From Crocinitomicaceae bacterium (GTDB lineage Bacteria > Bacteroidota > Bacteroidia > Flavobacteriales_D > Crocinitomicaceae), in contig JABURP010000022.1 in assembly GCA_014762645.1 (NCBI GenBank), forward strand, positions 1 through 64,000: a DNA stretch of 64,000 nt. The letters run 5' to 3'. A model generated the notes under the pieces. The model saw nothing but the letters and a program-made list of their open reading frames with translations. It ran no database searches and was not told the origin of the DNA. This document shows, in pieces, positions 1-64,000 of the stretch; position 1 is the stretch's first letter; the number at the start of each line of letters is the position of its first letter. The translations under genes were made by a program, and so were the position numbers.

Positions 1-898
1 TTTTAAATTTGTCATAGATGGGGCGTTCGATAAATAGGCGCGACCCACATAGGCAAATCTGCCCCTGATTGGCGAAGCTGGAACGCATTGTAGTAGACAA
101 GGCTGCGTCAAAGTCACAATCAGCAAAGATGATGTTGGGGTTCTTTCCTCCCAGTTCAAGGGAGAGTTTTTTAAACATGGGTGCTGCTATTTGAGCGATT
201 GTCGCACCAGTTGTTGTTCCTCCGGTAAATGAGATAGCCTTGATTTTAGGATGTCTGGTCATGGCATCACCCACTTTCTGCCCTAATCCATGAATGATAT
301 TCAACACACCTTTAGGTAATCCTGCTTCCGCACATACTTCAGAGAGCATAAAAGCAGTCATGGGCGTTATTTCAGATGGTTTTGCAATGACACAGTTGCC
401 CGCCGCAAGAGCCGGAGCAATTTTCCACGTGAACAGGTATAATGGCAGGTTCCATGGAGAAATACATCCTACCACTCCGATCGGCTTTCTGAGTGTGTAA
501 TTCACACCCATTCCTTCCATGTAATGGGATTCAGAAGCGTAATGTTGTATGGCGGTAGCAAAAAATTTGAGATTGGATACCGCCCGTGGAATATCCACAT
601 GAGAAGCAAGTTTAACCGGTTTTCCATTATCCAGTGACTCGGCTTGTGCAAATTCTTTTAACCGTGATTCTATAATATCTGCGATTTTGATCATGATTTG
701 TGCACGATCATATTTCGGGGTGTTTGACCATTCAGGAAATGCCTTTTCAGCAGCCTCAACAGCTTTTTCTACATCTTCTTCGGTAGAATCAGGAATCATT
801 GAATATACTTTACCTCTGGAAGGATCAATGTTTTCCAGGTGTTGATTCTGTATCGGAGCAATTAATTCTCCGTCAATATAATTCTTGATGTATTTCAT
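1..898 (-). CDS. Aldehyde dehydrogenase, ALDH8A1/2-aminomuconate-semialdehyde type (C-terminus cut by window edge)
   Basis: NAD-dependent aldehyde dehydrogenase that would oxidise a semialdehyde to its acid. I translated the minus strand from the ATG at 898; about 299 residues lie inside the window. Visible family landmarks are SPWNLP near residue 145, KPSEITP, the FTGG cofactor loop, the general-base Glu248 in LELGGKNP and the nucleophile Cys282 in NQGQIC. The stretch around Cys282 (FANQGQICLC then a Ser-Arg) resembles human ALDH8A1 and bacterial 2-aminomuconate or 2-hydroxymuconate semialdehyde dehydrogenases. That fits the 3-hydroxyanthranilate dioxygenase at the other end of the window, although the two genes are 63 kb apart. 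Family is secure; exact substrate is inferred. Confidence 0.85.
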   Translation of the reverse strand, partial: MKYIKNYIDGELIAPIQNQHLENIDPSRGKVYSMIPDSTEEDVEKAVEAAEKAFPEWSNTPKYDRAQIMIKIADIIESRLKEFAQAESLDNGKPVKLASHVDIPRAVSNLKFFATAIQHYASESHYMEGMGVNYTLRKPIGVVGCISPWNLPLYLFTWKIAPALAAGNCVIAKPSEITPMTAFMLSEVCAEAGLPKGVLNIIHGLGQKVGDAMTRHPKIKAISFTGGTTTGATIAQIAAPMFKKLSLELGGKNPNIIFADCDFDAALSTTMRSSFANQGQICLCGSRLFIERPIYDKFK

Positions 899-958
899 AA
901 AGTCTGCTGAAAATGTGCTTAAAAATAAGCATTCCCTAAGATTTTATAATTGCTCCAA

Positions 959-966
959 TAATTTTG
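959..966 (+). promoter_or_regulatory. Bacteroidota -7 promoter element for the 1030 gene
   Basis: TAATTTTG matches the Bacteroidota consensus TAnnTTTG exactly. It would give a 5' leader of about 55-60 bases containing the hairpin at 993-1014. I see no convincing -33 TTTG at the usual distance. Confidence 0.45.
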
Positions 967-992
967 ATTATCTTTTGGACACATTTAACCCA

Positions 993-1014
993 CCCTGATT
1001 GTATTTAATCAGGG
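993..1014 (+). other. Perfect 8-bp hairpin in the 5' leader of the 1030 gene
   Basis: CCCTGATT and AATCAGGG are perfectly complementary around a six-base loop (GTATTT), and the ATG follows 15 bases later. No T-run follows, so it is not a standard terminator. It may stabilise the mRNA 5' end or be a protein-binding operator. Confidence 0.4.
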
Positions 1015-1029
1015 CTAAAATTTATACTT

Positions 1030-1962
1030 ATGAAATATTTTTACCCTGGATTTATTATTGGAATTATTTTAGTTTTCTGCTCAGGTTCTAAAAGTAATGC
1101 ACAAAACCTGGTCCCAAACTATTCATTTGAAGTGCAGGACACCTGCCCTGCCGTTAGTGAAATTACACTTGCTCAACCCTGGAATTCACCGACATTTGGA
1201 TCACCGGATCTATTTAACACCAGTTGTGGTAGCCAACAAGGATCACCTTACACTGGAATAGGCAGCGCCGGATTTTATACCTACTCAACATTTGCTGATA
1301 ATAGGGAATATGTACAGGTACAACTAAACTCTCCTTTAGTGGCAGGTCAAACCTACGACGTTGCGTTCTATGTGAAACGACTGACATTTTTTTCACTAGC
1401 GACAGATCATATGGGCGCATACTTTACATCTACTGAACAATCATTAACCACTACCTCTGCTTTGACACAATTCACACCTCAGGTGGATAATCCTTCGGGC
1501 AACGTGCTTAACGGAACGGGGTACACGCTAATTTCTGGGTCATTTGTCGCTTCCGGTGGTGAAGAATACATGATTATTGGAAATTTCTATGATGACGCTA
1601 ACACACAAACACAGGATGTAGAATCGAATGGAAACCTCAAAGCTTATTATTACATTGATGATATAAGTGTCGTTCTAAATGCTGGTGGTGTCGGTGTGGA
1701 AGAGGAAAAGAATGAACTTTCGTTGAGTGTTTTTCCAAACCCGTCACATGGTATTGTTTCAGTGAACATATCACAAAATGCTAATCTGGATGGTCTAACT
1801 ATTAGAGTTCTGGATATAGCTGGTAGATGTATTTATTCTGATTTATTTGGAAACGCACTAACTAGAAAAATTGACCTGAGCAGTTTTGAAAAAGGCGCTT
1901 ATCTCATACAAGTGTTTTCAAACGAGAAATTAATGGAGACACGGAAGATCATTTTAAATTGA
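1030..1962 (+). CDS. Secreted T9SS (type A) cargo protein, carbohydrate-binding-like fold
   Basis: Exported protein of 310 residues. The N-terminus has a typical signal peptide ending near the Ala-Gln at residue 25. Residues 26-215 start with the pattern NLVPNYSFE followed by a Cys-Pro, common in Bacteroidota surface proteins that carry a beta-sandwich (galactose-binding-like) domain. A short linker leads to a C-terminal type A sorting domain (about 235-310) with VFPNPSHG, a GLTIRVLDIAGR-type strand and a KGAYLIQV-type strand. This domain sends proteins through the type IX secretion system to the cell surface. No catalytic motif is visible. The gene is monocistronic, with a promoter element at 959 and a strong terminator at 1998. 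Confidence 0.75.
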   Translation: MKYFYPGFIIGIILVFCSGSKSNAQNLVPNYSFEVQDTCPAVSEITLAQPWNSPTFGSPDLFNTSCGSQQGSPYTGIGSAGFYTYSTFADNREYVQVQLNSPLVAGQTYDVAFYVKRLTFFSLATDHMGAYFTSTEQSLTTTSALTQFTPQVDNPSGNVLNGTGYTLISGSFVASGGEEYMIIGNFYDDANTQTQDVESNGNLKAYYYIDDISVVLNAGGVGVEEEKNELSLSVFPNPSHGIVSVNISQNANLDGLTIRVLDIAGRCIYSDLFGNALTRKIDLSSFEKGAYLIQVFSNEKLMETRKIILN

Positions 1963-1997
1963 ATTAAGTAAATGGCCTTTCGCCGAAAAGTATTGAA

Positions 1998-2030
1998 GAC
2001 GCCCTATTTGTATAGGGTGTCTTTTTATTT
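1998..2030 (+). terminator. Intrinsic terminator of the 1030 gene
   Basis: A 9-bp stem (GACGCCCTA with TAGGGTGTC, one G:U pair) around TTTGTA is followed by TTTTTATTT. It sits 36 bases after the stop codon. Confidence 0.85.
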
Positions 2031-2124
2031 AACTCCCGAATTTACAACTCAACGACTATTTATCCCCACTTATCGAAGAGTTAATAAGTTATGCAAGAAT
2101 AATAATGATATTTACATCAGATAC

Positions 2125-2240
2125 TTTCATGGATACCAACCATGAAAAAACTCTTATAACGTGCGGTAACCCGCATTATTCTAATCAACCAAGTAAAATG
2201 CATGATCATCCCCTCAGGGGGGTCGATCGTGCGTTTTTTC
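2125..2240 (+). ncRNA. Candidate structured small RNA or orphan attenuator with three hairpins
   Basis: This intergenic stretch folds into three consecutive hairpins. P1 is TTTCATGG with CCATGAAA (2125-2147, perfect). P2 is TGCGG with CCGCA (about 2162-2175). P3 is a long GC-rich stem, GCATGATC with GATCGTGC plus CCCC with GGGG (about 2200-2232), followed directly by TTTTTT. The last stem plus T-run is a strong rho-independent terminator, yet no plus-strand gene precedes it after the terminator at 1998. A 38-codon ATG ORF (2129-2245) overlaps the whole element and ends just past the T-run, so a leader peptide with attenuator is the alternative. The next plus-strand gene (2640) is 400 bases away and a minus-strand gene intervenes. 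I do not recognise a known RNA family. Confidence 0.35.
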
Positions 2241-2288
2241 ATTAGGCTCAATTCTTGAACCCCTAGTTTCCTAAATTGTTCAACAGGT

Positions 2289-2525
2289 CTATTTTTGCAC
2301 CAACTGACAGGAGATATTCGGATAGAAAAAACTTAGGTTTTCCTCATTTTCCTGACACTGCTCCTTCGCCTTTTTTGGCGACCTTTTCACTCCACTATCA
2401 TCATTAAAGGTATCTTCTACCGTTCCTGAGCCATCATTGTAAGCACAGTCACATCTGTACTCCTTTAAGCATGACATCATACTTAGAGATAATACCAAAG
2501 CCCCACAATACATAATTCTCTTCAT
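2289..2525 (-). CDS. Small cysteine-rich lipoprotein
   Basis: A 78-residue predicted lipoprotein of unknown function. The N-terminus MKRIMYCGALVLSLSMMSC is a signal peptide with a lipobox whose Cys19 would be lipidated. The mature part is about 59 residues, acidic and polar, and keeps four further cysteines (25, 27, 57, 73) that could form two disulfides. Proteins of this size and pattern are frequent in Bacteroidota, and I recognise no domain. It is transcribed alone, away from the 2640 gene, and its 3' end faces the hairpin element at 2125-2240, which could also act as a weaker terminator on this strand. Confidence 0.65.
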   Translation of the reverse strand: MKRIMYCGALVLSLSMMSCLKEYRCDCAYNDGSGTVEDTFNDDSGVKRSPKKAKEQCQENEENLSFFYPNISCQLVQK

Positions 2526-2639
2526 AACTTATTGAATGTTAAATTAGTTCAGTAGAAATTTAATATTTTCTAGGCATTTTAAGGTAAATTCTATAAATGT
2601 TTTTTAAAAAGCTTATCTTCACTGTAGAATCTCAGATTA

Positions 2640-3089
2640 ATGGAAAGGGTAGATTTTGATCAATTATGTAAGCGAGCGTACAGCTCTGAATCCATGTTAA
2701 AAGACAAGGATAACTTGTGGCTGGAAGTATTTAAGCTTTCAGAGTGGTATTTTATTGCCCGGGGTGCGTTACCAGAGGTATATCCTTACATTGCAGAAGC
2801 CAATATCATTGAACCGAACAGCCATTGGGTGTATGCATTCACCGATTCAAACAGAGCTACATTTTATGCCAAAAAGAACAACTTGTATATGGATGACAAA
2901 ACATCCCAGTTGATTTCCGTTCCAAATGATGATAAATTAATTCCCTGGTTGGAAAACCTTCAGGAAGAAGGGGTGAAAGGTGTTTTTTTCAATGCTGACG
3001 GTCATGGGTTTTTCGTCCCTATCAAACAGTTGCGGCTGATTCGTGAGCACCTTAACCAATCTTATCCGGCTGAAATTCAAAATAAGTAA
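2640..3089 (+). CDS. Hypothetical cytosolic protein, SseB-like
   Basis: A soluble 149-residue protein without signal peptide or membrane segment. The alternation of a segment about access to values (WVYAFTDSNRA, near 64-75) and a C-terminal GVKGVFFNADGHGFFVP segment near 112-129 recalls the SseB N-terminal domain, whose members have varied or unknown roles. The resemblance is only a pattern impression. The gene stands just ahead of the tatA-gatA operon but has about 100 bases and a clear promoter between them, so it is probably a separate unit. Function unknown. Confidence 0.55.
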   Translation: MERVDFDQLCKRAYSSESMLKDKDNLWLEVFKLSEWYFIARGALPEVYPYIAEANIIEPNSHWVYAFTDSNRATFYAKKNNLYMDDKTSQLISVPNDDKLIPWLENLQEEGVKGVFFNADGHGFFVPIKQLRLIREHLNQSYPAEIQNK

Positions 3090-3130
3090 ATTTCTCAGAG
3101 GGAATTTTACCACTTTTCTGCTTAAAATAT

Positions 3131-3164
3131 TTGCACAGGTATCTCCTTATTTTTAGTAACTTTG
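3131..3164 (+). promoter_or_regulatory. Bacteroidota promoter of the tatA-gatA operon
   Basis: TTG at 3131-3133 and TAACTTTG at 3157-3164 are separated by 23 bases, matching the TTG-N17-23-TAnnTTTG consensus. The leader to the tatA ATG is about 25 bases. Confidence 0.7.
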
Positions 3165-3193
3165 CACCACTTACTACAATTTAAAACAGCAAG

Positions 3194-3400
3194 ATGGAAA
3201 ATGTAGCACAAGCCGGAATGTTAGGTCCATGGCAAATTGGGTTGATTGTTTTGGCTATTCTTTTGTTGTTCGGGGGACGTAAACTGCCTGAATTAATGAA
3301 AGGTATGGGGAAAGGAATCAAAGGATTCAAGGACGAAATGAACGGGACTGCAGATGCGGATTCTTCTCCGTCAAAAACTGAAACTAAAACTGAAGAGTAA
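3194..3400 (+). CDS. tatA: Sec-independent translocase subunit TatA/TatE
   Basis: Pore-forming subunit of the twin-arginine translocase, which moves folded cofactor-containing proteins across the inner membrane. The 68-residue chain has the TatA layout: a short periplasmic N-terminus, one membrane helix (about 14-28, IGLIVLAILLLFGG), a Gly-Arg hinge, an amphipathic helix (KLPELMKGMGKGIKGFKDE, about 30-48) and an acidic, disordered tail. The FGGRKLPEL signature is intact. tatC is not in this window. gatA follows after 14 bases, so the two are probably cotranscribed from the promoter at 3131. Confidence 0.93.
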   Translation: MENVAQAGMLGPWQIGLIVLAILLLFGGRKLPELMKGMGKGIKGFKDEMNGTADADSSPSKTETKTEE

Positions 3401-3414
3401 TACACTCAACGTTT

Positions 3415-4833
3415 ATGTATACTTCTTTTGCCGAGATCAAGAATGCTCTGTCAGACGGAACTACGGTTGTCGACATCACAAAATCTTACCTGGCAAAGAT
3501 CAAAGAGAACGAACATCTCAATGCTTATTTAGAGGTCTTTGAAGAAAGCGCTTTGGAAAAAGCAGCTTTAGTTGATGAAAAAATCAAAGCAGGTAATGCC
3601 GGTAAATTGGCTGGTATGGTTATCGCCATCAAAGATAATTTAGCTTACAAAGACCATAAAGTATCGGCATCATCTAAAATACTTGAAGGGTTTGAATCAC
3701 TTTACACCGCTACGGCAGTTCAACGTCTGGTTGATGAAGATGCTGTTATTATTGGACGCACGAACTGTGACGAATTTGCCATGGGAAGTTCCAATGAAAA
3801 CTCAGCTTTTGGTGATGTATTAAATCCACTTAATCATAACGTTGTCCCCGGAGGGTCGTCAGGAGGTTCAGCTGTTGCTGTAGCAGCTAATCTGTGTACT
3901 GTTGCCCTGGGCTCAGATACGGGTGGGTCAATTCGTCAACCGGGATCATTCACCGGTACAGTTGGTTTTAAACCTACTTATGGGCGAATTTCCCGATTCG
4001 GATTGTTGGCGTACGCTTCTTCTTTTGACCAAATTGGTCCGTTTTCCAACACAGTAGAAGATTCGGCACTGGTGCTTGAAGTAATGGCCGGTAAAGACGA
4101 ATATGATAGTACGGTTCTTCAGGAAGATTCAAAGAATTTCTTCCCAAAATTTGACGATAGTAAAAAATTAAAGATTGCTTACATCCAGGATTGTTTGGAT
4201 AGAGAGGGGATCGATCCGGAAATACGAACACGCACATTAGATATAATTGACCAATTGAGGGCTGAAGGGCATACAGTAGAACCAACTGAATTTCCCTACC
4301 TGGAAGCCATGGTTCCAACGTATTACGTATTGACCACTGCTGAAGCATCCTCAAACCTTGCGCGCTATGATGGTGTTCATTATGGTTACCAGGCTCCTGA
4401 TGTGGAAGGTGTAGATAACACCTATAAGAAATCCAGGTCAGAAGGCTTTGGTGAAGAAGTTCAACGAAGAATCATGCTTGGAACATTTGTTCTGTCACAT
4501 GGGTATTATGATGCCTACTTCACGAAAGGACAAAAAGTTCGGAGAGTTATTCAGGAAAGAACGAAAGAAATATTGACTGAATACGACGTTATTATCACTC
4601 CTACCACACCAACAACAGCTTTTGAAATTGGTAAAAATATTGACGATCCCATTACCATGTATCTTCAGGACATTTTTACCGTACAAGCAAACCTGGCAGG
4701 TAATCCTGCTATTTCACTACCTCTAGGAAAACATTCCAACGGTTTACCCTTTGGTATACAATTGGTAGGGAAACACTATGAAGAAGGCGCACTTTTATCG
4801 TTTTCTGATTATGTAATGAAAAAGATTCAATAA
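3415..4833 (+). CDS. gatA: Asp-tRNA(Asn)/Glu-tRNA(Gln) amidotransferase subunit A
   Basis: Amidase subunit of GatCAB, which releases ammonia from glutamine and helps convert misacylated Glu-tRNA(Gln) or Asp-tRNA(Asn) to the correct aminoacyl-tRNA. At 472 residues it has normal family length. The amidase-signature triad is complete: Lys73 in AIKDN, Ser148 in the GGSSGGSA loop and Ser172 in GSDTGGSIRQP. These sit at the same relative spacing as Lys79, Ser154 and Ser178 of the Staphylococcus aureus enzyme. gatB and gatC are not in the window, so the complex is encoded at scattered loci. It lies between tatA (14 bases upstream) and a lytic transglycosylase (2 bases downstream). Confidence 0.95.
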   Translation: MYTSFAEIKNALSDGTTVVDITKSYLAKIKENEHLNAYLEVFEESALEKAALVDEKIKAGNAGKLAGMVIAIKDNLAYKDHKVSASSKILEGFESLYTATAVQRLVDEDAVIIGRTNCDEFAMGSSNENSAFGDVLNPLNHNVVPGGSSGGSAVAVAANLCTVALGSDTGGSIRQPGSFTGTVGFKPTYGRISRFGLLAYASSFDQIGPFSNTVEDSALVLEVMAGKDEYDSTVLQEDSKNFFPKFDDSKKLKIAYIQDCLDREGIDPEIRTRTLDIIDQLRAEGHTVEPTEFPYLEAMVPTYYVLTTAEASSNLARYDGVHYGYQAPDVEGVDNTYKKSRSEGFGEEVQRRIMLGTFVLSHGYYDAYFTKGQKVRRVIQERTKEILTEYDVIITPTTPTTAFEIGKNIDDPITMYLQDIFTVQANLAGNPAISLPLGKHSNGLPFGIQLVGKHYEEGALLSFSDYVMKKIQ

Positions 4834-4835
4834 TT

Positions 4836-6332
4836 GTGAAAAATCTGATTACCCCCATAGCAGCAGTAATGTTGTGTCTGAATTCCAGTGCACAGGAGGA
4901 TTCCGTATCGTTTATGGGCTATGAAGATACCTTTCAGTATGAACGATTTCTTGAGATCGTGGAACAATCCCTGTTTGAACACTACAAAGAAGTTTGGGGA
5001 AAAGAACGAGCTTACGAAGTAATTGATTCAATGGGCTATGAAGAAACCGACAGACCCACGTATTCAGATTCAGTTTACATTGCACGCCTAAATAAACTTG
5101 ACCGTGAAACCGTCATTGACATTGAAGCCAATGATGATATGTTGACCGTGCTCAAATATTTCGTGCGAAAAAGAAGAAAATTTACGGCTTTGTGTCTAGG
5201 AAGGTCAAAGCTCTTTTTTCCAATGTATGAAGAGTACCTGGACAAGTATGACATCCCTATTGAATTAAAATATCTTTCCGTCATTGAAAGTGGATTGCGT
5301 CCTACAGCTAAATCACGTGCCGGAGCATCCGGTTTATGGCAGTTTATGTACCGGACAGGAAGGATGTATGGTCTGCATACGGATTCTTATGTGGATGAAC
5401 GCCTAAATCCTGAAATGGCTACAGATGCAGCATGCCGCTACCTTAAATACCTGCATGGTATGTACGGCGACTGGAGTATCGCTTTGGCTGCTTACAATGC
5501 AGGACCTGGTAACGTGAATAAAGCTATCCGTAGATCAGGAGGGCAAATGAACTACTGGAAATTGCGGAGTTATCTCCCTAGAGAAACGCAAATGTATGTT
5601 CCTAATTTCATAGCTATGGTGTATATGATGAATTATTACCCGGAACATAACATTGTACCCGTGGAACCAAAAATTTATAATCATGAGGTAGATACAGTAT
5701 GTCTTACACAAACGGTAAGAATATCGTACATGGATTCACTAATTGGCTTATCTGACGAAGACTTTAGATATCTTAATCCTACCTATAAAACAGATATAAT
5801 TCCTCAAACGGAACATCCACAATGCATCACCTTACCAGTTGAATTAATTTCCGTATTTCTGGAAAAAGAAGAACAAATTTACGGTTATGAAAAATGGCTG
5901 GATACTATGAGAATGGCACTTATAACGCTGGAAAAGAAGAAATACCATTATGTAAAACCTGGCGAATCCATGGCAATGATTGCGGAAGAATATGATGTAA
6001 TGGTCAGTGATATCAAGAAATGGAATGGACTTCGTTATACCAGGGTTTATCCGAATCAGCAACTTGTGATCATGGTGAAAGAACAAAAATATGTTGCTCA
6101 AGATGAAGCAAGCACGGTTAAAACAACCTCTTCCAGCAATAATAGCAGCAACCGTAAAGTAAGTTATTCATACGACGGAAAATATAAATACTACACTTTA
6201 AGAAGTGGGGAGAGTTTATGGACCGTTAGCCAGAAACTTGGCATACCGTTTGGACGAATTCAGGAGTTGAACAGAGACCTTGATCCCAAGCGAATGCAAC
6301 CGGGTGATAAAATCCGGATTGAAAAGATCTAA
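4836..6332 (+). CDS. Membrane-bound lytic transglycosylase, MltD-like, with two LysM domains
   Basis: Cleaves peptidoglycan glycan strands in the periplasm. The GTG at 4836, two bases after gatA, is the right start because it gives a signal peptide (MKNLITPIAAVMLCLNSSAQ). The SLT catalytic domain spans about 130-280; its general acid is Glu151 in SVIESGL, followed by ASGLWQFM and the LAAYNAGPGNV motif. Two LysM peptidoglycan-binding modules follow at about 371-415 and 449-496, separated by a Ser/Asn-rich linker. The 498-residue layout matches MltD of gamma-proteobacteria. It appears to be the third gene of the tatA-gatA operon. Confidence 0.9.
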   Translation: MKNLITPIAAVMLCLNSSAQEDSVSFMGYEDTFQYERFLEIVEQSLFEHYKEVWGKERAYEVIDSMGYEETDRPTYSDSVYIARLNKLDRETVIDIEANDDMLTVLKYFVRKRRKFTALCLGRSKLFFPMYEEYLDKYDIPIELKYLSVIESGLRPTAKSRAGASGLWQFMYRTGRMYGLHTDSYVDERLNPEMATDAACRYLKYLHGMYGDWSIALAAYNAGPGNVNKAIRRSGGQMNYWKLRSYLPRETQMYVPNFIAMVYMMNYYPEHNIVPVEPKIYNHEVDTVCLTQTVRISYMDSLIGLSDEDFRYLNPTYKTDIIPQTEHPQCITLPVELISVFLEKEEQIYGYEKWLDTMRMALITLEKKKYHYVKPGESMAMIAEEYDVMVSDIKKWNGLRYTRVYPNQQLVIMVKEQKYVAQDEASTVKTTSSSNNSSNRKVSYSYDGKYKYYTLRSGESLWTVSQKLGIPFGRIQELNRDLDPKRMQPGDKIRIEKI

Positions 6333-6456
6333 TTGCCTTATTCGGTATATTCGTACTTGTGAATTCGTGGTTGAATTTCTATTTCATATCTTGTAAATGG
6401 ATATAAATGAACTACTCTGTTTAACAATTCAAAAAGACGAACGAATAAGCAAAACA

Positions 6457-7515
6457 ATGAAAAAATTATTGATCGCACTTTTCCTGCCCCTTTTACTGAT
6501 TTCATGTCTTGGAGACAGTGACCTGACATCTCATGATCTATTGCCAGATGCCACCGGAGAAAGGGGCCACATTATGGTAATAATGGATGATAATCTATGG
6601 AATGGATCACTCGGAGACACACTCAGAAGTCAATTTGACCAAAATATAGATGGTCCATTTATTCGCTCCGAACCTATGTTTGGATATCATCAGGTAAAAC
6701 CGGGTACACTGAATCATATAAATAAATCCAGCAGGTTAATATTAAAAATCTTCGTAGATCACGACTCAACGTATGCGGAAACCGCAATTATAGAAAAATA
6801 TGATTTCTACGCTAAGGGTCAATTGTTTTTAGTAATAAAAGATTCTGATGTTGACCGATTATATGATTTTGTAAAGCACGATTTCAATAAAGTAATTGAC
6901 TTATACAATAACTTTGAAAAAGAGCAGCTAATGGCTCACTACAAAAGAAACTTTCATAAATCAATAAACGAACAGGCCGAAAAGAAGTTTGGAATCTCTA
7001 TCTATCTTCCAAAAGAAAGTAAGTTAAAAGTAGAAAAGGAAAACTTCATGTGGGTGAAGTATGACCGTTCAAGAAATCTTATGAGCAATGAAGCAACGGG
7101 TGCCGACGGCGGAACTTTCTGGATACAGGAAGGAATTATCTTCTGGTCAGAGCCATACTCAGACGAAGCCATTGATCCTTACCATATTCTGGAAAAAAGA
7201 GACTCAGTTCTTAAATACAACATTCCTGGAAAAGTAAATGGTTCGTGGATGACTACTGAATATGATCCTTGCTGCGCTCCGGAAGGCCTTGTCACAACAA
7301 TTGACGGTCATGACGCAGTGATCTTTGAAGGAAATTGGAAGCACGGAGGCAATCCTGCAGCAGTTGGTGGTGGCCCTTTTGTGCAATACAGTATTCATAA
7401 TCCCAATGAAAATAGTGTTGTCACTGTTTGTGGATATGTCTACGCACCAAAATTTAATAAACGGGAATATATTCGGGAACTACATGCTATGCTAAGTTCA
7501 ATAAAAATCAATTAA
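6457..7515 (+). CDS. DUF4837 family lipoprotein
   Basis: Bacteroidota-specific lipoprotein of unknown function, 352 residues from the ATG at 6457. An upstream in-frame ATG at 6397 would bury the signal peptide (MKKLLIALFLPLLLISC), so I chose the internal start, whose lipobox LISC is well formed. The body has the DUF4837 features I recognise: an early GHIMVIMDD strand, a DxxxNGPFI-like segment near residue 55, and a WxEPYSDE region in the second half. No catalytic motif is visible. It follows the transglycosylase by 124 bases and may be its own transcription unit. Confidence 0.8.
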   Translation: MKKLLIALFLPLLLISCLGDSDLTSHDLLPDATGERGHIMVIMDDNLWNGSLGDTLRSQFDQNIDGPFIRSEPMFGYHQVKPGTLNHINKSSRLILKIFVDHDSTYAETAIIEKYDFYAKGQLFLVIKDSDVDRLYDFVKHDFNKVIDLYNNFEKEQLMAHYKRNFHKSINEQAEKKFGISIYLPKESKLKVEKENFMWVKYDRSRNLMSNEATGADGGTFWIQEGIIFWSEPYSDEAIDPYHILEKRDSVLKYNIPGKVNGSWMTTEYDPCCAPEGLVTTIDGHDAVIFEGNWKHGGNPAAVGGGPFVQYSIHNPNENSVVTVCGYVYAPKFNKREYIRELHAMLSSIKIN

Positions 7516-7519
7516 TTAC

Positions 7520-7527
7520 TAGTTTTG
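7520..7527 (+). promoter_or_regulatory. Bacteroidota -7 element for the 7555 gene
   Basis: TAGTTTTG matches TAnnTTTG exactly, five bases after the DUF4837 stop codon and 27 bases before the next ATG. Confidence 0.45.
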
Positions 7528-7554
7528 CTTCCAACCAATTCGTAATTAGCATAT

Positions 7555-8448
7555 ATGAAGACTTTTTATCAAATCTCTCCGCTTGCTATTGCCCTGTTCA
7601 TGTGGTCATGTGGTGGTGGAGATGAGACAACAGACGAAACCACTTATGAAAGTGACAATGAATCTACCGAAGAAGTAGATGAAACACCCGTAGAAGCGAC
7701 GTATGAGATGTTACTTAAGGGAGAAGTAGAAGACAATAGAACGGTTGTTTTTGAAACTTTTGTTGCACCCTTACCAAGCACCATGTATTTTGGAGATGGT
7801 GAATTATCCCTCAATTTTTACGAAAGGAGAAATCAAACCGAAGGGCCTCACATGAACGTGGATATTAGAGAAGGGAATGATAATAACGAAGTAGAATCAT
7901 TGCCAGAAGAATATTACCAGGATGATCTAAAAATTCATACGGATGATGGTGACGTTGCAGTTGTTGGAGATTATGTGCGTATCACCGGAACTTTTAGTGA
8001 AGCATCTGATGCCAATTACCAGTATGTTGATCTGAAAAAAATAGAAAAACTGGACTATTCCTTTGATGAATCTATTTTTGACAATGCAGTTGAACTCACG
8101 GATGACTTCATAACAAATGTAGAAAACGACAACGGTTATGCTTATATTGATGGCACACTGGAATTGAGCATGTTCATGTCTTCTTTTGATGGTTCAACGT
8201 ACAGTGTAACTATCAATCAAGATATGAATTCATATTCAGAGATGGTTTATATCAATATTGGCAATGGCCCTTCAAGTATGAATGCGTTGAATGAAGGCTT
8301 TACGGATGAGGATTTCATTGTTAGAGACTACAAAGGAACAGAACACAACGGGTCTTCAAAAAAATTCAGATTGTACGGAACTTTTAACCAATTGGATGTT
8401 GATTCCAAAGGAATTTTTCACGTTGAAGAAATCGTAGTACTAGATTAA
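7555..8448 (+). CDS. Lipoprotein with OB-fold-like repeats, function unknown
   Basis: A 297-residue predicted lipoprotein. The lipobox is LFMWSC (Cys at residue 19), followed by a long Glu/Asp/Thr-rich linker to about residue 48. Two similar halves follow (about 50-165 and 170-297), each ending in a strand pattern such as DYVRITGTFSEA and FRLYGTFNQLD followed by a V-D-x-K/G segment. That pattern is typical of OB-fold (tRNA_anti-like) lipoproteins, but the assignment is mine. The stop codon overlaps the next gene's ATG by one base, so the pair is translationally coupled. Confidence 0.7.
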   Translation: MKTFYQISPLAIALFMWSCGGGDETTDETTYESDNESTEEVDETPVEATYEMLLKGEVEDNRTVVFETFVAPLPSTMYFGDGELSLNFYERRNQTEGPHMNVDIREGNDNNEVESLPEEYYQDDLKIHTDDGDVAVVGDYVRITGTFSEASDANYQYVDLKKIEKLDYSFDESIFDNAVELTDDFITNVENDNGYAYIDGTLELSMFMSSFDGSTYSVTINQDMNSYSEMVYINIGNGPSSMNALNEGFTDEDFIVRDYKGTEHNGSSKKFRLYGTFNQLDVDSKGIFHVEEIVVLD

Positions 8449-8855
8449 TGGAAACAGTTCAGGAAGCAATTGATCATTACCTACCTAAGAAAAAAAGTGG
8501 TGAGATGTCACTCGCGGACATTCGCGAAGAAATTAAGTCAAGACACAACTTCCGTGAAGAACAAATTCAATATATCTGCAGTGAGATTTCTGAACTGGAA
8601 TTAAAAGAATTACAAAGCAAAAAGCAAACGGGATCTGGAAATATTCTGGGTTCCGTTTATTTTTCATATTTCATGATTGTGGCTTGCGTGGCCATTTTTA
8701 TAATTAGTTATCTCCGATTTGACAAACTCAAGACTTATGCTGATCAGGGAATAGAAATTGATGATGTCCAGTATTTCTTACCGGCTGCCTTTATGTTAGG
8801 TGCCATCATTTATCTTGTTCGGCATATAATACGAATTGTACGCTTTAAGAAATGA
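8448..8855 (+). CDS. Small membrane protein, two transmembrane helices
   Basis: A 135-residue protein with a polar N-terminal half (about 1-60, Lys/Glu-rich and helical; it begins as a short domain with LADIREEIKSRH) and two hydrophobic helices (about 72-88 and 108-127). I do not recognise a family. It is coupled to the upstream lipoprotein by an overlapping TAATG, so it may anchor or assist it. Its 3' end converges with the GH3-family gene, leaving 10 bases between. Confidence 0.6.
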   Translation: METVQEAIDHYLPKKKSGEMSLADIREEIKSRHNFREEQIQYICSEISELELKELQSKKQTGSGNILGSVYFSYFMIVACVAIFIISYLRFDKLKTYADQGIEIDDVQYFLPAAFMLGAIIYLVRHIIRIVRFKK

Positions 8856-8865
8856 GCATGACGTT

Positions 8866-10389
8866 TTATATCTCTGCCATATTCAACTCCAACAACTCCT
8901 CCATCAATTCCCGATTATTGTTCAACCGTGGAATTTTATGCTGACCTCCGAGTTTGTTTGAATTTTTTAGCCATCCATCAAAAAGACCTTTTGATGCTAC
9001 CGTGACTTTTGGCATGCTCAATGAAAGGTTACCACTACGTTTAGCTTCATAATCTGAGTTCAGAGCCTTTAATTCTCCATCCAGAATATGTGTGAAAGCC
9101 TCAATATTTTCAGGTAATGTCTTAAACTCAATTAACCATTCATGACCGCCACTTTCCTGACCCTCCATATAAATGGGTGCTGCGGTATAGTTAGAGATTT
9201 CAGCTTTTGATTTTTTACAGGCCTCCGCTATAGCTTGCTCAGCATTTTCTACCACCAATTCTTCACCAAATGCATTAATAAAACTCTTGGTGCGTCCGGT
9301 AATCTTGAAACGATAAGGTGATTTACAAGTAAACCGAACAGTATCTCCAATGATATATCTCCATAACCCTGCATTCGTAGAAATAACGAGTGCATAATTT
9401 TTTCCGAGTTCCACTTTTTCCAAAGGAATAACTGTTGCTGAATTTGTACCATCAAAATCCGACATAGGAATGAACTCAAAGAAAATTCCATAATCCAACA
9501 TCAGCAATAATTCGTTCTTCTTAAAATCATCCTGAATTCCGAAAAAACCTTCAGAGGCATTATAGGTTTCTACGTAGTTCATGTCATCAAACGGGATCAA
9601 TTTTTGAAATTGTTCGCGATAAGGTTCAAAGCTCACTCCCCCATGCATAAACAGCTCCAGGTTGGGCCATACTTCCCTGAGGTGATTCTTACCGGTAATT
9701 TCTAATATGCGATTACACAAAACCAACATCCAACTAGGCACACCTGCAATTATGTATATATCCTGATCTTTGGTTTTTTGAGCGAGTTTCTCAATTTTCT
9801 CCTCCCAATCACTCATTAAGGCAATTTCTTTACTTGGTGTACGCCGTATTTCTGCCCACCAGGGCATATTTTTCAGGATAATGGCAGAAAGATCCCCGAA
9901 ATAAGAATCTCTACTCAAATTGGTGATTTCAGCTGAACCACCGAGTATTAAATGTTTGCCCTTATACAACTTCCGGTCTGGTAACTGGTTGTAATACAGA
10001 CTTAACAAGTCTTTTCCTCCCTTGTAATGGCAATCTTCAAGTGCTTCTTTTGATACAGGAAGAAACTTGGACTTCCCCGTAGTTGTTCCCGAAGATTTAG
10101 CAAACCAGTTAATTTCTGATGGCCATAAAATGTTTTGCTTTTTATCCTTTAACATTTTGTCAATGTATGGCCTAAGTGTAGGATAGTCAGTTAACGGCAC
10201 CTGATTATGAAAATCCTTATATACCTTGATTTTATCAAAGCGATATTTCTTCCCCCATTCCGTTTCTTTGGCTGTTTCAACCAAATTACGCAAGACATCC
10301 CACTGAACATCAATTGGGTACTTCTGAAAAAGCTCAATTTGATGTAAACGCTTTTTAATTATCCAGGAAAAAATTGAGTTAAATGGCAT
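8866..10389 (-). CDS. GH3-family acyl-adenylating enzyme
   Basis: Member of the GH3 superfamily of ATP-dependent acyl-acid-amido synthetases. In plants these adenylate carboxylic acids such as indole acetate or jasmonate and attach amino acids; bacterial members have unknown substrates. The 507-residue length is normal. The ATP/AMP-binding motif SSGTTTGKSK lies at residues 99-108, a TYNASEG-type second motif near 278, and a WRYIIGDTVRF third motif in the second half. There is no signal peptide. The gene stands alone between a convergent operon and a small membrane-protein gene, so context says little about its substrate. Confidence 0.85.
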   Translation of the reverse strand: MPFNSIFSWIIKKRLHQIELFQKYPIDVQWDVLRNLVETAKETEWGKKYRFDKIKVYKDFHNQVPLTDYPTLRPYIDKMLKDKKQNILWPSEINWFAKSSGTTTGKSKFLPVSKEALEDCHYKGGKDLLSLYYNQLPDRKLYKGKHLILGGSAEITNLSRDSYFGDLSAIILKNMPWWAEIRRTPSKEIALMSDWEEKIEKLAQKTKDQDIYIIAGVPSWMLVLCNRILEITGKNHLREVWPNLELFMHGGVSFEPYREQFQKLIPFDDMNYVETYNASEGFFGIQDDFKKNELLLMLDYGIFFEFIPMSDFDGTNSATVIPLEKVELGKNYALVISTNAGLWRYIIGDTVRFTCKSPYRFKITGRTKSFINAFGEELVVENAEQAIAEACKKSKAEISNYTAAPIYMEGQESGGHEWLIEFKTLPENIEAFTHILDGELKALNSDYEAKRSGNLSLSMPKVTVASKGLFDGWLKNSNKLGGQHKIPRLNNNRELMEELLELNMAEI

Positions 10390-10477
10390 CTTTTTGGTTT
10401 GGTTCTATAAAGATAGTGAGTATTTGCATTACTCGCCAGATCACAACTTAAATGAGGAATGGCTGAATGCATACAAT

Positions 10478-10505
10478 AAAAAAGGCCCTCTTGGTAAAGA
10501 GAGCC
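10478..10505 (-). terminator. Intrinsic terminator of the 37-residue ORF
   Basis: Read on the minus strand, GGCTCTCTT and AAGAGGGCC form a 9-bp stem (one G:U) closed by a TACC loop and followed by TTTTTT. It lies 29 bases after the stop of the small gene at 10534-10647. Confidence 0.75.
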
Positions 10506-10533
10506 TGTTATAATTTTTTTATGCTATATCGGC

Positions 10534-10647
10534 TTAACCGAAAAACAACACTCCGAAAGTGATTGCCAATGCTATAACGATATATACCGGAGCTAATATC
10601 GCAGTGGAATCATCAAAGTAGTTGCGGTCTGAATTTTGATCTGCCAT
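10534..10647 (-). CDS. 37-residue single-pass membrane protein
   Basis: Too short for routine gene calling, but convincing. The minus strand from the ATG at 10647 encodes MADQNSDRNYFDDSTAI followed by a single hydrophobic helix (about 18-36, with PVYIVIALAIT) and ends at Phe-Gly. The N-terminus is acidic and polar, with no positive charge except Arg8. A clean terminator 29 bases downstream supports an expressed transcript. It is the only gene in the 430-base gap between the GH3 gene and the M14 peptidase. It could be a small subunit of a membrane complex; I do not recognise it. Confidence 0.6.
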   Translation of the reverse strand: MADQNSDRNYFDDSTAILAPVYIVIALAITFGVLFFG

Positions 10648-10819
10648 TTTGATTGGATTTTGGCACTAATATAGGAAGTTTCAGTATACAAAAAAACTGA
10701 AATACCATTTTTTACGTCAATTATGTACTCCGTTAAGTCAACCGTATGCTCCGTTTATCCAGAATTAATCATATACTCAGAAAGATATCACTAAATTTAT
10801 ACACCTGAAAAAAACGATC
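10648..10819. other. Intergenic region ahead of the M14 gene: short hairpin and spaced CTCCGTT repeats
   Basis: The divergent gap holds TTTCAGT/ACTGAAA inverted arms near 10679-10702 and two CTCCGTT copies (10728 and 10749), 21 bases apart. The best promoter-like sequence, TAAATTTA at 10792, has one mismatch to consensus. Confidence 0.3.
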
Positions 10820-13195
10820 ATGAAGAAATTATACCTCGCACTAGCAGCAATTTTTATTTTTTCCCTTCAAAACTGGGCTCAACTTACGTGGAGTCGCGTT
10901 AAAGTCTATGGTTCAGAACAAGAACTTCAACAATTAGGAGACCTGGGATTACCTGTAGATCACGGGGAGTATAAAAAAGACACTTATTTTATGACAGACC
11001 TATCCAGTGCGGATATCGCTAAGCTGGATGCCAATGGTTTTACGTATGACATTGTTATAAAGGATGTTAAAGCGTATTATGTACAACAAAATACAACTGC
11101 AGTTTCTGGTTCTGAAAATGACAGAGCCGTTTGTCCAACCTCTGGCGGAAATAATTACAATCCGGTAACTCCCGCCAATTTTCAATTAGGCACCATGGGC
11201 GGTTTCTATAAGTATCAGGAATTTTTGGATGAACTTGACTCTATGTACTCAAAATATCCAAATATTATTTCGCAAAGAGCCCCCATTAGCACATTTACAA
11301 CGATAGATGGAAATCCTATTTACTGGTTGCGGATTTCTGATAACCCAACAGTAGATGAGGCAGAAGAAGAAGTGTTGTACACCGCATTACATCATGCCAG
11401 AGAACCGGCAAGTTTATCACAGCTAATTTATTACATGTGGTACGTACTTGAAAACTATGGCACAGACCCGGAAATTACCTATTTGGTAGATAACACCGAA
11501 ATGTACTTCGTTCCCATGATCAATCCGGATGGGTACCGACACAATGAGCTGACAGATCCAAACGGTGGAGGTATGCACCGTAAAAACCGCAATCCAATTA
11601 GTGGTGGTGGAAACAACTTAGGGGTCGACCTGAACCGTAACTATGGTTATCATTTTGATTCTTCAGGAACTTCCATGGATCCGGCTAATGACACCTGGCC
11701 AGGAACAAATGAATTTTCAGAAATTGAAACACAAGCCATGAAGTGGTTTGTTTTACAACACGATTTCAAATTTGCATTCAACAACCACACCCACGGAAAT
11801 TTGTTGCTTTACCCTATTGGTTGGGCCAGTAATGAATTTGCGCCACATCACTCGTATTTCGACTCTTTTACCGCATATATGGTTAAACACAATGGCTACG
11901 CAAATATGAAATCTTCAGGTTTATACCCTGCATCCGGAGATTCTGATGACTGGATGTATATTGATGAAATAGGAATGAATGGTAAGGATACAATTTTTGC
12001 CTTGACACCGGAGGTTTCCAGTGAAGGCACCTGGAATGATTTCTGGCCTTCATCCAATTCGATTGAAGGAATTTGTAAGGCCAATATCCACATGAATTTA
12101 ACACTTTCACACATGCCGCACGTGTTTGGGGTGGCTACTGATCTTGAAGCCGATAAAATAGATGCCTCTACGGGGTATTTTTCTTATGATTTAGAAAGAT
12201 TAGGGTTAACAGCCGGAGCAATTACCGTTAGTATGACACCTGTTGCAGGCATTCAAACTATGGGGTCCGGTAATACACACAACCTGAACATAATGGAAGT
12301 GGCAGAAGATTCGATTTCATACACACTTAATAGTGGTATTGGCTTTGGAGATGATATCATTTATGTTATTGAAACCAATAACGGTTCATGGACACGGATG
12401 GATACCATATATAAAACGTACGGAAGTGGAACACAAGTGTTTTTTGACGATTGCAGCAATACAGACAATTGGACCGGTTCATGGAGCTTTACCAATGAAG
12501 ATTTCTATTCACCGAGTAACTGTATTACAGACAGCCCTTTTGTCGACTACTCTAATGGAACCAATTCCAGCATGGAGTTGAATCAACCGCTCTCGCTTAC
12601 AAATGCAACGTATGCTTACGTAACCTTTTGGGCGAAATGGGAAATTGAAGACAACTGGGATTATGTTCAGTTTATGGCCTCTACAGATGGTGGAACAACC
12701 TGGGTGCCGCTTTGTGGCAACTACACCAATATGGGAGGAAGTAATCAGGATTTTGACAACCCTTTATACGACGGTTTTCAAACTTCATGGGTACAGGAGA
12801 GTATAGATCTTGCAGACTATCTTGGAAACAGTGATGTACTATTAAAATTTAGATTGATTTCAGATGGCGGGGTAAGAGAAGACGGTTTTTACTTTGATGA
12901 TTTCGCCATTTATACGGATGGTGTAGATGATTCTGGTGTAGATGAATTGACCCAAAATGATATTCATATCTATCCAAATCCGGCTAATACTATTATCAAT
13001 TTAAGTGTTGATGAAGAGATTCAGTTATCGCGTATTGAAATAACAAATAACCTTGGACAGTTGGTTACCACAGTTTCTCCAATAAACAATCAGGTTCAGC
13101 TTTCTACAGCTAACCTTGCTGAAGGACTATATTTTGTGACTATATACACGGATAGCAATCAAAGTATTACCAAGCGGGTGAGTATTATGAGGTGA
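10820..13195 (+). CDS. Secreted zinc carboxypeptidase (M14) with T9SS type A sorting domain
   Basis: Extracellular metallo-carboxypeptidase that would trim C-terminal residues from peptides outside the cell. After a signal peptide (1-20, ending NWAQ) comes a pro-region, then the M14 domain at about 125-430. Zinc ligands are visible: His192 and Glu195 in HHARE, and His323 ahead of LLLYP. Substrate-carboxylate residues Asn272-Arg273 (LNRNYG) and the catalytic Glu398 (TPEVSSE) are also present. A jelly-roll domain with a DWNF-like pattern (about 540-705) follows, then a type A sorting domain (about 715-791) with IYPNPAN. At 791 residues it is complete. It is monocistronic with a weak terminator overlapping its stop codon. 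Confidence 0.92.
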   Translation: MKKLYLALAAIFIFSLQNWAQLTWSRVKVYGSEQELQQLGDLGLPVDHGEYKKDTYFMTDLSSADIAKLDANGFTYDIVIKDVKAYYVQQNTTAVSGSENDRAVCPTSGGNNYNPVTPANFQLGTMGGFYKYQEFLDELDSMYSKYPNIISQRAPISTFTTIDGNPIYWLRISDNPTVDEAEEEVLYTALHHAREPASLSQLIYYMWYVLENYGTDPEITYLVDNTEMYFVPMINPDGYRHNELTDPNGGGMHRKNRNPISGGGNNLGVDLNRNYGYHFDSSGTSMDPANDTWPGTNEFSEIETQAMKWFVLQHDFKFAFNNHTHGNLLLYPIGWASNEFAPHHSYFDSFTAYMVKHNGYANMKSSGLYPASGDSDDWMYIDEIGMNGKDTIFALTPEVSSEGTWNDFWPSSNSIEGICKANIHMNLTLSHMPHVFGVATDLEADKIDASTGYFSYDLERLGLTAGAITVSMTPVAGIQTMGSGNTHNLNIMEVAEDSISYTLNSGIGFGDDIIYVIETNNGSWTRMDTIYKTYGSGTQVFFDDCSNTDNWTGSWSFTNEDFYSPSNCITDSPFVDYSNGTNSSMELNQPLSLTNATYAYVTFWAKWEIEDNWDYVQFMASTDGGTTWVPLCGNYTNMGGSNQDFDNPLYDGFQTSWVQESIDLADYLGNSDVLLKFRLISDGGVREDGFYFDDFAIYTDGVDDSGVDELTQNDIHIYPNPANTIINLSVDEEIQLSRIEITNNLGQLVTTVSPINNQVQLSTANLAEGLYFVTIYTDSNQSITKRVSIMR

Positions 13196-13208
13196 TTTAT
13201 CACCTTTT
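13190..13208 (+). terminator. Short terminator overlapping the M14 stop codon
   Basis: AGGTGA, TTTA loop, TCACCT, then TTTT. The six-base stem includes the TGA stop codon. It is weak but well placed between convergent genes. Confidence 0.5.
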
Positions 13209-13274
13209 CCTGACCTATTTTATTGGTTTTTTTTGATTTAGATAATAGCTGAAAAAATTGGCTTGTGCCCAGGT

Positions 13275-13943
13275 TTATCCAGAAAATTTGTACCCAACAC
13301 CTTTAATGGTTTGGATAACCGTGTCTCCAAATTTTTCACGTAATTTTCTGACGTGTACATCAATAGTTCGGTCACCGATAACCGTGTCTCCCCAAACATC
13401 ATGTAATATTTCGTCGCGTCTGAATACTTTCTCAGGTGCACTCATTAATAGAGCTAAAAGCTCAAATTCCTTTTTGGGAATTACATGATCAGTGCCATCT
13501 TTCGAAACCAGAAATCGTTCTTTATCAATAATAATATCTGTGTCAACAGTTTCTTTTGGATTTTGAACTCGTTTGCTCAGTACTGAAATTTTATGTTTCA
13601 ATATTTTTATCCGTACCGGTTTCACTACATAATCGTCTCCCCCTGCGTTATAACCTGCAACCTGGGAATAGTCTTCACTTCGTGCTGATAGAAAAATGAT
13701 TATTGTCTTGTTCATTCGGTCCAAACTTCTGATCCGTTCACAGACTTCAATACCATCAATATCTGGCAACATTACATCCAGTAAAATAATATCTGGACGA
13801 TACTTTTCGGCCTTTTCAATAGCCTCAATACCATTGAGTGCTTTATGAACCACCATCTTCTCATTCTCGAAATTATACGCCAGCATTTCTACAATATCTG
13901 GTTCATCATCTACAATCAGTATTTTAAGTCCTTCTAACAACAT
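13275..13943 (-). CDS. PhoB/OmpR-family response regulator (RR1)
   Basis: DNA-binding response regulator of 222 residues. The receiver domain (about 5-120) has the acidic pair in IVDDEPD, the phospho-acceptor Asp in LLDVMLPD, a Ser in LSARSED and a Lys in VVKPVR. The winged helix (about 130-222) ends TIKGVGYKFSG. An upstream TTG would add three residues; the only ATG is at 13943 and I use it. No histidine kinase is adjacent. It is a close paralogue of the regulator at 18556, including a near-identical DNA stretch encoding the C-terminus. The TAAC repeat at 14031-14051 lies upstream, suggesting autoregulation. A phosphate-sensing role is inferred from neighbours. Confidence 0.88.
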   Translation of the reverse strand: MLLEGLKILIVDDEPDIVEMLAYNFENEKMVVHKALNGIEAIEKAEKYRPDIILLDVMLPDIDGIEVCERIRSLDRMNKTIIIFLSARSEDYSQVAGYNAGGDDYVVKPVRIKILKHKISVLSKRVQNPKETVDTDIIIDKERFLVSKDGTDHVIPKKEFELLALLMSAPEKVFRRDEILHDVWGDTVIGDRTIDVHVRKLREKFGDTVIQTIKGVGYKFSG

Positions 13944-14030
13944 TCTCTCCAAAATTTCTTATAAAGTTAGACTCTACGGGGCTTATATTGAGTTTCCAGA
14001 GCGTTATTCTATTATTAATATTATATTGAA

Positions 14031-14051
14031 GTATCGTTAACTAATTGTTAG
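14031..14051 (-). promoter_or_regulatory. PhoB-box-like direct repeat upstream of RR1
   Basis: Reading the minus strand, CTAACAATTAG is followed directly by TTAACGATAC, placing TAAC twice with an 11-base period. The same spacing and core recur at 18467, 21823 and 21971. Eleven-base-spaced repeats are how PhoB and PhoP regulators bind DNA; the site lies about 90 bases before the RR1 start. Confidence 0.4.
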
Positions 14052-14097
14052 AATCTATGACCCTGTTGTTGATTTAAAAGATTTAACAAACTACTCC

Positions 14098-17010
14098 CTA
14101 AAAACTGTATCCTACTTTAATTCTCACCGAGGTACCAGGTGCTAATCGTTGGAAATATTCATCCTTACCCCCGTAAGCATAAAAAACTGATTCTCTTTTA
14201 TCATTAAGTAGATTGGTCACCCTGATGCCTATTTTCCAACGCTGGCTTTCACCAAATGCCTTGTTTAAGTTGCAGTTTAAACTGTGAAAAGGTACCGTAT
14301 ATATGTCAGGTAAATTAGCAATCCCTACGTATTGAAGTGTTCTTCCCTGTACATTATAATAAGCACCAACTTCAAACCCTTTCAAGAAGCCCTCATCACC
14401 ACCATTATATGAAAATCCGGCATTTATAAGATAAGGTGCCTGTCCCGCCATATCACGATAATTACCAATTATTTGACCACTGCGAGCATTATCCATCCTA
14501 CTTTGCTTTTCCGTTGGGCTGAACTTAATGCGTGAATATGTATACGTGACATTTAATGCAAGGCTAAAATTTTTCATTTTCTCACCAAATACACCCAAAC
14601 TTTGTCTCAATTCAAATTCACCACCAAGAACAGTTCCATCACCGACATTTCGTGGCTGAAACGTACCTGGTTGAATTGTATATTGTACTATTTCAATTGG
14701 ATCAAAAAACATTTTATAGAAAGCGGATATGGAAACGGTTTGACCGATTCCATGAAATAGTTCCCATCTTAGATCAAAATTATGAATATCCGTACTTCTT
14801 AAATTTCCATCCCAGTATACAAGGGAATCACCACCACTAGTAAATATATCTGTAAACAAGCCACCAATAAATGTTCGTCCGGTAATTGGGTCATAGATTT
14901 CGGCATAAGAAAGTTCTTTGAACGAAGGCCTTGCAACCGTTTTTCCATAAGAAAATCTTAGATTTTGTTTATCTGAAACCAGATATACTAAATTCAGTGA
15001 TGGAAAAAGTCCGAGGGTTTCAAGAACTTTATCATTTTCCAATACCTTAGTTCCAGTTTGATCCTGTCCGGTATACCGTTGTACAAAATATTCCGATCGC
15101 AGACCGATTGTTGCTTTAAAGCGCTGAGAAGGCCGAATTTCTGTTGATAAATAGGCCCCAGCGTTCATTGCATTTGCTGTAAAGTTGTTAGGATTATCCG
15201 GAATAAACATGACTTCATAAGTTGTCCCTTTGTTAATATCACCATTATAAGGCCATAAATTTTCATCTGACAATAATTCATTAGGATCTCCTGTTGTTGG
15301 GACGCCCCTTAGATTTAACTGGAAATTCCGTATGATGTAATCCCGCTTTTTATAAGAATAAGCCACGCCGAATTTTACATTGGATTTTCTTTCCCACAGC
15401 TTGTAATCCTTTTGCCAATCAAGCCTGGAGGCCAGACTTTTTTCAGTAAGTTCACGCCATATTCTTTCTGGAAATCCGGCTTCAGTTCCGATCAACATAG
15501 AATCTCCCCGAATCTCATATCGCGTAAAACGGATATCGGGATCGTTCATTATTGATAGTGTAGGTGCTACCTTCCATTCGAACTTCCACCCTTTTCCTTT
15601 TTGAAAGAAATCGTGTTTTCCGCCAATGAATACATTTGTCATAGATCGTTGTGTATAAGATAAGTTCGTCTGCGCTCCATTAAAGGTAGATCCCTGGGCA
15701 TAATTATGATATCTATATTCTCCGGCTCGGGATTCACCATTTTGTATATGTAGCATATTAATTACATACTTTGATGTTGTTGTTTTAATTCCTATTCCTG
15801 CCATACCAGTAAGTAGTATATTATTGACCCCATAATTCCCAATCTGATACTCACCAGAATCAAGTGCAGTTGCGGTTGGATCAGGAGAAAGCAGGTATCT
15901 GGCAAACTCGGCATCTTTATAAAATTCGGTGGAGTTTCTATATGAACCTATAACATTATATCCAATAGTGACATTTTCCTTTCTAACTTGATTCCCGAAG
16001 GATCCAGACAGGCTCATATCCATCAAGGACATTTTTTCCATGGCAGCCATTGTAGGATTAAAGCCTCTTAATATATTGCTGTATGTTGCAGAATCTGTCG
16101 GATTGGTATAAGCATCAACATAGGTTGGTATCTGACTATCAGGAATACCTTTTGTCGGGATTTTCCGGGTTCCGTCATCAAACCCTAAAAAATCTGTTTT
16201 GCCTCCTTTATACGTGAGGTAGTCTTTCTGAAAATGAAAGTAAGGATTATAGCCCAACCCTATTGATATATTACGTTGCTGTTCGTCTGGAAAACTTTTT
16301 AATCCAATATCAACAATTCCACCTGTAAAATCGGCGGGTAATTCAGCAATGAATGATTTATTAACAATAATATTGTCCAAAATATTTGTTGGGAAGATGT
16401 CCATTTGTAGAGAATTTCTATCAGGATCTAAACCCGGAATATCCACCCCATTTAAAACCGTCTTGTTATATCGATCTCCCAGACCACGAACGTAAACATA
16501 TTTGCCACCAGATATCGAAACGCCCGGAACACGCCTCATTGCACCCGCAGCATCAGAATCTCCAATTTTTTTGAAATTAGCTGAGGAAATTCCATCAATC
16601 ATATTCGTGGTGGATTTTTTCAATGTAAGCACTGAGTTTTCAGTATTATCCCTTTTCTCTTTTGTTACAACAACTGTCGTCAATGTAGTTGTTGATGCAT
16701 TCATTTGCAGGTTTTCAAAGAGCACTACCTCTCCGGCTGTAACAGTAACTTCTTCAAGAATCAGTGTATCTTTTCCGGTAAAGGCAATTAATACATCATA
16801 CGTTCCTGTTACAATAGATATTGAAAATTTACCATCTAAATCTGTAACTCCACCAACCGGTTGGTCCTTCACTCTTACTTTAGCTCCAATGACGGTTAGG
16901 CCAGATTCACCGTCAAAAACCTGTCCACGAATAATTCCTTTTTCCTGGGAAAATGAGAAAATACCAGCTAAAAGTATGGACTGTATTAGAATAAGATTTA
17001 ATAATCTCAT
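14098..17010 (-). CDS. TonB-dependent outer-membrane receptor with CarboxypepD_reg-like domain
   Basis: Energised outer-membrane transporter. From the ATG at 17010 it has 970 residues; an upstream TTG would spoil the signal peptide MRLLNLILIQSILLAGIFSFSQ. A carboxypeptidase-regulatory-like beta-sandwich (about 25-110, GIIRGQVFDGESG) precedes the plug (about 130-250, with MRRVPGVSISGGKYVYVRG and TVLNGVDIPG), then a 22-strand barrel ending in aromatic residues. The preceding gene on the same strand encodes a beta-helix lipoprotein and is likely its partner and operon mate, with an intergenic hairpin at 17052-17084. The ligand is unknown; placement beside phosphate transporters and boxes suggests phosphate or a phosphorylated compound. 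Confidence 0.9.
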   Translation of the reverse strand: MRLLNLILIQSILLAGIFSFSQEKGIIRGQVFDGESGLTVIGAKVRVKDQPVGGVTDLDGKFSISIVTGTYDVLIAFTGKDTLILEEVTVTAGEVVLFENLQMNASTTTLTTVVVTKEKRDNTENSVLTLKKSTTNMIDGISSANFKKIGDSDAAGAMRRVPGVSISGGKYVYVRGLGDRYNKTVLNGVDIPGLDPDRNSLQMDIFPTNILDNIIVNKSFIAELPADFTGGIVDIGLKSFPDEQQRNISIGLGYNPYFHFQKDYLTYKGGKTDFLGFDDGTRKIPTKGIPDSQIPTYVDAYTNPTDSATYSNILRGFNPTMAAMEKMSLMDMSLSGSFGNQVRKENVTIGYNVIGSYRNSTEFYKDAEFARYLLSPDPTATALDSGEYQIGNYGVNNILLTGMAGIGIKTTTSKYVINMLHIQNGESRAGEYRYHNYAQGSTFNGAQTNLSYTQRSMTNVFIGGKHDFFQKGKGWKFEWKVAPTLSIMNDPDIRFTRYEIRGDSMLIGTEAGFPERIWRELTEKSLASRLDWQKDYKLWERKSNVKFGVAYSYKKRDYIIRNFQLNLRGVPTTGDPNELLSDENLWPYNGDINKGTTYEVMFIPDNPNNFTANAMNAGAYLSTEIRPSQRFKATIGLRSEYFVQRYTGQDQTGTKVLENDKVLETLGLFPSLNLVYLVSDKQNLRFSYGKTVARPSFKELSYAEIYDPITGRTFIGGLFTDIFTSGGDSLVYWDGNLRSTDIHNFDLRWELFHGIGQTVSISAFYKMFFDPIEIVQYTIQPGTFQPRNVGDGTVLGGEFELRQSLGVFGEKMKNFSLALNVTYTYSRIKFSPTEKQSRMDNARSGQIIGNYRDMAGQAPYLINAGFSYNGGDEGFLKGFEVGAYYNVQGRTLQYVGIANLPDIYTVPFHSLNCNLNKAFGESQRWKIGIRVTNLLNDKRESVFYAYGGKDEYFQRLAPGTSVRIKVGYSF

Positions 17011-17051
17011 GGTTTGTTGTTGATTTTTATAAAAAATGTCCGTAATAATCA

Positions 17052-17084
17052 AACTCGCGGGTTCCGATTGGATTCCCACGAGTT
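17052..17084 (-). repeat. Intercistronic hairpin between lipoprotein and receptor genes
   Basis: AACTCGTGGG and CCCGCGAGTT pair over ten positions (one G:U) around a 13-base loop, 42 bases before the receptor ATG. There is no T-run, so it more likely sets relative mRNA levels or stability than ends transcription. Confidence 0.45.
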
Positions 17085-17114
17085 CAATTGTATCTATTCA
17101 CTTATTAGTTAATG

Positions 17115-18395
17115 CTAAAAATTTGACAAGTAATTTTCTGAGTGGATAGCTGTCCAACTCCAGTTGTTAAACGCAGATTTATCCGGACCTACAGTTTGTG
17201 TTCCGAAAGCTGCAGAAGTTACAGCGGCATCTGATCCATTTAAAAAGTAATCTGTAATGCCGTCACCTGCCGGGATATTTGCCTGTAATGAGGTGAATAC
17301 CGGAGCTTCAACCGTTGTGCTTGGTAACTCTGTAAAAACCACTCCATTTGCATACGATCCGGCTGTAAAACCAAACCAATAGATATTATTTAAATTGACA
17401 TTTGTATTTGCATCCGTATCTCCCAACTCCGAACCACCTTCAATATTGATTCCACCATTTCGTAATGTATGATTTCCATTACCGAGATCAACTCCTTCAG
17501 GGCCATCAAGTTCCATGGCTGCATCTCCGGCATTAATAACAATGAAATTATCTATTGTTCCTGAATAACCCTGATCAGTATCAAGAGCATCATCTCCAGT
17601 ATTAAGAATAACAACGTCAGTTACATTTACTGTTCCTCCAAAAAATTCAATTCCGTCATCCTGATTCGAAACAATCTCAATATGATCGATTGTTGTGCCA
17701 GAACCAACTCCGCCAAGCGTTAATCCGTTAATTTCATTTCCATCACCAATATTTGCACCACCGTGCCGAATTGATACATATTGAATTACACCTGAATTAT
17801 CCAAGTCATCCATTCCTCCATATTTACCATTAGTATCTGAAGCAGGAATACCTTCAATTTGTGCTTCAGTACCTGAAGCTGCTGAAATTTTTGCGTTTCC
17901 AAGAACAATTAATCCACCCCAAAGACCATTAATATCAGTTGGTAAATTAGGAGACTCAATTTGAGCCGGCTGAATTTCATCCGCAATTGATGTAAATATA
18001 ATTGGCTCAGAAGCTGTACCCTGTGCCAATATTTTTGCTCCTCGCGCAATTATTAGTGCTGTTGCATTAGGTCCTGTCCCTGCTTCACCTTTCACTATTA
18101 CTCCGGGTTCAATCGTTAAGGTTGCTCCTGAGGTTACTACAATCCTATCTGCCAAAATGTAAACTTTTCCGGTTTCCCATGTAATGTTACTCGTAATATT
18201 TTCGGATACAGTAATTACTGATTCATCAACTGGTGCAAATACACAAGGGTTATTAGGATCATCTTTTTTAGCATCAGAGTTGTAATTAAGTGCATTATGG
18301 TCTGTGCAACCTTTTTTACAAGAAGTAAGCACAATTGTTAATCCACAAAAAACAACTGTGATTACCAATATCAAATTCTTTCTCATTTTTTTCAT
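17115..18395 (-). CDS. Beta-helix-like surface lipoprotein, partner of the TonB receptor
   Basis: A 426-residue predicted lipoprotein starting at the ATG at 18395. The signal peptide runs to the lipobox LTSC and is followed at once by a GCTDHNALNYN segment, a Ca-binding-like motif common in Bacteroidota surface proteins. The rest has recurring short strands rich in Gly, Asn, Asp and Ile (for example IIARGAKILAQGT, DGIEFFGGTVNVTDV, GDDALDTDQG), as in right-handed parallel beta-helices. No catalytic residue is evident. It precedes the TonB receptor on the same strand, an arrangement common in Bacteroidota nutrient-uptake loci. Three tandem 11-base repeats resembling a Pho box lie 70-105 bases upstream, so phosphate control is plausible. 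Confidence 0.75.
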   Translation of the reverse strand: MKKMRKNLILVITVVFCGLTIVLTSCKKGCTDHNALNYNSDAKKDDPNNPCVFAPVDESVITVSENITSNITWETGKVYILADRIVVTSGATLTIEPGVIVKGEAGTGPNATALIIARGAKILAQGTASEPIIFTSIADEIQPAQIESPNLPTDINGLWGGLIVLGNAKISAASGTEAQIEGIPASDTNGKYGGMDDLDNSGVIQYVSIRHGGANIGDGNEINGLTLGGVGSGTTIDHIEIVSNQDDGIEFFGGTVNVTDVVILNTGDDALDTDQGYSGTIDNFIVINAGDAAMELDGPEGVDLGNGNHTLRNGGINIEGGSELGDTDANTNVNLNNIYWFGFTAGSYANGVVFTELPSTTVEAPVFTSLQANIPAGDGITDYFLNGSDAAVTSAAFGTQTVGPDKSAFNNWSWTAIHSENYLSNF

Positions 18396-18466
18396 TTTAT
18401 CAATTTGATACAAAGGTCGATCAGAAATTCCGCGAAGGTGTTAGCGTGGTTTTATAAATGGATTAT

Positions 18467-18499
18467 TAAATCGTTAATGAGATTTAACCTTTGCATAAC
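18467..18499 (-). promoter_or_regulatory. Triple 11-base repeat (PhoB-box-like) before the lipoprotein-receptor operon
   Basis: On the minus strand three contiguous 11-mers read GTTATGCAAAG, GTTAAATCTCA and TTAACGATTTA. The third shares TTAACGAT with the RR1 site. Their end lies about 70 bases upstream of the start at 18395. Confidence 0.4.
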
Positions 18500-18555
18500 A
18501 TACGTTTGAAGGTCAAGAATAAAGGAAACTCTAATTCTCAAGGATGATCAAGACT

Positions 18556-19251
18556 TTATTGAATAAATTTGTACCCAACACCTTTAATGGTTTGGATGAC
18601 GTCATCACCAATTTTTTTACGAAGTTTTCGGATATGTACATCTATGGTTCTGTCACCAACTATGACATCTGTACCCCACACACGCGTCATTATTTCGTCG
18701 CGTTTACAAACTTTTCCGGCATTTTCCATCAACAGTGCCAGCAACTCAAATTCTTTTCTAGGAAGGGAGAGCTCTTCTCCATTTTTGAAAACCGTATAAC
18801 TATCCAAATTAATTTCAATATTGGACGTAGACGGTGACTCTTCGTTTCCTACTGCCTGCTTATCGTGGTTTTTCAATTTACCATGTCTTCTGAGCATGGC
18901 GGCAATCTTACTGAGAAGAATTTTCGGTTTAACCGGTTTTGTAATGTAGTCGTCCGCTCCGGCATTGAACCCTGCAAGCTGTGAGTAATCTTCTCCCCTT
19001 GCTGTTAGCATACATACAATCGAGTCCTCTAACACACGCTTTTCTCTCAGTTTTTCGCATGTTTCTACACCGTCCATTCCGGGCATCATCACATCTAACA
19101 GGATAAGATCAGGGTGTTCTTTAATAGCTACTTCAATTCCAGATTTTCCGTCTTCTGCCTCAATTACCTGGTAACCTTCTTTTTCCAGATTATACCGAAG
19201 CAGTACGCGAATATCTACTTCATCATCAATTATGAGAATTTTTTGTTGCAT
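18556..19251 (-). CDS. PhoB/OmpR-family response regulator (RR2)
   Basis: A 231-residue response regulator from the ATG at 19251 (an upstream TTG would add ten residues). The receiver (about 3-118) has IIDDEVD, the phospho-acceptor Asp in LLDVMMPG, and a Lys in ITKPVKP. A charged linker of about 20 residues leads to the winged helix, which ends TIKGVGYKFIQ and contains DRTIDVHIRKLR, the recognition-helix region shared with RR1. It matches Bacteroidota regulators annotated PhoB. No kinase gene is in the window, so its partner must be elsewhere. chrA lies 58 bases upstream on the same strand, so the two may share a transcript. Confidence 0.9.
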   Translation of the reverse strand: MQQKILIIDDEVDIRVLLRYNLEKEGYQVIEAEDGKSGIEVAIKEHPDLILLDVMMPGMDGVETCEKLREKRVLEDSIVCMLTARGEDYSQLAGFNAGADDYITKPVKPKILLSKIAAMLRRHGKLKNHDKQAVGNEESPSTSNIEINLDSYTVFKNGEELSLPRKEFELLALLMENAGKVCKRDEIMTRVWGTDVIVGDRTIDVHIRKLRKKIGDDVIQTIKGVGYKFIQ

Positions 19252-19309
19252 GACTAAAATCGGCAGTCTAAAAATAGTCAATCTTATTTATAAAGCGGCT
19301 TAGATAATT

Positions 19310-20470
19310 CTAAATAAATCCAAGTACATAGCCCATGATCGCACCTCCGATTATTGTCCAGATGGCATTGGACTTTTTAATAAGAAAGGTACTCATCAGA
19401 CTCATAGTTAATATTACGACTGCTTTCCAGTTTACTGCTGTTTCCATGGTCATAAAAATCAGGACTACAATCATTATGCCTACCGCACCGACATTCACGG
19501 CATCCAGGAAATAACCGAGCACTTTTGATTTTCTCATTCTCGGGATGAGCGGATTAAGGAAAAGTACGAACAGGAAAGAGGGTAAAAAGATTCCGGCTGT
19601 TGCAGCAATTGCTCCCCAGAAACCATCCAATTGATAACCAATAAATGTTGCCGTTGAAAGTACCGGTCCCGGAGTAAATTGCCCAACTGCAATTGCATCC
19701 AGCAACTGCTGACGGGTTAACCAACCAGCATCCACCAATTCTGCATCTAAATAGGCAAAAAGTACATATCCACTTCCGTACAAGATGGCTCCTACTTTAA
19801 GAAAAGTTAAAAAGACTGACAGAGTTCCCAAACTGGTTGCAGCTTTGCCCGAAGAGCTCACCAATAAAAAGGGCCAAAGAATTTTTTTGGTAGGATTAGA
19901 TGATGAACCAGATACCACATTTTTTAAAGTAAAATAGAGCATTCCTATTACGCCGGCTGCCAAGAGTGCAACAACTTCATTCAATCCAAGGATCCCCGCG
20001 GCAATTACCATTCCGCCGAGTATGCCTAGTTCTATATTTTTCAGCGCCTTTTTTCCCAGCTTGATTACTGCTGCCAGAATTATGGAAAGTACTGCCGGTT
20101 TAACACCAAAGAAGAATGGTTCTACCTGAGGTAAAGAACCATATTCAACATAAATCCACGCAAAAATCCCTGTAATAAGCACAGCGGGAAAAATAAAGCA
20201 TGCCCCAGCAACAAAAAGACCTTTCCAACCAGCGCGCTCATGCCCGCAATGCATAGTCATTTCTGTTGAGTTAGGTCCCGGAATAAGATTGGTAGCACCC
20301 ATCAGGTCCAAAAAATGATCTTTGGTCATCCACTTTCTCTTGCTCACCACTTCTTCCTCCATCATTGCAACATGAGCTGCAGGGCCACCAAAAGCAAAGC
20401 AGCCGAGTTTAAAAAAAACTGCGGCTACTTCGCGTAATCTGTTATTTGGTTTGTTTGCTTTTGGCTTCAT
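19310..20470 (-). CDS. chrA: ChrA-family chromate/anion transporter
   Basis: Inner-membrane protein of the CHR superfamily, 386 residues, the two-domain long form. Both halves carry the family pattern: FKLGCFAFGGPAAHVAMMEEE near 17-37 and FLKVGAILYGSGYVLFAYLD near 224-243, each followed by a segment containing Pro-Gly-Pro (LIPGPNSTEM, FTPGPVLST). About ten hydrophobic helices are visible. Known members export chromate, an oxyanion analogue of sulfate. It is embedded between a phosphate-type regulator and an anion-selective porin, so it might move another oxyanion here. That idea is inference only. Confidence 0.9.
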   Translation of the reverse strand: MKPKANKPNNRLREVAAVFFKLGCFAFGGPAAHVAMMEEEVVSKRKWMTKDHFLDLMGATNLIPGPNSTEMTMHCGHERAGWKGLFVAGACFIFPAVLITGIFAWIYVEYGSLPQVEPFFFGVKPAVLSIILAAVIKLGKKALKNIELGILGGMVIAAGILGLNEVVALLAAGVIGMLYFTLKNVVSGSSSNPTKKILWPFLLVSSSGKAATSLGTLSVFLTFLKVGAILYGSGYVLFAYLDAELVDAGWLTRQQLLDAIAVGQFTPGPVLSTATFIGYQLDGFWGAIAATAGIFLPSFLFVLFLNPLIPRMRKSKVLGYFLDAVNVGAVGIMIVVLIFMTMETAVNWKAVVILTMSLMSTFLIKKSNAIWTIIGGAIMGYVLGFI

Positions 20471-20518
20471 CTAGTTCCTAGCATAACCGTCAAAAACATG
20501 AAATGTTCTAGCCATGCT

Positions 20519-21754
20519 TTAAAAATGTAAATCCATCTGTACTCTCCAGTATAATTTATCGTCACTCCCCTGATTAGGAGCAGTTGAACCATATACATAG
20601 CGTTGTCTATAATTTATATCCGTTTGCACTTTTAACTTGTGACCTACAAAATATTTTGAAAAGCCGATACCGTATTCATTTTCGTTTGCAGCTACCCCAA
20701 AATCCGGTCGATTTGATGTCATTCTGAGTGCTATCTCGTAATTACTGTTAAATAGATACCCTGCCTGAACATTAAGTGCCTGACCGGTATAGAAAGTACC
20801 AACCTGAATCCCGTTATCATCATATACATTGTAATCCCCATCTTCAGTTTGTTTATTGGCATATTCTGCCATTACAGAAAATCCTTTGTATTTGAACATT
20901 AAATCAGCAAAAACGGTGTATAGTGTTTTACCGAAATAATCTCCGTTCGAATCCTGAATAAAATCACCCAGTTGACCTCTTTCACGGATGGCATTGTCAT
21001 TAATATCATAACTTACTCCTATTGCCAATTTAGGTTTTTGCTCTCTTTTTAAATCAACATTAACATAATCACCTTTGGATTGAAACTTACCAAAAGGCAA
21101 GAACTCAATACGGAAAGTATAATCAAAACCTCCGTTGTATCCTGCGGTGATATCACGACCCTCTCCCTGGCTTAAGGATGCATATTCTTTAATATAGAAG
21201 TTCTTACCAAGGGTCATGTGATGGGTAAGCATCAATCCAAAGTCACGATCAATATTATAACGGCTGTTTAACCTGGATCGATCTACAAATTGTAAATTAC
21301 CAGAAGAGACTACTCGCTCCCGGTTACCCGGTAATTTCCCCTGACCAATTCTCAATGCAAAATTTCCTGCAAAGTTCCAATCTGCCCATGCATCTAGTAT
21401 TATACGAGCCACGTTTCTGTGCTCTGGCGTATCACCACCACTGATATCTCGGTTAGATAGACCCAACTCTACTTTCCATTTCAACTTTGGTGTGAACGCA
21501 AACCCGTTCCACTTAAGTCGTGCCCTTCTAATTAAAAAATTAGCATCATAATCTTCTATTCTGGACAGATCATCATCTTCAACTGTCCATTCATTTGAAA
21601 ATAGATTTTGGAAGCGCATTCCGAACTTCATGTGAAAAGAAGAGTCTTTTCCATATATGTGCAGACCTTTACCAAAACTATACTCGGAAAGTTGTGCTTG
21701 AGCCGTTAAGGTTGTAATTATGAGAAATGAGAGTAGTAAAATTCGTTTCATCAT
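20519..21754 (-). CDS. Phosphate-selective porin O/P-like outer-membrane protein
   Basis: A 411-residue outer-membrane beta-barrel with a clear signal peptide (MMKRILLLSFLIITTLTAQAQ). The early segment HMKFGMRFQNLFSNEW and the following RRARLKWNGFAFTPKLKWKVE strands are typical of the OprO/OprP family, whose lysine/arginine-lined pore passes phosphate or pyrophosphate. The C-terminus ends in an aromatic-rich strand (WRVQMDLHF) as expected for barrel insertion. Many Bacteroidota members of this family lie in phosphate-starvation loci. The gene is divergent from the Na/Pi cotransporter, and a weak TAAC-type 11-base repeat (21823-21844) lies upstream. Confidence 0.82.
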   Translation of the reverse strand: MMKRILLLSFLIITTLTAQAQLSEYSFGKGLHIYGKDSSFHMKFGMRFQNLFSNEWTVEDDDLSRIEDYDANFLIRRARLKWNGFAFTPKLKWKVELGLSNRDISGGDTPEHRNVARIILDAWADWNFAGNFALRIGQGKLPGNRERVVSSGNLQFVDRSRLNSRYNIDRDFGLMLTHHMTLGKNFYIKEYASLSQGEGRDITAGYNGGFDYTFRIEFLPFGKFQSKGDYVNVDLKREQKPKLAIGVSYDINDNAIRERGQLGDFIQDSNGDYFGKTLYTVFADLMFKYKGFSVMAEYANKQTEDGDYNVYDDNGIQVGTFYTGQALNVQAGYLFNSNYEIALRMTSNRPDFGVAANENEYGIGFSKYFVGHKLKVQTDINYRQRYVYGSTAPNQGSDDKLYWRVQMDLHF

Positions 21755-21822
21755 TAAGAGATTTTAAATGCATATTTGAACACAAAGGTTATACTTAATT
21801 CACATCTATTCATGTTGTTCGG

Positions 21823-21844
21823 GCATTCGTAATAATAATTTAAC
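21823..21844 (-). promoter_or_regulatory. Weak PhoB-box-like repeat upstream of the porin
   Basis: On the minus strand GTTAAATTATT is followed by ATTACGAATGC, giving TTAA and TTAC cores with an 11-base period. It lies in the divergent porin/Na-Pi region. The match is poorer than the site at 21971. Confidence 0.25.
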
Positions 21845-21970
21845 AGTACCGAAAGGTTGACTTAATCTACTTTAAGCTCAAAACCCCTGATTTGTAAGTT
21901 TTAGGAGGAATAAAAGGTGAATCACCAGCTCATTTACCCTCTTTACAATTGAATTTTTAGGTTAATTTTT

Positions 21971-21989
21971 GGTAACACAACGGTAACAC
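21971..21989 (+). promoter_or_regulatory. Exact PhoB-box-like direct repeat upstream of the Na/Pi cotransporter
   Basis: GGTAACAC occurs twice (21971-21978 and 21982-21989) with an 11-base period, the spacing of PhoB/PhoP half-sites. The predicted -7 element (22020) is 31 bases downstream. Confidence 0.55.
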
Positions 21990-22019
21990 TAAAACAAAAT
22001 TTTTATGGTTGGCTTCGTC

Positions 22020-22027
22020 TAAATTTG
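22020..22027 (+). promoter_or_regulatory. Bacteroidota -7 element of the Na/Pi cotransporter gene
   Basis: TAAATTTG matches TAnnTTTG exactly, 26 bases before the ATG. There is no -33 TTTG at the normal distance, as expected for an activator-dependent promoter. Confidence 0.5.
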
Positions 22028-22053
22028 TGTTCAGAAAATTAATCTATGATCGA

Positions 22054-24465
22054 ATGAAAAAACTGATCGCACTTTTTACTTTATCATTACTTATTTTAAA
22101 CCCTATCCTAGCACAAGTTGATGGGGATACATTAACACCGACGGTTGAAACTACATCCATTTCTGTCTTCGAACTGGATTTTGAATTTTCAAACAACAAA
22201 GATTCACTTACACTTGAAGTGTTAGAAACAGGTACCCTGAAATTTACCTGGAAGAACATTAAATCGGGTGATTCTCATGTAGGAATTCGCATAAAATCTA
22301 AAGACTCAACTGACTGGATTTCTGCTGTTGCAGAAATAGGTGCGGGTGAACTCTCCATAAATGATGTCCCGGAAAATCAGATTTGGAATTATCAAATTGG
22401 TACCGGATCAAATCCAAATTCGATTGAATACGCTACAGAAATAAAGGTTTGTCATTCGATCAGTGGAACAATTTTCGAAAATAATTCGGCCAAAGGAAAA
22501 GAAGAAGCCGGTCAAATTTCCTGGGCCATTGCTCCCAACAAATTAAAGGAGATATTAGAAGTTTATCCGGATGCCACTTACTCTTTAAAGTGGAATACCA
22601 AGATAGGTGCAAAACGTAACAAAGCGGATCCGGCTAAATCTCCATGGGGTCATAAGGATAAACTAGATATCAATACGGTAAGTCATAAAGTTAAAGACCT
22701 TATCGGAGGAGATAAATATGTGTACAAGGTAGGAATCAACCTGGGGGATAAAACCATTTGGTCGGAGAAAGGGAAATTTGAAACCGAACGCGCATGGGGA
22801 TTATTCAGGTTGCTCGTATTAATTGGTGCGCTTGGTTTGTTCATCTTTGGAATGAAAATCATGTCTGAGGGGCTGCAAAAAGCGGCAGGTTCAAAGCTCA
22901 GAAACATGCTAGGATCTATCACATCTAATCGTGTAAAAGGTGTCATCACTGGATTTGGTATTACATCAATTGTGCAGTCATCTTCTGTTACCACGGTGAT
23001 GACCGTTAGTTTTGTGAATGCAGGATTGATGACACTTAGACAATCTGCAGGAGTGATGATGGGGGCCAATATAGGTACCACGATTACTGCATGGCTCATT
23101 CTTATTTTTGGTTTTAAAGTAAGTATCGGTTCTTACGCGCTAATTTTTATCGCAATTGGTGCTCCTTTGTTGTTCTTTGCCAAAGAAAAGGCAAGAGCCT
23201 GGTCAAGTGCCATTATTGGATTTGCCTTATTATTTATGGGGCTAGGTGCGCTTAAAGACTCTGTTCCTGATTTAGGTCCAGAATCGGCAATTGTTCAGTT
23301 CTTTATTGACTTTAAGGACGTTTGGTATGGCCCATTGATGTTTGTGATTCTGGGAGCCCTTGTTACAGTCGTTATCCAATCTTCTTCAGCTGCAATGGCG
23401 CTTACTATGACTATGGTAGCTGGAGGTGTAATTCCATTTGAAGTTGCTTCAGCAATGATCCTTGGAGAAAACATTGGAACAACCATTACAGCAGAGTTGG
23501 CCTCATTAATTGGTAACGTACATGCCAAAAGGTCGGCAAGAATACATTCACTATTTAATATAATTGGTGTAACCTGGGCCATTTTAATGTTCCCGTTTAT
23601 CCTCAAAGGTCTTGCATTTTTAATTGAAGGCGATCCGTATACAGATGGCAACGCAGCTAATCTAGGTTTAGCCCTGTTCCACTCTTCGTTTAACTTATTA
23701 AATGTTCTGATTTTGATTGGTTTTGTACCATGGTTGGTTAGAATGGCCGAGAAAACTGTGAAGTCCAGAGGAGCGAAGGACGAAGAATTCCACCTGGACT
23801 ATATCACAACAAGCATGATGGGTACGCCAAACTTGTCCATACTTGAAGCGCAAAAGGAGGTTGCCAAATTTGGTGAGATCACCGGACGGATGTCAGGATT
23901 TACAAGAAAACTTCTCACCACCCAAAACAAAAAAGAGAAGAATAAACTTCATGAGAAAATTTCAAAGTATGAAGATATCACCGACCGTGTAGAGATAGAG
24001 GTGGCAAATTATCTGGCAAAACTTTCTGAAGGGGAAATGTCTGAAGAAACAGCCAAACGCGTTCGGTCCATGAATTCCATTGTAAATGATCTGGAACGAA
24101 TTGGAGATATTTTCTATCAAATGTCAAAGGCCATAGAGCGTAAAGATGAACAAAAGCTCTACTTTTTGCCCGAGCAGCGAGCCAAACTCAATGAGATGTT
24201 TGACCTTATTGATCATGCCTTTGAAGTTATGGCGACAAACCTCAGCTCAAGCTGGTCGGCTGTTACTATTGACGAAGCAAAAGCAGCTGAGACGAAGATC
24301 AATAAAATGAGAAACCAGATGAGAAAAGAGTATCTGGGTGATCTACAAAAGAAAGAATTCAACATGGAAAGTGGAATGGTATACAACAACCTTTTCTCCT
24401 CATGTGAGAAAGTTGGAGATCACATTATTAACGTAACGGAAGCAATTCTGGGAATTATCAACTAA
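22054..24465 (+). CDS. Na/phosphate cotransporter with extracytoplasmic N-terminal domain and PhoU-like tail
   Basis: Sodium-coupled phosphate importer of the NaPi-II/YjbB type, 803 residues from the ATG at 22054. The TTG at 22009 would hide the signal peptide (MKKLIALFTLSLLILNPILAQ). Residues 21-245 are a secreted domain that looks like one or two fibronectin-like beta sandwiches, which is not part of the standard transporter. The membrane part (about 250-575) contains the two inverted QSSS motifs, IVQSSSVTTV near 307-316 and VIQSSSAAMA. The C-terminal 200 residues (ERIGDIFYQ, CEKVGDHIINV) form a PhoU-like helical bundle. A PhoB-like box precedes it and a terminator follows. Confidence 0.88.
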   Translation: MKKLIALFTLSLLILNPILAQVDGDTLTPTVETTSISVFELDFEFSNNKDSLTLEVLETGTLKFTWKNIKSGDSHVGIRIKSKDSTDWISAVAEIGAGELSINDVPENQIWNYQIGTGSNPNSIEYATEIKVCHSISGTIFENNSAKGKEEAGQISWAIAPNKLKEILEVYPDATYSLKWNTKIGAKRNKADPAKSPWGHKDKLDINTVSHKVKDLIGGDKYVYKVGINLGDKTIWSEKGKFETERAWGLFRLLVLIGALGLFIFGMKIMSEGLQKAAGSKLRNMLGSITSNRVKGVITGFGITSIVQSSSVTTVMTVSFVNAGLMTLRQSAGVMMGANIGTTITAWLILIFGFKVSIGSYALIFIAIGAPLLFFAKEKARAWSSAIIGFALLFMGLGALKDSVPDLGPESAIVQFFIDFKDVWYGPLMFVILGALVTVVIQSSSAAMALTMTMVAGGVIPFEVASAMILGENIGTTITAELASLIGNVHAKRSARIHSLFNIIGVTWAILMFPFILKGLAFLIEGDPYTDGNAANLGLALFHSSFNLLNVLILIGFVPWLVRMAEKTVKSRGAKDEEFHLDYITTSMMGTPNLSILEAQKEVAKFGEITGRMSGFTRKLLTTQNKKEKNKLHEKISKYEDITDRVEIEVANYLAKLSEGEMSEETAKRVRSMNSIVNDLERIGDIFYQMSKAIERKDEQKLYFLPEQRAKLNEMFDLIDHAFEVMATNLSSSWSAVTIDEAKAAETKINKMRNQMRKEYLGDLQKKEFNMESGMVYNNLFSSCEKVGDHIINVTEAILGIIN

Positions 24466-24494
24466 TATCAATAACTAACATACGCAAACTAAAA

Positions 24495-24524
24495 AGGAGC
24501 GCCTTAACCGGAGCTCCTTTTTTT
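24495..24524 (+). terminator. Terminator between convergent Na/Pi and protease genes
   Basis: AGGAGC and GCTCCT pair (extended by A:T pairs) around a 12-base loop, followed by TTTTTTT at 24518-24524. A-rich sequence precedes it, so it can work in both directions. Confidence 0.8.
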
Positions 24525-24534
24525 ATGTAGTTTT

Positions 24535-26151
24535 TTATTCAGTTAACATGGACATCAGTGATTGTCCTGAACGAAGTTTGTCTAGAGCGCGTTGCACGTC
24601 CATGTCATTCTCGACATATACCATATAGTATCCGTCATCTTGCCAAACGTGCCGTGCAATTTCAGCTTTAATACGGTTTTTAATGGTAGAACGCGAAGTA
24701 ACAATATCGATAGGATCTTCCTCTACACCAAGTGTACTTGCGTATTCAATAAAATCCTGAAACATGTTATTGTCTACGTGAAAACCTGTGCGGAAAGCAT
24801 CAAAATCATTCAGGTACTTTCGTCTACCATCCAAATACCTGACCGCATAATGATTGAATACATTCTTATAATAAAGAGACGTCAAATAGTAAGATGCCCC
24901 GGCAGTATCATTCGGCACAAAAACATCTGGCATAATTCCTCCGCCTCCGTAAACAGTTCTACCTGCAAACGTCTTAAATTTTAGGCTTTTGTCAATCTTA
25001 ATGCTGTCTTCGTTCAGTAATTCACCACTTTCAAATCGATCATAGTAATCGTTGTCATAGTCTACGCCATCTCCATAAGGTTTTTGAATACTTCTACCTG
25101 AAGGAGTATAATAACGTGAGATTGTTAACCGCAATGCACTGCCATCCGTAAATTCATTTTGATCCTGAACCAGTCCTTTACCAAAAGATCTCCTGCCCAT
25201 GATCAAACCACGGTCGTTGTCCTGAATGGCACCAGCTACAATTTCACTGGCAGATGCCGAAAGTGAATTGATTAAAATCACCACCTCAACATCTTCTAAA
25301 ATGCCTTTGGATGTGGAATAATACTCTTTCTTTGGACTTTTCCTGCCTTCAGTGTACACAATGAGTTTACCCGATTCAAGAAACTCATCTGCTATTTCTG
25401 TTGCTGCAAACATGAGACCGCCTCCATTATTTCGGAGATCAAAAATTAACTTCTTCATCCCTCTTGACTTTAACTCACCAGCTGCTTCGTGGAATTCTTC
25501 ATGTGCATTGTAGGTGAAACTATTCAGCTTAATAAAACCCACTTCATTATCCAGCATGATGGCAGCATCAATACTACTTAAAGGAATTGTCCCTCTGGTG
25601 ATGTCAAGTTTTTGAGTTTCCCCTTGACGGTATATTTTAACGGTAACATCCGTGCCCGCTTCACCTTTTAACTTATCCATCACATCATTATTGGTGAGGG
25701 TACCATCTGTAATTTCTCCTCCGTCAATTTCAATAATTCGATCTCCGGGAAGTAATCCTGCACTTTCTGATGGGGAACCCGGTAACACATGAGTGGCCAC
25801 CAGTGTATCATTGTGAATTAAAAAACGAATACCGACACCTCCAAAATTACCATTGAGTTGTTCATTTACCTTTTCAAGGTCTTTTGCAGGGATATATGCG
25901 GAATGCGGGTCTAATTTTTCTATCATTCCTTCAATAGAACTCTCAACCAATAAGTCATGATCTACAGAATCCACATATTTATCCTCAATCATTTCCAGAA
26001 TAGTCGAAAACTTCCCTGTGTTTTCGTGCACAGGATCCCTGGGTATCCCCTGAGGAATGAACATAGTCCCCAACCAAATTCCAACTGCTAACGCGCCACC
26101 AACCAACACCGGGATGATGAACAATATACTTTTCTTTTTATTCTCTTCCAT
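24535..26151 (-). CDS. C-terminal processing protease, S41 family (Prc/CtpA type)
   Basis: Periplasmic serine protease that cuts proteins near their C-terminus. The 538 residues comprise an N-terminal membrane anchor (about 8-33), a PDZ domain (about 95-180, with FGGVGIRF and LLPGDRIIEIDG), and the S41 domain (about 195-385). The Ser-Lys dyad is Ser300 in SLSASASE and Lys325 in RSFGKG, 25 residues apart as in E. coli Prc. A 150-residue C-terminal helical extension follows. The ATG abuts the stop codon of the dCMP deaminase gene with no spacing, so the two are cotranscribed. Confidence 0.92.
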   Translation of the reverse strand: MEENKKKSILFIIPVLVGGALAVGIWLGTMFIPQGIPRDPVHENTGKFSTILEMIEDKYVDSVDHDLLVESSIEGMIEKLDPHSAYIPAKDLEKVNEQLNGNFGGVGIRFLIHNDTLVATHVLPGSPSESAGLLPGDRIIEIDGGEITDGTLTNNDVMDKLKGEAGTDVTVKIYRQGETQKLDITRGTIPLSSIDAAIMLDNEVGFIKLNSFTYNAHEEFHEAAGELKSRGMKKLIFDLRNNGGGLMFAATEIADEFLESGKLIVYTEGRKSPKKEYYSTSKGILEDVEVVILINSLSASASEIVAGAIQDNDRGLIMGRRSFGKGLVQDQNEFTDGSALRLTISRYYTPSGRSIQKPYGDGVDYDNDYYDRFESGELLNEDSIKIDKSLKFKTFAGRTVYGGGGIMPDVFVPNDTAGASYYLTSLYYKNVFNHYAVRYLDGRRKYLNDFDAFRTGFHVDNNMFQDFIEYASTLGVEEDPIDIVTSRSTIKNRIKAEIARHVWQDDGYYMVYVENDMDVQRALDKLRSGQSLMSMLTE

Positions 26152-26574
26152 TTAAAGTTCTTTAACGTGATGCACCGCTATTCCATATTCAGACAAAAAG
26201 TCAATTCCTGAAGTGTCTTTATACTCTATATGGTACACCACTCTTTTAATTCCCGCCTGTATGATTAATTTACTACATTCTTTACAAGGAGACAAGGTAA
26301 TATACAGGGTCGCGCCATCTGCACTTTGAGTGGACTTAGCCACCTTAAGAATGGCGTTGGCTTCTGCATGTAGAACGTACCAAAATGTGTCTCCATTATC
26401 ATCTTCACAACAGTTTGTATGTCCTGATGGTGTACCATTGTATCCATCCGAAATGATCATCTTGTCTTTTACTATTAACGAACCAACTTGCTTTCGCTTA
26501 CAATAGGACAATTTTGCCCACTCCATAGCCATGTTTAAATAGGCCTTGTCGTACTTCTCTTGTTTAGAATCCAC
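26152..26574 (-). CDS. dCMP deaminase family protein (zinc-dependent)
   Basis: Deaminates dCMP to dUMP, feeding thymidylate synthesis, or a related nucleotide. The 140-residue chain has the zinc and proton-shuttle residues: His69 and Glu71 in HAEANAI and Cys97/Cys100 in PCKEC. A NGTPSGHTNCCE segment near 46-57 is typical of dCMP deaminase/ComEB proteins. The start codon is GTG; no ATG is better placed. The stop is adjacent to the protease ATG. An exact TACATTTG promoter element lies 21 bases upstream. Confidence 0.88.
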   Translation of the reverse strand: MDSKQEKYDKAYLNMAMEWAKLSYCKRKQVGSLIVKDKMIISDGYNGTPSGHTNCCEDDNGDTFWYVLHAEANAILKVAKSTQSADGATLYITLSPCKECSKLIIQAGIKRVVYHIEYKDTSGIDFLSEYGIAVHHVKEL

Positions 26575-26595
26575 GTTTATTGAAAATGTAACTTA

Positions 26596-26603
26596 CAAAT
26601 GTA
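26596..26603 (-). promoter_or_regulatory. Bacteroidota -7 element for the dCMP deaminase-protease operon
   Basis: Minus-strand TACATTTG matches TAnnTTTG exactly, 21 bases before the GTG start. Confidence 0.45.
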
Positions 26604-26666
26604 CAAATGTCACATGTTGTATTGTGCTTATTTTTTTAAAAGTTCCTAAAATTCAGGATTTAGAAG

Positions 26667-27380
26667 CTATTTCTTTTTGGACAGGCCATATTTTAATATG
26701 CACCAAATGGCCCTGAACCCATCTTTCCAACCTATTTTCTTCCCTTGTTCTTCGGTTCGCGGGTTATACGTAATCGGAACTTCTGCCCATTTCAGGTGTT
26801 TGTGTTTGGCAAGTTTGGCGGTAATTTCAGGTTCAAACCCAAACCGCTTTTCTACCAGTTTTAAGGATTGAAAAACATCCGTGGGAACTAACTTGTAACA
26901 GGTTTCCATATCAGATATTTTTATCCCAAACGTGACATTGGACAAGCGCGTTAAAAAACCATTGGCCATATTGCTCAAAAACGAACCTCCCTTTTGGTTC
27001 TTTTTTAAAAAGCGTGATCCGTAAACAATATCTGCCTTACCATCCAAAACAACCTGGATCAAATCATTTATTTCCTGTGGATTTAATTCCAGATCAGCAT
27101 CCTGAATAATTGTGTAATCTCCACTTGCCTCCTTAATACCTGTATGGATAGCTCCCCCTTTCCCGGTATTCAGTTCATGATTGATGTGTTTAATAGGAAT
27201 GTGGGAAGCTCCTATTGCCTGTTCAATAATTCCCTTACTGGTGTCTGTAGAGGCATCATTTATAAGGATTATCTCCTTGTCAATACCATTAACGAGCTCC
27301 AGATCTGACATAATTTGGATGACTTCAGCTATGGTATCTGCCTCGTTAAAAACAGGAATTATAATGCTCAGTTTTTGCAC
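26667..27380 (-). CDS. Family 2 glycosyltransferase, DPM1/polyprenol-phosphate type
   Basis: Transfers a sugar from a nucleotide donor, most likely to a polyprenyl phosphate. The 237 residues form a GT-A fold: LSIIIPVFNEADT at the N-terminus, ILINDASTD near 38-46, GKGGAIHTG, and the metal-binding DAD at 94-96 (IIQDADLELNP). There is no C-terminal membrane helix, unlike some relatives. The start codon is GTG at 27380, supported by the family N-terminus. A perfect TATATTTG promoter element ends five bases upstream, so the mRNA is probably leaderless. The gene is divergent from rsgA. Confidence 0.87.
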   Translation of the reverse strand: MQKLSIIIPVFNEADTIAEVIQIMSDLELVNGIDKEIILINDASTDTSKGIIEQAIGASHIPIKHINHELNTGKGGAIHTGIKEASGDYTIIQDADLELNPQEINDLIQVVLDGKADIVYGSRFLKKNQKGGSFLSNMANGFLTRLSNVTFGIKISDMETCYKLVPTDVFQSLKLVEKRFGFEPEITAKLAKHKHLKWAEVPITYNPRTEEQGKKIGWKDGFRAIWCILKYGLSKKK

Positions 27381-27385
27381 GGCGT

Positions 27386-27393
27386 CAAATATA
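27386..27393 (-). promoter_or_regulatory. Promoter -7 element 5 bases before a GTG start (leaderless glycosyltransferase mRNA)
   Basis: Minus-strand TATATTTG fits TAnnTTTG exactly. Only five bases separate it from the GTG at 27380, so transcription would begin at or next to the start codon. Confidence 0.5.
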
Positions 27394-27449
27394 ACAATTT
27401 GAAACCGCAGATTATTCTGAAATGTATCAGCTATTTAAGCAGCAATACT

Positions 27450-27457
27450 TAATTTTA
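27450..27457 (+). promoter_or_regulatory. Promoter-like -7 element 5 bases before the rsgA CTG start
   Basis: TAATTTTA has one mismatch to TAnnTTTG and ends five bases before the proposed CTG start at 27463. Confidence 0.3.
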
Positions 27458-27462
27458 GCTAT

Positions 27463-28410
27463 CTGAAAACAGGAGTAGTCATAAAATCTACCGGTAGTTG
27501 GTACCTCGTCAAAGACGAAGATGGTATTGACAGGGATTGTCGAATTCGCGGCAAACTGCGTATTAAAGGTATCAAATCAACTAATCCTGTTGCTGTTGGA
27601 GACAATGTCAGGTTTGAACTGGAAGAGAATGAAGAAACGGGAGTTATTAAAGAAATAATCCCCCGGAAGAATTATATCATCAGAAAATCTATTAACCTAA
27701 GTAAGCGTTCGCACATTTTAGCGGCGAATGTTGACCACGTTTATTTACTGGTAACACTGGTTGCCCCACAAACACATACTGCTTTTATTGATCGGTTTCT
27801 GGTCACTGCAGAGGCTTATCATATCAAATCAACCATTTTATTTAATAAGGTTGACCTGTATGCTGAGGAGGATCTTGAAATACTGGAGCGATTTATGGAG
27901 ATTTATAATATGGCAGGATACCGTTGCCTGACAATATCTGCGAAACAAGAAGGCTCCGTTGCCTTTTTAAAGGAAGAAATCAAAGGAAAAAAAGTGATGT
28001 TTGGTGGACATTCCGGTGTGGGAAAATCTACCTTAATCAATACACTTGATCCTGAACTTGAATTGAAGACCGGGAAAATTTCAATGAGCCATTTGTCTGG
28101 TCAACACACCACTACCTTTGCTGAAATGCACGAATTACCAACCGGAGGATTTATCATAGATACACCGGGTATAAAAGCTTTTGGACTGATTGATTTTGAC
28201 AAAAAAGTGCTTTCGCATTATTTTCCGGAAATGAGAAAAGTATTACACGAGTGCAAGTTCAACGATTGTCAACATATAAATGAACCTGACTGTGCCGTAA
28301 AAAATGCTGTGGAGATGGGTCAAATACATCCTGAAAGGTATTTTAATTACGTCAACATGATGGAAGAAGATGATGACGAAACCTACCGAAAAGACATTTA
28401 TAAATCATGA
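27463..28410 (+). CDS. rsgA: Ribosome small-subunit assembly GTPase RsgA, apparent CTG start
   Basis: Circularly permuted GTPase that checks 30S subunit maturation. I extended the coding region upstream of the first in-frame ATG (27895), because translation from 27463 gives a full 315-residue RsgA: an OB domain (about 1-70, VIKSTGSWYLVKDE), then NKVD (G4, 128-131), GHSGVGKS (G1, 182-189), DTPG (G3, 233-236), and the zinc site Cys264, Cys269, His271, Cys277. Starting at 27895 would lose the OB domain and G4. No ATG, GTG or TTG exists in frame between the stop at 27436 and the conserved N-terminus, so CTG at 27463 is the likely start. dtd overlaps by four bases. Confidence 0.88.
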   Translation: MKTGVVIKSTGSWYLVKDEDGIDRDCRIRGKLRIKGIKSTNPVAVGDNVRFELEENEETGVIKEIIPRKNYIIRKSINLSKRSHILAANVDHVYLLVTLVAPQTHTAFIDRFLVTAEAYHIKSTILFNKVDLYAEEDLEILERFMEIYNMAGYRCLTISAKQEGSVAFLKEEIKGKKVMFGGHSGVGKSTLINTLDPELELKTGKISMSHLSGQHTTTFAEMHELPTGGFIIDTPGIKAFGLIDFDKKVLSHYFPEMRKVLHECKFNDCQHINEPDCAVKNAVEMGQIHPERYFNYVNMMEEDDDETYRKDIYKS

Positions 28411-28859
28411 AAGCAGTAATCCAACGTGTTTCTTCAGCTTCAGTATCTATTGAAGGAGCAGTACAGGGTGAAATTAAACAAGGATATGTAGTGTTTCTTG
28501 GAATAACACATGATGATACGGATGATGACGTTGAGTGGCTGGCCAATAAAATTTTCAACCTGCGCATTTTCTCAGATGAAGAAGGATTAATGAATTTGTC
28601 TCTTTCTGATGTAAAAGGAGATGTACTGCTGATTTCACAATTCACTTTGCACGCTAAAACAAAAAAAGGGAATCGTCCATCTTATATCTATGCAGCCAAA
28701 CCTGAGGTGGCAGTTCCATTATATGAGCAATTCATTAAGACGTTGAAAGGATTGTTACAAAAACCTGTTCATACCGGTGAGTTTGGGGCAAACATGCAAG
28801 TGGAGTTAGTAAATGACGGACCTGTAACGATCATTATTGACACTAAAAATAAAGTTTAG
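28407..28859 (+). CDS. dtd: D-aminoacyl-tRNA deacylase
   Basis: Hydrolyses D-amino acids (and glycine) wrongly attached to tRNA. The 150-residue length and both catalytic motifs are standard: SQFTLHA near 76-82 and the NDGPVT loop near 133-138, whose cis Gly-Pro enforces chiral proofreading. It shares an ATGA overlap with rsgA, so the two are translationally coupled. In other Bacteroidota this gene is often followed by a MazG gene; here a membrane acyltransferase follows after 31 bases. Confidence 0.95.
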   Translation: MKAVIQRVSSASVSIEGAVQGEIKQGYVVFLGITHDDTDDDVEWLANKIFNLRIFSDEEGLMNLSLSDVKGDVLLISQFTLHAKTKKGNRPSYIYAAKPEVAVPLYEQFIKTLKGLLQKPVHTGEFGANMQVELVNDGPVTIIIDTKNKV

Positions 28860-28890
28860 GTAACTTGCGGCATACTGCCAGAAAACAGAT

Positions 28891-30390
28891 ATGTTATTTG
28901 ACTCACTTCAATTTCTGATTTTTCTTCCGCTGGTAATTATCCTTTATTACTTGCTGCCTCATAAAATGCGGTGGGTGTTGTTGCTGGTTGCCAGTTATAT
29001 ATTTTATGGCACTTGGAAAGCTGAATTCCTAATTCTAATTGCTTATTCAACAATTGTAGATTACGTTGCTGCCAGGCAAATGGACCGCACTGAATTAAGA
29101 ATTAGAAAACGGATTTGGTTGACCATTAGCCTGCTTTCAAATTTTGGTGTACTATTTATCTTCAAGTACTTCAACTTTTTTATCGGAAGGCAAGATTTCT
29201 TTATTGATTTTGTGGGACAACATCCAAAAGTTGAATGGTTTACAGGAGTTTTAGAATATGGTATTCCTGTAGGCATTTCATTTTATACCTTTCAAACTGT
29301 TGGCTATACTATTGATGTTTACCGGGGCAAGGTTAAACCAGAAAAAAACCTGGGAAAGTTTGCATTGTTTGTGAGTTACTTTCCGCAATTAGTTGCCGGG
29401 CCAATTGAACGTTACGGACACTTACGTCCTCAAATTTTTGCGCATCATAAGTTAAACTACGAATCCCTTTCAAATGGTTTCCGGTTGATATTGTATGGCC
29501 TGTTTATCAAGATGGTTATTGCGGATAACATTGCCCCTTTAATTGATCCTGTTTACGCAAATCCGCTTGCGTTTGATCAGGCGACAAATATCCTGAGCGT
29601 ACTCCTGTTCTCGCTCCAAATTTACGCCGACTTTCATGGGTATTCATTAATTGCGATTGGTGTAGCAAAGATGATGGGGGTTAACCTAATGGATAATTTT
29701 AAAGCGCCCTACTTTGCACATTCTATCCAAAATTTCTGGTCGCGGTGGCACATTTCCTTGTCCACCTGGTTCAGAGACTACCTGTACATCCCTCTCGGTG
29801 GTAATAGAATGTCATATTTCAGGTGGGTGTTGAATATTTTAATTGTATTTATAGTCAGTGGAGTCTGGCACGGCGCCAACTTTACTTTTATCATTTGGGG
29901 TGCCATTCATGGTCTGCTCTACCTCAGTGAACAAATTTTTACACGTCACAGAAAAACCGAGATTACCGGAGTAAGAAAAGCATTTGGTATTACTAAAACA
30001 TTTCTTCTAGTAAATGTGGCCTGGTTATTTTTTCGGTCAGATACTTTGTCAAAAGCTTACCTCTCTCTTGCAAAAATAATTGGCTTCACTCCATCTGCTA
30101 AAACCTACCAAAATATAGGTCACATGGAAAATGCCACCTCAAATCAAAAGGTTGAAAATGTATTGAACAGTAGCGTGACTGCACAGACAGAACTCGTATT
30201 TGACCCAATTTTAATCATACCACTGCTGGCCTTTATTGTACTTGAGCTTATCATCCAAAAGAACCGATTTGATCAGGTGATTAATAAAACAAGTTTCACC
30301 GTACGTTGGTTAATTTACAGTTGTCTGATCTATTTTGTGATGACCATGTCAGGCGCCGAATTTTATCAATTCATTTATTTTCAGTTCTGA
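28891..30390 (+). CDS. MBOAT-family membrane O-acyltransferase (AlgI/DltB-like)
   Basis: Polytopic inner-membrane protein of 499 residues that moves an acyl (often acetyl) group to an extracytoplasmic acceptor such as a polysaccharide. About ten to twelve hydrophobic helices are visible. Family residues include the FQTVGYTIDVYRG segment near 134-146, PQLVAGPIER near 165-174, His287 in SRWHISLS and the catalytic His327 in GVWHGAN. The next gene starts within its stop codon (TGATG) and encodes an SGNH-like partner, the usual MBOAT accessory. The pair probably O-acylates a cell-surface polymer. Confidence 0.9.
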   Translation: MLFDSLQFLIFLPLVIILYYLLPHKMRWVLLLVASYIFYGTWKAEFLILIAYSTIVDYVAARQMDRTELRIRKRIWLTISLLSNFGVLFIFKYFNFFIGRQDFFIDFVGQHPKVEWFTGVLEYGIPVGISFYTFQTVGYTIDVYRGKVKPEKNLGKFALFVSYFPQLVAGPIERYGHLRPQIFAHHKLNYESLSNGFRLILYGLFIKMVIADNIAPLIDPVYANPLAFDQATNILSVLLFSLQIYADFHGYSLIAIGVAKMMGVNLMDNFKAPYFAHSIQNFWSRWHISLSTWFRDYLYIPLGGNRMSYFRWVLNILIVFIVSGVWHGANFTFIIWGAIHGLLYLSEQIFTRHRKTEITGVRKAFGITKTFLLVNVAWLFFRSDTLSKAYLSLAKIIGFTPSAKTYQNIGHMENATSNQKVENVLNSSVTAQTELVFDPILIIPLLAFIVLELIIQKNRFDQVINKTSFTVRWLIYSCLIYFVMTMSGAEFYQFIYFQF

Positions 30391-31391
30391 TGAAAGACCT
30401 TTGGAAGAAAATATCAATTCGGGTGTTGTTGTTAGGAATGATTGTAATCCTTAGCAACTATTTATATCGCTATACCACGTATGAAAAAGATATAGCCGAA
30501 AATAGTCCGTTGTGGTTAGAATTTCAAAATGCCGTTGCGGAAGCAGATGTAATCTATTTCTCATCTTCACCTAATGCTGCGTATTCTGATATTTATGATG
30601 ATGATAATCGTTCCATATCAAAAATGGTTGATGACGATTTAAACGATCTAAAGGTTATTTCTGTTGACACCGGAGCTATACATGCGGATATTTTCAAAAC
30701 ACTTATCAGACGTATTCCTGAATCATCTCCTGTAAATTCAGTGGTGGTGCATTTAAACTACCGGAGTTTCGGCGCAGGTTGGATGTATTCTAACCTTGAA
30801 AGTTCCATTCAAAAGCAAGCTGTTTTCTATCATGATCGACCTGCTATAATCAATAGATTTCTTTTAGGGCTGAACCATTATGACGTTCTATCAGAAAAGG
30901 AAGGTAAACGTAAAATGGATCACCTTTGGGAAACAGAGGAGCTTCCTTTTGAGTTTCCCCGAAACACGGTAGAAAACTGGTGTAAGCTAGATAAATGGGG
31001 AGGTTACGGCACCCCTGAACGCACTTTGGCGGATAGCTATATCAAGAATTTTGCTTTTGTTTTGGATGAGGAAAATCCAAGAATACAGGATTTTGATGAG
31101 ATTGTGGAATTGTGCAACGAAAAAAATCTTGACCTTATCTTTGTTTTGCTACCGGAAAACCTGGAGCAAGCGGAGGAATTAGTAGGAAAAGAACTCATAC
31201 AGTTAATGACAACAAATAAAAACTGGCTGGTCGATCGTTATGAAGGATCTGGTGTTACGGTTATCGATAACTTCTCTTTATTACCTGACTCAAGTTTTCT
31301 AGAAAGAGATTTTCCTTCTGAACACTATTATGATGAAGGGCGACAAGCCATAGCCCAATCTATTGTAAACTATTTTAAGCAAAGGAATTAA
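30390..31391 (+). CDS. SGNH/DltD-like partner of the MBOAT acyltransferase
   Basis: A 333-residue protein starting at the ATG at 30390 that overlaps the MBOAT stop; a longer TTG start would read through MBOAT code. The N-terminus has a membrane anchor (about 9-26) and the rest would be periplasmic. Residues around FSSSPNAAYSD (about 47-57) sit where the nucleophile serine of an SGNH hydrolase is expected, and SEHYYDEG near the C-terminus resembles the Asp/His end block seen in DltD/AlgX-type proteins. The motifs are weak. Context strongly suggests it completes the acyl transfer with the upstream MBOAT. Confidence 0.7.
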   Translation: MKDLWKKISIRVLLLGMIVILSNYLYRYTTYEKDIAENSPLWLEFQNAVAEADVIYFSSSPNAAYSDIYDDDNRSISKMVDDDLNDLKVISVDTGAIHADIFKTLIRRIPESSPVNSVVVHLNYRSFGAGWMYSNLESSIQKQAVFYHDRPAIINRFLLGLNHYDVLSEKEGKRKMDHLWETEELPFEFPRNTVENWCKLDKWGGYGTPERTLADSYIKNFAFVLDEENPRIQDFDEIVELCNEKNLDLIFVLLPENLEQAEELVGKELIQLMTTNKNWLVDRYEGSGVTVIDNFSLLPDSSFLERDFPSEHYYDEGRQAIAQSIVNYFKQRN

Positions 31392-31392
31392 T

Positions 31393-31400
31393 TAACTTTG
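31393..31400 (+). promoter_or_regulatory. Promoter -7 element 4 bases before the GT9 start
   Basis: TAACTTTG (exact consensus) begins two bases after the upstream stop codon and ends four bases before the ATG at 31405, implying a leaderless internal promoter. Confidence 0.45.
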
Positions 31401-31404
31401 TTCT

Positions 31405-32376
31405 ATGCCCCGGTACCTCGTCATACGGTTTTCGTCTATTGGAGACATAGTCTTAACAACCCCTGTCATCCGTTGCTTAAAGCACCAAACCCAGGCCGAA
31501 ATACACTTTGTTACCAAGCAAAGTTACGCCGGTATTTTAGAGAATAATCCCTACATAGACAAGGTTTATACCATAGAACATGAGGTTACAGAAATAGCTC
31601 AGGAGCTCAAAGAAGAGGATTACGATTTTGTAATTGATCTACACAATAATCTGCGAAGCCTTCGCCTCAAAAAACACTTAAAAAAACCTTCCGCGTCGTT
31701 TCCTAAACTCAATCCTAAAAAGTTTTTATTGACCAAGCTCAAGTGGAACCTGATGCCGGACCTGCATGTTGTTGACCGTTATTTTGTTGCGGCTCAACAA
31801 CTCAATATTAAAAATGACGGCAAAGGGTTGGATTATTTTATTCCCGTATCAGCAGAAGTAGATTTGGAAACGCATCAAATTCCGGCAGAATATATTGCTT
31901 TTTCTATTGGTGCCAAGTTTGCCACCAAACGTTTGCCAAATGAGAAAATTATTGAGATTATCAATCGTATAAACCTTCCGGTGGTTTTACTTGGCGGACC
32001 TGAGGATGAAGTGAATGCAACGGAAATTACTCGTGCATGTGAAAACGTTTTTTCATTGGTTGGGAAATTATCATTGGATGAATCAGCATCCGTGTTGCAG
32101 CAAGCGCAAAAAGTGATAACCCATGATACAGGTTTAATGCACATTGCTGCAGCCCTTAAAAAACCAATAATTTCTATTTGGGGAAATACCGTTCCGGCAC
32201 TTGGGATGTATCCTTACTTACCCGAAAATGAAGAGTTGTATACGATCTTTGAAGTAGATGACCTCAAATGCAGGCCTTGCTCAAAAATAGGTTTTGATAA
32301 ATGCCCAAAGGGACACTTCAAATGTATGGTAGATCAAGATGTGAAAAGAATTGTAAATGTCGTTAACACAAACTAG
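31405..32376 (+). CDS. Family 9 glycosyltransferase (ADP-heptose/LPS heptosyltransferase-like)
   Basis: Adds a heptose or similar sugar to lipid A core oligosaccharide in the cytoplasm. The 323 residues begin with the family N-terminus RFSSIGDIVLTTPV (8-21). The C-terminal donor site has SLVGKLSLDE near 212-221 and the THDTGLMHIAAA motif near 235-246, followed by an IWGNTVPALGM segment. Cys-rich residues near the C-terminus (CRPCSKIGFDKC) are unusual but recur in some Bacteroidota GT9 proteins. It is next to a predicted surface-polymer acylation pair, suggesting envelope glycan assembly. Confidence 0.88.
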   Translation: MPRYLVIRFSSIGDIVLTTPVIRCLKHQTQAEIHFVTKQSYAGILENNPYIDKVYTIEHEVTEIAQELKEEDYDFVIDLHNNLRSLRLKKHLKKPSASFPKLNPKKFLLTKLKWNLMPDLHVVDRYFVAAQQLNIKNDGKGLDYFIPVSAEVDLETHQIPAEYIAFSIGAKFATKRLPNEKIIEIINRINLPVVLLGGPEDEVNATEITRACENVFSLVGKLSLDESASVLQQAQKVITHDTGLMHIAAALKKPIISIWGNTVPALGMYPYLPENEELYTIFEVDDLKCRPCSKIGFDKCPKGHFKCMVDQDVKRIVNVVNTN

Positions 32377-32392
32377 TTTGATCGCAAAGTAT

Positions 32393-32410
32393 ATTTTGCG
32401 TACATTTCAG
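32393..32410. repeat. Short inverted repeat in the GT9-LamG gap
   Basis: CGCAAA and TTTGCG flank GTATAT, making an 18-base imperfect palindrome 23 bases before the LamG gene. It could be an operator or a weak terminator; evidence is limited to the symmetry. Confidence 0.25.
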
Positions 32411-32432
32411 CTTTACAAATAACCCAAAAATC

Positions 32433-33710
32433 ATGTATTATAACTTCAGATTTCTTTGTGTTTTATTTTCTGTTCTTTTTTGTTTATTTAATGTAAGAGC
32501 CCAGGTGACTCAGGGTCTTTTTGCTGAATATTTATTTAATAACGGCTCGCTAATACCATCAGTTGGTTCTGTTATTCCTATAAACACAAACGCTTCATCT
32601 GCATCCGATAGGTTTGGGTGCCCTCATAACGCAATGACTTTTTCAGGGAATGCCTATTTAGATTTTGGGGATAGTTTTGACAATTACTTCACCGCAAATG
32701 ATTCTTCTTTTAGTATTTCCTTGTGGTTTAAATTATTTAATGCTGGCAGTGTCTCTCATGCTATATTTCAGAAGTCGGCAGATGGTGTTTGTGGTGAAAG
32801 TCAACGCGAAATGGGAGTAGTAATAGGACCAACTCAAAAATTGAGGATTGGGATTTATTTCACAGGTGACCTCAACAACTATTTTGTTACTGAGTGTAGT
32901 ACAGCTTTTAATGATACACTATGGCACCACGTTGTAATAAATTATGATGGTAGCATTGATACTGGTGGCGGTGTGGACCGGCTTGAGGTTTATGTGGATA
33001 ACGTCCCGGAAACTTTAACAATCATTAGTGCAACAGGAAGCCTTGGTACAATCAACAACGGTACAGCACATACGGCAATTGGTAATCAATTAAATTCTTC
33101 AGGATCAATTTGCGGTACTAATTCCGAACAATTTGAAGGATATTTGGATGATTATAGATTTTATAACCGATTATTGCAGCCTTTCGAAGTAGACCTGCTA
33201 TTTAATGAATCACCTATCTGCTGTGAAGCCCTTGGTGTAAATGATTCCATATCGACAGATGTTAATTCAGTTCAAGTTTATCAAACAAACTCAACTTATC
33301 AATGGCTGGATTGTTCAACTATGAGTCCCATCTCTGGTGAAGTAAATCAATTCTATTTCCCGGATTCAAATGGAACCTATGCATGTGTTATCAATTTTGA
33401 TGATTGTATTGACACTACTGATTGTATAAACTTTTCAGATCAACTTGCGGTGGATGAGTTGACGGCAGTTGGAAACATAAATATCTACCCAAATCCAACG
33501 AATGATGACTTCAACATTAATCTTGGACAATTTCACAAAAAAGTAGAGGTTCAGGTGGTTAATATTTTGGGGGAAGTTATACATAGAAAATCGTACTCAA
33601 ACTGCAAGGTTATTGAACATATTGAGCTACCTAAGACACCAGGTATATATGGTGTAATTATAGCTATACCAAATACAGAACAGGTTATCTTTAGAGTAAT
33701 AAAAAGATGA
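32433..33710 (+). CDS. Secreted LamG/concanavalin-like protein with T9SS type A sorting domain
   Basis: A 425-residue exported protein. The signal peptide ends near residue 23 (VRAQ). Residues about 25-265 look like a LamG/concanavalin A-like jelly roll: AEYLFNNGSL, FSISLWFKLF, DTLWHHVVINYDG and a DDYRFYNRLL end strand. The spacing to WHHV and to the D-D-Y-R-F element is typical. A cysteine-containing linker leads to a type A C-terminal domain (about 345-425, with IYPNPTND and GIYGVII). It probably binds carbohydrate at the cell surface. No catalytic motif is evident. Confidence 0.85.
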   Translation: MYYNFRFLCVLFSVLFCLFNVRAQVTQGLFAEYLFNNGSLIPSVGSVIPINTNASSASDRFGCPHNAMTFSGNAYLDFGDSFDNYFTANDSSFSISLWFKLFNAGSVSHAIFQKSADGVCGESQREMGVVIGPTQKLRIGIYFTGDLNNYFVTECSTAFNDTLWHHVVINYDGSIDTGGGVDRLEVYVDNVPETLTIISATGSLGTINNGTAHTAIGNQLNSSGSICGTNSEQFEGYLDDYRFYNRLLQPFEVDLLFNESPICCEALGVNDSISTDVNSVQVYQTNSTYQWLDCSTMSPISGEVNQFYFPDSNGTYACVINFDDCIDTTDCINFSDQLAVDELTAVGNINIYPNPTNDDFNINLGQFHKKVEVQVVNILGEVIHRKSYSNCKVIEHIELPKTPGIYGVIIAIPNTEQVIFRVIKR

Positions 33711-33758
33711 CAACGTGCTTCTAAACCTTACATCTTGCAAAATCCAAACACAGACCAA

Positions 33759-34445
33759 TCATGGGTAATAAACCATAGTTCCCAAAACAATTGGCGCACC
33801 TTTAACCGCCTCATCAGATGACATAAAGATTTGATCACCTAGAAGATGTGTGTGTGTTTCATAACCTTCCTGTTCCATGTCCAGGGAGAACTGAATTTTG
33901 GATGAAGCTATATTACTCTCCCCTTGTCCAGGAAACACCCCACCGGAGTAGTCCCAACCAAAACCTGAGAATTTAACGTGTTTTCCATCATTCCAGGCTA
34001 CAATTTCCTCCAATGGCATACCCGTATATAATCCATTTTTAGCGTCAACTCTTTGTGCTTTATTGCTTTCGTAATCCTTGTAATTCCACGTTTCTATAAA
34101 AGATAACTCTTCAGGGTTTTCTTCATCCCATCCGAAGCGTATTCTGTTACCATTAGTTGGATCATCCAATGTGGAGATAAGTACCATCACTGTTCCTTCG
34201 GCATACCAGGTAGTATCATCATCTAAATATTCTTCACCAAATTCCTCATACAACTTCGTGCGGGTATCAAATTGCGCATAATCTTCAAAATACTGAACAC
34301 CGGAAACTACTTCATCCGTTATTACCGAATCAACAGCTGTCGTGTCATTCGTGATATCATTTGAGTCTTCATTCGTGGAATCTTCTGACTCATTGTTGCA
34401 TGAAAACAAAGCCAAAGCCGAGATTAAAAAAAATAACTTCTTCAT
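33759..34445 (-). CDS. Hypothetical lipoprotein
   Basis: A 228-residue predicted lipoprotein with signal peptide MKKLFFLISALALFSC and a Ser/Asp/Asn/Thr-rich linker to about residue 45. The remainder is a soluble, acidic domain with several aromatic strands (FGWDEENPEELSFIETW, KFSGFGWDYSGGVF). I do not recognise a family. The thioesterase gene ends six bases upstream on the same strand, so the two are probably cotranscribed. Confidence 0.6.
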   Translation of the reverse strand: MKKLFFLISALALFSCNNESEDSTNEDSNDITNDTTAVDSVITDEVVSGVQYFEDYAQFDTRTKLYEEFGEEYLDDDTTWYAEGTVMVLISTLDDPTNGNRIRFGWDEENPEELSFIETWNYKDYESNKAQRVDAKNGLYTGMPLEEIVAWNDGKHVKFSGFGWDYSGGVFPGQGESNIASSKIQFSLDMEQEGYETHTHLLGDQIFMSSDEAVKGAPIVLGTMVYYP

Positions 34446-34450
34446 AGGAT

Positions 34451-34966
34451 TTATTTTTGATAAAAAATTGATTTTAATTCAGTTGCATCAGAAGGGTCGA
34501 GCTTTCCGGCAAGAACCAGACTCAACTGCCTTCTTCTCAAAGCTGCATCATAGCGTTTTTTCTCCTCTTCTGTCTCTGGAATTAATTCCGGAACATTAAT
34601 CGGGCCGCCGTTTTGGTCCACTGCAACAAAAGTATAAATAGCCTGGTTGCTTTGAACGCGATCTCCGGTTAGTCTGTCTTCTACAAAAACATCAATAATT
34701 ACCTCCATTGATGACGAGTAAGCTCTGGATACTTTTGCCTCTAGTGTAACTATGGCCCCAAGGTCTATGGGTTCACCAAATGACACATTATTTATAGAAG
34801 CTGTTACCACTACCCGTTTAGAATGTCGGTGAGCCGATACTGCTGCAATTTCATCCATCCAGGCAAGTAATGCTCCGCCAAACAGTTTTCCCAGCGAATT
34901 TGTTTCGTGCGGTAAAACCACTTTTGTTTGAATGGCCAGCGTCTCTTTTGGTGTTCTTGTTTTCAT
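34451..34966 (-). CDS. Acyl-CoA thioesterase, hotdog fold (YciA/BFIT-like)
   Basis: Hydrolyses acyl-CoA to free acid and CoA. The 171-residue single hotdog domain shows the family hallmark NSLGKLFGGALLAWMDE (23-39), in which Asp38 is the likely catalytic residue, and VVVTASINNVSFGEPI further on. The C-terminal tail (about 125-171) is helical and charged. It follows the PpiD gene after a terminator, and precedes the lipoprotein gene. Confidence 0.88.
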   Translation of the reverse strand: MKTRTPKETLAIQTKVVLPHETNSLGKLFGGALLAWMDEIAAVSAHRHSKRVVVTASINNVSFGEPIDLGAIVTLEAKVSRAYSSSMEVIIDVFVEDRLTGDRVQSNQAIYTFVAVDQNGGPINVPELIPETEEEKKRYDAALRRRQLSLVLAGKLDPSDATELKSIFYQK

Positions 34967-34993
34967 AGATCAGTGAATAAAAGTAATCAAATA

Positions 34994-35025
34994 AAAATCC
35001 CCTCAACAACCGTCAAGGGGATTTT
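34994..35025 (-). terminator. Terminator downstream of the ppiD-like gene
   Basis: AAAATCCCCT and AGGGGATTTT form a perfect 10-bp stem around a 12-base loop. On the minus strand it continues into a T-rich tail, 24 bases after the gene end. Confidence 0.85.
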
Positions 35026-35048
35026 GTAAATACTATTTGAGGTTTTGA

Positions 35049-37283
35049 TTACCTGTATTCAATTTTTCTTCGGTTGTCCTGAACATCTGCAGCTTCACGC
35101 AATGCACGTATAACTAGGTTATCAGCCGAACCTCTTCTGGCTTGCGTTAAACTCGTTTTTTGTAGTGAATAATCAGAAGTTTCCGGTGCCTTGGTAATAC
35201 CATCCAAAATACAAACATAAACACCTGTACGTCCTTTCAAAGGAACCGTCATAAACCCAACTTCTAATTCGTCACGGTACAATGAACCAACAATTTCAGG
35301 TTCATTACCACCACCACCGGCAATTACATTTGCTCCGAAAGAAACATCTGCAGTTAGAATCTGACCTTTGTGAACCACCTGAACAACTTCTTCCAGAGAA
35401 GATTTTCCAGCCATTTTCTCCATATAGATTTTTGCTTGTTTTTCTTTTAGAGCAGGGAAACGCATTTGATCTTTCACATCTTCAAATTCCGGTACACCTT
35501 CTTCAATAACATTCGTCAGGTAAGCCACTACATATTTATCTCCATCCAAAATCGGATCAGAAATATCACCTTCCATGGCATTTCTACCAAAGGCAAACTT
35601 CATTACCTTCTTAGGTTTGTTAATACCGGTTATGTAGTTCTGATTTATCCAGATTCTTGAATTCATAACCGCCAGGTTACTATCCGCTGCCATGTGATAA
35701 AATGCAGAATCATTGTCGCTTTCATTTACGTTGAAAATAAAGTCGAACACTTGTTCTTCCATATACTTCATAGTGTTTTCAGAAGGCTCAACAATTTTAG
35801 CTACTACAGCTAACTTTGGTACTACGCGCTCCGCTCTTCCAAGTACTTCAACAATGTGGTATCCGTAAGTAGTTTTTACCAATTGGAGTTTGCCTATTTC
35901 ACCGTTAAATGAGGCATCATTAAATTCAGGTACCATTCGTCCTTCTGCGAACCATTTATATTCTCCATTACTGGCAAGTGATCCTGGATCTTCAGAAACT
36001 TCCTGAACCATCTCCACAAAGTTGTCTTTTTCCTGAATAACAGCGATAACACTATCAGCCATGGCTTTTGCAACAGGTACACTTCTACTTGCATCCGTTT
36101 TTATAAGAATATGTCTTACCCATGCTTGTTTTTCGGTTCTGGTTCCTGTTACTTTAGCAATAAAGACAATGTTATCTCCTTCAGGAGCCATAACGGTAGC
36201 AAAAGGTCCAATTACATCACCAACCTGTGCACTCTGTATTGCTTCATCAGCAACAGCGGGATATTGTGCCGGTCCCATAAACTGAGGTTTCGAAAAGTTC
36301 TCTTCTCCCCTGCTGAATTCAACTGAATCCGATAACATTTCAATATCTGAATGCGTGTTCATGAAAGAGATGTTGTTCTCAGTAGTCTTGAACTTTTCTT
36401 TCAAGTCAATTAACTCTGTTTCAATTTCAGCCATATCTTCTCGTGTGGCTTTAATTGGGAAGGTAATGTAATCAACCTCCCTGGACTCCTTCATTTCATA
36501 TTGCTTTTCAGTCTTGTGCTCTTCATAATAAGCTTTTATCTCTTCATCCGTAACCTCAATTTCATCTGGTGGGATATCCGAATATTTTTGAATCACAAAA
36601 CGAATACTACGGATTTCGTTCTTAGCACGATAAGCTTCTTTTGCTTCAATGCTGTTAATAAAAAGTCCTTTCGTTATCAGTGTAACATACTTATCTGCTG
36701 TACGTGTATCTTTCAACTCATCTTCAAACGCTTTCCATTGAGAGCGCGCTTCTAACCAATTTGCTCTGGCTGTTTCATCATCCGGTTCATTATCCGGATC
36801 AAGATTGTTGATGAAGTTTCGAACTGAATCTCTTGAAAACTGTCCATCCGGACCTCTAAAGATTGGAATTTGCTGAACCCATGGATGAATGTGTTCTCCG
36901 TGTAACATGTCATTTAACTCACGTGATGTACATGTCAATCCAATTTTATCAAATTCACGATTCATAAGGTTTCTTCTAATCACCTCATTAAATGCCTGAT
37001 CTTCTCCTGATTGTTCAGCTTGCGTTCTTTGACTATCTGATAAAGGTGCTCCGTTGTTCTGCTGACGCATGGTTTCCTTTTCACGGTTCACGTAGATATC
37101 TCTCAGCTCGTTGTACTCATCTTCATCAATTTCCTCTCCATATACCGTAGCGATAGGAAGTCTTTCCGTATCACCTCTTCCACTACTCGTCATGAAATCA
37201 GTAAAGATAAACGCTAACATTGCGCCTCCGATAACGATCAAAAGCAGGATAGAATTCTTTTGAATTTTCCCAATTACTGCCAT
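35049..37283 (-). CDS. PpiD-like periplasmic folding chaperone / peptidyl-prolyl isomerase
   Basis: Membrane-anchored chaperone for newly exported envelope proteins. The 744 residues have one N-terminal membrane helix (about 11-30), a SurA/PpiD N-terminal helical domain (about 45-250), and a PpiC parvulin domain at about 386-482 that includes VRHILIKT, VQEVSEDPGS, GEYKWFAEGRM and YGYHIVEVL. A large C-terminal region of unknown structure follows. This layout fits PpiD and the Bacteroidota SurA/PpiD family. It has its own terminator and is divergent from pdhB. Confidence 0.9.
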   Translation of the reverse strand: MAVIGKIQKNSILLLIVIGGAMLAFIFTDFMTSSGRGDTERLPIATVYGEEIDEDEYNELRDIYVNREKETMRQQNNGAPLSDSQRTQAEQSGEDQAFNEVIRRNLMNREFDKIGLTCTSRELNDMLHGEHIHPWVQQIPIFRGPDGQFSRDSVRNFINNLDPDNEPDDETARANWLEARSQWKAFEDELKDTRTADKYVTLITKGLFINSIEAKEAYRAKNEIRSIRFVIQKYSDIPPDEIEVTDEEIKAYYEEHKTEKQYEMKESREVDYITFPIKATREDMAEIETELIDLKEKFKTTENNISFMNTHSDIEMLSDSVEFSRGEENFSKPQFMGPAQYPAVADEAIQSAQVGDVIGPFATVMAPEGDNIVFIAKVTGTRTEKQAWVRHILIKTDASRSVPVAKAMADSVIAVIQEKDNFVEMVQEVSEDPGSLASNGEYKWFAEGRMVPEFNDASFNGEIGKLQLVKTTYGYHIVEVLGRAERVVPKLAVVAKIVEPSENTMKYMEEQVFDFIFNVNESDNDSAFYHMAADSNLAVMNSRIWINQNYITGINKPKKVMKFAFGRNAMEGDISDPILDGDKYVVAYLTNVIEEGVPEFEDVKDQMRFPALKEKQAKIYMEKMAGKSSLEEVVQVVHKGQILTADVSFGANVIAGGGGNEPEIVGSLYRDELEVGFMTVPLKGRTGVYVCILDGITKAPETSDYSLQKTSLTQARRGSADNLVIRALREAADVQDNRRKIEYR

Positions 37284-37461
37284 TTCTATTAAAATTTAAT
37301 ATACCCGATATTTAATTATCTATTTAAACGGGGGTGCGAATATAACCCTAATCCCTGAAAAATAAAAGACAGTTCAGGCGAAAAATTGGTGCAAGTCATT
37401 CTGTTGCGGATTACAGTTCTAAAAAGTAGATTAGAATTAACCGTTTAAATGCAATAATTTG

Positions 37462-37469
37462 TAGTTTTG
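37462..37469 (+). promoter_or_regulatory. Bacteroidota -7 element of pdhB
   Basis: TAGTTTTG is an exact TAnnTTTG match, 17 bases before the ATG at 37487. Confidence 0.5.
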
Positions 37470-37486
37470 ACCCAAATATTTTGCAG

Positions 37487-38464
37487 ATGAAGACTGTTCA
37501 ATTCCGTGAAGCCCTAAGAGAGGCAATGTCAGAAGAGATGAGAACCACCAAAGAAGTGTTCTTATTAGGTGAAGAAGTGGCCGAATATAATGGGGCTTAT
37601 AAGGTATCACAGGGGATGCTGGATGAATTTGGTCCGGAGCGTGTAATTGATACACCCATAGCTGAACTTGGTTTTAGTGGAATTGCTGTTGGTGCGGCTA
37701 TGAACGGGTTGCGGCCAATAGTTGAGTTCATGACCTGGAACTTTGCCATTTTAGCGGCCGATCAGATCATTAATTCAGCTGCAAAAATGCTACAAATGTC
37801 AGGTGGACAGGTAGGATGTCCGATTGTTTTCAGAGGTGGAAACGGACAAGCCGGACAGTTAGGAGCAACACATTCACAAAGTTTTGAGGCATTCTACGCC
37901 CATGTTCCTGGATTGAAAGTAATCACTCCTTCAACCCCTTATGATGCGAAAGGATTACTAAAGTCTGCTATTCGTGATGAAGATCCAATTGTTTTTCTGG
38001 AATCAGAAAAAATGTACGGCGATAAAGGAGAAATTCCTGAAGGCGAGTATATTATTCCAATTGGTGTTGCGGATATCAAACGCAAAGGGTCAGACGTAAC
38101 CATAGTCAGTTTTGGTAAGATTATCAAAGAAGCTCACAAAGCGGCAGAAGAATTGGAAAAGGAAGGAATCTCATGTGAAATTATTGATTTGAGAACCATT
38201 CGCCCGATTGACTATGCTGCAGTTGTCGAGTCTATAAAGAAAACAAATCGTTGCGTAGTAGTAGAAGAGTCATGGCCATTGGCATCCATCTCATCTGAAA
38301 TTGCTTATCACTTGCAAAATTATGCATTTGATTATTTGGATGCGCCGGTAAAAAGGGTAACTCAGTCAGACACGCCTTTTCCATTTAGCCCTTCACTTAT
38401 TGAAGAAGCACTTCCAAACGTTCCACGTATCGTTGCGGCTGTAAAAGCAGTATCCTACAAATAG
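37487..38464 (+). CDS. pdhB: Pyruvate dehydrogenase E1 component beta subunit
   Basis: Beta half of the thiamine-diphosphate-dependent pyruvate decarboxylating E1 enzyme, which feeds acetyl-CoA to the TCA cycle. The 325-residue length is standard. Landmarks are REALREAMSEEM at the start, GEEVAEYNGAYKVSQG (the cofactor-contacting Glu), GFSGIAVGAAMNGLRP and HSQSFEAFYAHVPGLKV (the active-site His region). I chose ATG at 37487 over an in-frame TTG six bases earlier. The alpha subunit is not in the window, so the two E1 genes are not adjacent here. Confidence 0.93.
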   Translation: MKTVQFREALREAMSEEMRTTKEVFLLGEEVAEYNGAYKVSQGMLDEFGPERVIDTPIAELGFSGIAVGAAMNGLRPIVEFMTWNFAILAADQIINSAAKMLQMSGGQVGCPIVFRGGNGQAGQLGATHSQSFEAFYAHVPGLKVITPSTPYDAKGLLKSAIRDEDPIVFLESEKMYGDKGEIPEGEYIIPIGVADIKRKGSDVTIVSFGKIIKEAHKAAEELEKEGISCEIIDLRTIRPIDYAAVVESIKKTNRCVVVEESWPLASISSEIAYHLQNYAFDYLDAPVKRVTQSDTPFPFSPSLIEEALPNVPRIVAAVKAVSYK

Positions 38465-38495
38465 AACTAGTAGGTTTTACTGTGTGACAAAAAAT

Positions 38496-39086
38496 TTAGG
38501 TCTTTGATTTGGTCAATCGCCATTTATCAAAATAAATATTCCTTTTCATTAGTGCGGTGAGCAACCCGGCTCCTGTTCCCATCCCTGCTATTTGCATCCA
38601 GTTCCACCACTCTAGTTTCTTACCAACATTATCGGAAGTATCAATGAGTAACGAAATTCCGGATCCCATAAAAAGTATTGAACTTCCCAACATGGCTAAC
38701 TCACGACCCAAATTATAACTACCAGACAAAACGGATATTTTATAAATACTGTCTGCTGCAATAATTTTTGTGTAAACACTTTTTTGAATCATGGTGTCAA
38801 TCAGATCAAATTTTTCTTTTCTGCTGAGGGTGTCTATCGCCATAATCTTATTGACTTCAGAAGTATCATAATCTTTATATTCAAATGTGATTGATGTATC
38901 TGTGTAATCCGTAATCTTACCAAAGCGTTTTTCTTCTTTTGATTCATAAATACGGCATTTGAGTGGTAATTTGAAGCGTATGGTGCGCTTGCTCTGTTTC
39001 TTTTGAAATACGATATACGTTATCTCTTTGGCAGAGGTCAACTGAACGCAAAAAACTAAAATCAATATGGAAAGGAATTTTGTCAA
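38496..39086 (-). CDS. Hypothetical exported/membrane protein
   Basis: A 196-residue protein with signal peptide (MTKFLSILILVFCVQLTSA) and apparently TTG as start codon; no ATG is available between an upstream in-frame stop and this codon. Residues 20-115 are soluble and basic, then a Gly-rich hydrophobic segment (about 125-148) and another (about 160-178) suggest one hairpin in the membrane. I do not recognise a domain. It is divergent from the DUF2279 gene. Confidence 0.6.
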   Translation of the reverse strand: MTKFLSILILVFCVQLTSAKEITYIVFQKKQSKRTIRFKLPLKCRIYESKEEKRFGKITDYTDTSITFEYKDYDTSEVNKIMAIDTLSRKEKFDLIDTMIQKSVYTKIIAADSIYKISVLSGSYNLGRELAMLGSSILFMGSGISLLIDTSDNVGKKLEWWNWMQIAGMGTGAGLLTALMKRNIYFDKWRLTKSKT

Positions 39087-39150
39087 ATCAACAATTATGA
39101 AGTCAACCTAAATTACGCAATCTCCACAAATACGTATATTTTTACACAAA

Positions 39151-40065
39151 ATGAAAGGACTACGGTTTATTCTGCTTCTGAGTTGTACACTCCTGGTTAC
39201 TCGTCTAACGCTGGCGCAATTTCTTGTACCGTCTGATACTTTGAACAAAAACAGAGTAATTGGCGTTAGCGTAGCTGGCGGAACAGCCTGGGCCGGGTCT
39301 ATATCTGCTCTGTACTTTGTTTGGTATAAAGATTTTCCCAAAACTGGTTTTCACGTTTTTGATGATAGTCGTGAATGGCAACAAATGGATAAAATAGGAC
39401 ATCATTACGCGGCGTTCCATTTTGGTAGATTTGTTGGAGACCTTTACGAATGGTCAGGATTGGATCACAAAAAAGCATCTATCATTGGGGCAGGGTTTAG
39501 TATTGGTTATATGACCACTTTTGAATTCCTGGACGCCACGAACGAACAATGGGGATTCTCCTGGTCGGATATTGCCTATAACACCCTGGGTACTGCTACT
39601 TACTGGACACAGGAATATTTTTGGAACAAACAGTATGTACAATTCAAATTCTCCGCCCATCTAACTGATCTTGCACAATACAGACCCAACGTATTGGGTA
39701 ATGATTTTGCCAGCAGAATCTTAAAGGATTATAATGGACAAACTTACTGGATGAGCTTTAATCCTGTCCATTGGTTTAAAAAAGATTCCAAAATACCAGA
39801 GTGGATCAATCTTTCTTTTGGATACAGTATCAATAATCAATTAATTGGTGATGGAGGTACTTACATTATTACAGATGGAACCACTCAGTTGAACTTCACC
39901 CCATATCGTCAGTTCTTCTTTTCCTTTGACATAAATTTTGAAGCCATTCCAACCGATCGGCCCTGGTTGAAAACAATATTTAGAGGTTTGAATTATATAA
40001 AAGTACCTTTCCCGGCCCTTGAGTTTTCACAGGGTAAAGTAGGGTTCCGTCCATTATATTTCTAG
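39151..40065 (+). CDS. DUF2279-family predicted outer-envelope protein
   Basis: A 304-residue exported protein of unknown function. The signal peptide ends near residue 23 (TLAQ). The DUF2279 core follows: WYKDFPKTGFHVFDDSREWQQMDKIGHHYAAF (near 50-82; key residues Asp, Lys, His-His), GLDHKKASIIGAGFSIGYMTTFEFLDA and SWSDIAYNTLGT. The C-terminal half is rich in aromatic strands as in an outer-membrane beta-barrel, ending VGFRPLYF. The next gene converges and overlaps by four bases. Confidence 0.8.
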   Translation: MKGLRFILLLSCTLLVTRLTLAQFLVPSDTLNKNRVIGVSVAGGTAWAGSISALYFVWYKDFPKTGFHVFDDSREWQQMDKIGHHYAAFHFGRFVGDLYEWSGLDHKKASIIGAGFSIGYMTTFEFLDATNEQWGFSWSDIAYNTLGTATYWTQEYFWNKQYVQFKFSAHLTDLAQYRPNVLGNDFASRILKDYNGQTYWMSFNPVHWFKKDSKIPEWINLSFGYSINNQLIGDGGTYIITDGTTQLNFTPYRQFFFSFDINFEAIPTDRPWLKTIFRGLNYIKVPFPALEFSQGKVGFRPLYF

Positions 40066-40496
40066 GTTTTTGTAATTCGAAGACCTTCCTTAACCCGTTC
40101 AATCCGATACACCCCAAAGCTTTTATCAGGTGTTTCGCTCTCTTCCTGACAAAACCCGTTTCTGCTAATACTCTTCACAAAAACTCGGATTTTATTTCCT
40201 CCAATAAATTCGTACGTTCCGGTAACATTTGTGAAACAATCTACACCGCAAGGCGCCGAATAGCTGGTTGTAAAACCGGTTTTAGTAAAGGAAATAAAAT
40301 TGCCCCAGTCAAAATAAACTGAGTCGTTTTTTGGGAAAAGTGTATACGAAGCCACGTCTTCAGAAGTAAAGCAGTGAATGTTTGACTTCCACGTTGTTCC
40401 TTCAAGTTGAATCGTTGGAACCCTCACACCTACCTCACTTTGACTAAACATGAACAATGGCACAACACAAAACAGATTGAAAAGTAATGCTTTCAT
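40062..40496 (-). CDS. Hypothetical secreted protein
   Basis: A 144-residue protein with signal peptide MKALLFNLFCVVPLFMFSQ. The mature part is a small beta-rich domain with four cysteines (42, 83, 87, 118 approximately) and a lipocalin-like start (LEGTTWKSN) and ending strand (GVYRIERVKEG). This resembles META or lipocalin-like domains of Bacteroidota, but the resemblance is loose. Its 3' end overlaps the end of the DUF2279 gene by four bases. Confidence 0.6.
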   Translation of the reverse strand: MKALLFNLFCVVPLFMFSQSEVGVRVPTIQLEGTTWKSNIHCFTSEDVASYTLFPKNDSVYFDWGNFISFTKTGFTTSYSAPCGVDCFTNVTGTYEFIGGNKIRVFVKSISRNGFCQEESETPDKSFGVYRIERVKEGLRITKT

Positions 40497-40523
40497 GGCT
40501 TTTCTTTTCAGTACAACCGTCTC

Positions 40524-41525
40524 TTAAATGAGTTCAAACTCACCAGCACCAAACTTCTCTTCAATTGTGTCGAGGGTATCGTATACCTCCTGCAAATCCA
40601 TTGAAGTAACTAAACTGGTTCGGTATTCTTTAAAGTTGGGAATTCCTTTAAAATAGTTGGAATAATGGCGTTTCATCTCATTGATTGCAAGGATTTCTCC
40701 TTTCCATTTCAAGGATAATTCAAGATGTTCACGCGTAATAGCGACGCGTTCTTTTATGGTAGGTGTAGGCAACGTCTCCCCATTGTTCATGTACGCCTTT
40801 ATGTGATCAAATACCCAGGGATTTCCAATAGCAGCTCGTCCAATCATAATTCCATCCACACCGTACTTATTTCTGTATTCAACCGCTTTCTCACCAGAAG
40901 AAATGTCGCCGTTTCCAAAAACAGGGATTTTCATTCGGGGGTTATTTTTCACTTCTGCAATTAAGGTCCAGTCAGCTTCACCTTTATACATTTGTTTTCG
41001 GGTACGACCGTGAATGGCAATTGCTTCAATTCCTACATCTTGTAGGCGTTCAGCTACTTCAACAATATATTTGGTGTTGTCATCCCATCCTAATCTGGTT
41101 TTAACCGTTACGGGAAGATGCGTAGCATTTACAATTTCTTTGGTCATTTCCACCATTTTGGGAATATCCTGGAGAATACCTGCACCTGCACCTTTACACG
41201 CTACTTTTTTTACCGGACAACCATAGTTTATGTCAATCACATCCGGATTTGTTTTTTCAACAATCTCCGTTGTTTTGCGCATATTCTCAATGTCTGCTCC
41301 AAAAATCTGAATACCGATAGGGCGTTCATATTCATAGATATCTAACTTTTGAACGGATTTTGCGGCATCTCTAATAAGTCCTTCTGAAGATATGAATTCG
41401 GTATACATCATATCGGCGCCATGTCGTTTGCATAAGGCACGAAACGGCGGGTCACTAACATCCTCCATAGGAGCTAGAAGTAAAGGAAATTCTCCCAGGT
41501 CTATGTCACGAATCTTCACACTCAC
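40524..41525 (-). CDS. dusB: tRNA-dihydrouridine synthase B (DusB-type)
   Basis: FMN-dependent enzyme that reduces uridine to dihydrouridine in tRNA. The 333-residue chain has a TIM barrel with LAPMEDVSDPPFR (17-29), MMYTEFISSEGL, the catalytic Cys103 in NYGCPVKKV, KTRLGWDD, and GVDGIMIGRAAIGNPW (FMN phosphate loop). The start is GTG at 41525, and a second GTG lies two codons later. An exact TAACTTTG promoter element ends four bases before the first GTG, so this mRNA appears leaderless. Confidence 0.93.
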   Translation of the reverse strand: MSVKIRDIDLGEFPLLLAPMEDVSDPPFRALCKRHGADMMYTEFISSEGLIRDAAKSVQKLDIYEYERPIGIQIFGADIENMRKTTEIVEKTNPDVIDINYGCPVKKVACKGAGAGILQDIPKMVEMTKEIVNATHLPVTVKTRLGWDDNTKYIVEVAERLQDVGIEAIAIHGRTRKQMYKGEADWTLIAEVKNNPRMKIPVFGNGDISSGEKAVEYRNKYGVDGIMIGRAAIGNPWVFDHIKAYMNNGETLPTPTIKERVAITREHLELSLKWKGEILAINEMKRHYSNYFKGIPNFKEYRTSLVTSMDLQEVYDTLDTIEEKFGAGEFELI

Positions 41526-41529
41526 GGTG

Positions 41530-41537
41530 CAAAGTTA
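41530..41537 (-). promoter_or_regulatory. Promoter -7 element 4 bases before the dusB GTG
   Basis: Minus-strand TAACTTTG followed by CACC and then GTG. It is the same TAACTTTGCACC string as the tatA promoter, where 29 bases separate it from the ATG. Confidence 0.5.
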
Positions 41538-41558
41538 CATACAATAAACAATTTGTGT

Positions 41559-42587
41559 TTAATGAATGGATGGATTACCTAAGCCTTTACCCTGAAAGCT
41601 CAATCGGTATCTCAGGAAAAATTCGAATCCACCAACCCCTGCAGTGGCAGGAGTAAGGCCTGAAATATTGAAATCGTAAGCAGCACCAACCGAGAACCCC
41701 GATATATCAAAAATCAAATTTACAATGGCTGCATCTCCAATTCTATAATACGTACCCAATGAAAGTGACATTTCATTAAAATACCCTGTTACTCTTGAAG
41801 CACCGCGAAGTAAAAACTTGAAATTGGAACCTAGCGTTAACGCCATGTTTGGCCCCTGTACAAAACCAAAAAATGCCGGTCTAATAGATACATTGGAATT
41901 TGTTTTATCAATCACCATTTGCCCATGTACTGTCAATTTTCGGAATAATTTATCCTCATTGGTATCAATGAACTGTATTTGTTGTTTTGTAAGATGGTGT
42001 CCCGCCAAACCAAGGCTTATGCGCATTTGCTTGTTCAGGTGAGCATACCAGTGTATTCCCGCTGATAGGTCGAACTTGCTAATATTAAGGTTTTGACCAT
42101 AAAGGTTTTCATTTGGTGATATCCCCTGATCGAAGGACGTTCCTGTCCATTGATTGTCCCAAGTAAGATTTGAACTCAATAGCGTTCTTGAATACCATGC
42201 AGGCTGTAGTCCTAGTGCCAAATGATTATCCTTTGAAAGTTCGATTGCATAATTTATAGGTACAGTGACTTCATTCACCATATATTGTCCATCCCCGGCA
42301 ACATCATTATAAAAATTAACCCCCATGCCCATAAAACTACCTCTGTCCAACATCCGCCAATCAACACTTGCTGAAATGGTGCGGTAAGGATTGTCAGATA
42401 CGGTTAGCCACTGCATTCTGAAATTTGTGAACAACTGCATTTGACCCGGTGAAAACCCCGCAGTTGCTGGATTCAAATATACCGGTGACTCTGCGAACAT
42501 AGAAAAATGTTTGTCCTGCTGCGCAGTAGCGGCTGATACTAATCCAATAGTAAACAGTCCTATCAATATTTTTTTCATATTCTTCAT
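41559..42587 (-). CDS. PorP/SprF-family type IX secretion outer-membrane protein
   Basis: Beta-barrel of 342 residues that, in Bacteroidota, is required for secretion or anchoring of a specific T9SS type B partner. Signal peptide MKKILIGLFTIGLVSAATAQ (the annotated start could be three codons earlier). Characteristic residues are QDKHFSMFAESPVYLNPATAGF (near 22-45), MLDRGSFMGMGVNFYNDVAGDG and a C-terminal AYDFNISGL segment. It lies 19 bases after, and on the same strand as, the 1003-residue gliding-motility C-terminal-domain protein, the classic pairing. Confidence 0.93.
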   Translation of the reverse strand: MKNMKKILIGLFTIGLVSAATAQQDKHFSMFAESPVYLNPATAGFSPGQMQLFTNFRMQWLTVSDNPYRTISASVDWRMLDRGSFMGMGVNFYNDVAGDGQYMVNEVTVPINYAIELSKDNHLALGLQPAWYSRTLLSSNLTWDNQWTGTSFDQGISPNENLYGQNLNISKFDLSAGIHWYAHLNKQMRISLGLAGHHLTKQQIQFIDTNEDKLFRKLTVHGQMVIDKTNSNVSIRPAFFGFVQGPNMALTLGSNFKFLLRGASRVTGYFNEMSLSLGTYYRIGDAAIVNLIFDISGFSVGAAYDFNISGLTPATAGVGGFEFFLRYRLSFQGKGLGNPSIH

Positions 42588-42606
42588 ATCTCTGTTTATC
42601 TTTTGG

Positions 42607-45600
42607 TTAGCGTATTAATGTTGTGTTTCCTTTTAACATTCCCGTAGCACCATTTACAAGATTATATTCGAGCATCCAGGTAAACACGCCTGAATTTTCA
42701 TCCCGACCTCTGAATGTGCCGTCCCAGCCAATATTCTGGTCATCTGATTCAAATACCTTTTGTCCGTAACGATTATATACTGTGAAAATCATTGTCTCTA
42801 TTCCAATTCCCTTTACATACAAAACGTCATTATTTCCATCTCCATTTGGTGAAAAGGCAGAAGGAACATCAATTCCTTCGATAAAGTTTACCTGAACATC
42901 AACTGAGTCGTAACCTGTACAGCCATTCAAATCTGTTAGCGCAACAGTGTAAATTGTACTTAAGTATGGACTTGCGGTGGTTACTGCACAAGTATCGCAA
43001 TCAACAAATTCTGATGGGCTCCATAAATATGAACCGGGTGATGAGCCAACGGCAATAAGGTCTGCACTCCCGCCAAGATCTATTAATGTATCTAAGGTAG
43101 CGTCAACTATTGGTACATCAAAAACCGAAATCACTTGCGAATAATTGGATGTGTCACCGCCACCTGCTATCTGTAAATTCACCGTAAATGTTCCGGTTGA
43201 ATCAAAGCATACAGTAGGATTTGGGTCATTTGAAACTGTATTTGGCGTTCCGCCTCCTCCAAAGGTCCATTCCCATGAGGCTATATTCCCACTGGAAGAA
43301 TCTGTAAATGTGATGCAATCGCCATTACAAATACTTGTGCTTGGAATCCACCAGTTAGCAGTAAGTGGATCACAGTTTTCTACCACTATTGTAATTGTGG
43401 CCTGTGCAGTACAACCACTTCCGTCATCTCCTGTTACAGTATAAGTTGTAGTACCAGTTGGAGTAAAGGCTACGCCATTGGTAACACCATTATCCCAGGT
43501 ATACGTGCTAGCTCCGCCGCCGGTCAAGGTTACCTGATCTCCTGAACAAATGGTATCATTCGGAGATGCACTGGCAGTAACGGTTGGAGCCGCATTTACC
43601 GTAATATAACTCACTTTGGTTTCAGTATCGGTACCGTTGGCATCCGTCACGGTTAGTTCTACCTGATAAGTTCCTGCCGTGTTGTAGCAAATATTTGTTG
43701 GGTTTTGCACATTAGAAGTAGGTGTTGCAGCTCCCGTAAATGTCCATGACCAGGTTGGGTTAGCACCCAAAATTGTACTGGCATCTGTAAAATCAATACA
43801 ATCTCCCTCACAAATAGTGGTTTGAGATGCATTGAAGTCAGCAGTTGGAGGTGCTCCTGAACTACAATCAACAATGGTAATAGTAACCGTCGCTGTTGCA
43901 TCAGGACATGGCGCCATTCCTGTTACGGTATAATCGAATGTATATACATTCCCAACTGTCAGTCCAGTACCGTCTAAAACCCCAGTTCCCGCATTAAACT
44001 GCCCGGATGGTGTACCAGAAGTTTCCAACCATGTACCACCAGGGTCCTGTCCGGATAACACCGTATTTAGGTCCACAATAGAATCTGTACACAAATTTTG
44101 AGAGGCATTTGAACCGGCATTTGGTGGTGCATTCACGGTTATATAACCCACCTTTGTTTCGGTATCTGTTCCGTTATCATCTGTAACTGTTAGTTCAACC
44201 TGATAGGTCCCGGCTGTGTTATAGCAAATATTTGTTGGATTTTGTACAGATGACGTTGCCGTTGCAGCACCTGTAAACGTCCAGGACCATGTCGGATTTG
44301 TTGATAAAGTAGATAAATCAGTGAAATCGATACAATCCCCTTCACAAATCGTTGTTGCTGAAGCTGAAAAATCAGCAACAGGAGGAGAAGGAACACTACA
44401 GTCAATTATTGTAATCGTTACGGTTGCTGTGGCATCCGGACAAGGTACTGTACCCGTTACGGTATAATCAAATGTATATACATTACCTATAGGAAGACCA
44501 TTGCCATCTAACACGCCCGTTCCAGCATTAAACTGACCTGAAGGTGTGCCGGATGTCTCTACCCATGTTCCACCTGGATCCTGACCGGATAAAACGGTGT
44601 TCAAATCCAGTGTTGTATTGTTACACAAATCCTGAGAGGCATTAGAACCGGCATTTGGTGGTGCATTTACGGTTATGTAGGCAACTTTCGTTTCCGTATC
44701 TGTTCCGTTATCATCCGTAACTGTCAGTTCAACCTGATAGGTCCCTGCAGTATTGTAGCAAATATTGGTAGGGTTTTGTACAGATGATGTTGCCGTTGCA
44801 GCACCCGTAAATGTCCATGACCAGGTAGGATTTGTGGATAATGTAGAAAGGTCAGTAAAATCAATACAATCTCCTTCACACAATGTGGTTGCAGAAGCTG
44901 AAAAGTCAGCTATTGGAGCACTCACGGCCGGAACCGTTAACTGGATATCATCTACGGCAAAGGATGGGTCTGTTCCATTATTATCATCATTATTGTGCCA
45001 GTGAAATCCTATTTTAACATTTGGGTTATTGTTGGCGCTGGCAGGTAATAACATAGAAAAGGTGGTCCATGTACCTTGAGGAGCACAACCGGCCGGAGAT
45101 ACAGCTAGTGGATCGATTTGTGCCCAACTCACACCATCAAAATACCACAATGTGGCATCATCAATTGGGTCGTAAAATGCTTGCCCAGCATAATCTTCGA
45201 TATAATTGAATGTTAAAGTAATATTAGATTGTCCCGTTAAATCAATGGTAGGTGATTCAACCCGTTTGTCCGTTTCTATAAAAAAGAATCCGAGACCACC
45301 TGCAGCATAGGCAGCACCTAAATCTCCACCAAAAATACTGCTTGCTCCAAGGTGCAAAGAGGCATCACCTCCGGAACATACTGAACCGCATGCACCTGGC
45401 GAATTTCCACATTCCTCTCCACTGACATACCACACATTGGCGTCAGCACCATTAAATCCAACATTTGTAACGGTCCAGGCACCATTTCCACTGTTGAAAC
45501 CATTGGCAAGTGTGTTTGCTGGAGGTGTTCCAAAATCTTCGGTCCAAATTACCGTTTGTGCCTGTGAATTATTGAATAATAGCAGGAAAAAGCCTGCAAT

Positions 45601-45618
45601 AAGTAGACGTATCTTCAT
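42607..45618 (-). CDS. T9SS type B (CHU_C) surface protein with repeated PKD domains
   Basis: A 1003-residue secreted protein, probably an adhesin or polymer-binding protein. Signal peptide (1-20), a jelly-roll domain at about 25-230 (with a DDIQLTVP end), then PKD and PKD-like modules and a C-terminal type B domain (about 915-1003; DVPSAFSPNGDGNND, YNRYGQKVFES and TGMLKGNTTLIR). The middle is a 178-residue unit, PKD plus a second beta module, repeated almost unchanged (residues 236-413 and 414-591), followed by a third PKD copy. It is cotranscribed with the PorP/SprF gene. Confidence 0.9.
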   Translation of the reverse strand: MKIRLLIAGFFLLLFNNSQAQTVIWTEDFGTPPANTLANGFNSGNGAWTVTNVGFNGADANVWYVSGEECGNSPGACGSVCSGGDASLHLGASSIFGGDLGAAYAAGGLGFFFIETDKRVESPTIDLTGQSNITLTFNYIEDYAGQAFYDPIDDATLWYFDGVSWAQIDPLAVSPAGCAPQGTWTTFSMLLPASANNNPNVKIGFHWHNNDDNNGTDPSFAVDDIQLTVPAVSAPIADFSASATTLCEGDCIDFTDLSTLSTNPTWSWTFTGAATATSSVQNPTNICYNTAGTYQVELTVTDDNGTDTETKVAYITVNAPPNAGSNASQDLCNNTTLDLNTVLSGQDPGGTWVETSGTPSGQFNAGTGVLDGNGLPIGNVYTFDYTVTGTVPCPDATATVTITIIDCSVPSPPVADFSASATTICEGDCIDFTDLSTLSTNPTWSWTFTGAATATSSVQNPTNICYNTAGTYQVELTVTDDNGTDTETKVGYITVNAPPNAGSNASQNLCTDSIVDLNTVLSGQDPGGTWLETSGTPSGQFNAGTGVLDGTGLTVGNVYTFDYTVTGMAPCPDATATVTITIVDCSSGAPPTADFNASQTTICEGDCIDFTDASTILGANPTWSWTFTGAATPTSNVQNPTNICYNTAGTYQVELTVTDANGTDTETKVSYITVNAAPTVTASASPNDTICSGDQVTLTGGGASTYTWDNGVTNGVAFTPTGTTTYTVTGDDGSGCTAQATITIVVENCDPLTANWWIPSTSICNGDCITFTDSSSGNIASWEWTFGGGGTPNTVSNDPNPTVCFDSTGTFTVNLQIAGGGDTSNYSQVISVFDVPIVDATLDTLIDLGGSADLIAVGSSPGSYLWSPSEFVDCDTCAVTTASPYLSTIYTVALTDLNGCTGYDSVDVQVNFIEGIDVPSAFSPNGDGNNDVLYVKGIGIETMIFTVYNRYGQKVFESDDQNIGWDGTFRGRDENSGVFTWMLEYNLVNGATGMLKGNTTLIR
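43588..44913 (-). repeat. Tandem near-identical 534-bp repeats inside the type B protein gene
   Basis: Unit 1 is 44380-44913, unit 2 is 43846-44379, and a partial third (PKD only) is 43588-43845. Conserved strings such as CEGDCIDFTD and NICYNTAGTYQVELTVTD recur unchanged. Such repeats favour length changes by recombination. Confidence 0.85.
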
Positions 45619-45648
45619 GGATAGTTTTATTTCTGGTAATTAATTTAG

Positions 45649-45677
45649 TAAATCTAACTTCCGTTTAATCAACCAAA
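45649..45677 (-). promoter_or_regulatory. Promoter of the type B protein-PorP operon
   Basis: On the minus strand TTTG, 17 bases, then TAGATTTA (one mismatch to TAnnTTTG), 30 bases before the ATG at 45618. Confidence 0.45.
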
Positions 45678-45826
45678 TGATAAACTTACAAAGTAAGACG
45701 TGTTGATAGTGGTGAAAGTTTGCTTGAGTTAGTATCTGGACACCTTAATCGAGTATTTGGCAAGTACAAGTATTTGTAAGGGTTCTAAAGGGATTTAACC
45801 ATCAAATCGCAATTGTTTTTACCAAA

Positions 45827-45858
45827 TTTGCACAATCGGATTTAAAGATATACTTTTG
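45827..45858 (+). promoter_or_regulatory. Strong Bacteroidota promoter of hppA
   Basis: TTTG (45827-45830), 20 bases, then TACTTTTG (45851-45858). Both elements and their spacing fit the consensus; the leader is about 22 bases. Confidence 0.7.
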
Positions 45859-45884
45859 CCCCTCGAAAAAATAAAAAACAACTT

Positions 45885-48173
45885 ATGGAAGATTTGTTTA
45901 TCTACTTACCTATAATCCTTGCAGTAGTGGGGCTTATATACATGTTCATCAGAAGATCATGGGTTATGAAGCAGGAGTCAGGAGATGGTAAAATGCAGGA
46001 AATTTCAAAACATATTTATGAAGGGGCGCTTGCCTTTTTAAATGCAGAGTATCGTTTACTTCTCATTTTTGTTATTGTAGCTGCGATAGCGCTTGGTGTT
46101 ATTGCTTATGTCGTACCAACAACACATTGGCTAATCTTACCTGCTTTTGTTATTGGAGCAGTATTTTCAGCTCTTGCAGGTAACATGGGGATGAGGATTG
46201 CAACACAATCTAATGTCAGAACTACTCAGGCTGCAAGAACAAGTCTTCCGAAGGCGCTTAAGGTATCCTTTGGCGGAGGAACGGTCATGGGACTAGGTGT
46301 AGCAGGATTAGCTGTATTTGGATTGAGCCTTTTATTTGTCTTATTTCTAGGATATTTCCAGTCTGGTGATATTGTAAGAGTAGATGAAATGACCATTATA
46401 CTTGAAGCATTGGCAGGGTTTTCTTTAGGAGCTGAGTCAATCGCTTTATTTGCCCGTGTTGGAGGTGGTATTTATACTAAAGCAGCAGATGTTGGTGCTG
46501 ACCTTGTTGGTAAAGTAGAAGCAGGTATTCCGGAAGATGATCCTAGAAACCCAGCGACAATTGCCGATAATGTTGGTGATAATGTTGGAGACGTTGCAGG
46601 TATGGGAGCCGACCTTTTTGGTTCTTATGTAGCAACTGTTCTGGCGTCTATGGTACTTGGTAACTATGTAATTCGTGACATGGGTGGTGATATATCATCT
46701 GAAGGATTCAATGGTATCGGACCAATTCTATTACCGCTTGTTATTGCAGGTCTTGGAATTATATTTTCAATCATTGGTACCTTATTTGTAAAAATAAAAG
46801 ATAATTCAGCTAAAGAAGCGCAAGTTCAGAAGTCATTGAATATTGGAAACTGGACAGCAATTGTTCTTACAGCAATCACTTCATTTTTCCTTATCGACTA
46901 TATGTTGCCAGCTGAGATGCAAATGGCATTTTTTGGTGAAACTGAATTGCAAACAATTACTTCCACTCGTGTATTTGGATCTGTTATAATCGGATTGTTG
47001 GTTGGAGGTTTGATCTCTTATTTCACTGAACATTACACAGGGTTAGGTAAAAAACCTGTACTGGGAATTGTTGAACAGTCTTCTACTGGTGCGGCAACAA
47101 ATATCATTGCGGGACTTGGAGTTGGGATGATTTCAACTTTTTCATCTGTTCTTTTGTTTGCTGCTGCAATTTGGGGATCCTACGCTTTTGCTGGATTTTA
47201 TGGAGTTGCAATTGCCGCTTCAGCAATGATGGCAACTACTGCTATGCAGTTGGCTATTGATGCCTTTGGACCGATTGCGGATAATGCTGGTGGTATTGCT
47301 GAAATGTCTGAACTTCCAGAAGAAGTAAGAGAGCGCACAGATATTCTTGATTCAGTTGGGAATACAACTGCCGCTACAGGTAAAGGATTTGCGATCGCTT
47401 CAGCTGCACTTACCGCACTAGCTTTATTTGCAGCATTCGTAACTTTCACAGGTATTGAAGGAATTAACATCTTCAAAGCGCCGGTATTGGCCATGCTTTT
47501 TGTCGGAGGAATGGTTCCTGTTGTATTTTCTGCCCTTGCAATGAATGCAGTTGGTAGAGCTGCCAAGAAAATGGTAGACGAAGTACGGAGACAATTTAAA
47601 GCAATTCCTGGAATCATGGAAGGAACGGGACAGCCTGAATATGGCAAGTGTGTAGATATATCTACTAAGGCAGCCCTTAAAGAAATGATGGTTCCCGGAG
47701 CATTGACTATTGCTTTCCCATTAGCTATTGCTTTTATTCCAATGATCTTTGGAATGGAGAACTTAGAAATTGCTGAAATGTTAGGTGGATATATGGCCGG
47801 AGTTACTGTTTCTGGTGTTCTTTGGGCTATTTTCCAGAACAATGCTGGTGGTGCATGGGATAATGCAAAGAAATCCTTTGAAGCAGGGGTTGAGATTGAC
47901 GGTGAAATGACGTACAAAGGATCAGATGCTCATAAAGCTGCAGTAACTGGAGATACAGTTGGTGATCCATTTAAAGATACTTCAGGGCCTTCAATGAACA
48001 TCCTGATCAAACTTACTTGTTTGATTGGTTTGGTTGTTGCTCCAATTCTTGGTGAACATGGAGGTGACAGTGATTCTCATTCGGGTGCTGTCATTGAAGA
48101 AGAAATCAACCCTATCACGAATAATTCTGAGAATACGTTAGATGCAACTGACCTTATCAAGGTGGTTGAATAA
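45885..48173 (+). CDS. hppA: Membrane-bound ion-translocating pyrophosphatase, K+-dependent class
   Basis: Couples hydrolysis of pyrophosphate to pumping of H+ and/or Na+ across the inner membrane. The 762 residues make about 16 helices. The substrate-binding [21 protein letters not shown] motif is at 202-222 and the second [11 protein letters not shown] motif at 226-236. Near residue 492 the sequence GNTTAATG has Ala where K+-independent enzymes have Lys, pointing to the K+-dependent subclass. Glu184 in GAESIAL is in the helix that sets ion choice, but I cannot assign Na+ or H+. It sits between a strong promoter and a palindromic terminator. Confidence 0.95.
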
Positions 48174-48190
48174 TCTGACCAGATATATTT

Positions 48191-48226
48191 AAAAAAAGGC
48201 TGTCATGATCATGACAGCCTTTTTTT
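48191..48226. terminator. Perfect bidirectional terminator between hppA and cysS
   Basis: A7, a perfectly palindromic 22-base stem (GGCTGTCATGA on each arm), then T7. It serves the convergent hppA and cysS transcripts. Confidence 0.92.
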
Positions 48227-48247
48227 ATGTCTTAAAATTATACTTTT

Positions 48248-49690
48248 TTAGTTGAGACTCCAGGTGGTTCCTTCTGCACTATCCTTCACAACTATACCTG
48301 CTTCATTGAGTTTGTCACGAATAAGATCTGAAGTGGCCCAGTCTTTTTGTTCGCGGGCATTTTTTCTCAGCTCCAACACAATCTCCATTGCAGCGTCTAA
48401 CTTATTACTGCCTGATTCTTCAATCTCCCGTATACCTAATACATCAAAAACAAAGCCTTTCATTTCTCTGGATAGTTTTTCCAAATCAGCTTTTGAAATA
48501 TTGGCCTGTCCTGATTTTACCTTATTAATATAACTCGCGGCGTCAAACAACTTTGCTACCAATACCGGCGTGTTAAAATCATCATTCATTGCTGTATAAA
48601 ACCTATCAATCATGGCTTCAACATCTTCCGAACTATCCGCTTTAACCGGAAGTGCGTCTAAATCCTTTAGTGAAGACATTAATTTGTTGTATCCTTTTTC
48701 AGAGGCGGAAAGTGCCTGTGACGAAAAATCGAGAATACTTCGATAATGAGCTTGCATCATAAAAAATCTAACCACCATAGGATGATAGGCCTTATCCATA
48801 ATATCATTGTCCCCGGTAAACAACTCCATAGGAAGTATAGTATTACCGGTTGATTTACTCATCTTCTGACCATTTAGGGTAAGCATATTCGCATGCAACC
48901 AATAATTCACTGGGGGATTTCCATTTGATGCTTTCCCTTGTGCAACTTCACATTCGTGATGAGGAAATTTGAGGTCCATCCCACCACCATGAATGTCAAA
49001 TGTTTCTCCCAAATATTTTGTCGACATTGCTGTGCATTCCAGGTGCCACCCTGGAAAACCTTCTCCCCATGGAGATGGCCACCGCATTAAATGTTCCGGT
49101 GAAGCTTTCTTCCATAAAGCAAAATCCAGCGGGCTGCGTTTTTCATCTTGTCCGTCCAGGTCACGTGTTCCTGAAATAAGATCCTCTATTTTGCGTCCGG
49201 ATAATTCACCATAATTTTGTTTTTCATTATACTTTTCTACGTCAAAATAAACGGAACCATTGCTCTCGTATGCCAGTCCTTTTTCCAGAATCTTTCTGGT
49301 AATTTCAATCTGTTCAATAATATGGCCGGTTGCCGTTGGTTCAATGGTAGGAGAATGATTGTTAAACATCTCCATTATTTTATGAAAACCAACGGTATAT
49401 TTTTGAACAATCTCCATAGGTTCAAGTTGATCTAATTTACCCTTACCAGATAGGCTGGCTTCTAGATGGCCGGCATCTGTAATATTTCTGACATATCTTA
49501 CTTTATACCCTAAGTGGAGTAGGTATCTGTAAATCATATCAAATGAAATGAACGTCCTACAATTTCCCAGGTGAACATCACTGTAAACCGTTGGTCCACA
49601 CACATACATTCCTATCTGACCTTCCTGAATGGGTTTAAAGACTTCTTTCTTAGCACTAAGTGTATTGTAGATTAGTAGCTCGTTTTTCAT
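48248..49690 (-). CDS. cysS: Cysteinyl-tRNA synthetase
   Basis: Charges tRNA(Cys). The 480-residue class I enzyme has the zinc/substrate Cys31 in YVCGPTVY, the HIGH-equivalent HLGN at 40-43, the WHLECTAMS motif with a zinc cysteine, [10 protein letters not shown], and KMSKS at 276-280. The anticodon-binding helical domain fills the C-terminus. No oddities. The start is the ATG at 49690. Confidence 0.96.
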
Positions 49691-49744
49691 TTCAATTCAA
49701 TAATATAAATCAACAATAATTTCCGGAATTAGAAAAATCTGGAA

Positions 49745-49773
49745 ATAAAAAAACCACGCCCGTTGGGCGTGGT
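49745..49773 (-). terminator. Terminator of the MORN-like gene
   Basis: ACCACGCCC and GGGCGTGGT form a perfect 9-bp GC-rich stem with a GTT loop; on the minus strand it runs into at least six T residues. It lies just past the end of the 49796 gene. Confidence 0.9.
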
Positions 49774-49795
49774 AAAAATATTGTTTCTTATTTAA

Positions 49796-50710
49796 TTATA
49801 GTTGACCGTCAGAGTGGTATTTACCATCTTTCCAGATTTCAATTTTAAGTAAGATACCGTCTGAGTCATATTTGTAAAGCTTTCCATCCCAAAGTTTACC
49901 ACTTTTGAATTCTCCGTCCATCCAAAGCTCGTCGTTTGAATTGTAAACTTTGTTATATCCATCACGGTTAAACTTGCCGCTTTTTACAACACCACCGCTA
50001 CCGCTTGGTCCTCCGCCTCCGCTAGGCTCAGTTACTTCTTCACCTTTTGGTGGGTTAACGCGATCTTTTTGTTCCTTACCTTGGACTGTCCCGTCGTCGT
50101 TATACGTGATGATTTCTTTAACGTCTCCATTCGGATAGTATCGCGTAGCAGTTCCAACTGTAACTCCGTCTTTCTTTTCGTAAACAAACTCGGGTGTTCC
50201 ATCTTCAAAGTAGTAAGCTACTTTTCCGTCTTCTTTTCCGTTTTCATTAAAGGTTTTTTCCTGAGCGACATTACCATTTTCATGATATCTTCTAAATACT
50301 TCTTGTTGTTTACCACCGGAGAAGGTACCCTCTTCCATTATTCCTCCGTGTTCGTAGTACTTTTTATAAGCGCCATTTGGTCGGTTATTTACATATACAC
50401 CAACTAAACGAGGAGTTTTACCATCTTTGTGATACTTGATCCACTCGCCATTTTTTCTGTCGTCCTTATATGGGCCTTCTTCTATTTTCCCATCTTCCGG
50501 ATATCCTTTTTCTGGCTTCATGTGTCCCCAAATGGTCCACATACCTTGTTTAAGGCCATTGTCATCTGTTACATTCGGATGTCCATCCGGATCTACTCCA
50601 TCCTGCTCAATTTCAGCCTCCATGTCTTTAACAGGTAAAACATCTCCTTTAATGAAGCTGAAACCTGCAAATGGGATCACGAAAACTAATACGGTTAATA
50701 ATCTTTTCAT
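49796..50710 (-). CDS. Secreted MORN-variant (YwqK-like) repeat protein
   Basis: A 304-residue exported protein (signal peptide MKRLLTVLVFVIPFAGFSFIKG). It has about eight copies of the short MORN_2/YwqK repeat, a Y-x-x-G-x-x-x-x-x-G-x-W/Y pattern, for example GEWIKYHKDGKTPR, GAYKKYYEHGG, EVFRRYHENGN, KVAYYFEDGTPE and ATRYYPNGDVKE. A Gly/Ser/Pro linker (about 225-237) separates these from a final three-repeat block. No enzyme motif is present. Roles in binding or envelope scaffolding are guesses. A smaller MORN lipoprotein lies at 59179. Confidence 0.85.
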   Translation of the reverse strand: MKRLLTVLVFVIPFAGFSFIKGDVLPVKDMEAEIEQDGVDPDGHPNVTDDNGLKQGMWTIWGHMKPEKGYPEDGKIEEGPYKDDRKNGEWIKYHKDGKTPRLVGVYVNNRPNGAYKKYYEHGGIMEEGTFSGGKQQEVFRRYHENGNVAQEKTFNENGKEDGKVAYYFEDGTPEFVYEKKDGVTVGTATRYYPNGDVKEIITYNDDGTVQGKEQKDRVNPPKGEEVTEPSGGGGPSGSGGVVKSGKFNRDGYNKVYNSNDELWMDGEFKSGKLWDGKLYKYDSDGILLKIEIWKDGKYHSDGQL

Positions 50711-50852
50711 CTTGTGTGAGGGTTTTTTCTATCTATTTAGCAATTTACGAATAAATTTGTGTGAAACTAAATGAATTCGACTAATTGCCAATATCTAAAG
50801 ATAAAAAAAGTTTTTAATTAGATTAGGAATTTTGTCATAATCGATTTAGCTG

Positions 50853-51788
50853 CTAAACACTGACATTATCTAACATGATCTGTGCCAAAGAGTTGAGGTC
50901 ATGTTTTGCCTGCCACCCCCAGTCTTTTGAAGCCCTTGAATCGTCAATACTGGCGGGCCATGAGCTTGCAATCTCCTGTCTAAAGTCAGGCTTGTATTCA
51001 ATTTCAAAATCCGGTACCGAATTTATTATGACTGCATATATTTCTTCCGGGGTAAATGTCATGCCTGCAATATTATAGGAAGATCGAATTAACACATTTT
51101 CTTTTGGAGCTTCCATCAGGTCAATTGTTGCGCGAATAGCATCTTCCATGTACATCATAGGCAAGGCCGTATCTTTTTTCAAAAAACAAGTGAACTTCTC
51201 CCTTTTCTTGGCCGAATAGAAGATATCCACGGCGTAGTCTGTCGTTCCTCCACCTGGCAGTGACTTATAGGAGATTAGTCCTGGATATCTGAGACTTCTA
51301 ACATCCACATCATATTTTCTGGCGTAATAATCACACCACCGTTCGCCAGCAAGTTTACTGATACCATAAACTGTTGTCGGCTCCATTATGGTTACTTGAG
51401 GGGTATTAATTTTTGGTGTTGACGGACCAAAAACCGCAATAGAACTGGGCCAAAACACCTTCTCAATCACACCGTCTTTTGCTAAATTAAGCACATTGAA
51501 CAGGCCTTGCATGTTTAGATCCCAGGCTAACTGTGGTTTTTGTTCAGCAGTTGCTGATAACAATGCAGCAAGCAAATACACTTCGGTTATCCCATGTTGC
51601 TTCACTATTTTATTTAATTGGTCTCCGTTCATTATATCCAGTTGCTCAAATGGTTCTACCATTGGGTCTCCTGAACTTCTAATATCGGATGCAATTACTG
51701 CATCACGACCAAATCTGTTTCTCAATTCAATTACCAGCTCTGTACCAATCTGACCGGAAGAACCAACAACTAAGATCTTTTTACTCAT
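50853..51788 (-). CDS. L-threonine 3-dehydrogenase, SDR (epimerase-like) type
   Basis: NAD-dependent oxidation of L-threonine to 2-amino-3-ketobutyrate, feeding glycine and acetyl-CoA. The 311-residue extended SDR has the Rossmann GSSGQIGTEL (8-17), SDIR at the end of beta 2, and the Tyr-x-x-x-Lys catalytic pair in VYGISKLAGERW (near 143-154) with the preceding SSIAVFGP. The length and motifs match the SDR-type threonine dehydrogenase found in Bacteroidota, not the zinc ADH type. A general UDP-sugar epimerase is the main alternative. It is divergent from hmgA, with a palindrome between them. Confidence 0.85.
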   Translation of the reverse strand: MSKKILVVGSSGQIGTELVIELRNRFGRDAVIASDIRSSGDPMVEPFEQLDIMNGDQLNKIVKQHGITEVYLLAALLSATAEQKPQLAWDLNMQGLFNVLNLAKDGVIEKVFWPSSIAVFGPSTPKINTPQVTIMEPTTVYGISKLAGERWCDYYARKYDVDVRSLRYPGLISYKSLPGGGTTDYAVDIFYSAKKREKFTCFLKKDTALPMMYMEDAIRATIDLMEAPKENVLIRSSYNIAGMTFTPEEIYAVIINSVPDFEIEYKPDFRQEIASSWPASIDDSRASKDWGWQAKHDLNSLAQIMLDNVSV

Positions 51789-51922
51789 GGAACATTAAAA
51801 TTTTTAAATGCATCTTACGATAGGTGTTTTTCAAGTTTTCTGTAATTATCTGTGAAAATGCATCTACTTTATACTATATTAAATGGGGGTAAGCAAAAAT
51901 ATACTTTATTTCAAATGATGTC

Positions 51923-51934
51923 TGACAATTGTCA
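51923..51934. promoter_or_regulatory. Candidate operator: perfect 12-base palindrome before hmgA
   Basis: TGACAATTGTCA is a perfect palindrome 22 bases upstream of the hmgA -7 element, in the divergent tdh/hmgA region. Its inner TTG may also act as the -33 element. The size suits a dimeric repressor of amino-acid catabolism, but no regulator gene is adjacent. Confidence 0.45.
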
Positions 51935-51956
51935 TATAAAAAACATCTGGTTTAAG

Positions 51957-51964
51957 TATCTTTG
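51957..51964 (+). promoter_or_regulatory. Bacteroidota -7 element of the hmgA-hpd operon
   Basis: TATCTTTG is an exact TAnnTTTG match, giving a leader of about 130 bases that includes the nested hairpin at 51993-52051. Confidence 0.55.
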
Positions 51965-51992
51965 TTGTAAAGCCTTTTTAATGCAAATGAAA

Positions 51993-52051
51993 TCAGGAAG
52001 TTTTGACCATTTATTGATTCTTTTGAAATTTTTGATCAAAAGAAATCCTGA
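51993..52051 (+). other. Nested hairpin in the hmgA 5' leader
   Basis: An outer stem TCAGGA (51993-51998) with TCCTGA (52046-52051) encloses an inner stem, GATTCTTTTGA with TCAAAAGAAATC (one bulge, from 52016). The apical loop is T-rich. There is no T-run, so it is not a terminator. It could be a leader RNA that controls hmgA translation. Confidence 0.35.
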
Positions 52052-52103
52052 ATGAGTGTGTACAGATCACATTTTAAACTCATTTAATCATTAAAAAATA
52101 ATT

Positions 52104-53261
52104 ATGCCTATATATCATAAATTGGGGAAAATACCCCACAAAAGACATACGACATTTAAAAAGAAAGACGGCTCTCTCTTTTACGAGCAGTTATTCGGAA
52201 CCATAGGTTTTGATGGAATGTCTTCATTAATGTACCATCATTATCCTCCGACATTGGTTCTGGATTTACTCGATCAAAAAGATGTTGCACCAAAAATTGC
52301 AGTTGAGAAGAACATGAAGATGACCAGTCTTCAAGGTTTTAATGTAGCTCCCAAAGATGATTTTCTCGATAGCCGGGTACCCGTCTTGATGAACAGCGAT
52401 TGTCGTATTGTTCTTGCCGCCCCAAAGACCTCAATGAACTCGTACTTCTATAAAAATGCAGATGCAGATGAAGTGATTTTTGTTCATAAAGGAACTGGGA
52501 AGCTTAAAACCCAACTTGGAAATATTTCTTTCTCTTACGGGGATTATCTTGTAATTCCGAGAGGAATGATCTATCAAATGCATTTTGATAATGAAGATAA
52601 TCGTTTGTTCATTGTAGAGTCCAGCCATCCGATCTATACACCAAAAAGGTATAGAAACTGGTTTGGTCAGCTCCTTGAACATTCACCGTTTTGTGAACGG
52701 GATATTCGTCCGCCTGAAGAATTGGAAACCTTTGATGAAAAAGGAGAATTTCTCATAAAAATTAAGAAAGAAGATGTATTGTATGATTACATGTACGGCG
52801 CACATCCTTTTGATATTGTAGGTTGGGATGGCTACAATTATCCTTACGCTTTTTCAATTCATGATTTTGAGCCAATAACTGGTCGTGTGCATCAACCGCC
52901 GCCTGTTCACCAGACGTTTGAAACACCTGCCTTTGTAATTTGCTCATTTGTACCAAGATTGTACGATTATCATCCGGAAGCAATTCCTGCTCCATATAAC
53001 CACAGTAATATAGATTCAGATGAAGTGCTATATTACGTTGATGGTGATTTCATGAGTAGAAACAACATAGAAAAAGGACAAATCACTCTACACCCGGCGG
53101 GTATACCTCACGGACCTCACCCAGGTACTTACGAAGGAAGTATTGGCAAAGAGGGTACGGAAGAGCTCGCTGTAATGGTGGATACTTTTAAACCTCTAAT
53201 GATAACAGAGGAAGCAATGAAAATTGAAGTTAAAGATTACTACAAATCGTGGTTACACTAA
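52104..53261 (+). CDS. hmgA: Homogentisate 1,2-dioxygenase
   Basis: Fe(II) enzyme that opens the aromatic ring of homogentisate to maleylacetoacetate in tyrosine catabolism. At 385 residues it is shorter than the ~440-residue human and pseudomonad enzymes, as in other Bacteroidota. The cupin iron site is present near the C-terminus: His300 and Glu307 (PYNHSN, SDEVLYY) and His336 in HPAGIPHGPHPG. The intervening RVHQPPPVHQTFE is also family-typical. It is the first gene of an operon with hpd, 11 bases upstream. No signal peptide. Confidence 0.94.
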   Translation: MPIYHKLGKIPHKRHTTFKKKDGSLFYEQLFGTIGFDGMSSLMYHHYPPTLVLDLLDQKDVAPKIAVEKNMKMTSLQGFNVAPKDDFLDSRVPVLMNSDCRIVLAAPKTSMNSYFYKNADADEVIFVHKGTGKLKTQLGNISFSYGDYLVIPRGMIYQMHFDNEDNRLFIVESSHPIYTPKRYRNWFGQLLEHSPFCERDIRPPEELETFDEKGEFLIKIKKEDVLYDYMYGAHPFDIVGWDGYNYPYAFSIHDFEPITGRVHQPPPVHQTFETPAFVICSFVPRLYDYHPEAIPAPYNHSNIDSDEVLYYVDGDFMSRNNIEKGQITLHPAGIPHGPHPGTYEGSIGKEGTEELAVMVDTFKPLMITEEAMKIEVKDYYKSWLH

Positions 53262-53272
53262 ACTAAATTATT

Positions 53273-54430
53273 ATGGAAATCAAGAACTTAAAAGATCTGA
53301 AAAATACGGAATACGGGATCGAAAAGATATTCGACGAAGCGGAAGATTTCCTACCGCTTCTCGGAACTGACTATGTTGAGTTGTATGTTGGCAATGCCAA
53401 GCAATCGGCTCATTTTTACAAAACCGCCTTTGGATTTCAGTCTGAAGCTTACGCAGGACTTGAAACAGGTGTAAAGGACCGGGTTTCTTATGTGTTAAAG
53501 CAAGATAAGATTAGACTGGTACTTACCACTCCATTAGATGAGGGCGGCCCTATCAACGAACACATTAACAAGCACGGAGACGGTGTCAAAGTGGTTGCTC
53601 TTTGGGTACCAGATGCTAAAAAAGCCTGGGAAGAAACGACCAAAAGAGGTGCAAAATCGTTCATGGAACCTACACGAGAAGAGGATGAGAATGGGCATGT
53701 CGTTCGTTCAGGAATTTACACCTATGGAGAGACGGTACACATATTTGTTGAGCGCAACGAATACAAAGGTATCTTCTTACCAGGGTTTAAAAAATGGGAA
53801 TCACACTACAATCCAGAGCCTGTTGGCTTGAAATTTATCGATCACATGGTAGGTAATGTTGATTGGGGAGAAATGAACAAATGGGTGGAGTTTTATGCCA
53901 AGGTTATGGGGTTTGCTCAAATCATCTCATTTGATGATAAAGACATCTCCACCGATTACACGGCGCTGATGTCAAAAGTGATGTCCAATGGTAATGGGCG
54001 TATAAAATTCCCTATAAACGAACCAGCTGAAGGTAAAAAGAAGTCCCAAATAGAAGAATACATAGATTTCTACAATGGAGCAGGTGTTCAGCACATTGCC
54101 GTTGCAACAAATGATATCGTATCAACGGTATCTGCCATGCGGGACAGAGGTGTTGAGTTTCTCTATGTTCCAGATACTTATTATGACGACATTCTTACAC
54201 GGGTCGGAGAAATTGACGAAGATGTAGAAGTACTTAAAGAACACGGAATTCTTATTGACCGTGATGACGAAGGATACTTATTACAATTATTTACAAAACC
54301 TGTTGTAGATCGTCCTACTATGTTCTTTGAAATAATCCAGAGAAAAGGTGCGCAATCCTTTGGTAAAGGAAATTTCAAAGCTTTATTTGAAGCTATTGAA
54401 CGCGAGCAGGGCAACAGAGGAACATTGTAA
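53273..54430 (+). CDS. hpd: 4-hydroxyphenylpyruvate dioxygenase
   Basis: Converts 4-hydroxyphenylpyruvate to homogentisate, the step just before HmgA. The 385 residues make two VOC modules; the catalytic C-terminal one carries the 2-His/1-Glu iron site, His191 in FIDHMVGNV, His274 in GVQHIAVAT and Glu353 in FFEIIQR. The Gly-rich KGNFKALFEAIEREQ signature is at the C-terminus. hmgA upstream and this gene form the tyrosine degradation operon; fumarylacetoacetase and isomerase genes are not in the window. Confidence 0.96.
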   Translation: MEIKNLKDLKNTEYGIEKIFDEAEDFLPLLGTDYVELYVGNAKQSAHFYKTAFGFQSEAYAGLETGVKDRVSYVLKQDKIRLVLTTPLDEGGPINEHINKHGDGVKVVALWVPDAKKAWEETTKRGAKSFMEPTREEDENGHVVRSGIYTYGETVHIFVERNEYKGIFLPGFKKWESHYNPEPVGLKFIDHMVGNVDWGEMNKWVEFYAKVMGFAQIISFDDKDISTDYTALMSKVMSNGNGRIKFPINEPAEGKKKSQIEEYIDFYNGAGVQHIAVATNDIVSTVSAMRDRGVEFLYVPDTYYDDILTRVGEIDEDVEVLKEHGILIDRDDEGYLLQLFTKPVVDRPTMFFEIIQRKGAQSFGKGNFKALFEAIEREQGNRGTL

Positions 54431-54450
54431 TTTACAAATTAACCAACTAA

Positions 54451-54479
54451 AAAAGGGAAGCTCAATGAGCTTCCCTTTT
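54451..54479. terminator. Bidirectional terminator between hpd and the YceI gene
   Basis: AAAAGGGAAGCTCA faces TGAGCTTCCCTTTT across a single A, forming a very stable hairpin between convergent genes, 20 bases after the hpd stop. Confidence 0.9.
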
Positions 54480-54505
54480 CTTTTGCGATTAATCAATGTA
54501 TTAAT

Positions 54506-55126
54506 TTACTGGGCAACAATTGTTGCATTAAATCCAATCTTTGGATCATGCCAATCAGCTTCTGGTTTCTCTTCACGCTCATTAGCATAGAAAGGAAGTT
54601 GTACCATATTTACTGTAAAATCTCCAACTTCAACTTTTCCTTCAGAAAGAGTCACAGGAGCTTCAACATCCATTTCAAGACCAACTACATTAAGTTTACC
54701 AGTAATCATCCCATCCGAATGATCAATAAATGTAAACGAAGACGTTCCATACTGATTAAGGTCAAAAAAGTCTGGTGATGAAAGGTGACTTTGTAGTTTT
54801 TCTCCTCCTGCTTCATCTTCTACGACAAAAGAATTCATGTTTATCGTTAAAGAAGCGCTGGTAATCTCATCTCCTTGAACGGAATAAGAACCATTTAAAA
54901 CTTTAACTGAACCATGGTGAGCTTTCTCACCTTCTTCCATACTGTACCAATTGATAATTGAAGCCGCAGTGTCTACGTCATACTCCACTACTTCAGCTTG
55001 TTCTGTTGCCGTTGAATCTTCAGATGTTTCATCCGTTGACTCCTCTTCAGCTCCACCACATGAAGCCATAGCAAACATCATTGTAAAGATGCTCGCTCCA
55101 TAAATTATGATCTTTTTCATTGTCAT
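54506..55126 (-). CDS. YceI-family lipoprotein
   Basis: A 206-residue lipoprotein (lipobox MASC; either ATG at 55126 or 55120 could be used). After an acidic linker, residues about 47-206 form the YceI lipocalin-like barrel, which in relatives binds a polyisoprenoid chain. Markers are INWYSMEEGEKAHHGSVKV, LTINMNSFVVEDE, SHLSSPDFFDLNQYG and the end strand KIGFNATIVAQ. The presence of a polyprenyl synthase 3 kb away is suggestive but not evidence of a link. Confidence 0.88.
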   Translation of the reverse strand: MTMKKIIIYGASIFTMMFAMASCGGAEEESTDETSEDSTATEQAEVVEYDVDTAASIINWYSMEEGEKAHHGSVKVLNGSYSVQGDEITSASLTINMNSFVVEDEAGGEKLQSHLSSPDFFDLNQYGTSSFTFIDHSDGMITGKLNVVGLEMDVEAPVTLSEGKVEVGDFTVNMVQLPFYANEREEKPEADWHDPKIGFNATIVAQ

Positions 55127-55145
55127 TTCTTTTTTAATTCGACTA

Positions 55146-55153
55146 CAAATCTA
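55146..55153 (-). promoter_or_regulatory. Bacteroidota -7 element for the YceI gene
   Basis: Minus-strand TAGATTTG matches TAnnTTTG exactly, about 20 bases before the start. Confidence 0.45.
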
Positions 55154-55215
55154 AAAAAACCCTAAAAGAACGCATATATGTTTAAACAAATATTTTACAA
55201 AAAAGTTTTTATAAC

Positions 55216-55223
55216 TACTTTTA
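55216..55223 (+). promoter_or_regulatory. Promoter-like -7 element 4 bases before ftsX
   Basis: TACTTTTA has one mismatch to TAnnTTTG and ends four bases before the ftsX ATG. Confidence 0.35.
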
Positions 55224-55227
55224 GCCC

Positions 55228-56109
55228 ATGTCAAAAATTCGGCAGAACCGCAAAGGAATCCAAACAGCCTATATATCTACGATCATAGGAATTGTGATGG
55301 TCCTTTTTATTGTAGGAGTTGTTTCCTGGTTTGGTCTTGGTCTAAATCATGTTAAGAACGCTAAAGTTGAAAGCTATGAGATAGAGATATTCTTTAACGA
55401 ATCGGTGAATGATCTTGAACTAGGGCTTATTGAAACCGAAGTGGCCAATAAAGAATATACCTCCGGTGCATTTTCGCGAACATCAGACGAAGCATTGAAA
55501 ATTTTAACCGAAGATGTTGACCCGGATATAGATCTGACTGTAATTGATGGCGAAAATCCAATCGATCAGCATATTATCATGACGCTTAAGAAAGAATACT
55601 TTACGCTGGAGGATATGGAAGAGATCGAAAAAGAGCTAATGACGGAATATCAAGGTCAAATCAAAGAAGTGAGTTATGATCCGGAAATTTTTGAAGACTA
55701 TAATGTCAACCTAAAAAAACTCATCTACTTTGTTTTACTCATTGCCTTTATGCTCCTCTTTATAGCAATTGGAATGATCAATAACACGATTCGTCTGGCC
55801 TTATTCTCGAAAAGATTCTTAATTAAAACCATGCAACTGGTTGGTGCAACTCCAAAATTTATCCGTCGTCCATTTATGCTACAAGCCATTGGGCAAGGTG
55901 TAATTTCAGGACTCATTGCCGGAACCATGGTATTTGGTTTAATTGCCATCTTAGAAAAAACCAACCCTGTCTTTTTAGAAATGACAGATATGACGATTTT
56001 TCTGATCGTAATGGCGGGTATAGTGGTATTCGGTGTGTTAATCACCATGCTCTCTACCTTTTTAGCCCTGCGAAAGTACCTCAGAATGAATCTTGATAAT
56101 TTATATTAA
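55228..56109 (+). CDS. ftsX: Cell division protein FtsX
   Basis: Membrane half of the FtsE-FtsX complex, which controls peptidoglycan hydrolases during division. The 293 residues have a cytoplasmic start (SKIRQNRKG), helix 1 (about 14-35), a periplasmic domain (about 40-165), and three C-terminal helices (about 168-190, 215-240, 262-283) with the family motif LFSKRFLIKTMQLVGATPKFIRRPF between the second and third. ftsE is not in the window. It heads a run with DUF3098, uppP, truB and a polyprenyl synthase, typical of Bacteroidota. Confidence 0.9.
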   Translation: MSKIRQNRKGIQTAYISTIIGIVMVLFIVGVVSWFGLGLNHVKNAKVESYEIEIFFNESVNDLELGLIETEVANKEYTSGAFSRTSDEALKILTEDVDPDIDLTVIDGENPIDQHIIMTLKKEYFTLEDMEEIEKELMTEYQGQIKEVSYDPEIFEDYNVNLKKLIYFVLLIAFMLLFIAIGMINNTIRLALFSKRFLIKTMQLVGATPKFIRRPFMLQAIGQGVISGLIAGTMVFGLIAILEKTNPVFLEMTDMTIFLIVMAGIVVFGVLITMLSTFLALRKYLRMNLDNLY

Positions 56110-56110
56110 T

Positions 56111-56118
56111 TAAATTTG
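56111..56118 (+). promoter_or_regulatory. Exact promoter -7 element 4 bases before the DUF3098 start
   Basis: TAAATTTG matches TAnnTTTG exactly and is followed by ACAC then ATG, immediately after the ftsX stop codon. Confidence 0.4.
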
Positions 56119-56122
56119 ACAC

Positions 56123-56356
56123 ATGAGCTCAGAAAGTAAATACGTATTTGGTAAGAAGAACATCATCATTATTGTTTCAGGTGTGCTTATTACCTTCCTT
56201 GGCTTTATTCTCATGATGGGGGGAGGATCCGAAGACCCGAATGTTTTTAACGGAGACGAACTTTTTAGTGCTAGAAGGATTACCCTTGCCCCACTTCTCG
56301 TAATTGGTGGTTATGCCATTGTAATTTTCGGGATCATGAAAAAGAATAAAGCCTAA
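56123..56356 (+). CDS. DUF3098 small membrane protein
   Basis: A 77-residue protein with two hydrophobic helices (about 13-32 and 52-70) separated by a Gly/Asp loop (GGGSEDPNVFNGDELFSARR). The KRIT/ARRITLAPLLVI segment is typical of DUF3098, a short family almost always beside ftsX and uppP in Bacteroidota. Function unknown; location suggests a role in envelope or division. It lies 13 bases after ftsX and 8 bases before uppP. Confidence 0.88.
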   Translation: MSSESKYVFGKKNIIIIVSGVLITFLGFILMMGGGSEDPNVFNGDELFSARRITLAPLLVIGGYAIVIFGIMKKNKA

Positions 56357-56364
56357 ACCTTCTT

Positions 56365-57423
56365 ATGTCAATCATAGAAGCGATTATTCTGGGAGTCATT
56401 CAGGGATTGACTGAATTCCTTCCGGTTAGCAGCAGTGGACACCTTGAATTGGCCAAAGCCATCTTTGGAAGTGAATCAGTGGGTAAAGAAAGTATGCTGA
56501 TGACAGTAGTGCTTCACTTTGCCACAGCACTTAGTACGCTTGTTGTATTCCGAAAAGAAATTTTACAAATCATAAAAGGACTTTTTCAGTTCAAATACAA
56601 TGATGAACTGAAATTTTCAATCCGCATCATTTTATCCATGATCCCTGCGGCACTTGTTGGTGTTTTATTGAAAGATGAAATCGAGTCTCTATTTGGAGGA
56701 GCCGTTTTACTGGTTGGTTTTATGCTGTTAATTACAGGTGGATTGCTGTTTTTAGCGGACAGAGCAAAGAAAACTGAGAGAGAAGTATCCTATTTTAATT
56801 CCATACTCATTGGGATATCACAAGCCATTGCTATTCTTCCGGGCATATCAAGATCAGGAGCCACTATCTCCACTTCGGTATTATTGGGTGTAGACCGGGA
56901 AAAAGCAGCTCGTTTTTCTTTCTTGATGGTTGTGCCCTTAATCTTTGGTGCCATTTTAATGGATACTAAAGATTATCTCGACACTCGTGAACTGGAGGGT
57001 AAATCTGCAGAGGATAGAGCAACAATGATTGTGGATGATTTAAAGGAAGAAAACATCCTCAGTGAACAAGAAGCAAACAGTGTATACTCCGTTGTGTTAA
57101 ACAAAGAAGTTGGATGGTCAGAATTGAAAGATGCCGGAAATCACAATACTGCTGTTCTTGAAGATAAATATGTCAGTGACTTACTTCAACTCGGTATAAC
57201 AGATGAAAAAATGGCACTTATCCTGTCCCATGATTATGGCCAGGTACGACCTGTACAGGGACCCAATATGGCAGGACTATCTGTGGGTTTCATCTGTGCC
57301 TTTATAACCGGTTTGTTTGCCTGTAAATGGATGATTGCACTGGTAAAGCGAGCACAACTTAAATATTTCTCTTATTACTGTTTTATTGTCGGTGTTGCGG
57401 CCATTATTCTTTCTGTAATCTAA
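56365..57423 (+). CDS. uppP: Undecaprenyl-diphosphatase UppP (BacA) with a large insertion
   Basis: Inner-membrane phosphatase that recycles the undecaprenyl carrier lipid used in cell-wall synthesis. The active-site motifs are present: LTEFLPVSSSGHLEL (15-29) and ILPGISRSGAT (157-167). At 352 residues it is about 80 longer than the usual 265-275. The extra segment is near residues 202-300 (TKDYLDTRELEGK through QGPNM), polar and mostly helical, inserted between GAILMD and MAGLSVGF, which are adjacent in E. coli-type enzymes. It overlaps truB by one base. Confidence 0.93.
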   Translation: MSIIEAIILGVIQGLTEFLPVSSSGHLELAKAIFGSESVGKESMLMTVVLHFATALSTLVVFRKEILQIIKGLFQFKYNDELKFSIRIILSMIPAALVGVLLKDEIESLFGGAVLLVGFMLLITGGLLFLADRAKKTEREVSYFNSILIGISQAIAILPGISRSGATISTSVLLGVDREKAARFSFLMVVPLIFGAILMDTKDYLDTRELEGKSAEDRATMIVDDLKEENILSEQEANSVYSVVLNKEVGWSELKDAGNHNTAVLEDKYVSDLLQLGITDEKMALILSHDYGQVRPVQGPNMAGLSVGFICAFITGLFACKWMIALVKRAQLKYFSYYCFIVGVAAIILSVI

Positions 57424-58151
57424 TGTCTGATCCTTCCAAAAAATATGATTTTAAAGGAGGAGAAGTATTGTTGGTAAATAAACCCCTTGGATGGACTTCT
57501 TTTGATGTAGTAAACAAGCTACGGTATGCAATAAAACACCGGCTCAATGTAAAAAAAATTAAAGTCGGACACGCAGGAACATTAGATCCACTTGCGGACG
57601 GATTATTGATTATATGCACAGGTAAAAAGACAAAGAGCATTGAATCCTATATGGGTTTGGAAAAAACCTACTCTGGAATTATTCGCCTTGGTGCTAGTAC
57701 GCCTTCCTACGATCTTGAAACGGAAATAGATCAGAAATATCCCACGGAACATATAACAGCTGACCTTATTTATGATATTGCCCGGAGAATGATAGGTGAA
57801 CAGGATCAGTATCCACCCGCCTTTTCTGCAAAAAAAATTAAAGGTAAAAAAGCCTACGATCTTGCGCGTAAAGGTGAAACTGTAGAACTTAAATCAAAGC
57901 GAATCACAATTAGTAATTTCGAAATAACAGAAATAGACAGATTAGATGTTCATTTCGTTATTTCTTGTTCGAAAGGCACATATATTCGCTCAATTGCTCA
58001 CGATTTTGGTCAAAAATTAGATAGCGGAGCTCATCTTAAAACACTCAGAAGAGAGAATATTGGGGGCTTTAGCCTGAAAAATGCACTTGAAGTAGAAGAG
58101 TGGATTGATATAATCAAACATACAGATATTATTACTTCAGAACGGATTTAA
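57423..58151 (+). CDS. truB: tRNA pseudouridine(55) synthase
   Basis: Converts U55 of the tRNA T-loop to pseudouridine. The 242 residues carry KPLGWTSFDVV (20-30), the catalytic Asp55 in GHAGTLDPLADG, and the CSKGTYIRSIAHDFG motif near 178-192. The PUA-type C-terminal extension of longer TruB is absent, the short form common in this phylum. The ATG overlaps the uppP stop (TAATG), so it is translationally coupled. Confidence 0.95.
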   Translation: MSDPSKKYDFKGGEVLLVNKPLGWTSFDVVNKLRYAIKHRLNVKKIKVGHAGTLDPLADGLLIICTGKKTKSIESYMGLEKTYSGIIRLGASTPSYDLETEIDQKYPTEHITADLIYDIARRMIGEQDQYPPAFSAKKIKGKKAYDLARKGETVELKSKRITISNFEITEIDRLDVHFVISCSKGTYIRSIAHDFGQKLDSGAHLKTLRRENIGGFSLKNALEVEEWIDIIKHTDIITSERI

Positions 58152-58185
58152 CCCCAAAGTCAGCATGTAATATACTCAGGAGAAT

Positions 58186-58193
58186 TATCTTTG
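58186..58193 (+). promoter_or_regulatory. Promoter -7 element 6 bases before the polyprenyl synthase start
   Basis: TATCTTTG matches TAnnTTTG exactly and ends six bases before the ATG at 58200. Confidence 0.45.
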
Positions 58194-58199
58194 TAGGTA

Positions 58200-59177
58200 A
58201 TGGTCAAGGTTAAGGACATAAAAGCCAATGTTGAGGAGGAAATGAAAGTCTTTGAAGAAAAGTTCAGAGAGTCTATGAAATCTGAGGTGGCTTTATTAGA
58301 CAAAATCACCCATTACATTATCAAGCGAAAAGGAAAACAAATGCGACCCATGTTTGTTTTTCTCACTGCAAAAACGCTTAACGGAAAGGTAGAGGAATCT
58401 ACTTACACAGCAGCATCACTTATTGAGTTACTACATACTGCTACCCTTGTTCACGACGACGTCGTAGATGATGCAAATGAAAGACGTGGCTTCTTTTCAG
58501 TGAATGCACTTTGGAAAAATAAAATTGCAGTCCTGGTAGGTGATTATTTACTGTCCAGGGGATTGCTCATGTCGGTTGATAACAAAGAATTTCAATTACT
58601 GAAGATTGTGTCGACGGCTGTAAGAGAAATGAGTGAAGGTGAGTTGCTTCAAATCGAAAAAGCCAGAAAACTGGACATTACGGAAGACATTTATTTTGAT
58701 ATTATTCGTCAAAAAACTGCTTCTCTTATCGCTTCATGCTGTGCCGCTGGAGCTGCTTCTGTCAGTGATGATCCTGCTATGGTTCAAAAGATGAAACGCT
58801 TTGGAGAACTCGTAGGTCTTGCTTTTCAGATTAAAGACGACATTTTTGATTACGGAACAGATAAAAAAATTGGGAAACCGACTGGAAATGACATTCGTGA
58901 AAGAAAAATGACGCTTCCTTTGATATATGCCCTTAACACGGCTAGTAAAGCTGACCGTAAATGGCTGATCAATGTGGTTAAAAATCACAATGAAGAACAA
59001 AAATATATTCGGAAAGCCATTAAAAAAGTAGTAGAATCCGGAGGAGTTAAGTACGCCTATAATCGAATGATGCAACTCAAAGATGAAGCATTGGAGGTAA
59101 TAAGGGACATTGAAGATAATGAAGCAAAAAGAGCCTTAATTGGTCTTGTTGAGTACACAGTAAATCGAGAAAAATAA
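58200..59177 (+). CDS. Polyprenyl diphosphate synthase (IspB/octaprenyl type)
   Basis: Elongates isoprenoid diphosphates for quinone side chains or carrier lipids. The 325 residues have the first Asp-rich motif DDVVD at 86-90 (in LVHDDVVDDANERRG) and the second at 213-217 (QIKDDIFDYG). KGKQMRP (44-50) supplies the isopentenyl diphosphate-binding Arg/Lys residues. The residues just before the first motif (HTATLV) are small, consistent with a long-chain product, but chain length cannot be set from sequence alone. A MORN lipoprotein starts one base after its stop. Confidence 0.92.
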   Translation: MVKVKDIKANVEEEMKVFEEKFRESMKSEVALLDKITHYIIKRKGKQMRPMFVFLTAKTLNGKVEESTYTAASLIELLHTATLVHDDVVDDANERRGFFSVNALWKNKIAVLVGDYLLSRGLLMSVDNKEFQLLKIVSTAVREMSEGELLQIEKARKLDITEDIYFDIIRQKTASLIASCCAAGAASVSDDPAMVQKMKRFGELVGLAFQIKDDIFDYGTDKKIGKPTGNDIRERKMTLPLIYALNTASKADRKWLINVVKNHNEEQKYIRKAIKKVVESGGVKYAYNRMMQLKDEALEVIRDIEDNEAKRALIGLVEYTVNREK

Positions 59178-59178
59178 A

Positions 59179-59604
59179 ATGAAGTATTTCTATTTTTTAT
59201 TCATTCTTGCAATCTTAAGTTCTTGTAATGACAATGGAAACGAGTCAGAATCCGATAGTGTTGTGAGTACAGAATCACCGGACACGAGTTCTACAAATGT
59301 CGCCCCAAATAGCGAACAAAGCGATCCCTCTAAAACTGTTGAGTACTTTCCAAATGGCCAGGTCAAAATGGAAGGAAAAATCAATGAGAACGGTAATCGC
59401 GAAGGACTTTGGATAGCATATTACGAAACCGGTGTTAAGTGGAGTGAATCCTATTATATTGATGGAAAAAGAGATGGACACTCCCTTTCGTTTTACCCGA
59501 ATGGGCAGGTAAGATACGTAGGTGAATACAAAAACGATATAAAAGTCGGAACGTGGACATTCTATGACGAAGAGGGTAATCTCGTAAACGAAGAAACATT
59601 CTAA
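59179..59604 (+). CDS. MORN-variant (YwqK-like) lipoprotein
   Basis: A 141-residue lipoprotein: lipobox LSSC near residue 16, an acidic Ser-rich linker to about 50, then three or four MORN_2 repeats (VEYFPNGQVKMEGKI, GLWIAYYETGVKWSE, GHSLSFYPNGQVRYVGEY, GTWTFYDEEGN). It starts one base after the polyprenyl synthase stop and is probably in the same transcript. Function unknown. Confidence 0.85.
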   Translation: MKYFYFLFILAILSSCNDNGNESESDSVVSTESPDTSSTNVAPNSEQSDPSKTVEYFPNGQVKMEGKINENGNREGLWIAYYETGVKWSESYYIDGKRDGHSLSFYPNGQVRYVGEYKNDIKVGTWTFYDEEGNLVNEETF

Positions 59605-59713
59605 GTTTCAGCAAACTTTACCCTTAAGAATCACGTCTAAGCTATACCAAACAATAAGTACTTTATACCGTACACATTAATTAATCATCTAAACGTTTGA
59701 TTTTTAGTACTTT

Positions 59714-59721
59714 TAAGTTTG
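59714..59721 (+). promoter_or_regulatory. Bacteroidota -7 element of the giant T9SS protein gene
   Basis: TAAGTTTG matches TAnnTTTG exactly, 77 bases before the ATG at 59799. Confidence 0.45.
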
Positions 59722-59798
59722 TGCGATTTGGTAAGGTTATTGTTAGGTTGTATAAACCCTAAAGTCAGTTTTTGAAAGTTTTAGATCAGGAATTGAAT

Positions 59799-62700
59799 AT
59801 GAAACGAATTATTATTCTGATAGCGATTATTGCATCTACGCTAAGTTCATTGGCGCAGGATGAGATATGGCTACGTCCAAATCGGGGCCAGTGGCATCAG
59901 AATATTTCTTACCGTATTCAGATTCCCGGTGGTGACATGTTCCTGGAAAAAACAGGATTCACTTATGACTTTAACAATCTCCGAGAAATTTACGATCACG
60001 CACATCACAACGGAGAAGATGGGGATACGCATTTTGAGCCAAAGGGACATGTAGTACGAACCACATTTGTTGGTGCCAATCCAGAACCGGTTTTTGAAGA
60101 ACTAAATCAGGCAAGCCATTACGAAAATTATTTATTGGGAAATGACTCAACCAAATGGCGATCACGAATATATCCTTGTGGAAAGGTCAATTATCTCTCA
60201 CTTTATGATGGAATCGATTTATCTATCTATGAGGCAAAATCAACGTTGAAATATGATATTCTTGTTTCTGCAGGAACCGATCCATCCTTGTTTCAAGTAG
60301 ATTACGACGGCCAGGACGAACTATTCATAAATGAAAACGGTGAGCTTGTGGTCCGGACCACATTGGGAGACCTGGTTGAGGGTAAACCTGTTGCCTATCA
60401 GATAGTAAATGGATTTAAGAAAAAGGTAGCTTGTAACTACGTATTAGAAGATAATCGCATGCATTTTGAATTCCCGGAAGGCTATGATCCTAACAATGAT
60501 CTTGTAATAGACCCGTATCTGGCATTTTCGACATTTACAGGAGCTACTTCTGACAACTGGGGTATGACTGCATGCCCAGACGTCAATAAAAATATGATCG
60601 CAGCCGGAATTGTTTTCGGTTCGGGATATCCGCTTTCCACAGGAACCTATGATGCCTCATTTAATGGAGGGCAACTGGATATTGGGATCACAAAGTTTAA
60701 TGCAACAGGTACTGCAATAATTTTCTCCACTTTTTTAGGTGGATCTGGAACAGAAACACCGCATAGTATAGTTGTAGATATATCGGATCAACTTCACATT
60801 ATGGGGGCAACATCCTCTACAGACTTTCCGGTAGGTTCCACAGGGTATCAAACGGTACACAATGGAGGACCTACAGTTCAGGTGAGTAACTCACTCAATT
60901 TCACAGGAGGTGCTGATTTGTTTTTAGTAAGGCTTAATGGATCAGGAACCACGCTGACAGGCGGAACTTATTTCGGCGGATCGAATACAGATGGAATAGC
61001 ACCAGTTGGAAACAACCTTGTTTTTAACTATGGGGATCAGATTCGGGGAGAGATAATGGTAGATAACCTGGGAAGTGTCTACATTTGCTCCACTACTCGC
61101 TCAGCAGATATTCCCATTCAAGGTGGATTTCAAACCTCACTCTCAGGCGTTCAGGATGCAATTGTCGCCAAGTTTAGCTCAAATATGACCACATTGCACT
61201 GGAGCACCTACCTGGGTGGTTCTGATCTTGAATCCGGAAATTCAGTTCAAATAGCTTCTAATGGAGATGTTTACGTGGCTGGTGGAACAATGAGCACTAA
61301 CTTTCCTGGAGTTTCATCCGGACTTAACAGTACTTACTTTGGTGGTATGGCAGATGGCTATGTTACCCGCTTTGCTGCACCAACATATGGCAGTCCTACT
61401 TCTACCTATTTAGGAACCAATGATTACGATCAGGCATTTTTCGTTCAACTTGACCCAGACGACTTTGTTTATGTATATGGACAAACAAGAGGTTCTTATC
61501 CCATCACTCCTGGCCATTATAACAATCCCAATAGTGGTCAATTTATCCATAAACTATCCAATAATTTGTCAACAAATGAATGGTCATCTACATTTGGGTC
61601 AAGCTCAGGAAACGAAGAACTATCACCTACCGCTTTTTTAGTCTCTGACTGCTACCATATTTATATTGCCGGCTGGGGTGGCATAACCAACACCGCTTTC
61701 CTTGCGGCTAATAGTTCAAGTAGTGGAATGCCAATTACTCCGGACGCCTATCAACCAACAACAAATGGAAACAACTTTTACCTGGCGCAATTTGATCAGG
61801 ATATGATGAACTTAATGTACTCAACCTATATGGGAACTTTAACCGGAAATGGAGATCATGTAGATGGTGGAACATCACGATTTGATAAAGAAGGAGGGGT
61901 ATACCATGCCGTATGCGCTGCGTGTGGTGGAAATGTCAACGGATTTCCTACAACACCCGGTGTATTTTCTCAAACGAATAATTCCAGTAATTGTAATTTG
62001 GCTGCATTTTTATTTGAGCTTTCTAAGCTTGAGGCCATAATCAGTGCTGCTCAACCAGTTGTATGTTTTCCTGACCCCGTGAACTTCATTAATGACTCGC
62101 AAAATGGTAACCAATATTTCTGGGATTTCGGTGATGGACAAACTTCCACTGCATTTCAACCTTCCCATGCCTATCAAAATCCGGGAAATTACCTTGTTAC
62201 CCTAATTGTAACTGATCTAGACGGGTGTTTTGAACCTGACACTGCTTACATAAACGTGAGCGTACAAACCGATCAACCGCAAGCAGGTGCATTAAGTGAT
62301 ACAATTTGTCCGGGTGATGTGGTTGAATTATGGGTAAATGGAGGAGACACTTACAGTTGGGGGCCAGCTAATCTACTAGATGACCCAAGCAGTGCTACTC
62401 CAGTAGCTACAATCACTACAGAAACAACCTTCACAGTAGATATTACAAGTATATGTGGAAACAGCCAACTGGACGTAACTGTATCACTCCATGATACAAC
62501 ACACAGTATCAGTCCTAATACCGCAATTTGTGCTGGAGATACTACGGCCCTGTTTGCTACTGGAGGTGGAACCTATTCGTGGTCGCCAAGTGCATCTCTG
62601 GACAATCCAAATAGTGCATCACCGTTGGCGTCACCTACAACAACAACAGATTATACCTTGAACATTACAACTACAGATGGATGTAATATTGAGGCTACTA

Positions 62701-63671
62701 CGCAAGTTTGGGTAGATCAAGATATTCCTTTTCCAATTCTTGAAGATGAAGTATTTATATGCAAAGGAGCGAGTATAACTTTGTCAATAAGTGGAGGTAC
62801 ATCATATCAATGGACTCCAAATTATAATATTAGTAGTTTAACTTCAAGTAACCCCGTCATTTACCCTCAAGTTGATACTATTTATTATGTAGATGCCATT
62901 AATGCATGCGGAATTACACCTGATTCAGTAATCGTGCATGTTATTGTTGTTGAGGGAGAAGCAAACCCTGACACTACAGTGTGTAACGGCAACTCAGCTA
63001 TTCTATGGGCTACGGGTGGTGTAAATTACTGGTGGTCCCCGTCAGCTCACCTTACCGGATCTACACAGGCCACCACTGTAGCGACACCACCAACAAGCAC
63101 ACAGTACCAGGTTATTATTGAAGATGAACATGGTTGTCGGGATACTCAGTTTACAAATGTTTTTCTTTATCCTATTCCGAGTATTGAAGTTTCACCAGAG
63201 GTTTACGCAGTCCTGGAAGATACCATACATATTTGGGCACAAGGAGATGGTGTGATTAGTTGGGGGCCAGATTATAACATCAGCTGTTTAGATTGTACAG
63301 ATCCATTTGTTTGGCCCGAATATGAATACGTTTATACAGCTACTGTTACTGATGTGAATGGTTGTACCAACTGGGCAACCGTACCCATATATTTTGATCC
63401 TCTTGTTTTTATTCCAAACGCTTTTACTCCAAATGGTGATGCATTTAATAATTACTTTAAAGCTGAAGCTCTTAATATCAAAGAATTTCAGATGTTGATT
63501 TTCAACCGTTGGGGAGAGTTGATTAAAACACTAAACTCGGTAGATGAAAAATGGGATGGATCCTATAACGGGACATTGGTTCCAGATGGTGTTTATGTAT
63601 GGCAGGTTCGTTTCGTAGATCTAAGCGATACACCTCACATAATGAGAGGACATATTGTCGTATTGAAATAA
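59799..63671 (+). CDS. Giant T9SS type B protein: DUF7948/SBBP propeller, PKD, CHU_C
   Basis: Secreted protein of 1290 residues from the ATG at 59799 (an upstream TTG would displace the signal peptide MKRIIILIAIIASTLSSLAQ). An N-terminal DUF7948-like domain (about 20-250; NRGQWHQNISY, DLVIDPYLAFSTF) precedes SBBP beta-propeller repeats (about 250-740; repeated FSTFLGGSG, STYLGGSD, and VYVAGGT). A PKD domain (about 770-830), three or four PKD-like beta modules with TYSWSP/SYQWTP motifs, and a type B sorting domain (about 1200-1290; IPNAFTPNGDAFNN, NRWGELIKT) complete it. Likely a large surface adhesin or polymer-binding protein. Confidence 0.88.
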   Translation: MKRIIILIAIIASTLSSLAQDEIWLRPNRGQWHQNISYRIQIPGGDMFLEKTGFTYDFNNLREIYDHAHHNGEDGDTHFEPKGHVVRTTFVGANPEPVFEELNQASHYENYLLGNDSTKWRSRIYPCGKVNYLSLYDGIDLSIYEAKSTLKYDILVSAGTDPSLFQVDYDGQDELFINENGELVVRTTLGDLVEGKPVAYQIVNGFKKKVACNYVLEDNRMHFEFPEGYDPNNDLVIDPYLAFSTFTGATSDNWGMTACPDVNKNMIAAGIVFGSGYPLSTGTYDASFNGGQLDIGITKFNATGTAIIFSTFLGGSGTETPHSIVVDISDQLHIMGATSSTDFPVGSTGYQTVHNGGPTVQVSNSLNFTGGADLFLVRLNGSGTTLTGGTYFGGSNTDGIAPVGNNLVFNYGDQIRGEIMVDNLGSVYICSTTRSADIPIQGGFQTSLSGVQDAIVAKFSSNMTTLHWSTYLGGSDLESGNSVQIASNGDVYVAGGTMSTNFPGVSSGLNSTYFGGMADGYVTRFAAPTYGSPTSTYLGTNDYDQAFFVQLDPDDFVYVYGQTRGSYPITPGHYNNPNSGQFIHKLSNNLSTNEWSSTFGSSSGNEELSPTAFLVSDCYHIYIAGWGGITNTAFLAANSSSSGMPITPDAYQPTTNGNNFYLAQFDQDMMNLMYSTYMGTLTGNGDHVDGGTSRFDKEGGVYHAVCAACGGNVNGFPTTPGVFSQTNNSSNCNLAAFLFELSKLEAIISAAQPVVCFPDPVNFINDSQNGNQYFWDFGDGQTSTAFQPSHAYQNPGNYLVTLIVTDLDGCFEPDTAYINVSVQTDQPQAGALSDTICPGDVVELWVNGGDTYSWGPANLLDDPSSATPVATITTETTFTVDITSICGNSQLDVTVSLHDTTHSISPNTAICAGDTTALFATGGGTYSWSPSASLDNPNSASPLASPTTTTDYTLNITTTDGCNIEATTQVWVDQDIPFPILEDEVFICKGASITLSISGGTSYQWTPNYNISSLTSSNPVIYPQVDTIYYVDAINACGITPDSVIVHVIVVEGEANPDTTVCNGNSAILWATGGVNYWWSPSAHLTGSTQATTVATPPTSTQYQVIIEDEHGCRDTQFTNVFLYPIPSIEVSPEVYAVLEDTIHIWAQGDGVISWGPDYNISCLDCTDPFVWPEYEYVYTATVTDVNGCTNWATVPIYFDPLVFIPNAFTPNGDAFNNYFKAEALNIKEFQMLIFNRWGELIKTLNSVDEKWDGSYNGTLVPDGVYVWQVRFVDLSDTPHIMRGHIVVLK

Positions 63672-63677
63672 ATTATT

Positions 63678-64000
63678 TCAATCAATAAATCGTTCATCTA
63701 CTTCCATAACGTGACCACATTTATCACAGGTCCGCAAATCTTCAGATGTATAAAACTCCTTAAATCTAGGTTGGAAGTCCTTCTCCACATTATTAAGCTC
63801 AAAATAGGTAGCGTGTAATTGATTATTACAATTATCACAAAACCACATTAACCCATCTTTATAATCTGTTCCTTTTCTCACGCGTTCAACCACAAGGCCG
63901 ACAGAATTAGCAGGACGAACCGGGTTGTGTGGAACTTTGGCAGGAAGGAGAAACATATCACCCGCCTTGATAGCTACTTTACGTGCCTCACCATTTTCTT
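63678..64000 (-). CDS. 3-hydroxyanthranilate 3,4-dioxygenase (N-terminus cut by window edge)
   Basis: Opens the ring of 3-hydroxyanthranilate in the tryptophan-to-quinolinate/2-aminomuconate route. The frame continues upstream of the internal Met at 63956 to the window end, so only the C-terminal 107 residues are visible. The core cupin motif is FLLPAKVPHNPVRPANSVGLVVE, and the C-terminal zinc/iron rubredoxin-like site has two CxxC pairs (CDNC and CDKC) as in bacterial enzymes. The N-terminal iron ligands are outside the window. Confidence 0.88.
   Translation of the reverse strand, partial: ENGEARKVAIKAGDMFLLPAKVPHNPVRPANSVGLVVERVRKGTDYKDGLMWFCDNCNNQLHATYFELNNVEKDFQPRFKEFYTSEDLRTCDKCGHVMEVDERFID

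Follow-up and report, generated by a model that had tools for sequence, protein, structure and literature searches.

Seven consecutive genes in the window (the whole 64-kb stretch of DNA that we analysed) form what appears to be a phosphate-control unit. This unit includes a TonB receptor and a surface lipoprotein whose link to phosphate is, at the level of sequence, well supported, because Pho boxes and conserved linkage both point to it. An earlier note had linked the pair to phosphate through guilt by association together with shared repeats, and that link is supported. The note also foresaw a new phosphate-scavenging system in the phylum. Here we differ, since a like pair is already known from F. 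johnsoniae (PUSIV, PMC8115612): a receptor and a beta-helix lipoprotein beside phoBR are reported there to be strongly induced by low phosphate. A pair of ElpS and a receptor has likewise been described in Caulobacter (PMC2996285). What we add is a host genome with no PstB or PiT match and a single fused PhoU, two cassette types, a hairpin in type A, and a recurrent second regulator without a kinase.

Layout of the island

An ORF check of the window found all seven genes to be real and at the coordinates claimed for them. The features are as follows.

13275..13952, − strand: PhoB-like response regulator RR1, without adjacent kinase (Pfam Response_reg and Trans_reg_C)
14031..14052, − strand: weak direct repeat resembling a Pho box, ahead of RR1 (8.9 bits; score alone not above chance)
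14098..17010, − strand: TonB-dependent receptor, type A cassette (ORF open to 17079, likely start 17010)
17011..17114, − strand: hairpin in the lipoprotein-receptor intergenic gap (folding energy and z score)
17115..18395, − strand: surface lipoprotein, predicted right-handed beta-helix, lipobox Cys26 (ORF to 18413, likely start 18395)
18483..18504, + strand: predicted Pho box in the lipoprotein upstream region (16.7 bits)
18556..19245, − strand: PhoB-like response regulator RR2, without adjacent kinase (ORF open to 19281; Response_reg and Trans_reg_C)
19310..20470, − strand: ChrA-type transporter, recurrent in the island (TIGR00937)
20519..21754, − strand: outer-membrane porin (Pfam Porin_O_P)
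21828..21849, + strand: Pho-box-like repeat on the porin side (10.9 bits; score alone not above chance)
21971..21992, + strand: predicted Pho box ahead of the Na/Pi gene (15.3 bits)
22054..24465, + strand: Na/Pi cotransporter with a possibly FnIII-like N-terminal region and a C-terminal PhoU domain (ORF from 22009, likely start 22054)

The ChrA ORF scores 302.7 bits against TIGR00937 (cut-off 171.7), and in 11 of the 29 non-duplicate fetched loci with a Na/Pi gene, a ChrA gene lies no more than 5 ORFs from it. The porin ORF scores 41.3 bits against Porin_O_P in Pfam (cut-off 20.9) and has no match in NCBIfam.

Pho boxes in the window and in relatives

We described the Pho box with a 22-bp model, an 11-bp direct repeat of TTAAC-like sequence, which was trained on relatives only, with the window left out. 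Repeats shared upstream of four units had been proposed. Those before the lipoprotein and Na/Pi genes stand, but the model found no box before RR2 or ChrA in the window, and a total of four units requires that the weak RR1 site and the porin-side site be included. The island holds both window sites of at least 13 bits, each of which also reaches 15 bits; a first-order Markov model predicts 1.25 sites in 64 kb at the lower threshold and 0.375 at the higher. With the threshold at 9 bits the window has 10 sites (11.35 expected), and at 11 bits it has 5 (4.4 expected); weaker sites alone therefore mean nothing. A generic repeat finder applied to the intergenic stretches returned nothing but short repeats that share no pattern.

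The same spacing stands out in relatives. Upstream of 116 lipoprotein genes, identical 5-mers recur at spacing 11 on 120 occasions, against 22 in shuffled sequence, and the excess is seen for Na/Pi (18 vs 3), porin (19 vs 3), RR1-type (15 vs 2) and RR2-type genes (48 vs 9). It is also raised upstream of unassigned genes of these loci (163 vs 74; divergent neighbours share regions), so the box is not confined to the island gene set. On the coding strand, the model reaches at least 9 bits in 104 of the 116 lipoprotein regions (113 of which are the training set), 14 of 17 Na/Pi regions and 10 of 13 porin regions, compared to 9% of 529 other upstream regions. All ten Na/Pi loci fetched after training (L227-L232, L234, L236-L238) have a box of at least 13 bits beside the Na/Pi gene, although for some of the genomes concerned the lipoprotein region, from another place, was in training.

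Results at the seven pst loci that we fetched were mixed. At L186, a locus of one relative, a box of 23.6 bits lies at a pst operon (PBP_like_2, BPD_transp_1, PstB, PhoU) and divergent PhoU_div-PHO4 genes. Each of L188-L190 has its own regulator-kinase pair; L190 has two boxes (11.6 and 12.3 bits), L189 has one (15.9 bits), and at L188 nothing ahead of pstS reaches 11 bits. At L191 and L192 there is no box at the start of the pst operon. The genome of L188 (G013) carries a pstS-like gene, pstB, phoU, receptor, lipoprotein, regulator and kinase in one run.

Across the host genome, a strict form of the pattern is not enriched (31 matches vs 52 for the reversed control). Among the 30 matches inspected, the two in the island alone combine a promoter position with a score of at least 15 bits, and thus no wider regulon emerges in this genome. 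Of the extra matches, the best (19.4 bits, L214/L224) falls at the 3' ends of a convergent ORF pair, another (15.4 bits) is internal to an ORF, and for seven others the downstream genes scanned belong to no phosphate family; we rejected all of these as regulon members. The literature searched, which left out most subscription journals, yielded no description of a Bacteroidota Pho box. The Riemerella PhoP motif TTTAACA resembles the box of the island. The model offers a means to seek phosphate-controlled genes in related Bacteroidota.

Two PhoB-like regulators and a kinase elsewhere

The description of RR1 and RR2 as PhoB-like holds in that both carry Response_reg and Trans_reg_C domains and both have PhoB as their best-scoring model. 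However, they fall below the curated cut-offs, with 178.8 and 210.3 bits against TIGR02154 (cut-off 296.2) and 165.8 and 209.1 against a second PhoB model (cut-off 270). In a tree, RR2 clusters with regulators from four related loci that likewise lack a kinase (support 99/91), and in relatives the Na/Pi gene is repeatedly accompanied by a second PhoB-like regulator with no kinase next to it. Regulator and kinase are adjacent in many relatives. In the host, the candidate PhoR is off the island: a kinase on contig C98 is 55% identical to PhoR of the clusters in relatives, and all other matches in the genome are at 21-34%. A 334-aa ORF beside RR1 in one genome (G004) was considered as a kinase and rejected; it has no match in Pfam or in the host genome.

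The receptor-lipoprotein pair, its hairpin and its slot

The receptor contains plug, barrel and CarbopepD_reg_2 domains (Pfam). The lipoprotein has no Pfam or NCBIfam family match. Its proposed beta-helix is nevertheless supported by an AlphaFold2 model of mean pLDDT 89, for which the best 50 VIA-align matches, with Z scores of 19.6-21.8, are mostly beta-helix enzymes and phage tailspikes. Cys26 and acidic residues are invariant in 46 sequences.

In the window the lipoprotein gene comes first and the receptor gene second, and in 76 of 80 named loci a type A receptor gene comes directly after that of the lipoprotein. The gap between them folds into a hairpin of −25 kcal/mol (z −4.92). A z below −3 is found in 67 of 87 type A gaps vs 12 of 100 control gaps, and the conserved hairpin is a feature of this cassette type.

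The earlier note had named conservation of the linkage in relatives as a test, and the outcome is mixed: linkage to the Na/Pi gene is conserved in part. A PhoB-like regulator lies within 5 ORFs of that gene in 24 of the 29 loci, and a lipoprotein of the window's family in 21, a count that is inflated because most loci were chosen for their lipoprotein match. On the other hand, only 26 of the 80 named loci with the pair have a PhoB-like gene within the fetched stretch (some stretches are short), and several Na/Pi loci hold a different receptor-lipoprotein type in the slot. Two cassette types occupy this slot in relatives, sometimes both together; their lipoproteins are ~37% and their receptors ~25% identical, and a receptor-first order occurs in type B cassettes. 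Such exchange in a fixed slot provides a natural comparison for the substrates taken up by receptor-lipoprotein pairs. We found no description of a Crocinitomicaceae phosphate island in the literature searched, which left out most subscription journals.

A single Na/Pi transporter with a fused PhoU domain

The Na/Pi ORF scores over the Pfam cut-offs for Na_Pi_cotrans (208.5 bits) and C-terminal PhoU (38.5 bits) and over the TIGR00704 cut-off (222.7 vs 210.1). Foldseek matched its structure model to FnIII pairs and PhoU. This model was built from seven sequences and has a mean pLDDT of 67.7, a modest confidence at which the FnIII-like nature of the N-terminus is only suggested.

Profile searches of the 128-contig host assembly gave no PstB over cut-off and no PiT. 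Na_Pi_cotrans occurs in one ORF only, that of the island, and the single PhoU domain is the one fused to it. The host seems to rely on this one sodium-phosphate transporter. All four genomes sampled from the genus (93-99% complete) have Na_Pi_cotrans, and none has a PstB match at E 1e-60 or a PiT match. This makes the genus a setting in which a fused PhoU might act as sole sensor, and bears on how bacteria sense phosphate without Pst-PhoU.

Proposed mechanism

Given the gene content, Pho boxes, conserved linkage, absence of PstB and PiT matches, single PhoU domain and hairpin computed here, we consider it probable that this is a Pho-regulon island in which PhoR is encoded elsewhere and Na/Pi-PhoU replaces Pst-PhoU. 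When phosphate is scarce, the off-island PhoR would phosphorylate one or both PhoB-like regulators, which would bind the tandem repeats (11 bp, TTAAC type) and increase transcription of three units: lipoprotein-receptor, porin-ChrA-RR2 (presumably cotranscribed) and the Na/Pi transporter. The intergenic hairpin may cause the lipoprotein to be made in excess of the receptor. The beta-helix lipoprotein could then capture a phosphorus-bearing ligand and pass it on to the receptor, after which phosphate or a small ester would reach the periplasm, with the porin as a further route, and enter the cell on the Na/Pi transporter, whose PhoU domain would report import and silence PhoR, taking over the job of Pst-PhoU.

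It is tempting to speculate further that, without Pst and PiT, Na/Pi-PhoU is both sole importer and sole flux sensor for a distant PhoR that drives two regulators, that the slot swaps cassettes under the same switch, each for another phosphorus source, and that the hairpin sets lipoprotein excess in the lipoprotein-first type. We put this extended version forward tentatively, with a good deal less confidence than the island reading itself.

While the pair could import glycans or metals and have no functional tie to its Pho neighbours, its beta-helix a relative of polysaccharide lyases or hydrolases, we judge this improbable. In its favour, most of the structural matches listed belong to polysaccharide lyases, epimerases and phage tailspikes; binding or hydrolysis of plant glycans was the suggestion of the F. 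johnsoniae authors (PMC8115612, in part); and 54 of the 80 named loci have no PhoB-like gene in the fetched stretch. Yet the 104 boxed lipoprotein regions out of 116 imply, by arithmetic, a box in most loci without a nearby regulator too; a PDB search with the lipoprotein profile found no homologous sequence among solved proteins at E 1; and the like pair is reported to respond to Pi depletion alone, limitation of Fe or N serving as control (PMC8115612). A somewhat stronger contender, though still unlikely, is that the lipoprotein activates a secreted phosphatase, as proposed for ElpS, rather than serving as a binding cap, with the receptor importing the released product. Overexpression of ElpS raised phosphatase activity in the supernatant, ElpS itself showing none, and elpS co-occurs with the gene of a receptor, CC0171, in Caulobacter crescentus (Le Blastier et al. 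2010, PMC2996285, in part). The F. johnsoniae authors reported 31-36% identity at 50-54% coverage for FI-FIII against Caulobacter ElpS (PMC8115612, in part). Against this, Pfam finds no phosphatase domain in the seven island genes.

The Na/Pi protein could also be a phosphate exporter or regulator only, import proceeding via an unrecognised transporter. YjbB of E. coli, which also joins Na_Pi_cotrans to PhoU, is reported to act as an exporter. However, among 120 family genomes, 46 have only Na_Pi_cotrans, 61 only PiT, 8 both and 5 neither (raw counts across related genomes, five weak PiT matches dropped). This near-exclusive pattern would follow if the two substitute for each other in import, and we regard the exporter as the least likely of these alternatives.

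Comparison with known systems

The closest counterpart of the proposed Pho-regulon island is the phoBR cluster of F. johnsoniae (PUSIV; Fjoh_0541-0546, 0549; Lidbury et al. 2020, PMC8115612). Matched by description only, from part of that paper, it shares a receptor with plug and CarbopepD_reg_2, a lipoprotein with a pectin-lyase-like InterPro assignment, PhoB and Porin_O_P. Table values, taken as log2, are 8.0 for the receptor and 9.9 for the lipoprotein; the porin was not induced (−1.3, FDR 0.25). As there described, the cluster includes PhoR and the receptor gene precedes that of the lipoprotein, whereas the window has PhoR elsewhere, the reverse order, a second PhoB-like gene, ChrA and the Na/Pi-PhoU transporter.

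ElpS-CC0171 is likewise similar by description only, as a phosphate-starvation outer-membrane lipoprotein adjoining a TonB receptor gene. Unlike in the window, type II secretion genes are linked and ElpS is released from the cell; CC0171 is constitutive by the authors' unshown data (PMC2996285, in part). NptA of S. aureus shares the Na/Pi transporter with fused C-terminal PhoU, a domain that represses PhoR at alkaline pH. S. aureus, however, has Pst, Pit and NptA together (PMC13170248, in part), and the window protein differs from NptA in its extra, possibly FnIII-like N-terminal region. SusCD/PusCD systems, some of them Pi-induced, also combine a TonB receptor with a surface lipoprotein; the lipoprotein here is a predicted beta-helix and not SusD, and the receptor scores 28.3 against the SusC model, below its cut-off of 368.25.

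Probable phosphate control of the island

ORF mapping together with Pfam and NCBIfam profiles confirmed the seven island genes described in the earlier note; the window is contig C116 of its assembly (4.23 Mb, 128 contigs, 98.99% complete). The proposed control of the island by phosphate is well supported. Because a similar receptor-lipoprotein pair has already been published as a phosphate-starvation module, the claim of a new phosphate-scavenging system does not stand. Compared with the known module, its Pst-less setting is new, as are a slot for alternative cassettes, an additional regulator and an intergenic hairpin.

Upstream of the lipoprotein genes of relatives (116 regions), identical 5-mers showed one dominant periodicity, at 11-bp spacing (120 vs 22 in mononucleotide shuffles), and spacing 22 was also enriched (77 vs 22). 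The 11-bp peak likewise appeared upstream of Na/Pi, porin and regulator genes. It was smaller upstream of the receptor (23 vs 8) and of unassigned genes (163 vs 74, 529 regions), and the seven regions upstream of PhoR had no such peak (1 vs 1). We modeled the Pho box as a tandem 11-bp repeat (consensus about YTTAACATW), using 113 regions upstream of lipoprotein genes in relatives; neither the window nor L033 and L072, which belong to its genus, entered the training set. Two sites scored highly in the window:

18483-18504, Pho box reading away from the lipoprotein gene, 16.7 bits
21971-21992, Pho box by the Na/Pi cotransporter gene, 15.3 bits

Scores of that height are found twice in the 64-kb window vs 0.375 times expected under a Markov model. 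Weaker sites lie before the regulator RR1 (8.9 bits) and by the porin (10.9 bits), which by score alone are not above chance. Box orientation is loose, both strands being used among relatives.

Independent support for the model comes from the pst genes of one family member (G037, L186), where boxes of 23.6 and 18.5 bits lie ahead of PBP_like_2 (PstS-like) and BPD_transp_1 (PstC-like) genes, the 23.6-bit box being common to the PBP_like_2 gene and the divergent PhoU_div and PHO4 genes. In another member (G009, L187), boxes scoring 11-23 bits are numerous between the equivalent ORFs, a minority of which were covered by the domain scan. Across seven pst loci the box is not universal: L189 has one of 15.9 bits and L190 has 11.6- and 12.3-bit boxes before the first ORF of the pst run; ahead of pstS in L188 no site reaches 11 bits, and L191 and L192 have none at the operon start. 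A TTTAACA motif that has been reported for PhoP of Riemerella anatipestifer resembles the box.

Conserved linkage and the cassette slot

The receptor directly follows the lipoprotein in 76 of 80 named loci, a count biased toward close relatives since these are the best 80 of 541 confirmed GTDB-scan candidates. The fetched stretches of these loci, several of them short, hold a PhoB-like gene in at least 26 cases and a PhoR-like gene in at least 21. A Na/Pi gene is present in 29 non-duplicate loci, mostly picked for their lipoprotein match; no more than five ORFs away from it lie a PhoB-like regulator (24 loci), a family lipoprotein (21), the porin (15) and ChrA (11). A single run in G013 (L188:5206-16883) encodes PBP_like_2 (PstS-like), two ORFs placed where pstC/pstA would be, pstB, phoU, receptor, lipoprotein, regulator and histidine kinase; its receptor-lipoprotein pair is closer to type B, described below.

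Related genomes share, with gaps, the order S41 peptidase, Na/Pi, porin, ChrA, RR2, slot, RR1, M14 peptidase, GH3. The slot holds either type A (lipoprotein then receptor, as in the window) or type B (receptor then lipoprotein; e.g. G004, G031, G080). G026 has the two together, and G008 has its A pair placed between the B receptor and B lipoprotein genes. In three genomes, A and B lipoproteins are 34-39% identical over 296-315 aligned residues and receptors 24-28%, vs 61-72% and 58-72% within A and 59-77% and 57-70% within B. Pairs in the expected order number 103 for A and 10 for B; in four loci (L058, L068, L069, L071) the receptor precedes an A-scored lipoprotein, so order and sequence type disagree in places. 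The F. johnsoniae pair, as described, has the lipoprotein downstream of the receptor (PMC8115612) and thus resembles type B, a likeness of gene order alone. By sequence search, type B seems absent from the window's own genome, because the A receptor query found no second receptor above 46 bits there, whereas B receptors reach about 190-215 bits.

Type B cassettes occur in L033, L036, L072, L227-L233 and L235, in most at the same island slot; in L036 an A pair is nested inside a B pair. ChrA lies near the Na/Pi gene in the window (19310-20470) and in L056, L059, L070, L147, L227-L229, L231, L232, L236 and L237. Given this recurrence (11/29 loci), ChrA may handle an oxyanion tied to phosphate uptake. 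The GH3-like gene (8866-10389), which scores 426 bits against the ornithine-lipid model OlsH with its cut-off of 620, and the T9SS M14 peptidase (10820-13195) border the island in the window as well as in several relatives; the window has no Pho-box site above 9.7 bits near either.

Regulators and transporters

Many family members share the layout PhoR-PhoB, lipoprotein-receptor, second regulator, Na/Pi. In a tree of 66 regulators, near-copies included, kinase-adjacent and kinase-less rows are largely separate (6 and 8 label changes vs about 22 shuffled). RR2 clusters with the kinase-less regulators of its genus, G008 and G011 (support 99/91), and RR1 falls into another group, drawn from those genomes as well (100/100). 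Next by score after RR1 comes a regulator with 35% identity to RR2. On contig C98 of the own genome (L083:9036-10076) lies a kinase that shares 55% identity with the cluster PhoR and has no regulator beside it; on a reading of their sequences, its neighbors resemble gldD, gldE, ssb and mutY.

Among 120 family genomes, some incomplete and counted irrespective of relatedness, PstB exceeds the curated cut-off in 5 (9 at E 1e-60; as a control, the profile matched 13 of 14 known genomes over cut-off), PiT (PHO4) occurs in 74, five weakly, and Na_Pi_cotrans in 54. With the weak PiT matches dropped, 46 have Na_Pi_cotrans only, 61 PiT only, 8 both and 5 neither, and Na_Pi_cotrans without PstB or PiT occurs in 45. 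Profile searches of the own genome found neither PstB nor PiT, and one Na_Pi_cotrans ORF. The one PhoU domain that the PhoU profile search found there is the C-terminal one of the window's Na/Pi protein. There is a precedent in S. aureus, where the PhoU domain of NptA is described as repressing PhoR under alkaline conditions (PMC13170248).

Across the 120 genomes, Na_Pi_cotrans and PiT come close to mutual exclusion. The Na/Pi protein also carries an N-terminal FnIII-like region (22054-22790), probably periplasmic and shorter or absent in some relatives.

Lipoprotein fold and intergenic hairpin

A confident AlphaFold2 model makes the lipoprotein a right-handed beta-helix. Foldseek matches were weak (three at E 0.001 or less), and the 50 VIA-align matches listed (Z 19.6-21.8 over 246-287 residues) include alginate lyases, C5-epimerases, phage tailspikes and NosD. 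On the predicted model, these matches indicate a shared fold, with no function shown. Invariant in 46 relatives are Cys26 and Asp/Glu 246, 247, 250, 269, 272, 274, 295 and 297. Their spacing would place these residues on successive coils, which makes a metal site able to bridge phosphate a reasonable guess.

A strong hairpin is usual between type A lipoprotein and receptor genes: with mononucleotide shuffles and gaps limited to 60-170 nt, z was below -3 in 67/87 gaps, one duplicate pair (L045/L121) counted, vs 12/100 controls (drawn from 222). The lone B gap of this size gave z 1.5. Stems of at least 12 bp occur in 59/86 type A gaps vs 40/220 controls, with a following T-run in 31/86 vs 19/220. 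When four gaps were folded against dinucleotide shuffles, the hairpin was found in the window (z -4.92), L033 and L121 and not in L034. In the window, a simple stem finder detected just 8 bp of a stem that carries an internal bulge. The hairpin would likely act in partial termination or protect the lipoprotein message; the F. johnsoniae exoproteome is described as consisting in major part of three low-Pi lipoproteins (PMC8115612). Across the window gap (17011-17114) and 87 gaps in relatives, the structure is conserved and the sequences are unlike between species.
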